This document shows, in pieces, positions 1-38,757 of a stretch of DNA of 38,757 bases. The translations under genes were made by a program, and so were the position numbers. The notes below the pieces were generated by a model. It was not told the DNA's origin and ran no database searches. It was given only the letters and a program-made list of their open reading frames with translations. Within the stretch, counting starts at the first letter, position 1. Every line of letters begins with the position of its first letter. The stretch comes from Halobacteriales archaeon SW_5_70_135 (GTDB lineage Archaea; Halobacteriota; Halobacteria; Halobacteriales; SW-7-71-33), in contig PXSK01000022.1 of assembly GCA_003022865.1 (NCBI GenBank), forward strand, positions 1 to 38,757. The letters are read 5' to 3'.

Positions 1-1259
1 CACGAGCTGGGGCGGGTTGTCAGGAATATCGTTCCAAGCGTAGATCGCGTCGTCGACCACGACGGGGTTCATGACCGTGCCATCCGGCTCGTACCGCCAT
101 CGCGGCGCTTGCTCGTCGAGGTCGACGGCGACGAGCCCCGACGAGCGGGTGTACGCCGTCTCCGGCGTCACGGCGAGTGTCCCCGTGGTGTCGACCGGAG
201 CCGTCCACCGGACGCGTCGCTCGTCGACGTCGACGGCGTGAATCTGACTCTCGCGGTTCCAGACCGTCGTCACCAGCAGTGTTCGCCCGGCCAGCGCAGC
301 CCCGGCTACCGGCCACCGAAGCGACAGTTCCCACTGCGTCTCGCGCGAGGCGGCGTCGAGTGCGAGCACGCCGCCGCGGTCCCGCTCGGGCGGCCCCGAC
401 GGGATCTCCTCCAGCGAGCCTTTGAAGTAATTGGCGACGGTGACAAACACGCTGGTCCCGTCGGTCACCGGCGCGGCCGCCGTCGCAAAGCCGGGGCCCG
501 GGTGGAGGCGTCGCTGCCACTGCAGGTCGCCGTCGATTCCCACGACCGCGATCGCTATGCCTGCTCCCGCCGTCCGCTGTGAGGTCTCGTGGACGACGAC
601 GTGGTCACCGGCGACTGCCGGGCGTCTGAGGTCTCGGACGACGTCGAAGGCGTCACGTCGCCAGTCGACACTCTCCGACTCGACGTCGACCGCCACCAGG
701 CCGTGATCCGAACGGACGTATGCGACGCCGCCGGCGACGGTGGGCGAGCGGGCGTGGACACGCCAGGGACGCTCGATCCGCTGTCGCCATCGGTGCTCTC
801 CGGTGTCGGCGTCCCAAGCGTGTAGCGTCGTCGTCCCGTCGGCGGTCGCCAGTACGAGCACCCGTCCTCGGTGGACCACGGGCGCCCCGACGGTTCCGGG
901 GTCGTCCGGTACTGCGCGACGCCGGCGGACCGACTCCGCGCTGGGATCGACCACTAGCAGGCGGGCCCGTCCTCCCGATCCGGCCGGCACCGTCGTCACG
1001 TACAGGTGGTCGTCGACGACCGGGCCACGGAGCCGACGCACACCATTGACCTCGATCGACCAGTCTACCGTCGGCTCGCCGCCTGGCCCGGCCGCGTGGG
1101 CGTGTCGGTCGTCGTCGACCGCCTCTGCGTCGACTGGGTGTCCGTCCGACGGGTCTGGCCCCTGGTACCCGGGGCGTCTTCCGAGTTCGATTTTGCACAG
1201 CCGGCTCCCCACAGGAGCGCCGTCGAGGCCATGGCACCGAGGAACCGTCGTCGTTTCAT
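1..1259 (-). pseudogene. PQQ-type beta-propeller lipoprotein, frameshifted and cut by the window edge
   Basis: The start at 1259 gives a Tat-like signal (MKRRRFLGAM) and a lipobox ending in Cys21 (LLWGAGC), so the product would be a lipoprotein on the outer face of the membrane. That frame stops at 1065. From about 1170 a different frame is open without a stop to position 1. It reads as BamB/PQQ-like propeller blades: repeated VDV/VV...W strands such as LHAWDADTGEHRW, LVAVDVESESVDW and IHAVDVDERRVRW. The two frames join if one G is restored in the GGGG run at 1171-1174. This is either a recent frameshift mutation or a base-calling error. The C-terminus lies outside the window. The family binds partners or quinone-like ligands; no specific role can be assigned here. 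Confidence 0.75.
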
Positions 1260-1374
1260 ACTAATTACAAATTAGGGTCGCACCTTGGAATATAAAACAT
1301 TCTGTGTTTAGCATCCAGCTCCTATGATGGCCCGCTGAAAGAATAGAAGGGAAGCGATCTTTGATTTTAATATA

Positions 1375-1735
1375 CTAATGGTCCAAACGTATCTTGACGT
1401 TCGCGATATTTTGTTCCTGTACTGTGGGATCTTGCCAATGGAGGTCACTGTCATCAAGAAAGTTGAGACCTATCATATATGCATCCTTTTGAGTCACCAC
1501 CCCCAATACGTCGGTACCCACTCTGATCGAGATTCCTAACCCAGTAACGTTCTTAACGAAATTTCTGCGATTTTGATTTTAAATCCGGTGATTTCAGTTT
1601 GGTTTTATCATTGAACTCCTTGTCATCTTCATGATGATTATCTATTAATAACTTGTCATAATAAAAGGCCCACTCTTTGGGCACCGGGTTCGATGTCAGG
1701 AGACCGTGATCTCCCGCAATTCATACAGTGCCGCC
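1375..1735 (-). pseudogene. AT-rich decayed coding remnant in a 470-bp gap
   Basis: The gap between the lipoprotein and amidase genes is far more AT-rich than anything else in the window. On the minus strand two abutting frames read like protein. One runs from about 1690 to 1565 (VPKEWAFYYDKLLIDNHHED, then a Lys-rich stretch) to a TAA. The next runs from about 1575 to the TAG at 1375-1377 (GLGISIRVGTDVLGVV, then MIGLNFLDDSDLHWQD). Joining them needs one single-base shift near 1565. No clean start codon is seen and I do not recognise the family. Composition unlike the neighbours and a broken frame suggest the remnant of a horizontally acquired gene. A real but mis-sequenced gene is the alternative. 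Confidence 0.4.
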
Positions 1736-1754
1736 CACCGTCGAACGGTCGCCG

Positions 1755-3203
1755 ATGACCGACGACCCGGACCCCCACCCAGACGCGCTCGCCGTGGTCG
1801 CCGACCGGCTCGGGATCGCCACCGGCCCCGGCGCACACGCCGCCGCCGTCGAGCGGGTGCTCGCGCTCACTGACTCCCTGCCGCCGCACGGCCCCGGGTC
1901 CGGCTCCGGCGTCGCCGCGGCCACGGACGTCCGCGAGGCCGACGACCCCCACGGCGCCTTCCGTCACGAGTTCGACCTCCCGCCGGGCGACGGTCCGCTC
2001 GACCTGCGGCTGGCAGTGAAAGCGAACCTCGCGGTCGCGGGCGTGCCGACGGACTGCGGCGCGAGCGTCGAGCCGGTCGTTCCCGACCGGAGCGCCGCGG
2101 CCGTCGAGCGTCTACGGGTGGAGGGCGCCCGCGTAGTCGCCACGACGACCATGGACGAACTGGCCTACGGCGCGAGCGGCACCACCGGTCGACGGCGCGT
2201 CGAGAACCCCCGGGCGCCGGAGCGTGTCCCGGGGGGCTCCTCCGCGGGGAGTGCGGCGGCAGTCGCCGCCGGTCGCGTGCCGGCGGCGCTCGGCTCCGAC
2301 ACCGCCGGCAGCGTCCGGATCCCGGCGGCCTACTGCGGCGTCGTCGGCCTGAAACCCACCCGCGGCGCCGTCCCCCGCGACGGACTCGTCGACCTGGCGC
2401 CTACGCTCGACCACGTCGGCGTCCTCGCCCGGTCGGTCGAGACTGCGGCACGCGTCTTCGACGCCGTCCGCGCTCCCGACGCCGGCGACGCGCTCGCGGC
2501 CACTACCCGCCGCGGCGTCCCGGACGTCACCGACTCCACGACGTGGCCGGCGGCCGCGGACCTGCGGGTCGGCGTCGTACGACCGGCGACCGAAGACGCC
2601 ACGCCCGGCGTCCGAGCGGCCGTCGACCGCGGGATCGAGGCACTGTCCTCGGCGGGCGCGACCGTCGAGCGTGTCTCCCTACCGGGATGGGACCGCGCCG
2701 CGCCGGCGACGGCACTGCTGATCGGCGCGGAGCTGACAGCGCTCGCGGCGACCGACGGCGTCGTTCCGGGCGCCGCGGGCGGGCCGCCGGCGGTCCGTCT
2801 GTACCGCCGACTCCGCGAGCGGCGGGCACACGGCGACACGCTCCGGCAGGGACTGCTCGCCCACGGCGGCGCCACGGCGGTGACCGACGGCGACAGCTAC
2901 GCCCGGGCGACGGCCGAGCGGGCGGCGGTCACCCGGACCGTCGAGGACTCGCTCGACGGCGCCGACGTGCTCGTGACGCCGACGACGCCGGCGGTCGCCC
3001 CGCACCGCGAGGACGCCGACCCCGCCTCGCTCGACGCGATCCGTCACACGGCGCCGCTGGACTGCGCCGGCCATCCCGCGGTGTCCGTACCTTGCGGGCG
3101 GGCGGACGGCGCGCCGGTCGGCCTGCAGGTCGTCGCCGACCGGGGGGCGGAGGCGACGGCGCTCGCGGCCGCTCGCGTCGTCGAGGAGAGGAGCGACGCC
3201 TGA
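1755..3203 (+). CDS. Amidase (amidase signature family, GatA paralogue)
   Basis: This 482-aa protein carries the Ser-cisSer-Lys machinery of the amidase signature family: Lys89 in LRLAVKANLAVAG, cis-Ser near 162 in PGGSSAGSAAAVAAG, and the nucleophile near Ser186 in GSDTAGSVRIPA, followed by GVVGLKPT. Family members hydrolyse or transfer amide groups. The substrate cannot be told from sequence. The glycine-rich motif has Ala where GatA has Gly (GGSSAGS), and no gatB or gatC is adjacent, so I read it as a stand-alone amidase rather than the tRNA amidotransferase subunit. ATG 1755 (MTDDPDPHPD) is preferred over an in-frame codon 27 nt upstream, because a TATA-like tcatac lies about 33 nt before it. 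The gene ends 1 bp from the converging redoxin gene. Confidence 0.85.
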   Translation: MTDDPDPHPDALAVVADRLGIATGPGAHAAAVERVLALTDSLPPHGPGSGSGVAAATDVREADDPHGAFRHEFDLPPGDGPLDLRLAVKANLAVAGVPTDCGASVEPVVPDRSAAAVERLRVEGARVVATTTMDELAYGASGTTGRRRVENPRAPERVPGGSSAGSAAAVAAGRVPAALGSDTAGSVRIPAAYCGVVGLKPTRGAVPRDGLVDLAPTLDHVGVLARSVETAARVFDAVRAPDAGDALAATTRRGVPDVTDSTTWPAAADLRVGVVRPATEDATPGVRAAVDRGIEALSSAGATVERVSLPGWDRAAPATALLIGAELTALAATDGVVPGAAGGPPAVRLYRRLRERRAHGDTLRQGLLAHGGATAVTDGDSYARATAERAAVTRTVEDSLDGADVLVTPTTPAVAPHREDADPASLDAIRHTAPLDCAGHPAVSVPCGRADGAPVGLQVVADRGAEATALAAARVVEERSDA

Positions 3204-3204
3204 G

Positions 3205-3789
3205 TCAGTCCGCGGACGCCGGCTCGTTGCCCGCCGTCCACTTGATCGAGCAGCCCCGCGAGGGCATGAACTCCAGTTCGACCTCCTCGCCGGCCAGCAC
3301 GCGCTCGACGGCGCCGCGCATGTGGTGTTCGGTGGGCTCCTCGTTGGGGTTGAGCGCGTCGTCCAGGCGGCCGTGGTAGGCGAGTCGCCACGCGCCGTCC
3401 CCGCGGGCGAACAGGAACGGGTCGGGCGTGCAGCGGGCGCCGTACGCCGCCGCGGCCGTCTGGTCCGCGTCGCGCAGGTAGGCCGTGTAGTCCACCCGGC
3501 CGTCGGCGACGTACTCTCGCATCTTCTCGAAGGAGTCTTCGGGGTACTCCTCGGCGTCGTTGGGGTTGATCCCGACGACGGCGAGGTCCTCGTACTCGTC
3601 CGCGAGGTCGTTGAGCGCGTCGAACTTCGCCTTCGCGTACGGGCAGTGGTTACAGGTGAACACCACCAGCAGCGCCCCGTGGTCGGCGAACGTCTCCGGC
3701 GTGTACGTCCCTCCGTCGACGCCCTCCAGCTCGAACTCCGGGGCGACGTCGCCACGCTCTAACTCTTCGATCGATTCCTGTGCTACCAT
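3205..3789 (-). CDS. Thioredoxin-fold redoxin (AhpC/TSA-type) family protein
   Basis: The 194-aa protein has a thioredoxin-like fold: an N-terminal APEFELEGVDGG segment, the active-site region VVFTCNHCPYAKAK (CxxC) near residue 50, a GINPND strand and a late cis-Pro region CTPDPFLFA. Such proteins reduce peroxides or disulfides in the cytoplasm; there is no signal peptide. It also resembles the haloarchaeal thioredoxin-family proteins whose motif is CxHCPY. ATG 3789 (MVAQESIEEL) is chosen because the in-frame codons upstream add a non-conserved, Pro/Arg-rich tail. It converges on the amidase with 1 bp between the stops. The substrate is unknown. Confidence 0.82.
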   Translation of the reverse strand: MVAQESIEELERGDVAPEFELEGVDGGTYTPETFADHGALLVVFTCNHCPYAKAKFDALNDLADEYEDLAVVGINPNDAEEYPEDSFEKMREYVADGRVDYTAYLRDADQTAAAAYGARCTPDPFLFARGDGAWRLAYHGRLDDALNPNEEPTEHHMRGAVERVLAGEEVELEFMPSRGCSIKWTAGNEPASAD

Positions 3790-3984
3790 ACGCGGACGTG
3801 GGGCCGTCGTGAGCAAAGAGGTTCGGGTTCCGCCGGGTGGTAGCGTTCGAATGAGCAGTCACTCGTCGGAGCACTGTCGGTGTGGAGAGGCGGACAGGGC
3901 CGATGGCTCGCCGAGGAAGCCGTTCGAAAGTCTTCGATTCCGTTCTGAGTCCGTGGCCGAGCGCTACTCCGGCGCCGATCCCGT

Positions 3985-3995
3985 GGGTATATGCC
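3985..3995 (+). promoter_or_regulatory. TATA-like box of nurA
   Basis: The sequence gggtatatgcc lies about 29 nt before the ATG at 4019, which fits a leaderless haloarchaeal transcript. The surrounding DNA is GC-rich, so the AT stretch stands out. Confidence 0.5.
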
Positions 3996-4018
3996 CGTCG
4001 GCGCCCGCCCGTCGGTAG

Positions 4019-5266
4019 ATGACGCTCGATCCCGTCCACTTCGAGGGGATCACGCGGCTCTTCCGGCGCGTCGAGCGCGGCCTCGACCGCCGCGAACACC
4101 GCGAGTTCGCCGAGACCGTCTGGGGGGAGTTTCTCGACCCGCTCGTCGAGGGCGACGTGTGCGTCCTCGAACCGATCAGTGAGCAGCGACGCCGCACCGT
4201 CAATGTCGAGGACGTGGCGTTGATCGACCCGCCCTTCCCCACGCGACACGGCCTCGACTCGGGGACGATCAACCCCACGACGTACCGGAACGGGCTCGTC
4301 GTCGACGTCGCACAGGCCGCGATGAGCGCGGTGCCCTCCGACCTGGACCTCCACCGCGCTCGCACGGTGGTGCAGGCCGTACACTCGAACGACGCCACGG
4401 TCGTCTTCGAGGACGAACCCTCCATGTTCGACGACGGCTACGTCGAGGGCCGCGTGCTACACGCCCCGCGGGTGAACCGCTACGAGGGCACCGTCGTCCA
4501 CGAGCTCGCGCTGTACACCGCCGAGAGCGAGCACGCCCTGCGTCAGGCCGGCGTCGTCGAGGACCTGCTCGTACTCGACGGCCCGGTCTACCCGAAGGGG
4601 ATGCTCAACTGGGCCGACCGCTCGCCCGAACTCGCCCAACTGCTCGACGAGGACCGACCGCGTGACGTCGTCGAGAACTACCTCCGCCTGGTCGAGCGCT
4701 TCGTCGAGCGGGACGTGCCGCTGGTGGGCTTCGTGAAGACGCCCGTCTCCCGGGCGATCACCCGCACCGTGCGCGGCCAGCGCGGCGCCGCACCGTGGGT
4801 GAACGACGCCGCCTTCCTCTCGGACGTACTGGAGCGACGCAAGCGCACCGACGACGGCTACGAGCGCCGCACGGACGCCCTCTCGTACACGAACTGGTTC
4901 GTCTCCCGCGGCGGCGCCGACCGGCGGGTCTCCGCCGCGAGCGGGCAGTTCGAGGTCGACCGCGCGCTCCCGCCGGCGTCGTACGAGGTCACCTTCTTCG
5001 CGGTGTACGACCCCCGCGACGACGCGCTCTACCGGGTGGAGGCACCGCGGGCGTTCACCGATGACGCCGACCTTCGCGAGCGGATCGAGCGCCAGGTGCT
5101 CTCGGAGGTCGCCGCCCGGCGCGGACCGCCCCAGGCCGTCGCCAAAGCCGACGAGCTCGCCCGGGTCTCCCGCGAGGAGACTCGGGCGCTGCGGGAGGCC
5201 ATCGGTCAGGCCTTCGACGTCGACCGCGACGCCGGCTACAACGAGCGACGCTGGGACGAGGAGTGA
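4019..5266 (+). CDS. nurA: NurA-type DNA double-strand-break repair nuclease
   Basis: The 415-aa protein starts MTLDPVHFEGITRLF, the start I associate with haloarchaeal NurA. It has the NurA domain spread over its length: acidic residues after a beta strand (VALIDPPFPTRHGLDSG), a conserved GLVVDVAQAAMSAV helix, RYEGTVVHELALYTAE, and a C-terminal VSREETRALREAIGQAFDVD helix. NurA is a 5'-3' nuclease that works with the HerA helicase in end resection with Mre11-Rad50. No herA lies in this window. The gene stands alone between a promoter at about 3990 and a long repeat region. Confidence 0.8.
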   Translation: MTLDPVHFEGITRLFRRVERGLDRREHREFAETVWGEFLDPLVEGDVCVLEPISEQRRRTVNVEDVALIDPPFPTRHGLDSGTINPTTYRNGLVVDVAQAAMSAVPSDLDLHRARTVVQAVHSNDATVVFEDEPSMFDDGYVEGRVLHAPRVNRYEGTVVHELALYTAESEHALRQAGVVEDLLVLDGPVYPKGMLNWADRSPELAQLLDEDRPRDVVENYLRLVERFVERDVPLVGFVKTPVSRAITRTVRGQRGAAPWVNDAAFLSDVLERRKRTDDGYERRTDALSYTNWFVSRGGADRRVSAASGQFEVDRALPPASYEVTFFAVYDPRDDALYRVEAPRAFTDDADLRERIERQVLSEVAARRGPPQAVAKADELARVSREETRALREAIGQAFDVDRDAGYNERRWDEE

Positions 5267-5385
5267 GCGTTCCATACTGAGGCGTAGAGAAGTCTCGGTC
5301 GTCTCAAGTGACGGCGTTGTTATCGTGCAGTCTCGGAGGGCCTCACAGGAGAGCACTCTTGCGTTCTCGGTCTTTTAACGTCGGC

Positions 5386-6040
5386 CCGGAAAGCCCCCGC
5401 CCCGTTCCGGTCACCTTCACTCGCTGCGCTCCTCACTCCATTGCGGTGCTTGCGTCGTGACGCGACCGGAACGCGTCGACCCCTTTCAGTCCCACCCACC
5501 GCACCGCTGCCTCGCCCTCCCCAGCCGCCTCGTTCGCTCGTTGCACTCGCTCACTCGGCCATGGAAAGACGGTCGCTCGCTTCGCTCGTCGTCGCCGGGT
5601 GGCTGCGCCGCCCGGCTGTCTTCGGGCGGAGCCCGAAGGCCAACGGAGGTCTCCTCCGCGCTGCCAGCGGCGCGTAGCGCCTCGCTGCTGCGACCTTCCT
5701 GCTCCCATTCGCTCGCTTCGCTCACTCGTGGGACCCTCGCGCGTTGCTTGCGCGCCCTGCAGCAGGATGCGCCCGGTCGATTCGTGCGAGGTTGGTGAGC
5801 AGGAGCGAACCGACTGAGCACACTCCCGACCGGGCGGGGAGGTGTGGGGAGTGCTCGCTGCTATCACCGGACCTGGCGGAATCGAAGGGCGAGCCGCGCT
5901 CGGCTCGTGTCTGCGGACGCAAGCACTGCAGCGAGCACAGCGAGCGAAGCGCGCCGCGACGCAGACCGGTCGAGCGCGCCGAGGGCTTCGTGGGACCCAT
6001 TGACGGAGCCGAGAACGGCGGAGGGGGGGAGAACCCACGG
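5386..6040 (+). repeat. Gene-free dispersed repeat element, copy A
   Basis: About 780 bp between nurA and the aldo/keto reductase gene hold no convincing gene. Open frames here are mosaics of Arg/Ser/Ala words made by recurring short strings such as ctcgcttcgctc and ctcgctgcgctc. Blocks are shared in the same order and orientation with 33.67-34.0 kb: ggaaagcccccg (about 5387), cagtcccaccc followed by ccgcaccgctgcctcgcc (5481-5535), gcgcgccctgcagcagg followed by tgcgcccggtcga (5734-5780) and cgccgagggcttcg (5977-5990). The block spacing differs, so insertions or deletions have accumulated. No transposase or perfect terminal repeat is seen. Confidence 0.55.
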
Positions 6041-6048
6041 AGGAGAGA

Positions 6049-6882
6049 CTAGTTCCAGGGCGCAAAGCCGGGGTCGACGCGACGGTCGCGGCGGTCGATG
6101 GCGTCGATGCGCTCTACCTCCTCGGCATCCAACTCCAGATCGAGCGAGCGCCAGTTGTCCGCGATGTGGGCACGACCGGTGGCCTTCGGGATCGCCGTCA
6201 CGCCTTTCTCGCGGAGCCACGCCAGACTCACCTGCGCGGCGCTGACGCCGTGGGTCTCGGCGACGTCCGTCAGCACGGGGTCGTCCAGTACCGCGCCGCG
6301 GGCCAGCGGCGAGTAGGCGACGACCTCGACGTCGTGGGCGGCACAGACCTCGCGCAGGTCGCGCTGCGGGAGCAGCGGGTGACACTCGACCTGGTTGGCG
6401 AAGGCCGGCGTGTCGAGCAGGTCGACGGCCTGCTCCAGTTGTGCGGGCTCGAAGTTGCTGACGCCGACGCGCTCGACCAGCCCGCGGTCGACGAGCTCGT
6501 CGAAGGCCGCGAGCGTCTCTCGGGAGTCGTACTCGCGGGCGGGCCAGTGGACGTACAGCAGCTCGACCGCGTCGACACCCAGTCGGTCGAGCGAGGCTTC
6601 CGTCGTGCGGATCACGTCCTCGTACGCGAGATTGTCGATCCACACCTTCGTCGCGAGAAAGACCTCCTCGCGGTCGACGTCGGCGGCGGCGATACCCTCG
6701 CCGACCGCCGCCTCGTTGCCGTAGACCCGGGCGGTGTCGACGTGCCGGTAGCCCGTCTCCAGGGCGGTGCGAACCGAGGCGGCGCACTGCTCGGGGTCGG
6801 TGTTCTCCCAGGTGCCGAGTCCCAGCAGGGGCATCGTCTCGGCGTGCGGTACGTCCTCGGGCGCGGGCAGTGTCTCGGCCAT
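6049..6882 (-). CDS. Aldo/keto reductase
   Basis: The 277-aa protein is an NAD(P)H-dependent TIM-barrel oxidoreductase that reduces aldehydes or ketones in the cytoplasm. The catalytic tetrad is visible: Asp49 and Tyr54 in HVDTARVYGNE, Lys79 in LATKVW and His112 in LLYVHWP. Also typical are GVSNFEPAQLEQ, NQVECHPLLPQ, VVAYSPLARG and the cofactor-binding IPKATGRAHIADN. The start ATG 6882 (MAETLPAPED) is supported by homologue-like length and a ccttttgac box about 28 nt upstream. The stop abuts the repeat-rich gap. The substrate cannot be predicted; the closest general type is the 2,5-diketo-gluconate reductase-like subgroup. Confidence 0.88.
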   Translation of the reverse strand: MAETLPAPEDVPHAETMPLLGLGTWENTDPEQCAASVRTALETGYRHVDTARVYGNEAAVGEGIAAADVDREEVFLATKVWIDNLAYEDVIRTTEASLDRLGVDAVELLYVHWPAREYDSRETLAAFDELVDRGLVERVGVSNFEPAQLEQAVDLLDTPAFANQVECHPLLPQRDLREVCAAHDVEVVAYSPLARGAVLDDPVLTDVAETHGVSAAQVSLAWLREKGVTAIPKATGRAHIADNWRSLDLELDAEEVERIDAIDRRDRRVDPGFAPWN

Positions 6883-6957
6883 CGATCGACGGGAGCGTCC
6901 CGAGGTCAAAAGGCGTTCGCATAGGGAGACGGCCGCCGTGAGACGCGATGCTCGCGC

Positions 6958-8349
6958 TCAGTACTTCGAGTCGGCGCCGCTTGTCTCGTAGATCTCCTCC
7001 ATGATGCGGTCCCGCTCCCGTCGCCAGCGCTCGAAGCCCTCGGGCGACTCGGGGTAGGCGTCGTAGTGGGCCTTCAGCTCGTCGGCCCGACCCTTGATCT
7101 TCCGGAGTTCGTTGAGCGTCCCCCAGTGACCGAAGGTGTCGTACAGCGTCTTCAGCTTCAGCAGCAGGCTCATGCTCGTCGACCCCTTCGAGCCGAGGAC
7201 GTCGACGAGCTTCTGTCCGGGGATGGCCGTCACGATGTCGACGAGCTCCTCGACCTCGTGGGCGCCCGCCCAGACGTTGTAGACGTCCATCGCGGCGAAG
7301 CGCTTGCCGAAGTCGGTCATCACCTGGCGGTTGTACTCCCAGAGGTCGTCCTCGTCCGGGATCGCGCCGTTCAGCGACTCCACGGCACGGCGGGCGGCCC
7401 AGGTGCCCGCCTTCGCCGCGCCGGGGATGCCGCCGCCGGTGGTGGGGTTGACGTGGCCGGCGGCGTCGCCGACGGCGAGAAAGCCCGGCGCCACGGCGGA
7501 GTCGTACGGCCGTCGCGTCGGCAGGGCGCCACCGAGCTTGTCACGCACCTGCGCGCCCCGAAACTCCGGGCGCTCGCGGAGGTCGCGCCGGAGCACGTCG
7601 ACCAGCTCCATCGGTTCCTTGTTCATCTGAAAGCCCAGACCGGCGTTTATCTCCGTCGACGTGCGCGGGAAGTACCAGAGGTAGCCCAGCTCCTGTGTCG
7701 GCTTGAAGACGATGCGGTCGTCCCACTCGACCGGCTCCGGGACGTCTACCACCTCGCGGTACGCCGAGCAGAACTGCTGGTAGGTGACGTTCGTGTCGAA
7801 GGTCGCCTCGTGCAGGTCCGCCTTGTCCTGCAGGATCGACAGCGCACCGGCGGCGTCGACCGTCACCTGTGCGCGGTACTCGACCGAGTCGCCCCGTCGA
7901 ACGGCGCGGACGCCCTCGACCGGTGCCGACTCGTCGTCCGCGTCCGCCTGGACCACGCCCTGGACGACCGTGTCGTAGTGGACGTCCGCGCCGGCGCGTT
8001 CGGCCTCTTCCAACAGCACCTCGCCGTAGCGCTTGCGGTCGAGCACGGCGCCGGGCTCGGGGAAGGGGATGTCAAGCTCCTCGCCGCTCCGTGGGTTCTC
8101 GAAGCGAGCGCCGGTGATCGACTCGTTGGTGAACGACTCCTCGCGGAGGTAGTCGCGGTCGATCACGTTCGGGAACGCCGCCGTCCCCTTGATCGCGTCG
8201 CCGCAGGCGATGTGGCCGGCCTCGTCCTCGGACTTGCGCTCGACTATCACCGCGTTGACACCCTCGTCGGCGGCCGTGGCGGCCGCGAACGCCCCCGCGG
8301 TCCCCCCGCCGACGACCACCACGTCGTACTCGTGGGTCCGCGTCGTCAT
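6958..8349 (-). CDS. Geranylgeranyl reductase family FAD-dependent protein
   Basis: The 463-aa flavoprotein has an N-terminal Rossmann dinucleotide site (DVVVVGGGTAGAFAAATAA), a CGDAIKG segment, the family signature YLWYFPRT near residue 230, and the second FAD motif FLAVGDAAGHVNPTTGGGI. Family members hydrogenate the double bonds of geranylgeranyl chains. In archaea this covers saturation of membrane archaeol precursors and menaquinone side chains. Haloarchaea carry several paralogues, so which substrate this copy uses is open. ATG 8349 follows a tttttacc box about 30 nt upstream, which fits a leaderless transcript. The neighbours do not clarify the role. Confidence 0.83.
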   Translation of the reverse strand: MTTRTHEYDVVVVGGGTAGAFAAATAADEGVNAVIVERKSEDEAGHIACGDAIKGTAAFPNVIDRDYLREESFTNESITGARFENPRSGEELDIPFPEPGAVLDRKRYGEVLLEEAERAGADVHYDTVVQGVVQADADDESAPVEGVRAVRRGDSVEYRAQVTVDAAGALSILQDKADLHEATFDTNVTYQQFCSAYREVVDVPEPVEWDDRIVFKPTQELGYLWYFPRTSTEINAGLGFQMNKEPMELVDVLRRDLRERPEFRGAQVRDKLGGALPTRRPYDSAVAPGFLAVGDAAGHVNPTTGGGIPGAAKAGTWAARRAVESLNGAIPDEDDLWEYNRQVMTDFGKRFAAMDVYNVWAGAHEVEELVDIVTAIPGQKLVDVLGSKGSTSMSLLLKLKTLYDTFGHWGTLNELRKIKGRADELKAHYDAYPESPEGFERWRRERDRIMEEIYETSGADSKY

Positions 8350-8576
8350 TTGATCGCTCTATCGGGTCCGACGGTAAAAACTGGTCGACTCGACGGTCCG
8401 ACGACCGGAACGCCCCTCTCGGCCCACGGCAGGGCTCTCCGCGCCGGCCCCACAGTCACGCTCGCGACCCGCCAACGCTCGCGAGTCTGCGGTCGGACGC
8501 CGGGTCGGTCCGCCGGAGCGCGGGAGTTCGCGGGACTCCGGGAGTGCAGACCGGGCGGAAAACGAGTCGGCGGGCG

Positions 8577-8897
8577 TCAGTACAGCTCGCCGCCGGTGGG
8601 GACCTCCTCGTCGGGGGTCACGAGGACGGGCGTGCCGTCCTCGCCGGGCACGCCGACGGTGAGCGCCTCGCTCTCGAAGCCCGCGATGTTCACGAGGTCC
8701 AGGTCGGTCACACAGAGCACCTGCCGGCCGGGAAGGTCGGCGGCGTCGTGGTGATAGCCGAGCTGGGCGGCCGACTGCAGTTCGCGATCGCCGAGGTCGA
8801 GCCACAGCTTCACCATCTCCGGCTTGCGGGTCTCGGGGAACGGCTCGGCGCGGTCGATCCGGGCGACCTCGATCGTGCGCTCGAAGACGTCTGGCAT
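8577..8897 (-). CDS. csaA: CsaA-like tRNA-binding domain protein
   Basis: The 106-aa protein is a single OB-fold of the CsaA/EMAP tRNA-binding type: IEVARIDRAEPFPETRKPEMVKL at the N-terminus, SAAQLGYHHDAADLPGRQVL in the middle, and a conserved NIAGFESEALTVGVPG loop. Bacterial CsaA is a dimer with chaperone- and tRNA-binding activity, and the same fold is the C-terminal domain of some methionyl-tRNA synthetases. This copy stands alone. It follows the L15e gene on the same strand with about 100 bp between, and a gttacttgc box lies about 30 nt before its ATG. Confidence 0.8.
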   Translation of the reverse strand: MPDVFERTIEVARIDRAEPFPETRKPEMVKLWLDLGDRELQSAAQLGYHHDAADLPGRQVLCVTDLDLVNIAGFESEALTVGVPGEDGTPVLVTPDEEVPTGGELY

Positions 8898-8937
8898 ACC
8901 CGTCGCTGGCGGAGCGAGGGCAAGTAACTGTCGCGAG

Positions 8938-9001
8938 TCCGATCGGGTCGGATCGAGTCGGGCCGGATCGGATCAGGTCGGACCGGGTCGGATCGAATCA
9001 G
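8938..9001. repeat. Short tandem repeat of a ggtcggatcg-like 10-mer
   Basis: Between rpl15e and csaA the DNA is a degenerate run of about six roughly 10-bp units built from gatcgggtcg/gatcgagtcg/gatcaggtcg. It begins just downstream of the L15e stop codon. No hairpin or poly-T typical of a terminator is obvious. The repeat looks like replication slippage. Confidence 0.7.
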
Positions 9002-9573
9002 GTCCCCTCGCGCGAGGGGCGGTCCTTCTCGGCGCCCGTGCCGCGGTTGTTCAGCCCGCGGTTGCGCTTGCCCGCGCTCGTCAGCCCGCGGTAGGCGCGG
9101 CCGTCGTGAACGTCCGCACAGATCCACGAGAGGTCGTCGTCGTTCTCGATCGCCGGGTGGTCCGGGTCGACCATGACCACCTCGAACCACTTCTGGGAGC
9201 CGTCCTGGCCGACCCAGTAGCTGTTGAGCACGCGCAGGTTCGGGTACGCGCGGGAGGCGCGCTCCTCGCCGATCCGCTGGAGGTTCTTCCGACGGGTGAC
9301 GCGGTTGACCCCCTGGCGTTTGGTGCGGCGACCGCGCTCGAAGCGCTGCTTGCGGGCGGAGCCCTTGCGCACCGACACGCGGGCGAGGACGACACCCTGC
9401 TTTGCCTTGTAGCCGAGCGAGCGGGCGCGGTCGAGGCGGGTGGGGCGCTCGATGCGCTCGATGGCGCCCTGCTCGCGCCACTCCTGCTGTCGCTGCCACT
9501 GTAGCTCGGCGAGGTCCCCGTCGTCCGGGTCTCGCCACGCTTGCCTGATGTACGAGTACGCGCTGCGTGCCAT
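8998..9573 (-). CDS. rpl15e: 50S ribosomal protein L15e
   Basis: The 191-aa basic protein matches archaeal/eukaryotic L15e throughout: MARSAYSYIRQAWRDP start, SLGYKAKQGVVLARVSVRKG, QGVNRVTRRKNLQRIGEERA, NLRVLNSYWVGQDGSQKWFEV and WICADVHDGRAYRGLTSAGK. It is a structural component of the large ribosomal subunit with an extended tail that runs through rRNA. The start is ATG 9573; longer in-frame extensions are not conserved. A GGTGAT element directly precedes the ATG. The length is close to the usual 190-196 aa. Confidence 0.96.
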   Translation of the reverse strand: MARSAYSYIRQAWRDPDDGDLAELQWQRQQEWREQGAIERIERPTRLDRARSLGYKAKQGVVLARVSVRKGSARKQRFERGRRTKRQGVNRVTRRKNLQRIGEERASRAYPNLRVLNSYWVGQDGSQKWFEVVMVDPDHPAIENDDDLSWICADVHDGRAYRGLTSAGKRNRGLNNRGTGAEKDRPSREGT

Positions 9574-9935
9574 GGTATCACCGCGGGCGTCGAGTGGTTC
9601 GGCCGTTCCGGGTCGCCCCTTCACCGTGTGAACGCGGGTGGCCACATTCCGACCTGCCGAGGCAGGCGCCCGCCGGGGCCCGCGACCGACGAGTTGCGAT
9701 CACTGCGACGCTCGCGGACATAACGGCTTCGTTACGGGGACGCTCGCGGACGCTCCCGCACGCGGCCCGCGGGTCGGGCAGCCGGCACGACCTGACGACA
9801 CCGACAGGGTTGACCGTCCGAGGGTCGTGGATCGAGCGTGCAGCGGTTCCGACGACTCGACGCGAACGCGAACCCGAGCGCACGCTCTCGGTGGCCGCCG
9901 GGGTCACTCCCGCCGGCGCGAGCGGGTGGTCGGCG
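9574..9935. other. Divergent gap between rpl15e and the DMT transporter
   Basis: This 360-bp gap should hold both promoters. A TATA-like gacataacgg is at about 9718-9727. The frame upstream of the transporter stays open through the gap, but its translation is Arg/Pro-rich and does not look like protein. I see no further gene. Confidence 0.4.
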
Positions 9936-10946
9936 GTGAGACGGTCGTCGCCGGTGCTGTTCGCGGCCGCGGCGCTCGGGTTCGGCAGTTCCTTTGTGGC
10001 GATCAAGGCGGGGCTGGCGTCGCTACCGCCGCTCTATTTCGCCGGCCTGCGGTTCGACGTCGGCGCGGTGGTGTTGCTGTCGGCGCTGCTTCTCACCCGG
10101 GGGAGGCGGTGCTGTCCGGTCGGCCGGACCGACTTCGCGGCGGTCGCCGTCGGCGGCGTGTTGCTGCTGGGGCTGAACGGCGCCCTGCTCTTTCTCGGAC
10201 AGCGCACGGTCACCAGCGGGGCCGCCGCCGTCACCTACAGCCTCGCGCCGGTCACCGCGCCGCTGGTCGCGGCGGCCGTACTGGACGAGTCGCTCGACCC
10301 GCTCGCGGTCGTCGGCACGCTGGTCGCGCTCGTCGGCGTCGGCCTCGTCGCCGGCGTCGATCCGGCGGCACTGGCCGCCGTCGAACGCGGGCAACTGCTT
10401 GTCGCCGGCGCCGCCCTCAGCGTCGCCCTGGGGAGTGTCCTCCTGCGGGACCTCGACCACGGCCTGACGAACCTCGAACTGACGGCGTGGTCGATGGCCG
10501 TCGCCGCCGTCGGCCTGCACACTGTGAGCCTCTTCGCCGGCGAGACCGTCCCCGCGAGCCCCGCGGCGGCGACCGTCCTCGCGGTGTTCTGGGTGGGACT
10601 GCCGGCGACCGCCGTCGCCTTCCCCGCGTACTTCGGGCTGATCGCCCGGATCGGCCCCTCGCGGGCGAACCTCGTCGCCTTCGTCGTTCCCGTCGTGGCC
10701 ACGATCACGGGCGTCGTCGTCCTCGGCGAGGTCGTCCGGGCCGGCGTCGTCGCCGGGTTCTTGCTCATCGCGGCCGCCTTCACGGTCGTCGAGCGCCGCA
10801 CCCTCCGCCGTGAGTACCGCCGCCTCCGCGCGCGAGTCGCCGGCGACGGTCGGGCGGTCCCGGCGACGGACGGCGACGACTCCGACTCGCCGGCGGACGA
10901 CGGGGAGACGGAGCACGTCTGCGAGCCGATGCCGCGAGGGGACTGA
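9936..10946 (+). CDS. EamA/DMT-family transporter
   Basis: The 336-aa membrane protein has about ten hydrophobic helices in two EamA repeats. Typical signatures are ALGFGSSFVAIKAGL in helix 1, SGAAAVTYSLAPVTAPLVAA at the end of repeat one and LVAFVVPVVATITGVVVLGE at the end of repeat two. A hydrophilic acidic tail of about 50 residues follows. Members of the drug/metabolite exporter family move amino acids, metabolites or drugs; the substrate is unknown. I chose GTG 9936 because it places helix 1 near the N-terminus, as in the family. GTG 9891 is also possible, and the frame is open further upstream. Confidence 0.8.
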   Translation: MRRSSPVLFAAAALGFGSSFVAIKAGLASLPPLYFAGLRFDVGAVVLLSALLLTRGRRCCPVGRTDFAAVAVGGVLLLGLNGALLFLGQRTVTSGAAAVTYSLAPVTAPLVAAAVLDESLDPLAVVGTLVALVGVGLVAGVDPAALAAVERGQLLVAGAALSVALGSVLLRDLDHGLTNLELTAWSMAVAAVGLHTVSLFAGETVPASPAAATVLAVFWVGLPATAVAFPAYFGLIARIGPSRANLVAFVVPVVATITGVVVLGEVVRAGVVAGFLLIAAAFTVVERRTLRREYRRLRARVAGDGRAVPATDGDDSDSPADDGETEHVCEPMPRGD

Positions 10947-11000
10947 CCCCCTCAGTCGGACCGACCTCGCGGCGGTCGCCGGCGCCGGTGTCGGTGCCGG

Positions 11001-12758
11001 TCACTCGCCGACGGCGAGCCCCTCGTCGAGTGCGGGCTCGCTCCCGTACGTCGCCAGCGTCTCCAGGATCTCCAGCTCCCGCGAGAGCGCGTCGTCGCCG
11101 AGGGCGGCCGTCTCCGACTCGAAGTGGTCGGCGAAGCGGTCGAACCGCTCGCGGTAGTCGGGCGAGACGCGCAGGTCGACCGACCGTCGCTCCCACTCGC
11201 CCAGGTCGCGCTCGGGGACGCGTACGCCCGCCGTGCGGGGCTCGCCGTCGCGCTCGCGCTCGTCGGTCGCCCACGACCTCAGGAGGTCGGCGTACCGGGA
11301 CAGGAGCACTGCCTTCCGCACCGCCGAGGAGCCGAACCGCTCGGGCTCGCCGGCCGGGAACGTCACCCGCGTACTCGTCCGTCCGGACTCGCCGGTGCGG
11401 TCCTCCCACTCGGCGGTCAGCTCGACGGACCCGCCTCCGGTGTGGCGCACCTTCGCCAGGATGACGCCGCCTTTCGTCCCCGCCTCGCTCGTCGGCGAGG
11501 GGAACAGCGTCCGGGCGTACAGCACCTGCCCTGTCGCCTCCTCGGCGGCAGTGGTGCCGTACACCCGCTCCAGGTCGAGCGAGCCCTCGACCTCGACTGA
11601 GAGGTCGAACACCATCGGCGTCACCATGTACGTGAACTCCTCGCCCAGCCGCCGCTCGAACTGCTCGGGCGAGCGCACCGAGTAGTAGTTCGCTCCCCGG
11701 ATCTCGGTGATCGCGTCGACGATCTCCGTGTTGAAGTCCACCCCGACGCCGACGAAGGTGACGTGACGGTACTGCTCGGCCTGCTCCGTCAGGGTCGACC
11801 GCAGCCCTCCCTCGCTCGTCTCGCCGAGGTTCGGCATCGCGTCGGTCAATACGACCGCCCGCGTCTCGCGCTCGGCGGGGTCGGGGTCGTACTCCGAGAG
11901 CAGGTCGACGGCGTTCGAAAGCCCCGCGGAGAGGTTCGTGCCGCCGTCGGCCTGCAGCTCCTCGAAGTGCCCGCGGATGGCTGCCATGTCGGTCTCCTCG
12001 ACCAGTCGCATCGGCTTCGCCACCTGCGAGGTGGACTGGTAGGTGACGATACCGAGGCGGTCCTCGGAGCGCAGTTGCCGGGTGAGGTCGGCGAGCGCCT
12101 CGCGGGCGACGTCGATCTTCGGCTGCTCGGGGTTCTCGACCGCCTGCCTGTTGCCCGCGCGGTCGTAGTAGTACTCCCCGAAGCCGGCGCTCATCGAGCC
12201 GGAGACGTCGAGCACGACGACGAGGTTCAGCGGCGGTCGCTCGACCTCCTCGGGCGCGAGGTTCGAGTTCAGCCCGACGGTCATGTACCGCTCCGTCTCG
12301 CCCGACAGCGGGTCGGCCGTCGTCGCCGTCGCGTACGTCGGACAGAACAGCGTCGAGCACGAGTCGGCGGCGGCGGTGTCGAACCGGTAGTCGTAGAACA
12401 GTCCCTCGTAGGAGACGTCGGTCGGCAGCGGGAGGTAGCCCTCCTCGACGTTCTGCCGGAAGTTGTTGACGTCCTTGGCGCCGCCGACCGCGAAGCCGGC
12501 GCCGTCCGCCGCCGCCGACTGCGCCTTCGTCGCGGAGACGTTGCCGCCACCGCCCCCGCCGCCGTCGCCGCCGCCGCCCGGATCGTACTGCCAGTCGTCC
12601 ACCTTCCGGACCGGGCCGTCGGTCTCGTCGTCGTCGTCATCGTCGTCGTTTCCACCGGGCACCTGCGAGGCCGAACAGCCCGCGAGTGCCGCGAGTGCCG
12701 CCATGCCGCCGCCGCGGAGCAGTCGTCGCCTGTGCTCGTCGATCCTGTCGGAGGACAT
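11001..12758 (-). CDS. Secreted VWA-domain lipoprotein
   Basis: The 585-aa protein has a Tat-type signal (RRRLLRGG) and a lipobox ending at Cys28 (LAALAGC), so it is predicted to sit on the cell surface by a lipid anchor. Then come an Asp-rich and a Gly-rich linker (residues about 38-72) and a von Willebrand type A domain with an intact MIDAS motif DVSGS at 184-188, a conserved Thr/Asp pair (GGTNLSAGL, VVLTDAMPN) and a C-terminal beta-rich region. The layout resembles the YfbK/'Ca-activated chloride channel' group, which bind metal-dependent protein partners. A strong TATA box (12781-12786) lies 25 nt before ATG 12758. It converges on the DMT transporter. Confidence 0.82.
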   Translation of the reverse strand: MSSDRIDEHRRRLLRGGGMAALAALAGCSASQVPGGNDDDDDDDETDGPVRKVDDWQYDPGGGGDGGGGGGGNVSATKAQSAAADGAGFAVGGAKDVNNFRQNVEEGYLPLPTDVSYEGLFYDYRFDTAAADSCSTLFCPTYATATTADPLSGETERYMTVGLNSNLAPEEVERPPLNLVVVLDVSGSMSAGFGEYYYDRAGNRQAVENPEQPKIDVAREALADLTRQLRSEDRLGIVTYQSTSQVAKPMRLVEETDMAAIRGHFEELQADGGTNLSAGLSNAVDLLSEYDPDPAERETRAVVLTDAMPNLGETSEGGLRSTLTEQAEQYRHVTFVGVGVDFNTEIVDAITEIRGANYYSVRSPEQFERRLGEEFTYMVTPMVFDLSVEVEGSLDLERVYGTTAAEEATGQVLYARTLFPSPTSEAGTKGGVILAKVRHTGGGSVELTAEWEDRTGESGRTSTRVTFPAGEPERFGSSAVRKAVLLSRYADLLRSWATDERERDGEPRTAGVRVPERDLGEWERRSVDLRVSPDYRERFDRFADHFESETAALGDDALSRELEILETLATYGSEPALDEGLAVGE

Positions 12759-12778
12759 ACGTCTCCGATCGACGGCAC

Positions 12779-12788
12779 GGTATAAACC
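12779..12788 (-). promoter_or_regulatory. TATA box of the VWA lipoprotein gene
   Basis: On the minus strand GGTTTATACC is centred about 25 nt upstream of the start codon at 12758, the spacing of a leaderless haloarchaeal promoter. Confidence 0.6.
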
Positions 12789-12897
12789 CACACCGTAGAG
12801 TAAAACGGTCGCTTCAGTCGCTCACGGACGTGTCGGCGCGGTCGACGGCCCGGGCCGGGACCCGCCCGCTTTTTGTCGCCGGTCGCGCAGTTCCGGC

Positions 12898-13221
12898 ATG
12901 ACCGAGTTCGACCCCGAGCGCTTCGAGGACAAGTACGAACACTACTTCGCCGAGCTACAGACCGCCTACCGCGGGGCCTTCGAGGCGATGAACGACCGCT
13001 ACGACTCCGAGCTAGTCCACGCCATCGACCAGGGGGTGCTCGCCGAGTCCGAGCCGTTCTGGGAGGGCGACGAGTTCCGGGTCGAACTGCCCGAGGACCC
13101 CGTCGCTCGCGTCGCCGCCACCGGCGTGCTCGTCGACGAGGACCACGCCCGCGAGGTGGTCGACGAGTACGTCGACCGACTGGAGGCGGAACTGCTCGCT
13201 GTCTTCGACCTCGACGGCTGA
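12898..13221 (+). CDS. Small conserved haloarchaeal protein (DUF5783-like)
   Basis: The 107-aa acidic protein has no signal peptide or membrane helix. It starts MTEFDPERFEDKYEHYFAEL and is mostly helical, with conserved-looking blocks FEAMNDRYDSELVHAIDQ, PFWEGDEFRVELPEDP and DEDHAREVVDEYVDRLEAEL. From memory this matches the haloarchaeal family DUF5783, which has no known function. A ctttttgtc box about 28 nt upstream supports ATG 12898. It is divergent from the VWA gene. Confidence 0.75.
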   Translation: MTEFDPERFEDKYEHYFAELQTAYRGAFEAMNDRYDSELVHAIDQGVLAESEPFWEGDEFRVELPEDPVARVAATGVLVDEDHAREVVDEYVDRLEAELLAVFDLDG

Positions 13222-13275
13222 CGACGGGCCGAGCGAGCGCAACGTTCAAACACGGGCCACGAGAGGATCGGCGCG

Positions 13276-13934
13276 ATGGTCGTCGGGCCGCGAGACCTGG
13301 CTGCCGCCGTACGGGTCGACCTGCGTCGCTTCCACGAGACGTGGATGGAGCTGTTCTTCCCCCGGCAGCGTCGGTCCGGTCGGTCGGTGCTCGCGTCACC
13401 TACCCGCTCGTCGTGGCCGGCTACGTGCTGCGGTACCAGAGCCGGCGGCTGAACACGGCCGCCACGCGGCTGGGACTGGTCGGCGTCGTCGTGCTGACCG
13501 CGCTCGTCTGGGGGTCGCTCACCGTCGCCACGCGACTGTCCGCGGAGTTCTCCAGGCAGGGCTTTCTCTCGGTGGCGGCCGCCTCCGTGGTGGCGACGGT
13601 CTCGGCGGCACTGTCGGTGGTGTTCGTCCGCGTCGACGGCCGACCGGTGACGGTGCTCGTGGCCGCGCCGTTCGGCGTCACGGCGATCACCTTGCCGCCG
13701 GTCGTCGCCGCGTTCTTCTCGCCGACGCTCGCCGGGCTGGTCTTCCCGAACACGGAGACGATCGCCGCCTGGATCCTCGACCAGGTCGGCGGCGAGGTGG
13801 CGGCGTACTTCCGCGCACAGTACGACCTCTCCGGGGCGGCCTACGCGCTGCTGTGGTTCGGCTTCTCCGTGCCGATCGGCTGGGCCGTCGGTCTGCTCGT
13901 GACCCTGGCCGACCTGGTGCGACCGACCGAATAG
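13276..13934 (+). pseudogene. Multi-pass membrane protein gene with a frameshift
   Basis: ATG 13276 opens a frame reading MVVGPRDLAAAVRVDLRR then FHETWMELFFPRQR, a credible soluble N-terminus. About 110 nt later the coding signal moves to another frame (VTYPLVVAGYVLRYQ), which runs to the TAG at 13932-13934 with about four hydrophobic segments and a conserved-looking LPPVVAAFFSPTLAGLVFP. The join near 13385-13400 needs a frameshift. The N-terminal part is also shorter than I would expect, so a deletion may have happened there. I recognise the general haloarchaeal type (HETWM..FPRQ start followed by helices) but know no function. Confidence 0.55.
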
Positions 13935-13994
13935 TCCCGCCGTACTGGGGCCTCGAAGCGTCGACGTCGGGCTCGTCCCGCCACGACGACGCGT

Positions 13995-14120
13995 ATGCAG
14001 TCAGACCTGCGAGTCACCGCCGTCGTCTTCGTCGCCATCGTCGCGGCCGGCGTCGGAAGACTGATCGCGGCCTCGTTCACGCCGCGAGCACCGTCCTGAC
14101 GACGGTCGCCCCCTCGACGA
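13995..14120 (+). pseudogene. Possible remnant of a small membrane protein
   Basis: ATG 13995 encodes one hydrophobic helix (VTAVVFVAIVAAGVGRLIAA) and stops after 34 codons at 14097-14099. A second frame continues with TVLTTVAPSTIAFGPVCPDLG, which also looks like a membrane segment. Together they could be a frameshifted two-helix protein. The signal is weak and the family unknown. Confidence 0.25.
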
Positions 14121-14196
14121 TCGCCTTCGGACCGGTCTGTCCCGACCTCGGCGTAAACACGGCGAACACCGCGCTCGGGCTGCCCGACCTGGGGCG

Positions 14197-14733
14197 TCAC
14201 TCGGTGGACTCGGCGGCGTCGGGGAGTGTGTGCACCTCGATCTCGACGGGGCGGCGCTCCCCTTCCAGTTCGACGACGAGGTTCCGGAGCAGCCGCTCAC
14301 CCTCGCGGGCGGCCAGCGGAGCGATCTTCCCGAGCACCCAGTCCAGCGAGACCGACGGGCCGAAGCGAGGGCCGTAGCCGCTGACGTCGACGGAGTCGCC
14401 GTCCAGGCGGGCGACGAGCCGGAGCCGCGTCGCCGGTCCGTCGGCGGCCCCGGGCGCCGGCTCGACCGACCAGTAGCCCGTCGCGTCGGCGTCGTTCGTG
14501 AGCGTCCAGTCGATCCGCTCGGGCGGGTCGACGTCGGTCACGCGGCCCCGCAGCGTCGTCGAGAGACGCCACCAGCTGGCGACGACCCGGAAGCGGGCGC
14601 CGACCCCGTCGCCGCGCACGCGGGCCGTGTCCAGGTAGTCGACGTGTCGCTGGAACCGGTGAAAGTCAAACAGCAGGTCGTACACCTCACGCTGCGGGAG
14701 GTGAAAGACGGTGCTGGCCTCGAACTCGTCCAC
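14197..14733 (-). CDS. SRPBCC (START/polyketide-cyclase-like) family protein
   Basis: The 178-aa protein starts at GTG 14733 (VDEFEASTVFHLPQREVYDL). It shows the SRPBCC pattern: an N-terminal beta strand, a PxxVYDLLFDF helix, YLDTARVRGDGVGARFRV, the strand pair DVDPPERIDWTLTNDADAT followed by GYWSVEP, and a long C-terminal helix. The fold makes a hydrophobic ligand pocket; the ligand is unknown. The frame is open further upstream but the extra residues are Arg-rich and unlike protein. It is divergent from the universal stress protein gene 150 bp away. Confidence 0.72.
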   Translation of the reverse strand: MDEFEASTVFHLPQREVYDLLFDFHRFQRHVDYLDTARVRGDGVGARFRVVASWWRLSTTLRGRVTDVDPPERIDWTLTNDADATGYWSVEPAPGAADGPATRLRLVARLDGDSVDVSGYGPRFGPSVSLDWVLGKIAPLAAREGERLLRNLVVELEGERRPVEIEVHTLPDAAESTE

Positions 14734-14853
14734 GCCGGAGTCGGGAGCGCCGCCGTCGTAAGCGTATCGCCCGCGGCGATCACGCCGACGTCGCCCCCCC
14801 CCGTCGACTGCGTGATGGCGCCGACCGCTGAACTCGCGCGAAGGGTCGTCCGG

Positions 14854-14861
14854 GTTTTTAT
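14854..14861 (+). promoter_or_regulatory. TATA-like box of the universal stress protein gene
   Basis: The run tttttatg lies about 26 nt before ATG 14884, in otherwise GC-rich DNA. Confidence 0.5.
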
Positions 14862-14883
14862 GCGTCGAGTTCCACGTGCGGGC

Positions 14884-15876
14884 ATGAGTCTCGCGTCGCT
14901 GGGGGGTGTCCTGCTCGACAGGGGGGAGCCGAGCGCGAGCCGCGAGCCGCGGCTCTCGGGGGCCTTCGGCGGCGAACACGTACTCGTACCGCTGTTACCG
15001 CCGGGAGCACCGGCCGTCAGCGACCAGGTCGACGTCGCAGTCACGCTGGCCCGAGCGAGCGACGCCGCCCTCTCGCTGGTCAGTCCGATCGGCGACGTCG
15101 GGACCGTCGAGGACGTCGAGAGCGAGGCGGCGCTGCTGGAGTGGGCCCACGACCGGGCCGAGAAGTTCCCGGAGGCCGACGGCGGGGACTTCGTCTACAC
15201 GCGCGACGTCGTCGGCGGCCTGCTCGGGACGGTCAGACGGACCGACGCGGACACGCTCGTCCTCCCCGGGACGAGCGTCGGCCGGCTGCGAAGCGGCGTC
15301 ACGGAGCGACTCGCCGCCGCCGCCGACTGTGACGTCGTCGTCGTGAACGGGAAGCCAGGCTACGACGAGGTCGCCTCGATGCTGCTGCCGGTCGCCGGCG
15401 GCCCACACACCGGGCTGGCGACCGACGTCGCCCGGTCGGTCGCCGAGGGCTGTGACGCCTGGGTGGACGTCCTCCACGTGCTGCCGGAGGACGCGAGCGA
15501 GCGGCGCCGCGAGACCGCACGGAACGTCCTTGACCGCGCCCACCACAGGATCGGTCGCCCGGAGACGACGACCACCTGGCTGCTCGAAGCCGACGACGTC
15601 GCCGGCACCGTCGTCGAGCAGTCTCGCTACTACGAGCTCACCGTCCTGGGCGCGCCGACGAAGGGCCGCCTGCAGCGACTGCTTCACGGCTCGACGAACC
15701 GCTCCGTGCGGGCCGGCGCACAGAGTGTCGTCCTCTCCGCGAGGAACAACGACGGGAAGTGCCCGATCGACGGTGACGACCAGCCGTCGGCGGCCCTGTG
15801 GACCGATTCCGAAGCGTCGACACCGGCCGAGGACGAAAGACATCGACCGAGTGGCGGTTACAGCGTCACGTCGTAG
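14884..15876 (+). CDS. Universal stress protein (UspA), two-domain
   Basis: The 330-aa protein has two Usp-like halves. The first begins HVLVPLLPPGAPAVSDQVDV and continues AVTLARASDAALSLVSPIGD. The second begins CDVVVVNGKPGYDEVASMLLP and continues VAGGPHTGLATDVARSVAEG. It ends with ELTVLGAPTKGRLQRLLHGS and NRSVRAGAQSVVLSARN, the normal C-terminal nucleotide-contact region. Usp proteins bind ATP or other ligands and respond to stress. In haloarchaea many are linked to transporters, but none is adjacent here. The last 19 bp overlap the end of the converging enolase-superfamily gene. Confidence 0.8.
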   Translation: MSLASLGGVLLDRGEPSASREPRLSGAFGGEHVLVPLLPPGAPAVSDQVDVAVTLARASDAALSLVSPIGDVGTVEDVESEAALLEWAHDRAEKFPEADGGDFVYTRDVVGGLLGTVRRTDADTLVLPGTSVGRLRSGVTERLAAAADCDVVVVNGKPGYDEVASMLLPVAGGPHTGLATDVARSVAEGCDAWVDVLHVLPEDASERRRETARNVLDRAHHRIGRPETTTTWLLEADDVAGTVVEQSRYYELTVLGAPTKGRLQRLLHGSTNRSVRAGAQSVVLSARNNDGKCPIDGDDQPSAALWTDSEASTPAEDERHRPSGGYSVTS

Positions 15877-17003
15877 GTGATCCCCTCCCCCTCGGAGGTG
15901 CGCAGCTCCTCGACGGCCTCGCGGTCGACGGAGACCCCCAGCCCGGGCCCCTCGGGGACGGTCATGCGCCCTTCGGACACCTCGAAGCGGTCCTCGACGA
16001 CGTCGTCCGATAGCGAGTAGTTTACCCGGTCGGGCGGCAGGTCCATCACGGGCGAGGCGGCGACGAAGTGGAGGACTGCGGCGGTTTTGATCCCCAGGTC
16101 AAAGCTCGCGTGGTGGGCGACCGAGAGATTGGCCGCGTCCGCGACGCCCATCAGCTTCTTCGTCGGCAGCAGCCCGCCGACGGGAACCATGTCGACGACG
16201 GCGGCGTCGATGGCGTCCTCGCGGACGAGTTCGAAGAGATTGTACTCATGATAGGTGTCCTCGTTGACGCCGATCGGGGTTCGTAGCCGCTGCCGGAGCC
16301 GCGCGTACCCTCCGACAGTGTCGGTCCGGAGCGGCTGCTCGAAGTACTGCAGGTAGACCCCCTCGTCCTCGAGACGGGCGCCGGTCTCGACGGCCTCGCC
16401 GAAGCTCATCGTCTGGTTGCCGTCGAGCCGGAACTCCGTCTCGTGACCGACGGCCTCGTTCATCGCGACGAGGCGCTCGACGTCGTCGTCGACGTCGAGC
16501 CCGCCCTTCGTCTTGATCACCTCGAACCCCCGGTCGCGCGCCCAGCGGGCCTGGGCGACCGCCTCCTCGGGGTCTGTGATCCCGAGACAGTAGGCCACCG
16601 GCAGCTCGTCGACCCGCTTGCCGCCGAGCAGCTGGTGGAGGGAGAGCCCCTTCGTCTTGCCGAGCGCGTCCCACATCGCCATCTCCACGCCAGCGACGTA
16701 GGGCCTGATCTGTACGTACGGGTAGTCGAAGGAGTCGAGAAACGACTCCACCTGCCAGACCGGACGCCCGACCGCCGCCGGCGCGACGACCTCCTCGATC
16801 GCCGTCGTCGCCAGGGTCGGCTCCGGGCCGACCGTCGTCTCTCCCCAGCCGACGACGCCGTCCTCAGTCTCGATCCGGACGACCAGTCGGAGAATCTCCT
16901 CGAAGGTCGTGTAGCCGGCCACGTACGGGGCGACCCCGAACGGCTCCGTCCGGGGCTCGATGTCGACGCTGACCGGAGTGGCTTCGACGCTCGTGATCCG
17001 CAT
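15858..17003 (-). CDS. Enolase-superfamily enzyme (mandelate racemase-like)
   Basis: The 381-aa protein has the capping domain and TIM barrel of the MR/MLE superfamily. By hand count the catalytic positions fall almost exactly on mandelate racemase numbering: the KTK pair at 164/166 (VIKTKGG), metal ligands Asp194 (LDGNQ), Glu222 (FEQP) and Glu248 (VNEDTYHE), and a His297-Asp271 dyad (VAHHASFD; VVDMVPVGG). This suggests the MR subgroup (racemases and acid-sugar dehydratases) rather than muconate cycloisomerase or dipeptide epimerase. Such enzymes abstract the alpha proton of a carboxylate. A gtgaatacc box about 27 nt before ATG 17003 indicates its own promoter downstream of the creatininase gene. 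Confidence 0.85.
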   Translation of the reverse strand: MRITSVEATPVSVDIEPRTEPFGVAPYVAGYTTFEEILRLVVRIETEDGVVGWGETTVGPEPTLATTAIEEVVAPAAVGRPVWQVESFLDSFDYPYVQIRPYVAGVEMAMWDALGKTKGLSLHQLLGGKRVDELPVAYCLGITDPEEAVAQARWARDRGFEVIKTKGGLDVDDDVERLVAMNEAVGHETEFRLDGNQTMSFGEAVETGARLEDEGVYLQYFEQPLRTDTVGGYARLRQRLRTPIGVNEDTYHEYNLFELVREDAIDAAVVDMVPVGGLLPTKKLMGVADAANLSVAHHASFDLGIKTAAVLHFVAASPVMDLPPDRVNYSLSDDVVEDRFEVSEGRMTVPEGPGLGVSVDREAVEELRTSEGEGITYDVTL

Positions 17004-17098
17004 ATGCGCCCTGCCGACGCTCGGGTATTCACTCTGTCGACCGCGTCACCTCGCCAACCGGCCGTCAGGTCGTCGGATGTCTCCTCATCGTCCCGGCG

Positions 17099-17938
17099 TC
17101 ACGCCTCCTCGTTCTCGTTCCCGTCCTCGTCATCGTCTTCGTCCCCGCCGTCGACGCCGCGGTTGTGGTCGTGGACCGTCTCGAACAGCCCGGCCAGTGC
17201 CGCGCACAGGTGGTCGAACAGCTGGCGACCCTTCTCTGCGGTGGCCAGCGCAGGATCGCCGATGGCGCCCGATGTCGTGTACTCGGGGAACGGCCGGTAG
17301 ACGGCCAGAGGGCCGCCGACGAACAGGTCCTGTCTGGCGCGGTCGTACCGCTCGTCCATTGTCGTCCCGTCGGCGCGAGCCTCGTCGACCAGACTCGGAT
17401 AGAGATGCAGCATCAGCGACGTCTCGAACTCCCCGCCGTGGCCGGTACCGCCCGTCTCCGAGTCGCGGACCTCGTCGACGACGTCGGCGGCGAGCGCGGA
17501 GTAGCTGAGTCCCGACACCTCGACGTCGGGACGAGCCGCACCGACGGAGGCGACTACGGAGTCGACTGTCGCGGCGTTGCCGCCGTGACCGTTCACGAAC
17601 AGCAGCGCGTCGAACTCGTTTTCGAGGGCCGTGTCCGCGAGCCCCTCCAGCAGCGCCGTCAGGTCCGCCCGCTCGAGGCTGACCGTTCCGCCGAACGGGA
17701 GGTGGTGCGAGGAGCGCCCGGTCCAGACCGGCGGCGTGACGAGCACCGGCGCCTCCGTCGCCGTCGCGGCGCCGTGTGTCACCGCGTCGGCCAGCAGCGT
17801 GTCCGTCGCGGTCGGGAGGTGATAGCCGTGCTGTTCGAGACTGCCGACAGGGACGGCCAGCAACGAGCCGTCCCGCGCCGCGACGTCGACAACCTCGCCG
17901 TACGGCCGGACTGCCCACGCGGCGTCGGTGAGTCGCAT
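17099..17938 (-). CDS. Creatininase-family metal-dependent amidohydrolase
   Basis: The 279-aa protein has the family's metal ligands: Glu35 and His37 in GSLEQHGYHLP, Asp46 in ATDT, His118 in VNGHGGN, and a Glu near 172 in GHGGEFETSLML. Family members cleave amides such as creatinine. In archaea the family also includes ArfB, the formamide hydrolase of riboflavin and F420 biosynthesis, so either activity class is possible. The acidic tail (EDDDEDGNENEE) is typical halophilic surface charge. A gggtatttgcg box about 30 nt upstream of ATG 17938 suggests a separate transcript, although ridA lies 49 bp upstream on the same strand. Confidence 0.83.
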   Translation of the reverse strand: MRLTDAAWAVRPYGEVVDVAARDGSLLAVPVGSLEQHGYHLPTATDTLLADAVTHGAATATEAPVLVTPPVWTGRSSHHLPFGGTVSLERADLTALLEGLADTALENEFDALLFVNGHGGNAATVDSVVASVGAARPDVEVSGLSYSALAADVVDEVRDSETGGTGHGGEFETSLMLHLYPSLVDEARADGTTMDERYDRARQDLFVGGPLAVYRPFPEYTTSGAIGDPALATAEKGRQLFDHLCAALAGLFETVHDHNRGVDGGDEDDDEDGNENEEA

Positions 17939-17987
17939 GCCGGCGCGGTACGGCCGAGTGCCGCAAATACCCTCCGGCGGGCGACCG

Positions 17988-18365
17988 TCACTCGACGGTT
18001 GCGACGACCTCGATCTCGACGGCGACGTCGACGGGGAACTCGCCGGCCTCGACCGCCACTCGTGCCGGGTACGGCTCGCTCATGGCCTCGGCGTAGGCCT
18101 CGTTGACGGCGTCGTAGTCGTCCATGTCCGCGAGGTACACCGTCGTCTTCACGACGCTGTCGAGGGACGTGCCGGCGGCTTCGAGGACCGCCGCCACGTT
18201 CTCCATCGTGAGTGCGACCTGTTCGCCGACGTCACCGTCGACGACTGCGCCGGTTTCGGGGTCGATCGGACCCTGACCGGAGGCGTACACGGTGTCGCCG
18301 TCGCGGATCGCCTGGGAGTACGGGCCGATGCTCGGCGGTGCCGCGTCCGTCGCTATCTCCTGCAT
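17988..18365 (-). CDS. ridA: RidA-family enamine/imine deaminase
   Basis: The 125-aa protein matches the Rid family along its full length: PPSIGPYSQAIRDGDTVYAS, GQGPIDPETGAVV, NVAAVLEAAGTSLDSVVKTT, DDYDAVNEAYAEAM and the key Arg102 in YPARVAVEAGEFP. RidA hydrolyses reactive 2-aminoacrylate and other enamines formed by PLP enzymes, and works as a cytoplasmic trimer. ATG 18365 follows a ccctattttgcg box by about 30 nt. Two further minus-strand genes for amide and carboxylate chemistry follow downstream, which hints at a shared catabolic theme, but each has its own promoter. Confidence 0.9.
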   Translation of the reverse strand: MQEIATDAAPPSIGPYSQAIRDGDTVYASGQGPIDPETGAVVDGDVGEQVALTMENVAAVLEAAGTSLDSVVKTTVYLADMDDYDAVNEAYAEAMSEPYPARVAVEAGEFPVDVAVEIEVVATVE

Positions 18366-18558
18366 GGGTACAGCTCCACCACGTCGCGCACGCAAAATAG
18401 GGTTGCCGTCACGGCGATCGACGGAGCTGGACCCGCAGAGCGTCCGAGCGCCCTCCGGGCCGCGCGAACGGCTCACCTCGTTCGCCGTCCTCTCGTCCGG
18501 ATCCCTCATGTCGCTCGTGAGAAGTCTGAGACACGGGGTCCGAAATTAAAGGGATCGC

Positions 18559-18645
18559 CGAGAGCCGGTGGAGGGGATTATGAACCACGGTCGCTCCGCT
18601 CACGAGTTCGCGTCACTTTCTGGTTCAAACCCTCGCCGGCTCTCG
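18559..18645. repeat. Two degenerate tRNA-Thr 3'-end copies in inverted arrangement
   Basis: The segment cgagagccggtggagggg, followed by attatgaacc (18559-18586), resembles the 3' trailer, acceptor stem and T-arm of the intact tRNA gene that starts at 18673. On the other strand 18622-18645 carries a second copy (ggttcaaaccctcgccggct). The outer 10 bp, cgagagccgg and ccggctctcg, are a perfect inverted repeat. This gap of about 300 bp between ridA and the tRNA holds no other gene. Confidence 0.55.
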
Positions 18646-18672
18646 CTGCTCACGACCTGTTCGCAGCGAGAA

Positions 18673-18746
18673 GCCGGTGGAGGGATTTGAACCCTCGACC
18701 TAATCCTTACGAAGGATTCGCTCTCGCCAGGCTGAGCTACACCGGC
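18673..18746 (-). tRNA. tRNA-Thr (anticodon CGU)
   Basis: A full 74-nt cloverleaf folds on the minus strand: acceptor GCCGGTG/CACCGGC (7 bp), D-arm GCTC...GAGC, anticodon stem AATCC/GGATT with loop TTCGTAA (anticodon CGT), 5-nt variable loop AGGTC, and T-arm GAGGG-TTCAAAT-CCCTC. CCA is not encoded, which is usual in haloarchaea. No intron is present. It reads ACG threonine codons. Confidence 0.97.
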
Positions 18747-18795
18747 GCGGGCCGAATTAGCGCCCGTCCCCGACATAACGGTTTTGAAACGGCGG

Positions 18796-19755
18796 TCACC
18801 GCCGCCGGAGTCGGGCGTCGAGGACGACGTTCACCTCGTGGGGGGCGTACGACCGCACCACTCGTCGGGTTTCGACGCTCACGTCGTAGGCGCCGGCCAT
18901 CGTCACGGCGGCGTCCAGAAAGGCGTCGGCGCTGTGGGGCAGGTTCATTACCAGCCGGTCGGCCCAGCCCGCGAACTCGTCGGCGACCTCGCGGACGTCG
19001 CCCTCGCGGACGGTGACGCGGTCGGCGGCGTCGTTCCGGCGCAGGTTCTCCCGGAGGTAGGCGACGGCGTCGGGGTTGACGTCGACGGCGACCACGTCGG
19101 CGCCCCGGGCGGCCATCGGCACGGTGTACGGGCCGACGCCGGCGAACATGTCGACGGCGTGCTCGCCGGCGTCCACCCGGTCGGCGACGCGGTCGCGCTC
19201 GGTCGCCAGCCGCGGGGAGAAGAACACCTCGCGGGGGTCCAGCAGGAATTCGTGGCCGTACTCCCGGTGGACGGTCTCGCTGCCCTCGCCGGCGAGCTGC
19301 GCCCAGTCGCGCACCCGCTCGCGGCCGCGCACCTCGCTGGCGCGGTTCAGCACGCGCTCGACTGGCACGTCCGAGGCGACGACCGCCTCGGCGGCCCGCT
19401 CGGCGCGCTCGCCCGCCTCGTCGAGCAGCGCGAGGTCGCCCAGTCGCTCGTATGTGGGCTCGAACTCCAGCAGGTCAGCCGGCGTCGTCTGTCCATCGCG
19501 ACGCTCGACCGGACGGCGCACGCGCTCGTGGTCGACGTCGACGGGGAGGTCGAGGTCGGCCGTGCCCTCGGTCACGGGCACGTACACCCGGCCGTCGGCC
19601 ACGTCGATGTCGAAGTCGCCGTCGAGCGCCCCCCGCTCGGCGAGCGCCGTGCGGGCACGCTCGCCGTCCTCGCGGGCGACGGCGACGCAGGGTCGCTCGA
19701 CGCGGTCGGGGTCCGCGGCCGCGTCCGTGCGCTCTCCGTCCTCGGCGTCGGTCAC
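18796..19755 (-). CDS. trm5: tRNA (guanine37-N1)-methyltransferase, Trm5 family
   Basis: The 319-aa protein has a class I SAM-binding fold: motif I VDMFAGVGPYTVPMAARGAD, VVAVDVNPDAVAYLRENL, and the catalytic loop RLVMNLPHSADAFLD (NLPxxA as in Trm5). The N-terminal part includes RERVRDWAQLAGEGSETVHR and EYGHEFLLDPREVFFSPRLA, also family-typical. Trm5 makes m1G37 next to the anticodon, which prevents frameshifting. The start is taken as GTG 19755. An acidic, variable N-terminus leaves some doubt. It is divergent from dphB, with about 100 bp between the starts. Confidence 0.87.
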   Translation of the reverse strand: MTDAEDGERTDAAADPDRVERPCVAVAREDGERARTALAERGALDGDFDIDVADGRVYVPVTEGTADLDLPVDVDHERVRRPVERRDGQTTPADLLEFEPTYERLGDLALLDEAGERAERAAEAVVASDVPVERVLNRASEVRGRERVRDWAQLAGEGSETVHREYGHEFLLDPREVFFSPRLATERDRVADRVDAGEHAVDMFAGVGPYTVPMAARGADVVAVDVNPDAVAYLRENLRRNDAADRVTVREGDVREVADEFAGWADRLVMNLPHSADAFLDAAVTMAGAYDVSVETRRVVRSYAPHEVNVVLDARLRRR

Positions 19756-19852
19756 ACCCCGACTGGGCGGCGAGCGGGCCTAACGGTGTCGGACGCCCCC
19801 GCGAGCGCGAACGGATGGACGCATTTAGGGCGCACGGCCCGCCAGCCACGGT

Positions 19853-20674
19853 ATGCTCGCCTTCGTCGGGCTGGGGCTGTACGACGAGCGCTCGATCACC
19901 GTCGAGGGGCGTCGCACCGTCGAGCGCGCCGACCGCGTGTTCGCCGAGCTGTACACGACGCGGCTGGCCGGCGCGACCGTCGCCGACCTGGAGACCTTTC
20001 ACGACGTCTCGGTCGAGCGCCGGTCCCGCGAGGGCATCGAGCGCGACCCCGGACCCGTCCTGGCGGCCGCCGCCGGGGGCACGGCCGTGCTGCTGGTCGG
20101 TGGCGACCCGATGGTGTCGACCACCCACGTCGACCTGCGTCTGCGCGCCCACGAGCGGGAGATCGACACCCGGATCGTCCACGGCACCTCCGCGGCGACC
20201 GCCGCCGCCGGCCTCACCGGCCTGCAGAACTATCGCTTCGGCCCCGCGACGACGCTGCCGTTCCCCGACGCCCACGGGGTCGACGGGGTTCCGGGGAGCG
20301 TCCACGAGACGCTGGCGGCGAACCGCGACCGGGGGCTGCACACCCTGACCTATCTCGACGTGAAGGCCGCCGACGACCGCTACATGACCGCCGACCGCGC
20401 CGCCGACCTGCTGCTGGCGGCCTGGCACGAGCGGTCCTGGGGTGACGGATCGATCGACCGCCCGACGGGCGAGGCGGGGCCGCTGGCGGTCGCCGTCGCC
20501 CGCGCCGGCGCCGAGCGACCGACCGTCGTCGCCGACCGCCTGGCCGGGCTGGCCGACGGCGACTACGACTACGGCGACCCGCCACACCTGCTGGTGCTTC
20601 CCGGTGACCTGCACCACGTCGAGCGAGAGGCGCTGTCGGCGTTCGCCGGGGCGTCGGTGTCACTCCGGCGCTGA
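19853..20674 (+). CDS. dphB: Diphthine synthase
   Basis: The 273-aa protein is a tetrapyrrole-methylase-fold SAM enzyme with the full DphB signature: MLAFVGLGLYDERSITVEG, VFAELYTTRLAG, AVLLVGGDPMVSTTHVDL, VHGTSAATAAAGLTGLQNYR and TYLDVKAADDRYMT. It methylates the modified histidine of EF-2 during diphthamide synthesis; the EF-2 gene itself begins at 37959 in this window. A catttaggg box lies about 27 nt before ATG 19853. The last 15 bp overlap the converging artA gene. Confidence 0.95.
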   Translation: MLAFVGLGLYDERSITVEGRRTVERADRVFAELYTTRLAGATVADLETFHDVSVERRSREGIERDPGPVLAAAAGGTAVLLVGGDPMVSTTHVDLRLRAHEREIDTRIVHGTSAATAAAGLTGLQNYRFGPATTLPFPDAHGVDGVPGSVHETLAANRDRGLHTLTYLDVKAADDRYMTADRAADLLLAAWHERSWGDGSIDRPTGEAGPLAVAVARAGAERPTVVADRLAGLADGDYDYGDPPHLLVLPGDLHHVEREALSAFAGASVSLRR

Positions 20675-21655
20675 GTCGACGCCGCCGTCGGCCCGGAGTT
20701 CGGGCTCGGGACCGACGAATCCGTGGAGGTCGTACTCCCGGCGAGTGAGGACGTAGAGGGCGTCCTCGATGACCGCCAGCAGTTCCGGCAGTCGGGTGAC
20801 GACGAGCCAGGTGATCCCGACGAGGACGACCACCGAGGCGCTCTGGGCGATCACCCGGTCGGCGACGTAGTAGGAGACGAGCACGTCGCTCTCGACGGCG
20901 AACAGCGCGGCGACGACGTCGGGGAAGACGTGCAGACGCTGGGAGCCGAAGCTGACCGCGATGAAGACGACCCGGGCGAGGTTGAGCACGTAGACGATCG
21001 GCACCGAGACCGCGAGCGCCCGGAGCTTTCGCTCCAGCGGAGCGTCGACGGCGGCGACGAGCCCGGCGAAGACGGCGATACTGCCGATGCCGGAACAGGC
21101 CGTCTTCACCGTCAGCGTCAGCGGCTCGCCGTCCTCGGAGAACACGAGCGTGCTGCGGTAGGGGTACTCCTTGGTGGCGATCCGTGCGCCGTCGTAGGTG
21201 AGTCCGGAGACGACCTCGGGCTCCAGCCCGACGAGACGGACCAGGGCGGCGACCTGCACGGTGAGTGACTCGACCAGCGGCCGCCGGATCGCGCCGACGG
21301 CCTGTACCGGGAGGAACAACACGCCCGCGACGGCGACCGACCGCGAGAGGACGAACAGCGAGTCACGGCCACGGGCGAGCGAGACCGCCACGGAGGCACA
21401 GACCGGCACCGCAAGCAGCGTGCCGACCCCCTCGACGACGCTCTTCTGGACGAACGCGAAGTGGTGCACCGTCGACAGCCAGAACAGCCCGAACAGCAGC
21501 CACGCGCCGACCGCCAGCGGGCGTGCCGGGTCGCGGTCCCGACGCTCGACGAGCGCCGCCGCGAGAAAGGCACCGACCACGAGCCAGGCCAGCGGGTCGG
21601 AGAGCCGACCCAGGGCGGCGAGCGCGTCCACGACCGCCGTCAGCGGGTCCGTCAC
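20660..21655 (-). CDS. artA: Archaeosortase A
   Basis: The 331-aa polytopic membrane protein is an exosortase-fold transpeptidase. The catalytic residues are Cys187 (VKTACSGIGSI), Arg228 (LNLARVVFI) and Arg267 (YYVADRVIA). Their spacing (41 and 39 residues) equals that of Cys173/Arg214/Arg253 in Haloferax volcanii ArtA. ArtA cleaves PGF-CTERM tails of surface proteins and couples them to lipid. A clear substrate lies 1.6 kb upstream on the same strand (23299-26031). GTG 21655 is preferred: a gttatttac box (21679-21687) is about 29 nt upstream. A hydrophilic C-terminal tail of about 40 residues follows the last helix. Confidence 0.93.
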   Translation of the reverse strand: MTDPLTAVVDALAALGRLSDPLAWLVVGAFLAAALVERRDRDPARPLAVGAWLLFGLFWLSTVHHFAFVQKSVVEGVGTLLAVPVCASVAVSLARGRDSLFVLSRSVAVAGVLFLPVQAVGAIRRPLVESLTVQVAALVRLVGLEPEVVSGLTYDGARIATKEYPYRSTLVFSEDGEPLTLTVKTACSGIGSIAVFAGLVAAVDAPLERKLRALAVSVPIVYVLNLARVVFIAVSFGSQRLHVFPDVVAALFAVESDVLVSYYVADRVIAQSASVVVLVGITWLVVTRLPELLAVIEDALYVLTRREYDLHGFVGPEPELRADGGVDSAPE

Positions 21656-21678
21656 GTCGCCGGATACGGCCGTTCGCG

Positions 21679-21687
21679 GTAAATAAC
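21679..21687 (-). promoter_or_regulatory. TATA-like box of artA
   Basis: On the minus strand GTTATTTAC is centred about 28 nt upstream of GTG 21655. This indicates artA can be transcribed separately from the HTTM gene just upstream. Confidence 0.5.
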
Positions 21688-21731
21688 TTGTTTCGTCCGT
21701 GCTCCTCGCCCGTATCGCCCGTCTCCGTCGG

Positions 21732-23243
21732 TCAGGGACAGGCCTGTGCGTGCAGTCGCTCTCGCCGGACCGACTCCGAACCGTCGAGGTCGGTCGGCTC
21801 CGCCATGAAGTACACTGTCACGTCCTCGAGTGCGGCGTCGTGGCGCCGCGTCCACCGCCGACAGAGACGGTCGCCGAAGGCCGGTCGCAGTTCGGCGTTG
21901 TCCGGCGCTCGCAGGTTGAGCAGATACCGCATCCAGCGGTGTGACGGGTAGGCGTCCGCGAGGTCGGGCGGGCGGTCGAACGTCAGCGGCCGGTCGCCGA
22001 GCGGGTCGACCCGCTCTCCCGCCGCGGTCTCCCCGGCGGCGACGAACCAGCCGTCCGTCCGCCGGGGCGAGGCGAACATGTCCCAGCGGTACTCCTCGCT
22101 GGCGTCCGCGACCGTCGCGGACGGCACGTCGACGGCACCCAGCGTCACCGCGTTCCACGCGACGACGAAGACGAGCGCCGCCAGGGCGACGGCCGTGACC
22201 ACGCCGCGTCGCCGGGACCTCCGGCCGGATCCGAATCGGTCGGAGCCCGACGGGCGAGCCGACGCCGTCACGGGCGCGTCGACTGTCGTCTCGACCCGGT
22301 CCCAGACCGACGGCGGGAGGAAAGGGACGAGCGCGGCGAGCGAGATCAGCGGGAAGACCCCCAGTCGCATCGTCAGAAACATCGAGAGGTGCGCTCCCGC
22401 GAAGGCACAGACCAACGCCGTCCGACGTCGCCCGGTGAGCGCGACGAGTCCGACCGAGCCGAACAGCAGTCCCAGCCAGACCGGCTCGACGACCCCGAGC
22501 AGCACCGGCCGCGTCGCCAGCGCGTCCCCCAGCAGGACCGTGAGCTGGTCCAGGCTGAACACGTACTCGAGTGCCACGCCCTGCGTCCACGCGTCCGAGC
22601 GTAGCTTGAACAGTCCGTTGACGAGGTACACCGCGACCACCTGGAGGAGCAGTCCGGCCGACGCGACGGTGACGACCGGCGCTCGCCGGGGACGGTCGTC
22701 GGTCGCCTCGCGTCGCAGCGCGTCGAGCGACCAGCACGAGCCGAGCGGGAGCAGGGTCCCCCACAGGAGCAGCCGTCGGAGGACGCTGTCGCCACCGTTG
22801 AGCAACAGCGGATTCCGGGCGTGAAGCGACGCCAGCAGCACCAGCGACACCACGGTCGCGAGACGGGTGCGGTAGCCGACGGCGAGCGCGGCGGCCGCCA
22901 GCCCCGCGAGGACGAACAGTGCCGCGGTCGAGCGGGGACTGCCCGCGAGCGCGTACACGGACAGCCGCGACAGCACCGGATACGTGGAGTGCAGCGCGGC
23001 CCGCGGGAGTACCCCGACGTCGGTGTAGAACGTCCGCAGCTGTCGGGCCCGGAGCGCCAGGTCGACCAGAAGCAGCGTCCCGACGGCGACACGCAGTGCC
23101 GCCAGGCCGCGCGGGTCGACGCCGAGTCGCTCGACGACGGCCGTCTGGAGCCATCGTGGCACGACGCGGGACCGGAACACGGCCACACCTCGTCGGGCAC
23201 GCGAAAAAGCCCTCCGCCGGAGTGGCGACCGCGGCACTGTCAC
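21732..23243 (-). CDS. HTTM-domain multi-pass membrane protein
   Basis: The 503-aa protein matches the HTTM domain related to vitamin-K gamma-carboxylase. Features are an N-terminal GLAALRVAVGTLLLVDLALR helix, FYTDVGVLPRAAL, HARNPLLLNGGDSVLRRLLL, and a CWSLDAL segment, then paired helices (VVAVYLVNGLFKLRSDAWTQ, followed by LEYVFSLDQLT). A periplasm-facing C-terminal domain (EYRWDMFASPRRTDGWFVAA) ends the protein. Haloarchaeal HTTM proteins have no settled function. Proximity to artA and two secreted glycoproteins suggests modification or export of surface material, but this is inference. Start GTG 23243 is tentative; GTG 23237 is equally possible. Confidence 0.75.
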   Translation of the reverse strand: MTVPRSPLRRRAFSRARRGVAVFRSRVVPRWLQTAVVERLGVDPRGLAALRVAVGTLLLVDLALRARQLRTFYTDVGVLPRAALHSTYPVLSRLSVYALAGSPRSTAALFVLAGLAAAALAVGYRTRLATVVSLVLLASLHARNPLLLNGGDSVLRRLLLWGTLLPLGSCWSLDALRREATDDRPRRAPVVTVASAGLLLQVVAVYLVNGLFKLRSDAWTQGVALEYVFSLDQLTVLLGDALATRPVLLGVVEPVWLGLLFGSVGLVALTGRRRTALVCAFAGAHLSMFLTMRLGVFPLISLAALVPFLPPSVWDRVETTVDAPVTASARPSGSDRFGSGRRSRRRGVVTAVALAALVFVVAWNAVTLGAVDVPSATVADASEEYRWDMFASPRRTDGWFVAAGETAAGERVDPLGDRPLTFDRPPDLADAYPSHRWMRYLLNLRAPDNAELRPAFGDRLCRRWTRRHDAALEDVTVYFMAEPTDLDGSESVRRERLHAQACP

Positions 23244-23250
23244 TGGCGGG

Positions 23251-23265
23251 GAGATAATAGAGAAG
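23251..23265 (-). terminator. Pyrimidine/AT-rich terminator candidate after the PGF-CTERM gene
   Basis: On the minus strand CTTCTCTATTATCTC begins about 34 nt after the stop codon at 23299. A nearly identical CTTCTCTATTTATTC follows the next surface gene upstream. The tattat core also sits just ahead of the HTTM gene and may act as its TATA box. Confidence 0.35.
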
Positions 23266-23298
23266 TGAGACCGGCGAGAGCCGGGTGGTCAGTCGTCG

Positions 23299-26031
23299 TT
23301 ACTCGTCGCGACGCCGGGTGGCCAGCAGCGCGGCGGCCAGCAGCGCGATGAGCGCGACTGCGACGCCGAAGCCGGGCGAATCGCCACCCTCAGTGGTGGT
23401 GGTCTCCGTCGTGGTCGTCGGCGTCGGCGTTTCGGTCGTCGGTGTCGGCGTCGACGTCGTGGTCGTCGGCGTCGGCGTCGACGTCGTGGTCGTCGGTGTC
23501 GGCGTCGGCACCGTCACCTCACCCTGGGAGATGACAGGGCTGCCGTCCACGACGTACGGACCGTCGGCGGCACCTCCCGAAGTGACGAAGTCGTAGACGT
23601 TGTTACCGTTGGTGTCCAGGTGAGCCATCGCGATGATGGTGCTGGTACCGCCCTGGAAGCCGCCGTCCAGCGCGATCTGGATGTCGTTCACCTGACCGGG
23701 ACCGAAGTACTTCGAGGTCCCGCGGACGCTCTCGATGACTGCACCGTCCTGCAGGGTGCTGTCGTGGACGGTGACGAACCCGCCCTTGGGCAGGAACGCG
23801 CTGACACCGGTGATGAGCCGACCGTCCGCGTTGATCGACGCGCCGCTCGCGTCGACGTTGGCCGGCTCGGTCACCACGCCGCTCTCGCTGGCGCGAGTGA
23901 CACCGCCCTCGCGGACGGTCACGCTGATGGACTGCCCGGCCACGCCGTCGGACAGGTCGAAGTCGACGGCGAAGGTGCCGTTCTCGACCTCGACCTGCTG
24001 GGACTCCAGGATCGGGTTCTCCTGGTTGGTCGAGCGGATCGTGACCGTCAGCGTGGTGCCGTCGGCCACCGTGGTCGTGCCGCTGACCGTGGCTTCGGAG
24101 ATCCGCTGCAGGCGCAGTTCGTCACTCGGCACGTCGAGCGACGCCGAGCGCTGCCGGAACGTCACCGACTGCGTCGCTTCGACGTCCTCGGTGAAGTACG
24201 GGTTGGCGCCGGAGTCGATGCTGAACGTAACGTCGTAGGTCGAGCCGATCTCGAACTCGTTGGTCGTGCCGATCAGCAGGAGCTGGTCGTCGTCGTCGCT
24301 GGCGCGCAGCTCCAGGTTGCTGACGTCGACCTCGTCGGCCAGCTCGTTGTCTTGGAGACTGGACTCGGTGATGCTGATGTCGACGCCCTGTGCGGGGGGG
24401 TCGCCCGAGTTATCGACGTAGCCGAAGACGCTCTGGATCCCGGAGACGCGGGCGACGACCTTGTCGCCGCTCGCGACCGACGACGCCGCGTTCGTGTTGT
24501 CGGTCGAGATGTCCTCGTTGTCGACCGTCCCCTGTGCGCGGCGGATCTCGAGGGTGACGTCGTCGCTGGGGTTCTGTAGGTTCACCGTTCCGACGTCGGT
24601 CTCACCGACGCCCTCCACCGTGACGTTCAGCGGGTAGCCGGCGTTGGTGAGACGGCGGTCGGCGTCGGAGAAGCCGCCGACGAGGCGCTCGGCGGTGACG
24701 CTGTCGTCGTTGTTGGCGACGTCGAACGTGGCGGTCTCGTCCTGACCGGCGCTGTCGGTGTTCCACTCGATGGTGACGACGTCGTCGTCGTTACCGTCCG
24801 TGACCTCGAGGCGGACCTCGTAGTTGACCTCCTCGCTGCCGAGGAAGACGGTCGCCTGGTCGGTGTTCTCCAGTTCGACCGGAATCTCGGCGACGTCACC
24901 GCGCTGCTCGCGCGTGATGACGGTGCCGAACTCGGCGTCACCGGCGACGGTGTCCTCGACGTTGACCGTGATGCTGTCGGAGACGCCGGTGTCGAACACC
25001 TCGAAGTTGATCGTGTACTCGCCCGCGCTGACGCCGCCGAAGTCGGCCTCGACGACGTCCTGGATTGAGCCGCCGGTAAGGACGACTTCGTTCTCGTCGT
25101 CACCGTCGGCGTCCTGGATGGACGCTTCGAGGTTGTCCGGCGGTGAGAGGAGACCCGCGAGGGTCTCCGCGTCGACGTCCGGCGACGAGAGAACGTGGAC
25201 GTAGCCGTTGCGGTTCGAGTCGACCGTGATCTCGGCCGACGAACCGTCACCGGCGTTCGTCACGTTCGCCGTGCCCGGGTTGACGCTGTAGTCCTGCTCG
25301 GCCAGCTCGAACTCGATGGTCGGACCGGTGGGGCTGGTCAGCTGGTAGTTGCCGGCCGACAGGCCCAGCTGGCCGGTGTCGATCGTAGCCGTGCCGTCGG
25401 TGACCTCGACGTCGCTCTCGAAGTTGCCGTCGCCGTCTTCGAGGCGGACGTTGTCGTTGCTGTCGTACGCGTCGGTCACCAGCGTCTGACCGACGAAGAA
25501 GGTACCACCGTCGACGAGCTGAGTGTTCTCGTCGAGGGGCTGCTCCTCCGGCGGCTCCGGCTCCGGCTCGCCTTCCTCGACGGTGAGCGTGCTCGTCACC
25601 GAGTCGGTGTCCTCGGACTGGCCCGCCTCCGCGAGCGCGGTCCAGCTGACGTCACCGGCCTCGGCGCTGTCGGGTACCTGGATGGTGAACGTCACCGTCG
25701 CGGTTTCACCAGCCGGAACTTGGAACTCGTCTGTCGCCAGCTGTGCCCGAGTGTTGTCGTCGCTGCTCGCGACGACGTCGCCGGAGACACCACTGACAGT
25801 ATAGCTGGACGGAAGCCCGTTCAGACTGACCGTCACGCCACCGTCTTCCTGAGTAACCTGTACGTCGTACGTAACCGTAACCTCACCGCCGGCAGCAGCC
25901 GACCCCGGTCCGTTTGTCTCCGTGATGTCCACCTGCTGGGACGCTTGCGCGGCCGCAGGTGCCACGAGGACGGACAGAACCATGATCGCTGCCAGTCCGA
26001 CGGCTGTGACCTTCTTGTGTGTTCCTCTCAT
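23299..26031 (-). CDS. PGF-CTERM surface glycoprotein
   Basis: The 910-aa secreted protein has a Sec signal peptide (VGLAAIMVLSVLVAPAAAQA), a long run of beta-sandwich-like domains, a segment GGTFFVGQTLVTDAYDSNDN like the N-terminal region of haloarchaeal S-layer glycoproteins, a later domain (SAFLPKGGFVTVHDSTLQDG), a Thr/Pro-rich linker and a C-terminal tripartite tail: SPGFG motif, hydrophobic helix, RRRDE. The tail marks it as an archaeosortase A substrate that becomes lipid-linked at the membrane. N-glycosylation sequons are present. Domain one might be an adhesion or cohesin-like fold, but I cannot confirm that. The gene shares its promoter and leader with the 1363-aa glycoprotein gene. 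Confidence 0.88.
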   Translation of the reverse strand: MRGTHKKVTAVGLAAIMVLSVLVAPAAAQASQQVDITETNGPGSAAAGGEVTVTYDVQVTQEDGGVTVSLNGLPSSYTVSGVSGDVVASSDDNTRAQLATDEFQVPAGETATVTFTIQVPDSAEAGDVSWTALAEAGQSEDTDSVTSTLTVEEGEPEPEPPEEQPLDENTQLVDGGTFFVGQTLVTDAYDSNDNVRLEDGDGNFESDVEVTDGTATIDTGQLGLSAGNYQLTSPTGPTIEFELAEQDYSVNPGTANVTNAGDGSSAEITVDSNRNGYVHVLSSPDVDAETLAGLLSPPDNLEASIQDADGDDENEVVLTGGSIQDVVEADFGGVSAGEYTINFEVFDTGVSDSITVNVEDTVAGDAEFGTVITREQRGDVAEIPVELENTDQATVFLGSEEVNYEVRLEVTDGNDDDVVTIEWNTDSAGQDETATFDVANNDDSVTAERLVGGFSDADRRLTNAGYPLNVTVEGVGETDVGTVNLQNPSDDVTLEIRRAQGTVDNEDISTDNTNAASSVASGDKVVARVSGIQSVFGYVDNSGDPPAQGVDISITESSLQDNELADEVDVSNLELRASDDDDQLLLIGTTNEFEIGSTYDVTFSIDSGANPYFTEDVEATQSVTFRQRSASLDVPSDELRLQRISEATVSGTTTVADGTTLTVTIRSTNQENPILESQQVEVENGTFAVDFDLSDGVAGQSISVTVREGGVTRASESGVVTEPANVDASGASINADGRLITGVSAFLPKGGFVTVHDSTLQDGAVIESVRGTSKYFGPGQVNDIQIALDGGFQGGTSTIIAMAHLDTNGNNVYDFVTSGGAADGPYVVDGSPVISQGEVTVPTPTPTTTTSTPTPTTTTSTPTPTTETPTPTTTTETTTTEGGDSPGFGVAVALIALLAAALLATRRRDE
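23435..23509. repeat. In-frame 27-bp tandem repeat coding for the Thr/Pro linker
   Basis: About three copies of a 27-bp unit encode TPTPTTTTS-type repeats in the stalk of the PGF-CTERM protein. The region is probably O-glycosylated and is likely to vary in copy number between strains. Confidence 0.75.
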
Positions 26032-26038
26032 AATCGGA

Positions 26039-26131
26039 TTAACTCCGTTGTTCGATGGCGATGCAGTGCGTGCGCGTCTCTTCGCGCACTCTCGTCGTAC
26101 GCTTTGTCCCCATCGATGCCTCAGCCTCCAT
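26039..26131 (-). CDS. Upstream leader ORF 1 (30 codons) of the PGF-CTERM gene
   Basis: ATG 26131 starts a 30-aa frame, MEAEASMGTKRTTRVREE and onward, ending in TAA 7 nt before the start of the main gene. Its first 12 nt (ATGGAGGCTGAG) are identical to those of two other leaders in this window. The stop next to the main start would suit translational coupling. The alternative is that only the 12-nt RNA motif matters and the open frame is chance. Confidence 0.4.
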   Translation of the reverse strand: MEAEASMGTKRTTRVREETRTHCIAIEQRS

Positions 26132-26165
26132 GGGCGTGTGTCACATCAGTACCCTCTCCTGCGAC

Positions 26166-26184
26166 ATTTAAATATTTTCTGTAA
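26166..26184 (-). promoter_or_regulatory. Shared promoter core, copy 1
   Basis: On the minus strand TTACAGAAAATATTTAAAT is a strong BRE/TATA-type element, identical over 19 nt to the element at 30627-30645. It ends 34 nt before the ATGGAGGCTGAG motif and implies a 5' leader of roughly 110 nt on the PGF-CTERM mRNA. The upstream motif GTCTGACG occurs at about 26207-26214, and the 12-nt form (+ strand ccgtcagacgac) at 26254-26265. Confidence 0.75.
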
Positions 26185-26350
26185 GAGGCTTTCATGGACG
26201 ACAGCGTCAGACGGCACGAGCGGCGCCCAGAGCGGCGATACGCTCGATCGTGACCGTCAGACGACTCGACCCGAACAGCCACCCTCACTCGGGGGCCACG
26301 CTCTGAACATCGAACGTAATCAAATGAGGAACGGCGCCGCTGCTGTCCGG

Positions 26351-26366
26351 GTGAATAAATAGAGAA
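26351..26366 (-). terminator. AT/pyrimidine-rich terminator candidate after the 1363-aa glycoprotein gene
   Basis: On the minus strand TTCTCTATTTATTCAC lies about 20-35 nt after the stop codon at 26385. It resembles the tract that follows the PGF-CTERM gene. Archaeal termination favours such T-rich tracts without a hairpin. Confidence 0.4.
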
Positions 26367-26384
26367 GCCGCGAGTGTGGGCAGC

Positions 26385-29300
26385 TCAGTTGGAGCCGGAG
26401 CTGGGCCACTGACCGTCGCCGTTGTACGCCTGGATGACGTCCGTCACCGTACCGAACTCCGTGATACGGTCGTCGCTGTCGTCGTTGTAGGCGTTGATCA
26501 CCGCCACGACCTCGTTGAAGTCGATCTCGCCGTTGACTTCGCCACCGTTGGCGCCGTCGAACTGCGACTCGAGGTCGCTGGAGGTCTGTTCCTCGATGGT
26601 GATCGCCTGCTGGTCGATCTCACCGGCCACCTGGGTCAGCACCGCCAGCAGCTGGTCACCGGTCTCCCGGTTATCCGACACGTTAATCGAGACGGTGACG
26701 TCCTTGGTCTCGCCCGGACCCAGGGTCACCGACCCCGTACCGTTCCGTGCCGTCGTGCCGCCACGCAGCTCGACGGACAGCGCGCGGTCCACAGGGGTGA
26801 CGACGTTGTTGTTCTGCAGTTCGACCTCGACGTCGATCTGCTCGCCCTGCTCGGCCGTCTGGGGTGTTTCGTTTTCGACGATGCTCACGTCGACACCCAG
26901 CGGCTCGGCGAACGGAATCACGACGCTGGCCTCCTGGGTCCGGTTGGGCCGGACGCCCTCCGCGATGGAGTCACCCGCGCCGTCGAAGTCCGTGTTCGCC
27001 GGGCTGATCTGCACTCCGCGCACTGTCTCGTAGGTCGCACCGACCGGGGTGCCGCTGCGGTCGGCGGGCACCCGCGGCAGCGTGTACTGCCCCGAAGCCG
27101 ACGGCGCCGAGAACGTCAGCAGCGTTAGCCCCAGGTTCGCCGCCGGCGGTTCCAGCGACACTGTGGGGAGTCCGTCTGCCTCGGTCAGGCCGTTCGAGGC
27201 GTTCACGTTGAGTTCGGTCTCGACGCTGAACCGCCGGTCGACCGCTTCCTCGGTCAAGTCGTAGCCCTTCCGCTCGATGGACCGCCCGGTGGGGCCCGTG
27301 ATGACCCAGGTAGCGTTCAGCACGTCCAGCGGCTCGTCGGCGTTCGCCAGCGCGCTGGAGTCGTTGGGCTCCAGGGTGAGCTGCTGGCCCTCGACGGTGA
27401 ACTCCTCGGTGTACACCGTCGTACTGGGCAGCGGCTGGTTCTCGTTGTCGGTGACGATGCCGGACAGCGAGCCGGTCTCGTTGATGATCACCGTCCGCAC
27501 GAACGTTGCGTTCGAGCTGTCGGTGGCCGTCACGTCGTCCCGCACCTGTGCCGTCTTGTTGACACGCACGGTCTCGGTGGTGCTCGGAGTGGGGAAGTAC
27601 ACCAGGAAGGCGGTGCCCTCGCTGGCGCCGAAGGCGGTAGTGTCATTGCTCGTGTCGATGATGATCTGGTCCTCGTTGCTCGACACGTCGTCGACCACCG
27701 AGCCGCCGATGACCGTCACGAACTCGCCCGTGATGTTGTCGTCGTTCGCGTTGGCGAACCGGGCGTCGTCGTACTCCTCGAGTTCGACGATGACCTCACC
27801 GCCGACGTTGCCTTCGGAGTCGGCAGTGTCGATGCGGATGATGTCGTACGTCTGGTTGTCACGCGCGGTCGCCTGGAACTCCGAGTCGCCAGGCTCCTCG
27901 TTGACCTCGTCGAACCGGTTGACGAGCGACGGGTCCGGCGCCGTCTTCGGATGCGTGCCCACCTGCGTGATGTTCACGCGGTCGGGGCGACGCGGCACTG
28001 GCTCCAGGTTGAAGTCCACCGTGGACTGGTTCTCCGTGCCGACGAGTTCGCCGTCCTCGTTGACGTACACGTCAGCGAAGTCCCTGTCGAAGCCGGTCTT
28101 CGTGGCGATCGCCACGTACGCACGGCCGTCCTGGAAGTCGCTGGGCAGCCGGTTCAGCTTGTACTCGCCGATCTCGTTGGTGCCGCCGGTGTTCTCGCCG
28201 TAGCTGTTGATCCAGCCGGGCGAGTCCACCGGGTTCGCACCGCGGACCGACCCGTTGTCGGTGGCGTTTGCACGCTCTTCGGTCGCCGCAAGCGTCAGGT
28301 TCGCCGTCGCATTGTAGACCTCCGGATCACCGGACCCAGTGGCGATCGGGTCGCGGGAGGTGACGTTGCGGAAGTTCTCGGAGCCGCCGTCGGCGACGCG
28401 CTGGTCGCTGGCGTTGCCGGCGTCCAGCGAGAGCTGCACGTAGTACTCCTCGGGCTCCAGCCGCGTGTGGTTGAACGCGATGCGATCGTTGTCGGTCGCG
28501 TCGATGACGGCATAGCCCGAGCCCTTCGTCACGTTGCTGGCGTTCAGCTGTTCGACCTTCCGGATGTTGGTCGTGACCTCACCGAGGCGTTCGACATCGT
28601 CCTCGGTGTCACGCGCCACACGGAGGTCGTACTCGTCGTTGTCGATGATCTGGCCGGTGTCGTTGTCGACCAGCCGGATGAAGACCGTGTCGTCGTCTTC
28701 CGAGGTGAAGTTGTAGTCGTACTTCGTGTTCGCCGCGTACCGGTCTCCGAGGACGGCGTAGACGGAGGCGTCCTCGACCGGGTCAGTCGTCGCGTCGTTG
28801 ATGACGCTACCCTGGATCGAGCCCTCGCCGCTGGAGACGAAGGACTTCGTCGCGTTCGTCGTCGGGTTCTCACCACTGTCGTTGATCGCCTCGAACTCGA
28901 TGTTCGAGGTCACCACGGTGTCGCTGGTGACCACGAAGACGGCCTGACCGTTCTGGTCGGTGACCGCCGTCGAGTTGTCACCGTCGCCGTCCACGCTGGT
29001 GTCCGGCGTGGGGAGGAACTCGATGTCGGATTCCTCGGCGGTCGCGTTGACCGCGACGTCCTCGAGCCTCTCATCGTTCTGGTCGGTGACCGTCACCGTG
29101 AACGTGTTGTTCTGGCCGACGAGCGCGGAGTCCCGCTTGGGGTCAACCTCGATTTCGACCGGGACGCGCAGGGGGTCGAGCAGGAAGTCCTGCGTCGTCG
29201 TCTTGTTGTTCTCGATCCCCGACTCTTCGCCGACGTCGACCGTGAAGCCGGGCTTGGTCGCCCGGAACTCGTAGCTGTTCGACGCCGCCGGCAGCGTGCG

Positions 29301-30476
29301 CGCGCTCGGCGGACCGAAGTTGTACCGACCGTTCGGCGCCGTGCTGACGTTCTGCCGGTAGGTACCGGACTGCAGGACTGCGGTGACCGTCGCGTTCTCG
29401 ATCTCGTTGTTGCTGGAGTCGGTCACCTCGCCCGTCAGCGAACCGGTCCGGTTCGCGCTACGCTGGGTCGTCAGCGTGTCGTACTGGAAGACCGAGTTGT
29501 TGACCTGCGTCGTCAGGAGCGCGTCGATCGTATCGGAGTCGTCGATCTGGTCGACGTTCTCGTTGAGCGAGACGCGGGCGACGACCGTCTTGACATTGGA
29601 GACGTTGCTCCCGAAGTCGACCGTCGCGTTGGTATTGCCGCCCTGGTACGGGACCCTTTCGCTTTCGAGACGCGTGTTATTGTTGTCGAAGAGCGTGACC
29701 CTCAGCGCCGTCACGGCCTCGGGGTCGACGTCTCCCTGGGTCCCGCCGCTGACGTCGGCCGAGACGTTCCGGACCTTACCGGGCGTGCCGAAGCTGACGT
29801 TCGCCACTTCGACCGAACCGCCGGCCGCGAACGGCGAACTCTGCGTGTTGTCAGTGCTGCCGCGCGGCAGCGGGTCTTCGGCCGGTTCCTGGACGTTCGC
29901 CTCGCTGCCGTTCGTGGAGTCGAACGTCCGGTCGTTGATCGCCACCGGCTCGAACCGGGCATTCTGTCTCTCACCGCTCGAGTCGTCGTACGTCACGTTG
30001 ACGCTGAGGTTCCCGGAGTTGTTGGCGTACGTCACCGTTGTGTCGACGCCGAAGCTGGTCGCGTTGGGTCCGGCGTCTCCCAGCTCGAACCTCAGTGTGT
30101 CGTCGTTACCGTCGTTGTCCGGTCCGTCGACGACTTGGATGCTCTCTTCGATGACGCCGTCGGAGTCGTTGGTCAGCGCCGTGTTCGGCGAGAGACTGCC
30201 GACGACGATGTCGCTCTCGTTGAACTCGACGAACGCAGTGTCGGCGTCACCGTCCTCCGAGGTGTTGACCGCGAACCGGAGCTGCTGGTTTTCGACCGTG
30301 TCTTCCGTTCCGACACTGTTCGGCGTCGCGTCGACGAACGAGATAGGGCCGACATTGCCGACGTTGCCCGCCTGTGCGGCCGCCGTCCCGCCGAGCGCGA
30401 CGACGCCGACGAACATCGACGTCACCATCAGTACGGAGAACACTAGCGATCCGAGTTTCTCTACACTACGACTCAT
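26385..30476 (-). CDS. Giant secreted surface glycoprotein with dockerin-like C-terminus
   Basis: The 1363-aa acidic protein has a Sec signal (FSVLMVTSMFVGVVALGGTA), more than thirty apparent N-X-S/T sequons, two carboxypeptidase-regulatory-like domains (SLTGEVTDSSNNEIENATVT; SLSGIVTDNENQPLPSTTVY), an Ig-like bacterial-type domain (VGQNNTFTVTVTDQNDERLE), and a CARDB-like stretch (QGEQIDVEVELQNNNVV). The last 64 residues form a dockerin-like pair: IDFNEVVAVINAYN and ITEFGTVTDVIQAYN. There is no PGF-CTERM tail or C-terminal membrane helix, so it must attach non-covalently or be released. It is transcribed in the same direction as the PGF-CTERM gene from a matching promoter. A Shine-Dalgarno-like GAGGTGATC precedes the start. 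Confidence 0.85.
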   Translation of the reverse strand: MSRSVEKLGSLVFSVLMVTSMFVGVVALGGTAAAQAGNVGNVGPISFVDATPNSVGTEDTVENQQLRFAVNTSEDGDADTAFVEFNESDIVVGSLSPNTALTNDSDGVIEESIQVVDGPDNDGNDDTLRFELGDAGPNATSFGVDTTVTYANNSGNLSVNVTYDDSSGERQNARFEPVAINDRTFDSTNGSEANVQEPAEDPLPRGSTDNTQSSPFAAGGSVEVANVSFGTPGKVRNVSADVSGGTQGDVDPEAVTALRVTLFDNNNTRLESERVPYQGGNTNATVDFGSNVSNVKTVVARVSLNENVDQIDDSDTIDALLTTQVNNSVFQYDTLTTQRSANRTGSLTGEVTDSSNNEIENATVTAVLQSGTYRQNVSTAPNGRYNFGPPSARTLPAASNSYEFRATKPGFTVDVGEESGIENNKTTTQDFLLDPLRVPVEIEVDPKRDSALVGQNNTFTVTVTDQNDERLEDVAVNATAEESDIEFLPTPDTSVDGDGDNSTAVTDQNGQAVFVVTSDTVVTSNIEFEAINDSGENPTTNATKSFVSSGEGSIQGSVINDATTDPVEDASVYAVLGDRYAANTKYDYNFTSEDDDTVFIRLVDNDTGQIIDNDEYDLRVARDTEDDVERLGEVTTNIRKVEQLNASNVTKGSGYAVIDATDNDRIAFNHTRLEPEEYYVQLSLDAGNASDQRVADGGSENFRNVTSRDPIATGSGDPEVYNATANLTLAATEERANATDNGSVRGANPVDSPGWINSYGENTGGTNEIGEYKLNRLPSDFQDGRAYVAIATKTGFDRDFADVYVNEDGELVGTENQSTVDFNLEPVPRRPDRVNITQVGTHPKTAPDPSLVNRFDEVNEEPGDSEFQATARDNQTYDIIRIDTADSEGNVGGEVIVELEEYDDARFANANDDNITGEFVTVIGGSVVDDVSSNEDQIIIDTSNDTTAFGASEGTAFLVYFPTPSTTETVRVNKTAQVRDDVTATDSSNATFVRTVIINETGSLSGIVTDNENQPLPSTTVYTEEFTVEGQQLTLEPNDSSALANADEPLDVLNATWVITGPTGRSIERKGYDLTEEAVDRRFSVETELNVNASNGLTEADGLPTVSLEPPAANLGLTLLTFSAPSASGQYTLPRVPADRSGTPVGATYETVRGVQISPANTDFDGAGDSIAEGVRPNRTQEASVVIPFAEPLGVDVSIVENETPQTAEQGEQIDVEVELQNNNVVTPVDRALSVELRGGTTARNGTGSVTLGPGETKDVTVSINVSDNRETGDQLLAVLTQVAGEIDQQAITIEEQTSSDLESQFDGANGGEVNGEIDFNEVVAVINAYNDDSDDRITEFGTVTDVIQAYNGDGQWPSSGSN

Positions 30477-30483
30477 GTTGTCC

Positions 30484-30492
30484 GATCACCTC
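30484..30492 (-). promoter_or_regulatory. Shine-Dalgarno site of the 1363-aa glycoprotein gene
   Basis: GAGGTGATC on the minus strand is complementary to the archaeal 16S rRNA 3' end and sits 7 nt before ATG 30476. It is unusual here because most genes in the window look leaderless. It agrees with a long leader transcript. Confidence 0.6.
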
Positions 30493-30512
30493 TGTTGTGT
30501 GTTGTTGGGGGA

Positions 30513-30593
30513 TCATCTGTACCACGCGGACGAAATTCCACGTGTACGACGCTTCTCGCGGTTGAATTTTCCATGTTCTGTCTCAGCCTCCAT
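30513..30593 (-). CDS. Upstream leader ORF 2 (26 codons) of the glycoprotein gene
   Basis: ATG 30593 begins a 26-aa frame, MEAETEHGKFNREKRRTR and onward, ending in TGA 36 nt before the main start. It is Arg/Lys-rich like leader ORFs 1 and 3 and shares the first 13 nt (ATGGAGGCTGAGA) with leader 3. It lies 33 nt after the shared promoter core. Whether it is translated is unknown. Confidence 0.4.
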   Translation of the reverse strand: MEAETEHGKFNREKRRTRGISSAWYR

Positions 30594-30626
30594 TAGGCGA
30601 GGTCACAGTTGTGCCTCACATGCATG

Positions 30627-30645
30627 ATTTAAATATTTTCTGTAA
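30627..30645 (-). promoter_or_regulatory. Shared promoter core, copy 2
   Basis: On the minus strand TTACAGAAAATATTTAAAT is identical to copy 1 at 26166-26184. Directly upstream is GTCGTCTGACGG (30646-30657), a 12-nt element also found at 26254-26265. The predicted leader of the glycoprotein mRNA is about 125 nt. Confidence 0.75.
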
Positions 30646-30882
30646 CCGTCAGACGACCCGAAGGGCGGCTCAGCGGGCAGTAGCGGAGCGCTCAAGCCGC
30701 CGCAGCGTCCTGGCCTTGACATGCGTTACCACCGTTTCGTCGGACGGGGGGTATCCGCCCGACGGACGTGTGTGCCGCTGCGCCCGGTCGGCAGCGGCAG
30801 TGAAACCAGCGGACCACCGTGTTTCAGACGGGAGCGACCCGGCCGGCGGACACTTGTCCGTCGACTCCGAACGGGGACCACC

Positions 30883-31410
30883 CATGCCGGAGTCACAGGA
30901 CGTGACGACTCGTCGTCTCTCTCCGGGCACCGCCACCTGATCGCGGTCGTCCTCGTCGCCGTCGGGACCGACGCGTAGTCGACGATCGACGTGGCGGTGC
31001 TCGGCACGGGCGTCGACACGACCATCCGCGACTGGAGGGCGCGCTCGCCGGGGTGTGAACACGACGGGCGAGGAGACGACGTACGGGCTGTCGACCGCCG
31101 AGGACGGCGTCGGCCACGGCACCTTCGTTACGGGGATCGCCGCCGCCGGGGACGACACCGGACCCGTCGGCGTCTCGCGTGGCGTTGACCTGTACGCGGT
31201 GAAGGTGCTAGATAGCGATCGGGGCAAACTCAGCGACCTCGTCGAGGGGATCGACGCTATCGTCGCATCGAGGGAGCCGGTGACGTCCGACGACCTGGTC
31301 GCCGCCATCCAGCACTACGACACCGGAGCGACCGTCCCGGCACGGACGAGCAGGTCACGGTCCAAGACGTCGTCGACCTGATCGGGCGGTACAACGCCCG
31401 GTCCCGCTGA
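30883..31410 (+). pseudogene. Decayed subtilisin-like (S8) serine protease with dockerin-like tail
   Basis: Pieces of a secreted subtilase lie in two frames. A start (MPESQDVTTRRLSPG) and a signal-like LIAVVLVAVG are followed by IDVAVLGTGVD, where the catalytic Asp of the usual DTGVD has become Gly. After a shift comes DGVGHGTFVTGIAAAGDDTG with the catalytic His, then VDLYAVKVLDSDRGKLSDLV. The Asn and Ser motifs are missing, so a large internal deletion is likely. The tail VTSDDLVAAIQHYDTGATVP, then after another shift VTVQDVVDLIGRYN, is a dockerin-like repeat pair similar to that of the neighbouring 1363-aa glycoprotein. The product cannot be an active protease. Confidence 0.65.
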
Positions 31411-31483
31411 GGCCCGTACGGCGGCGTGATCCTCCGAGCGACCCGACGCCGTCAAGCGACGTGCGGTAGTCCGGGACGAACAT

Positions 31484-31567
31484 TTATGTCCGTGTAGCAG
31501 TTACTGATCGATATCGCCCGGTTCGGAGGCGGTCGAGAAGTATCCGACCAAGTGTCTCAGCCTCCAT
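31484..31567 (-). other. Orphan leader ORF 3 (MEAE type)
   Basis: ATG 31567 begins with the same 13 nt as leader 2 (ATGGAGGCTGAGA) and encodes 27 residues (MEAETLGRILLDRLRTGRYR and onward) to a TAA. No surface-protein gene follows on this strand. The converging subtilase remnant lies there instead. GTCTGACGG occurs about 77 nt upstream, but the 19-nt promoter core is missing. It looks like the remains of a third copy of the leader module. Nothing else is evident in the 31411-31774 gap. Confidence 0.4.
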
Positions 31568-31631
31568 CGTGGCCGTCAAGGCCACGAATTCTACACTTGC
31601 ATCGTCCCACATGCTTTGTGAAACAGCACGG

Positions 31632-31649
31632 CTGACGGTCGACCGTCAG
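31632..31649. promoter_or_regulatory. Perfect 18-bp palindrome overlapping the GTCTGACGG element
   Basis: CTGACGGTCGACCGTCAG reads the same on both strands. Half of it is the CCGTCAGAC element found upstream of both intact surface genes, so it may be a doubled operator site. Confidence 0.45.
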
Positions 31650-31774
31650 ACACGCATTAACGAGTGTGGCGTCGCTCCCGTCGGCGTCGCCACACGTCTC
31701 CACGCGGTGATAGGTTCGGAGTATCGGGCGGTGGCTGCCCCGTCGCGTGCCGGCAGTCGTGACGGCGACCCGGG

Positions 31775-32300
31775 CTACCGGGAGTGAACGGCCCACGCGA
31801 CGCCGACGGCGAGTGCGGCGCCGACGGGGAGTGACCGCTCGCCGACCCGGTCGAGGCCGACGGTCACCTGGAGGCGAACGAGGTCGGCGAGCACGAGTAG
31901 ACCGGCAGTGAGGCGGGGGTCGTCCCGGTCGGCGACGACCGACAGCGTCGCGCTCCCGACGGCCAGGGCGTACAGTTTTGTGGCGACGGGCCAGGCCTAC
32001 AGCCTCGTGGGGAGACTCCGGAAGCCCGTCGTGTACATCGTCAGGTACGTGCACAGGTCGGCGAGACGCCAGGGATTCGAGTTCAAGCCCCCACGAGAGC
32101 AGGACGTCGACGCCGGTCGGGTAGACCACCACCGTCCACGGCAGCAGGCCCAGCGCCAGCACCGCGGCCAGCTTCGACCGTGCGCGGTCGCCGGAGAGTC
32201 GCGGAGCGGCGCCTGCGGTCGTCTCCGCGGCACTCGCCGCGTTCCGGCCGTCGGGGACCGGCCGCTCGGCGTTGTGGGGGCCGTCGAGACGGGCGAGTCA
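31775..32300 (-). pseudogene. Haloarchaeal small membrane protein gene, frameshift plus nonsense codon
   Basis: The minus strand reads LALGLLPWTVVVYPTGVDVL then LSWGL. With one extra base removed it continues NSNPWRLADLCTYLTMYTTG and FRSL, hits an in-frame TAG at 31997-31999, then continues in the same frame with AWPVATKLYALAVGSATLSV through further hydrophobic helices to a final TAG at 31775-31777. The PWTVVVYP/TNPWRL/AWPV.LYALA pattern resembles a halobacterial membrane family that I recall as TIGR04206, described as lying near archaeosortase A; I could not check this. No start codon is clear, since the frame is closed upstream near 32300. Confidence 0.5.
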
Positions 32301-32396
32301 TCGATCGGCGTCACCGCCGGCGTCGGTGGCCCATATGGGCGTCGACCAGGTAGCCAGGTCGAGACGGGCGAGTCGGCGGTCGGCGTCACCGCCGGA
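32283..32396. repeat. Imperfect 38-bp direct repeat, 76 bp apart
   Basis: The string gtcgagacgggcgagtc, a 5-nt variable part, then tcggcgtcaccgccgg occurs at 32283-32320 and again at 32359-32396. The second copy includes the stop codon of the DRG GTPase gene, so a short duplication of that gene's 3' boundary probably occurred. Confidence 0.55.
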
Positions 32397-33498
32397 GGAC
32401 GATCTTCAGCACGTCCTCGTCCTCGAGGACGTGGTCATCGCCGACCTGCTGGCGCTCGTGGTCGGCGCTGGGGCCGGTGACGCGGGCGAAACGGAGCCGC
32501 TCGCGGAACCGCCCGCCGAGCTTCCGGCAGGCCGCCTCGACCGTCGACCCAGCGCGCAGCACGAGCGGCTCCTCCCGGTCGACGCCGCGGCCGGGCTTGT
32601 CCATGTACACCCGAATGAGTCCCAGTTCGTCCCAGAGTCGCCGCTTCAGCGCGTCCAGACCCTTCCGCTCCTCGGCGCTGATGAAGGTGACCTCGTCGGG
32701 GTCGAGGTCGCGCTCTCGCAGTTCCTCGTTGACCGTGTCGAGGTACGAGGGGTCGATGAGGTCGGCCTTGTTGACGGCGACGATCGAGGGGATGTACTCG
32801 CGGTTGTCCATCACGCCGTCGATGAGGCGGTCGACCCCGACCCGCTCGCCGATCGTCACGTCGGCGTTGACGTAGCCGTTCTCGCGCAGTACCCCCTTGA
32901 TCGTCTCCTCGTCCAGCGCCAGGTCGACCGATGCCGTCACCTCGATCCCGCCTTTCCCCTTGCGCGTGACCGACACCCGTGGCGGCTCTCGGTCCAGTCG
33001 CACCTTGTTCGCGCGCAGCTCCTCGCGCAGGCGGTCGTACTGCTGGATCTCGAACGGCGACAGCAGAAAGAGCACGAGATCCGCGGAGCGAACCACGGAC
33101 AGCACCGCCTTCCCGCCGCCGCGCCCGGCCGCCGCCCCCTCGATCAGCCCGGGCACGTCGAGCAGCTGGACGTTCGCGCCGTTGTACTGCAGCATCCCCG
33201 GGTTGACGTCGAGCGTGGTGAACTCGTACGAGCCCGTCTCGCTCTCGGCGTTGGTCAGGGCGTTGAGGAGGGTGGACTTGCCGACGCTCGGGAAGCCGAC
33301 CAGCGCTACCGTGGCGTCGCCGTGTTTCTCGACGGCGTAGCCGCCTCCGCCGCCGCTTGACTGCTGGCGGCGCTCGAGTTCCTCCTTCTTCTCGGCGAGC
33401 TTCGCCTTCAGGCGACCGATGTGGGCCTCCGTGGACTTGTTGTACGGCGTCGTCCGTATCTCCTCGCGGATCTCCTCGATCTCCTCCTCCAAGCCCAT
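32386..33498 (-). CDS. DRG-family GTPase (OBG/TGS type)
   Basis: The 370-aa protein is a developmentally-regulated GTP-binding protein homologue. It has an N-terminal coiled coil (HIGRLKAKLAEKKEELERRQ), a G1 loop GFPSVGKST at about 68-76, G2 in YEFTTLDVNPG, G3 DVPGLIEGAAAGRGGGKAVL, G4 VNKADL, G5 ISAEERKGL, and a C-terminal TGS domain (LIRVYMDKPGRGVDREEPLV and ADHERQQVGDDHVLEDEDVL). DRGs bind ribosomes and are thought to act in translation. A GGAGAGGAG purine tract directly before ATG 33498 is a likely ribosome-binding site. Confidence 0.95.
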   Translation of the reverse strand: MGLEEEIEEIREEIRTTPYNKSTEAHIGRLKAKLAEKKEELERRQQSSGGGGGYAVEKHGDATVALVGFPSVGKSTLLNALTNAESETGSYEFTTLDVNPGMLQYNGANVQLLDVPGLIEGAAAGRGGGKAVLSVVRSADLVLFLLSPFEIQQYDRLREELRANKVRLDREPPRVSVTRKGKGGIEVTASVDLALDEETIKGVLRENGYVNADVTIGERVGVDRLIDGVMDNREYIPSIVAVNKADLIDPSYLDTVNEELRERDLDPDEVTFISAEERKGLDALKRRLWDELGLIRVYMDKPGRGVDREEPLVLRAGSTVEAACRKLGGRFRERLRFARVTGPSADHERQQVGDDHVLEDEDVLKIVLRR

Positions 33499-33665
33499 CT
33501 CTCCTCTCCGGATGCGCTCGCGGGCGACGAAAAGACTTCCCTTCCGCGCGGGCGACCAGCGTGCGGATGCGTTCGTGTCGTCTCGTTCGATCCCGGTGCG
33601 CAGGCCCAGGAAGCGTCCGGCTGCTCTGAGTCCTCTCCGAGACTCTTGATCCCGTTGCTGTGACT

Positions 33666-34020
33666 CGGAAAGCCCCCGTTCAGCTGTGGGCTCGTCGTGA
33701 CGCAGGCATCGCAGGGAGCGAACGAAGTGAGTGACCGAGGAGCGCAGCGAGCGAGCTGCCTACAGCCGGACGGTCCCTTTTCAGTCCCACCCGGCCGCAC
33801 CGCTGCCTCGCCTTTCCCGGCCGCTTCACTCGCTGCGCTCGTGAGAACCTCGCGCGTCACTCGCGCGCCGTGCGGCAGGCTGCGCCCGGTCGACACTGTG
33901 AGGGCAGAGAGGCGCGACGCGCCTCTAGAAGTCGGGCAGCGGAGCCGCCCGGGACGCCGAGGGCTTCGCGAGTCATCCCGGCGAGATCGGGAGTGAGTAG
34001 GTCCGAGAGCGCGCCGAGAG
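33666..34020 (+). repeat. Gene-free dispersed repeat element, copy B
   Basis: The gap between the DRG gene and the MBL pseudogene contains, in the same order and orientation as 5386-6040: ggaaagcccccg (about 33667), cagtcccaccc plus ccgcaccgctgcctcgcc (33774-33830), cctcgcgcgt...gcggcaggctgcgcccggtcga (33847-33893) and cgccgagggcttcg (33955-33968). It is about half the length of copy A. No coding frame is convincing here. Confidence 0.55.
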
Positions 34021-34030
34021 ACGAGAACGG

Positions 34031-34533
34031 TCACCCGGTGAGTTCCGCGTCGGCGATCATCGCCAGTCGGTCGCTGCCCTGCTCGGCGAAGCCGCCGTGG
34101 TAGCAGAACACGCGGTCGATCGCCAGCTCGGACAGCCGGCCCACGGAGTCGTGTGCCGCCTCTGGGCCGGCGGAGTGGCGCTCGCTCGGGCCCGGCGGCC
34201 GGCCGACCTCGCTGACGACGGTGTCGGCGGCCAGCAGCAGGCCCGCCTCGGGCAGGTGCGACAAAACGTGACCGGGCGCGTGTGGCCGGACACATGGACT
34301 TCCACATTCTGGTGGGTATGTGGAATGTGGATCGTCTCCACCGGGCCCGCACGCGTGGCGAAGCGGACGCCGTCGACGACGGCGAAGTCCATGCCGGCGG
34401 GGTCGGGGACGTTCTCGGGGTCGCTCTTCGCAGGGTCGCGGTCGTCCTCAGCGGCGGCGGGGTGAGGCGTGAGTTCGCGGTCGCCGCGCTCGAACGTCAG
34501 CGGAAGGGCGTGGACGCCGTCTGCGATTTCCAT
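34031..34533 (-). pseudogene. Metallo-beta-lactamase-fold hydrolase pseudogene
   Basis: The frame starts normally at ATG 34533 ([20 protein letters not shown]) and includes DGVRFATRAGPVETIHIP, but the whole segment carrying the HxHxDH metal motif is absent: after HPAAAEDDRDP the sequence jumps to the region just before GVRFATRAGP. A further 2-nt insertion near 34275 shifts the frame. The other frame then gives HAPGHVLSHLPEAGLLLAAD and IDRVFCYHGGFAEQGSDRL to a stop at 34031, the normal end of the family. Deletion plus frameshift make an active enzyme impossible. Confidence 0.75.
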
Positions 34534-34650
34534 GGCCGAACGTCGGTCGCCGGGGACACGAGCGTTGGCGTCGCGGTGACCGCCCGCGTGCCCCCGCCGT
34601 TCGGTCGAGAGATCGACTGACAGTGGCGATATCGGGCTGCTGCGTAAGTC

Positions 34651-34656
34651 CTATAG
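34651..34656 (+). promoter_or_regulatory. TATA-like box of the sdhCDB operon
   Basis: The sequence ctatag in GC-rich DNA lies about 26 nt before ATG 34680. Confidence 0.45.
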
Positions 34657-34679
34657 GCGGGGCGTGTTTCCGCGACTCC

Positions 34680-35078
34680 ATGAGTCAACGGTACGACCGA
34701 GGGTCCGTGGAGGACTTCGGCCGCTGGACGGAGTTCTCCGCCGGCATGTGGGCCTGGGTCTTCCACAAGTTCACCGGCTGGGTACTCGTCGGCTACCTGT
34801 TCGCCCACATCGCCGTGCTCTCGACGGCGATCGAGGGGGCGGCGACGTACAACGCCACCCTCCAGGGGCTGGAGAGCCTGCTGGTGGTGCGCGTGATGGA
34901 GGTGGGTCTGCTGGCGGTGGCCGTCTTCCACATCCTCAACGGGATGCGCCTGCTGCTCGTGGACCTGGGCGTCGGACTGGAGGCCCAGGACAAGAGCTTC
35001 TACGCCTCGCTCGTGCTGACGGGGGCGATCACCGTCGCGAGCGTGCCGACATTTCTCGCCGGGCTAGGGGGTGGCTGA
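34680..35078 (+). CDS. sdhC: Succinate dehydrogenase cytochrome b subunit SdhC
   Basis: The 132-aa membrane subunit has three hydrophobic helices and the expected quinone/heme region: [27 protein letters not shown] and [20 protein letters not shown] with the conserved His in FHILNG. It anchors complex II and passes electrons to menaquinone. ATG 34680 ([16 protein letters not shown]) is chosen from homologue-like length and the promoter spacing. The stop TGA overlaps the sdhD start (TGATG), so the two are translationally coupled. Confidence 0.92.
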
Positions 35079-35446
35079 TGGCGCGACACTACTCCTCGTT
35101 CGACCGACGCGGCTGGCGGTGGCTGCTCCAGCGGGTCACCGCGGCCTTTCTGGTGGTGGTGCTGGCCTTCCACTTCTTCCTGCTGCACTTCGTCCACCAC
35201 GCCGCCGACATCACCTTCGCCGGCACCCGGTTCCGCATGTCGAACCTGGGCTACTTCGCGACGATGTGGCTCTTTCTCGTCACCGCCACGTTCCACGGCG
35301 TCAACGGTGTCTACAACGCCCTCGTGAACCAGGGTATCGCCGGCACGCAGAAACGCGTCGCACAGGTCGTCCTCGTCGCCGCGGGCGCGCTGCTGGTCGT
35401 CCAGGGCACCCGCGTCGCCGTCGCGATGGCCGGCATCTCGATCTGA
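35078..35446 (+). CDS. sdhD: Succinate dehydrogenase membrane anchor SdhD
   Basis: The 122-aa protein starts inside the sdhC stop codon ([20 protein letters not shown]). It has three helices with LAFHFFLLHFVHHAADITFA and TATFHGVNGVYNALVNQGI, containing the His residues expected to bind heme. With SdhC it forms the membrane part of complex II. sdhB follows after 4 bp. Confidence 0.9.
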   Translation: MARHYSSFDRRGWRWLLQRVTAAFLVVVLAFHFFLLHFVHHAADITFAGTRFRMSNLGYFATMWLFLVTATFHGVNGVYNALVNQGIAGTQKRVAQVVLVAAGALLVVQGTRVAVAMAGISI

Positions 35447-35450
35447 GAAC

Positions 35451-36356
35451 ATGAGCACGGAACCACAGCAGCCAGAGCCCGAGACCGAGTCCGAACCCGA
35501 ACCCGAACCCGAACCCGAGTCGCGCGAGCCCGGCCACGCTCGGCGGACCGCCGAGACCGAGAAGGCCCGTCGGGCGGACGAACGCGAGCGCGCCCGCACC
35601 GGAGAGCAGCGACGCCACGCCGCCGAGGCCGAGGACACCTACCACCTGAAGGTGTTCCGCTACGACCCCGACGTGGAGGCGAAGGCCGAGCCACACTTCG
35701 ACGACTTCCATGTCCCCTACGAGGAGGGGATGACCGTACTGGACGCGCTGATCCACGCCCGCGACGAGTACGACTCCTCGCTCACCTTTCGGCACTCCTG
35801 TCGGCAGGCGATCTGCGGGTCCGACGCCATGTTCGTCAACGGCCAGCAGCGACTCTGCTGTAAGACCCAACTGAGCGCGCTGGAGGAGCCGGTGCGGGTG
35901 GAGCCGCTCCCCCACCAGCAGGTTATCAAGGACCTCGTCGTCGACATGGAGCACTTCTACGAGCAGATGGAGGCCGTCGAGCCGTATTTCCAGGGGGAGA
36001 CGCCCGAGGACCCGACGACCGAGCAGCGCCAGTCACGCGAGAACCGCGAGACGGTGAAGATGTCCACCCGCTGCATCTGGTGTGGTGCCTGTATGTCCTC
36101 CTGTAACGTCGCCGCCGGCGACAACGAGTATCTCGGCCCCGCCGCCATCAACAAGGCCTACCGCTTCGCCATGGACGACCGCGAGGAGGAAGCCGTCAAG
36201 GAACACCGCATGGACGTCCTCGCCCAGGAACACGGCGTCTGGCGCTGTCAGACGCAGTTCTCCTGTACCGAGGTGTGTCCGAAGGACATCCCGCTCACCG
36301 AGCACATCCAGGAGCTCAAGCGCGAGGCGGTGAAGTCGAACCTGAAGTTCTGGTAG
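35451..36356 (+). CDS. sdhB: Succinate dehydrogenase iron-sulfur subunit SdhB
   Basis: The 301-aa protein carries ligands for three clusters: [2Fe-2S] in SCRQAICGSDAM...LCCK, [4Fe-4S] in CIWCGACMSSC, and [3Fe-4S] in CQTQFSCTEVCPKD. It passes electrons from the flavoprotein to the membrane subunits. Before the core (AEDTYHLKVFRYDPDVEAKA) there is a charged N-terminal extension of about 60 residues, including EPEPEPEPES encoded by a GAACCC hexamer repeat. The flavoprotein gene sdhA, normally next in the haloarchaeal sdhCDBA operon, is not here. Confidence 0.94.
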   Translation: MSTEPQQPEPETESEPEPEPEPESREPGHARRTAETEKARRADERERARTGEQRRHAAEAEDTYHLKVFRYDPDVEAKAEPHFDDFHVPYEEGMTVLDALIHARDEYDSSLTFRHSCRQAICGSDAMFVNGQQRLCCKTQLSALEEPVRVEPLPHQQVIKDLVVDMEHFYEQMEAVEPYFQGETPEDPTTEQRQSRENRETVKMSTRCIWCGACMSSCNVAAGDNEYLGPAAINKAYRFAMDDREEEAVKEHRMDVLAQEHGVWRCQTQFSCTEVCPKDIPLTEHIQELKREAVKSNLKFW

Positions 36357-36460
36357 TCCACGCCCGGGAGGTCGCACGGGTACTCCGCTCCGACCGTCCG
36401 GACCGCGACGGCGTCACTCGTCGCCGGGGTCGCGTCGCGGCAGCAGGCCCTGTGCGACAG

Positions 36461-36646
36461 TCAGCGGGAGACGACGACGAGACCGTCACCGAAGCCGGTG
36501 CCGTATGTGGCGTGTTCGATGTCGCTTGACACGAGCGAACTGACGAGGATCGACGAGCGGTCGACCGGCATCAGTCGGCCGACGGATCGTTCGTCGTCGG
36601 CGTGGTGGGTCACTCGACCGGGGACGACGTTCGTGCGATCGATCAC
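36461..36646 (-). CDS. Possible 61-aa protein or gene fragment
   Basis: In the 380-bp gap after sdhB the minus strand holds an open frame from GTG 36646 that reads like real protein: IDRTNVVPGRVTHHADDERS, VGRLMPVDRSSILVSSL, DIEHATYGTGFGDGLVVVSR, then TGA. The composition (acidic, few Arg runs) differs from the neighbouring non-coding frames. No promoter is clear and I do not recognise a family. It could be the C-terminal remnant of a longer gene or a small protein. Nothing else in the gap looks coding. Confidence 0.35.
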   Translation of the reverse strand: MIDRTNVVPGRVTHHADDERSVGRLMPVDRSSILVSSLVSSDIEHATYGTGFGDGLVVVSR

Positions 36647-36737
36647 TCTATCGAGAGATGTCGGGAGGCCGGACCGGGCAGTAAGACGTCGCGGAGGGGG
36701 TCGAGCGTCACCGCCGGCGAAGAGTCGCGGCGGCAGG

Positions 36738-37601
36738 TCAGTCGGCGGCCCGGTCGCCGGCGGTGACGTAGGCGCGGGCGGTTTCCACGAGTGACTTGCG
36801 GAACTCGCTCTCGCTGGGGTCGTCGCCCAGCGCGGCGAAGCGACGCTTGAAGCCGGCCAGCGAGACGCCGGGAGCGTCGCTGGCGGCGGCGTGTGCGAGG
36901 TCGTACAGTCGGTGGTCGTCGTCGACGAGGTCGTGTCGTTCGACCAGTGCGAGCGCGAAGGCGGCGTTGACGGCGGTGATGTCGGGGTCGGCGCCGGCGG
37001 TGAGCGGCCGCACACTCTCGCCGTTCAGGAGGCCGCCCGGCGGACTCGCGGGGCCGGCCGGCGTCGTGCCGTCGCCGGTGACGGTCGCTCCCGGGTCGAG
37101 CGGGGGCATCGAGCCCCAACTGCCGCCCGGACGAGCGGGGGCGGGGGCGTCGGCGACGGCGGCCGCAAGCGACGACTCCAGGTAGGCGACGAGCTTGTCC
37201 GTCGGCCCCACGGAAAGGGTGATGTCGTCGGCGTAGATGTCCCGCATGTGGTTGGCGATCTGGTAGCAGTGGGTGACGCGACGCTTCTCGACGGACTGCC
37301 CGGCGAGCGCGAGATACAGCGCCTCTCGCGTCGACTGGGTGTGCGACGGGTGGCCCTGCTCGTGGCGGACCATGTGTGCGAGTTCGTGCAGGGCGAGTTC
37401 GCGGGCCATCGCGCTGGTGGCGGCCTGACGGGAGACGTTGAGCACGTGGCGGTCGTCGTAGTGTGCGGCCCAGGTGCGCTCGTCCGGGTCGTCGCGCACT
37501 TCCACCTCGACGGGGTGGTCGAGGGAGTGCTCGGTCAGGAGGAGGTCACGGGCCGACAGGAACGGCGCCGGCGGGACGGCTCCTCGTACGCGGACGTTCA
37601 T
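36738..37601 (-). CDS. DUF5781-like protein with a zinc-protease HExxH motif
   Basis: The 287-aa protein contains ALHELAHMVRHEQGHPSHTQ near residue 95, an HExxH metallopeptidase-type site in a long helix, preceded by RTWAAHYDDRHVLNVSRQAA. It continues YQIANHMRDIYADDITLSVG and a Pro/Gly-rich stretch before a helical C-terminus. From memory this is the haloarchaeal family DUF5781; no activity has been shown as far as I know. ATG 37601 (MNVRVRGAVPPAPFL) is taken as start because homologues begin there, although the frame stays open upstream. It is divergent from the EF-2 gene. Confidence 0.78.
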   Translation of the reverse strand: MNVRVRGAVPPAPFLSARDLLLTEHSLDHPVEVEVRDDPDERTWAAHYDDRHVLNVSRQAATSAMARELALHELAHMVRHEQGHPSHTQSTREALYLALAGQSVEKRRVTHCYQIANHMRDIYADDITLSVGPTDKLVAYLESSLAAAVADAPAPARPGGSWGSMPPLDPGATVTGDGTTPAGPASPPGGLLNGESVRPLTAGADPDITAVNAAFALALVERHDLVDDDHRLYDLAHAAASDAPGVSLAGFKRRFAALGDDPSESEFRKSLVETARAYVTAGDRAAD

Positions 37602-37835
37602 GCTATCGTATAGCAGGCGACCGGCAGTCTTCACTCTTGTGCCGGATCGCCTTCCGGTCGCCCGGAGTCGGCCGTCCGCCCGGTCGTCGGGGTCGGCCAC
37701 CGGCAGCCGCCCGATGCCCTCGTCGTCCAGCAGGTCCGAGACCCTCCGCCGGCGGTCCACCGCTCGCTCCGCCGGCGAGAGGTACGCCGCGGGGTCGCGG
37801 TCGGACGACCCTTTCGATGTCGTCCGGACCGTGGC
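37602..37835 (-). other. Coding-like sequence ahead of the DUF5781-like gene
   Basis: In the same frame as the downstream gene the minus strand reads SSDRDPAAYLSPAERAVDRR and VSDLLDDEGIGRLPVADPDD, typical halophilic protein sequence, with no stop before ATG 37601. GTG 37760 could serve as a start. It is either an N-terminal extension of the DUF5781-like protein or a remnant of another gene fused in frame. The rest of the 357-bp gap holds the EF-2 promoter. Confidence 0.35.
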
Positions 37836-37920
37836 CCGGGACCGCCGTTCCCCTCGCTTTACGGGGACCGAGAACGGACGAAGCCGGGGTGACAGCCAGC
37901 GCGGGCGAGCGACGACCGAT

Positions 37921-37933
37921 CACTATCCTTTTG
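37921..37933 (+). promoter_or_regulatory. TATA-like box of the EF-2 gene
   Basis: The sequence cactatccttttg lies about 30 nt before ATG 37959, suitable for a leaderless transcript. Confidence 0.45.
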
Positions 37934-37958
37934 TCTCCGCTCGAGATACCAGTCGGCA

Positions 37959-38757
37959 ATGAGTAGACGAGAGAAGATCGTCGACGAGTGCGTGCGGCTG
38001 ATGGACGAGCCGGAGAACATCCGGAACATCGCTATCGCCGCCCACGTCGACCACGGGAAGTGCATCGCCGGTGACGCGCGGGTCGCCCTGGCCGACGGCA
38101 CGGTCGTCGAGGCAGCGGAACTCCATCGTCGCGTTCGGGCCGACGGCGAGGCCGTCGACCGGGAGGGAGAGGCCTTCGCTCCCCGGGACGACCTCGAGGT
38201 GGTCTCGCTCGACCGCGCGACCGGCGAGACGACCGCCGAACCGCTCGCGGCCGCCACGCGGCGGGAGGCGACCGAGCCGCTGGTCCGCGTTCGCACCTCC
38301 GACGGCCACGTTCTGGAGACGACCCCGGAAGGTCCCCGCGGGCGGCGGCGCAGACGCTCGCGAGACGGTGCTTCGGGAACTCGCTGCCGACTACGGGTTC
38401 TACGTCGACGTGACCGACGAGTTCGCCGAGCGGCTCGACAGTCACGACCGCGACCGTCTCTACGAGGCCGCCGGCTCGCGGCTAGACCGAGACTCGTTCG
38501 ACCACGTGCTCTGGCGGGGACAGTACCGGCTCCGGGACGCCGTGAACGTCTGTGACGCGCTCGACGTGCCGCTCGCTGACCTCTACGCGGCCGTCGAGAC
38601 CCTGAACTACCGGGGCGAGGACCGCCGCGGCGAACACTCCTCGCTCGCGCTCGAGCTGCCGGCCGACCCCGAGCCGCTGTTCTATCTGGCCGGCGTGTTC
38701 GTCGGCGACGGCGACCTCGAGGGCAACGTCACGGCGGCCGACGAGCGGATGCGAGCG
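37959..38757 (+). CDS. fusA: Elongation factor EF-2 with a LAGLIDADG intein (partial, frame broken)
   Basis: The first 34 codons are archaeal EF-2 ([20 protein letters not shown], then IAAHVDHGK), the GTP-binding P-loop. At residue 35, where Thr should follow, an intein starts with Cys ([20 protein letters not shown]) and continues to the block B region [14 protein letters not shown]. There the frame fails. Coding resumes in the next frame from about 38340 ([40 protein letters not shown]) with the homing-endonuclease motif [16 protein letters not shown] near the right edge. The usual His-Pro after TTPE and the following stretch seem deleted. EF-2 is essential and must be spliced, so a sequence error or a second EF-2 copy is likely. 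The C-terminal part lies outside the window. Confidence 0.82.

Follow-up and report, generated by a model that had tools for sequence, protein, structure and literature searches.

A shared promoter and mRNA leader before two haloarchaeal surface-glycoprotein genes: a candidate case of start-coupled translation from a short leader ORF

Haloarchaeal walls consist mainly of the S-layer glycoprotein; to our knowledge, it has not been worked out how its very high synthesis is set. In H. volcanii, transcripts are mostly leaderless, the highly expressed ones above all, and structured leaders have been judged not to be typical (PMC4983044). Shine-Dalgarno (SD) motifs in the 5' UTRs of this species are not used for initiation (PMC3986360). 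Overlapping genes are, for their part, strictly coupled (PMC6728339). With the stop at +13/14 nt, 40-60% of native reinitiation remains; one gene pair loses it altogether at +22 nt, and two pairs fall close to zero at +23 nt (PMC10666635).

The window (the whole 38,757-nt stretch of DNA that was analysed) carries two surface-protein genes on the minus strand: (i) a 910-aa PGF-CTERM S-layer glycoprotein (23299-26031), assigned from domain matches (BGTF, DUF7282 and PGF-CTERM, with a partial hit to the model for ArtA-dependent S-layer glycoproteins) and from a homologue in the genome G001 (44% identity over ~700 aa); and (ii) a 1363-aa surface glycoprotein with a CarboxypepD_reg domain (26385-30476) and homologues in G001 (35%) and Halorientalis persicus (28%). 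An earlier note on this DNA had described the two coding regions as unrelated but preceded by one control unit, and its measurements hold exactly. The same 19-nt promoter core, TTACAGAAAATATTTAAAT (BRE plus TATA box), lies at 26166-26184 and at 30627-30645 (minus strand), and these are its only two sites in the window even when three mismatches are allowed (0.00 expected). After gaps of 34 and 33 nt, respectively, follows the leader box ATGGAGGCTGAG, identical at 26120-26131 and 30582-30593 (minus), with an SD-like GGAGG at 26125-26129 and 30587-30591; the box opens frames of 30 and 26 codons which end 7 and 36 nt before the main starts. Both genes have the elements of a haloarchaeal basal promoter, in which BRE and TATA are expected ~26 nt ahead of the start; the predicted transcription start would be 26144 for the 910-aa gene (~25 nt past the TATA centre) and, by the same geometry, 30605 for the 1363-aa gene (both minus).

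The box is not a random dispersed repeat, an outcome that the note had allowed for, because three of its four occurrences in the 1.77-Mb assembly are at this locus and the fourth is, by sequence context, within coding DNA. As a general marker in relatives it was rejected, most matches in 59 relatives being likewise inside coding DNA by context. The third copy at the locus (31556-31567, minus, exact) does open 27 codons, as reported, but rather than an orphan leader in use, it is probably a decayed S-layer promoter and leader; it scores only weakly against the leader model (E 0.16). Upstream of it, CACAAAGCATGTG at 31608-31620 looks like a relic of a promoter of the order-wide type described below.

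The note had also proposed a search of related genomes for the motif upstream of secreted proteins. The same promoter and leader were found in two other genomes, G001 and H. persicus, where they precede homologous or signal-peptide-bearing surface proteins; the exact 19-mer recurs at an H. persicus surface-protein gene, and the G001 version agrees at 18 of 19 positions. Together with the window's genome, this gives five leaders in three genomes, hereafter class B. ATGGAGG is invariant across four aligned leaders, and the fifth has ATA in place of ATG. In other Halorientalis genomes the class B leader was not found; it is therefore patchy among genomes and has possibly been transferred.

In these leaders the ORF that matters is probably not the one opened by the box. 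At the 910-aa gene, a 24-codon ORF, MGTKRTTRVREETRTHCIAIEQRS (26039-26113, minus), in frame with the 30-codon ORF starting MEAE (26039-26131), begins 11 nt past GGAGG and stops 7 nt before the main ATG. At the 1363-aa gene, the 26-codon MEAE frame (30513-30593, minus) is not the conserved ORF, and its stop, 36 nt ahead of the main ATG, lies beyond the +22/23 nt at which reinitiation in H. volcanii is about nil (PMC10666635); a different frame of 33 codons, MENSTARSVVHVEFRPRGTDDPPTTHNRGDRTT (30473-30574, minus), which the note had missed, begins 12 nt past GGAGG and reaches the main start, its TGA overlapping the main ATGA by 4 nt. By our own reading of the sequence, this ORF also contains an SD-like GAGGTGATC (30484-30492, minus), 7 nt before the 1363-aa start. 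All five class B leaders have an ATG 11-14 nt downstream of GGAGG, and in four of the five this ATG opens an ORF of 23-33 codons whose end falls between -4 and +7 nt from the main start, compared with 1.02 +/- 0.87 in dinucleotide shuffles (P 0.0035). The distances from stop to start are +7 (910-aa gene), -4 (1363-aa gene), +3 (G001) and +7 (H. persicus), so that these four lie within the range of coupled pairs (overlap or at most ~13 nt to the start); the second H. persicus gene falls outside it, its ORF being only 9 codons long and stopping 27 nt before the start. The ORFs reaching the main start begin at +28 to +32 of the predicted transcript, the MEAE AUG is at +11 to +14 in the four leaders having it, and the encoded peptides are unrelated to one another.

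A comparable geometry is found across Halobacteriales S-layer genes (class A), where the promoter CACAAAGCATTTATA is followed, after ~24 nt, by the 5' box GTACCCCTACCC and then usually by ATGG. The spacing from TATA to 5' box is almost fixed, and the upstream ATG lies at about +13 of the transcript, near the position of the MEAE AUG. Among 44 diverged leaders, 28 carry an upstream ORF (15 codons or more) whose end falls between -4 and +10 nt from the main start, as against 7.0 +/- 2.4 in shuffled sequences; in 21 the end is at exactly -4, a 4-nt overlap with the main ATGA (5.0 +/- 2.1; none of 300 shuffles reached 21). Related leaders, here as in class B, do not count as independent samples. 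Of 35 diverged leaders, 25 have a distance from upstream ATG to main start of 2 mod 3 (P 5e-6), even though leader length varies. The peptides are diverse, and the third-position excess in the ORFs is weak (99:149:179). After the upstream AUG, an 8-bp stem, GGUGACAG/CUGUCGCC, formed with a box ahead of the main start, has 87% of its cells paired, compared with 20-61% when slid, and covaries, with six pair types at one position; it was first spotted by eye and tested afterwards, so these pair counts are not blind. By itself, RNAalifold detected no structure in the MAFFT alignment. Neither CACAAAGCATTTATA nor GTACCCCTACCC was found in the window's genome, and an exact match to the class A box was not found in viral contigs. 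The open-access literature yielded no account of an S-layer leader ORF or of the TACCCCTACCC box, the classical subscription papers on csg genes being outside that search.

The shared promoter and box, the ORF geometry and the recurrence of the same design order-wide, with its covarying stem, are established here by comparison; the transcription start, translation of the ORF, reinitiation and purpose are what we infer. The reading that we prefer, and consider probable, is termination-reinitiation: promoter and structured leader are conserved, and the short ORF of the leader would deliver ribosomes to the S-layer start. Both genes would be transcribed from a strong S-layer-type promoter into an mRNA with a leader of ~113-129 nt, which would carry the conserved box AUGGAGGCUGAG near its 5' end and, 11-12 nt past GGAGG, the AUG of a short ORF (24 or 33 codons) whose stop lies 7 nt ahead of the main start or overlaps it as AUGA. 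After loading close to the 5' end, ribosomes would translate this mini-ORF and then reinitiate at the start codon of the S-layer gene; the peptide sequence would thus drift freely, with start, frame and stop being kept. The purpose might be to make coat proteins in high and matched amounts from an mRNA with a leader. GGAGG itself may not act as an SD motif, since initiation in H. volcanii 5' UTRs proceeds without SD use (PMC3986360); the anti-SD sequence, sought as a 19-mer, was not found in these assemblies. A leaderless GTG mini-ORF at the predicted start, ending ...GGA GGC TGA, was considered and dropped, as it is open in three of five leaders, has CTG in a fourth and is broken in H. persicus.

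The presence of the same design, in a different sequence form, before haloarchaeal S-layer genes suggests that cell-coat synthesis could be tied to the translation of a throw-away mini-gene. A leader that is conserved, contains a covarying stem and carries a start-coupled ORF would be an exception to the leaderless norm. Whether the structured leader from which haloarchaea would make their most abundant envelope protein actually obliges mini-ORF translation and reinitiation, as a translational control or dosage device kept throughout an order with mostly leaderless mRNAs and present in the window in a second, differently spelled version common to two coat genes, is in our judgement evenly balanced.

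The alternative that survives best, possible although distinctly less probable than termination-reinitiation, is that what is conserved is a non-coding promoter plus a structured RNA leader (a stability, 5'-end or protein-binding element), the AUGs being incidental and the ORF end selected for harmlessness. The leader box does outlive the ORF, several lineages being without the ATG: it is retained in leaders that have no ATG (ATAGGAGGCTGAGACAGA in H. persicus; CCCAGGGTGACAGTA and CCCAAGGTGATACCAGCGAGTA in further lineages), and all 20 S-layer upstream regions selected by protein carry an ACCCCT(A/G)C-type 5' box, only 8 of them with an ATG directly after it. Many class A lineages, two sister species of H. 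volcanii among them, have no AUG (AAGG, ACGG, AGGG, ATCC), so the leader ORF is not essential; the covariation of the stem likewise suits an RNA element. But, harm avoidance aside, a non-coding leader alone leaves the 21 exact 4-nt overlaps in 44 leaders and four of the five class B ORFs unexplained, and the harm-avoidance version implies that the AUG is still used by ribosomes. Within class B, two of four single-sequence folds form stems past the second AUG, and no fold is significantly stable (best z-score -1.9); an Rfam search of the window returned a tRNA only, with no riboswitch or other RNA leader family.

An explanation at the DNA level, by an operator or extended promoter with the leader as a bystander of duplication or gene conversion between neighbours, seems unlikely. 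The promoter core is indeed the most conserved stretch, and the three occurrences of the palindrome CGTCAGACG in the window are all beside these two promoters (30647-30655, adjoining that of the 1363-aa gene; 26205-26213 and 26255-26263, upstream of that of the 910-aa gene). Nevertheless, it is the leader box, downstream of the predicted start, that is kept between genomes and not the DNA from promoter to box, and recent conversion within the window's genome cannot account for H. persicus and G001.

The common control device for cell-surface proteins that the note inferred is supported by the recurrence of promoter and leader in two other genomes and of the same geometry, in another spelling, across the order. 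As for the note's proposal of leader-peptide translation or an RNA element, translation of a leader ORF gains comparative support; regulation by a conserved MEAE-type peptide, or by stalling on it, is rejected as highly improbable. MEAE does begin three frames in the window and another in H. persicus, and the class A upstream ATG has a similar position (about +13), but the frame is down to 7-8 codons in two leaders (MEAEKVDD in H. persicus; MEVNNTA in G001, where substitutions within the box alter the peptide), the second leader of H. persicus, which has the identical 19-mer together with GGAGGCTGAGACA, has ATA for ATG, class A peptides are diverse, and no peptide or regulatory codons are conserved.

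Regarding known systems, four comparisons can be drawn: (i) with haloarchaeal termination-reinitiation pairs (Huber et al. 2019, PMC6728339; 2023, PMC10666635), the leaders share a 4-nt stop/start overlap or a distance within ~7 nt, in the range of measured H. volcanii coupling, but the upstream partner here is a leader ORF of 23-54 codons with little peptide conservation and there a protein-coding neighbour; (ii) with bacterial leader-peptide attenuators and uORF-coupled riboswitch leaders, they share a short ORF in the leader of a putatively regulated gene, but have neither conserved regulatory codons or peptide nor an Rfam family, and coupling would operate via stop/start position; (iii) with the H. 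volcanii sod leader (PMC3986360), G001 shares an identical SD box, GGAGGUUA, the window having GGAGGCUGA, whereas the spacing to the AUG is 11-14 nt here and the sod box was shown to be dispensable for initiation; and (iv) with the class A leader of haloarchaeal S-layer (csg) genes, those of the window share the position before S-layer genes, the TATA-to-ATGG spacing, the leader length and an ORF that ends where the main gene starts, but use TTACAGAAAATATTTAAAT and ATGGAGGCTGAG without GTACCCCTACCC, and their ORF begins one AUG later.

The earlier note's 19-nt promoter core, three ATGGAGGCTGAG boxes, spacing and three reading frames all proved exact when checked against the sequence, and three of the four occurrences of the 12-mer box in the assembly lie at this locus. 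Two surface-protein genes on the minus strand share this promoter core and leader box: (i) the 910-aa gene (23299-26031), which encodes a PGF-CTERM S-layer glycoprotein; and (ii) the 1363-aa gene (26385-30476), which encodes a surface glycoprotein. The archaeosortase A gene, artA (20660-21655, minus strand), is found two genes beyond the S-layer glycoprotein gene, near its presumed substrate (20660-26031, minus strand); the 500-aa protein encoded between them (21652-23154) has no family matches. Adjoining this S-layer cluster, a subtilase gene fragment with broken frames (30930-31400, plus strand; Peptidase_S8 match at 31055-31381) is apparently a pseudogene.

Leaders of this type (class B, the promoter core plus a box with GGAGG) were sought in public genomes, as the earlier note had proposed. 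The promoter-plus-box pattern has two haloarchaeal matches in the set scanned, in Halorientalis persicus and in Halobacteriales archaeon QS_8_69_26 (G001), the sole further genome of the organism's family in that set; both precede homologues of the 1363-aa protein (28% and 35% identity, respectively). On the H. persicus contig, a second class B copy, with an identical 19-mer and GGAGGCTGAGACAGA, precedes a different signal-peptide protein and carries ATA where the other leaders have ATG. This second surface-protein gene has a further promoter-like element, CACAGAAAGTATTTAATA, some 70 nt upstream of its class B promoter (L220:50-140). Since a leader sequence model found no additional class B case in 388 genomes of the order, nor the class B leader in eight other Halorientalis genomes, class B is rare and patchy. 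Whereas the 910-aa gene has a class B promoter, its G001 homologue has one resembling class A, the order-wide S-layer leader (CACAAAGCATTTACC, L057:6500-6800), and promoter or leader may thus have been replaced within the family.

The frame opened by the box ATG, which the earlier note took as the conserved ORF, does not persist: H. persicus has MEAEKVDD*, G001 has MEVNNTA*, and the second H. persicus copy lacks a start codon for it. It is the next ATG, 11-14 nt 3' of GGAGG, that is kept in all five class B leaders. The ORFs it opens, with ends counted relative to the main ATG, comprise 24 codons for the 910-aa gene (end +7, in the frame noted before), 33 codons for the 1363-aa gene (end -4, an ATGA overlap with the main start, in a frame different from the one proposed), 29 codons in G001 (+3), and 23 (+7) and 9 codons (+27) in the first and second H. 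persicus leaders. Four of the five end within -4 to +10 nt, versus 1.02 +/- 0.87 in shuffled leaders (P 0.0035). In G001, the stop of MEVNNTA* is an ATGA that doubles as the second ORF's start, and in H. persicus the short MEAE frame and the second ORF overlap by 8 nt; these readings hint at reinitiations chained along the leader.

In S-layer upstream regions of other families, class A consists of CACAAAGCATTTATA and, about 24 nt on, GTACCCCTACCC, which ATGG usually follows; it mostly lies 138-168 nt upstream of MTGxxxKxRSLFLTALMVxSVFAG-type starts. Of two patterns scanned, the first matched 54 of 295 genomes and the other 85 of 388, with zero matches for the reversed control pattern in these scans, and spacing was nearly constant despite the wider range permitted. 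Of 92 distinct leaders, 44 are left at <75% identity; leaders from related species are non-independent samples. An upstream ATG is present in 35 of these 44, a share biased upward by the ATGG required in the second pattern; its distance to the main start is 2 mod 3 in 25 of the 35 (P 5e-6), and 32 of the 35 ORFs stop between 20 nt before the main start and a few nt inside. Ends at exactly -4 (ATGA) occur in 21 of the 44 leaders, versus 5.0 +/- 2.1 when shuffled. Among 20 S-layer loci picked by protein similarity alone, every one has an ACCCCT(A/G)C-type 5' box, in eight of them with an ATG directly 3' of it, seven of these ORFs ending <=12 nt from the start. Two sister species of H. volcanii (L222 and L223; S-layer N-terminus 84-86% identical) have the 5' box GTACCCCTGCCC followed by ATCC instead of ATGG and, therefore, no leader ORF at the box. 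Parts of the class A leader may have been recorded earlier, in the classical csg literature.

The 8 nt following AU in class A (GGUGACAG) pair with CUGUCGCC near the leader's 3' end: 87% of cells are paired, versus 79.4 +/- 0.9% with shuffled partners, for a stem spotted before testing. Sliding the stem by 1-4 columns lowers pairing to 20-61%, and at one stem position six pair types occur. The AGUA and GAA conserved beside the stem would fit a loop-E-type module.

The third box of the earlier note (31556-31567, minus strand) is present, but probably not as a leader in use: no surface-protein gene lies downstream, and 40 nt before it stands CACAAAGCATGTG (31608-31620), a form of the class A promoter in which the TATA has been replaced, and the single match of this type in the window, where none is expected. 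Box and element together are, in our reading, probably what is left of an S-layer promoter and leader that has decayed. The window contains three copies of the palindrome CGTCAGACG (26205-26213, 26255-26263 and 30647-30655), a total no higher than chance, but every copy is found no more than about 80 nt upstream of one of the two promoters; GTCAGACG adjoins the G001 promoter as well, and close to the orphan box there is a degenerate copy. The palindrome is a possible regulator site.

The most economical mechanism, resting on comparison throughout and on a transcription start placed by TATA spacing, would be that ribosomes translate the leader ORF first and, after its stop, reinitiate at the main start codon. 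In class A ORFs the third codon position is the most variable, weakly (99:149:179), so the leader peptide is under little constraint. That the ORF is merely kept harmless we consider less likely. Several lineages retain the box without an ATG, which shows that the element also has an ORF-independent function. In translation followed by reinitiation, GGAGG might serve as an SD box, a step made uncertain by the dispensability of SD motifs in 5' UTRs in H. volcanii (PMC3986360). In that species, overlapping gene pairs are strictly coupled (PMC6728339), and the reinitiation efficiency of three native gene pairs drops to 40-60% at a distance of +13/14 nt and is close to zero by +22/23 nt (PMC10666635). 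The +36 frame formerly proposed for the 1363-aa gene lies outside this range, whereas the conserved leader ORF ends fall inside it.
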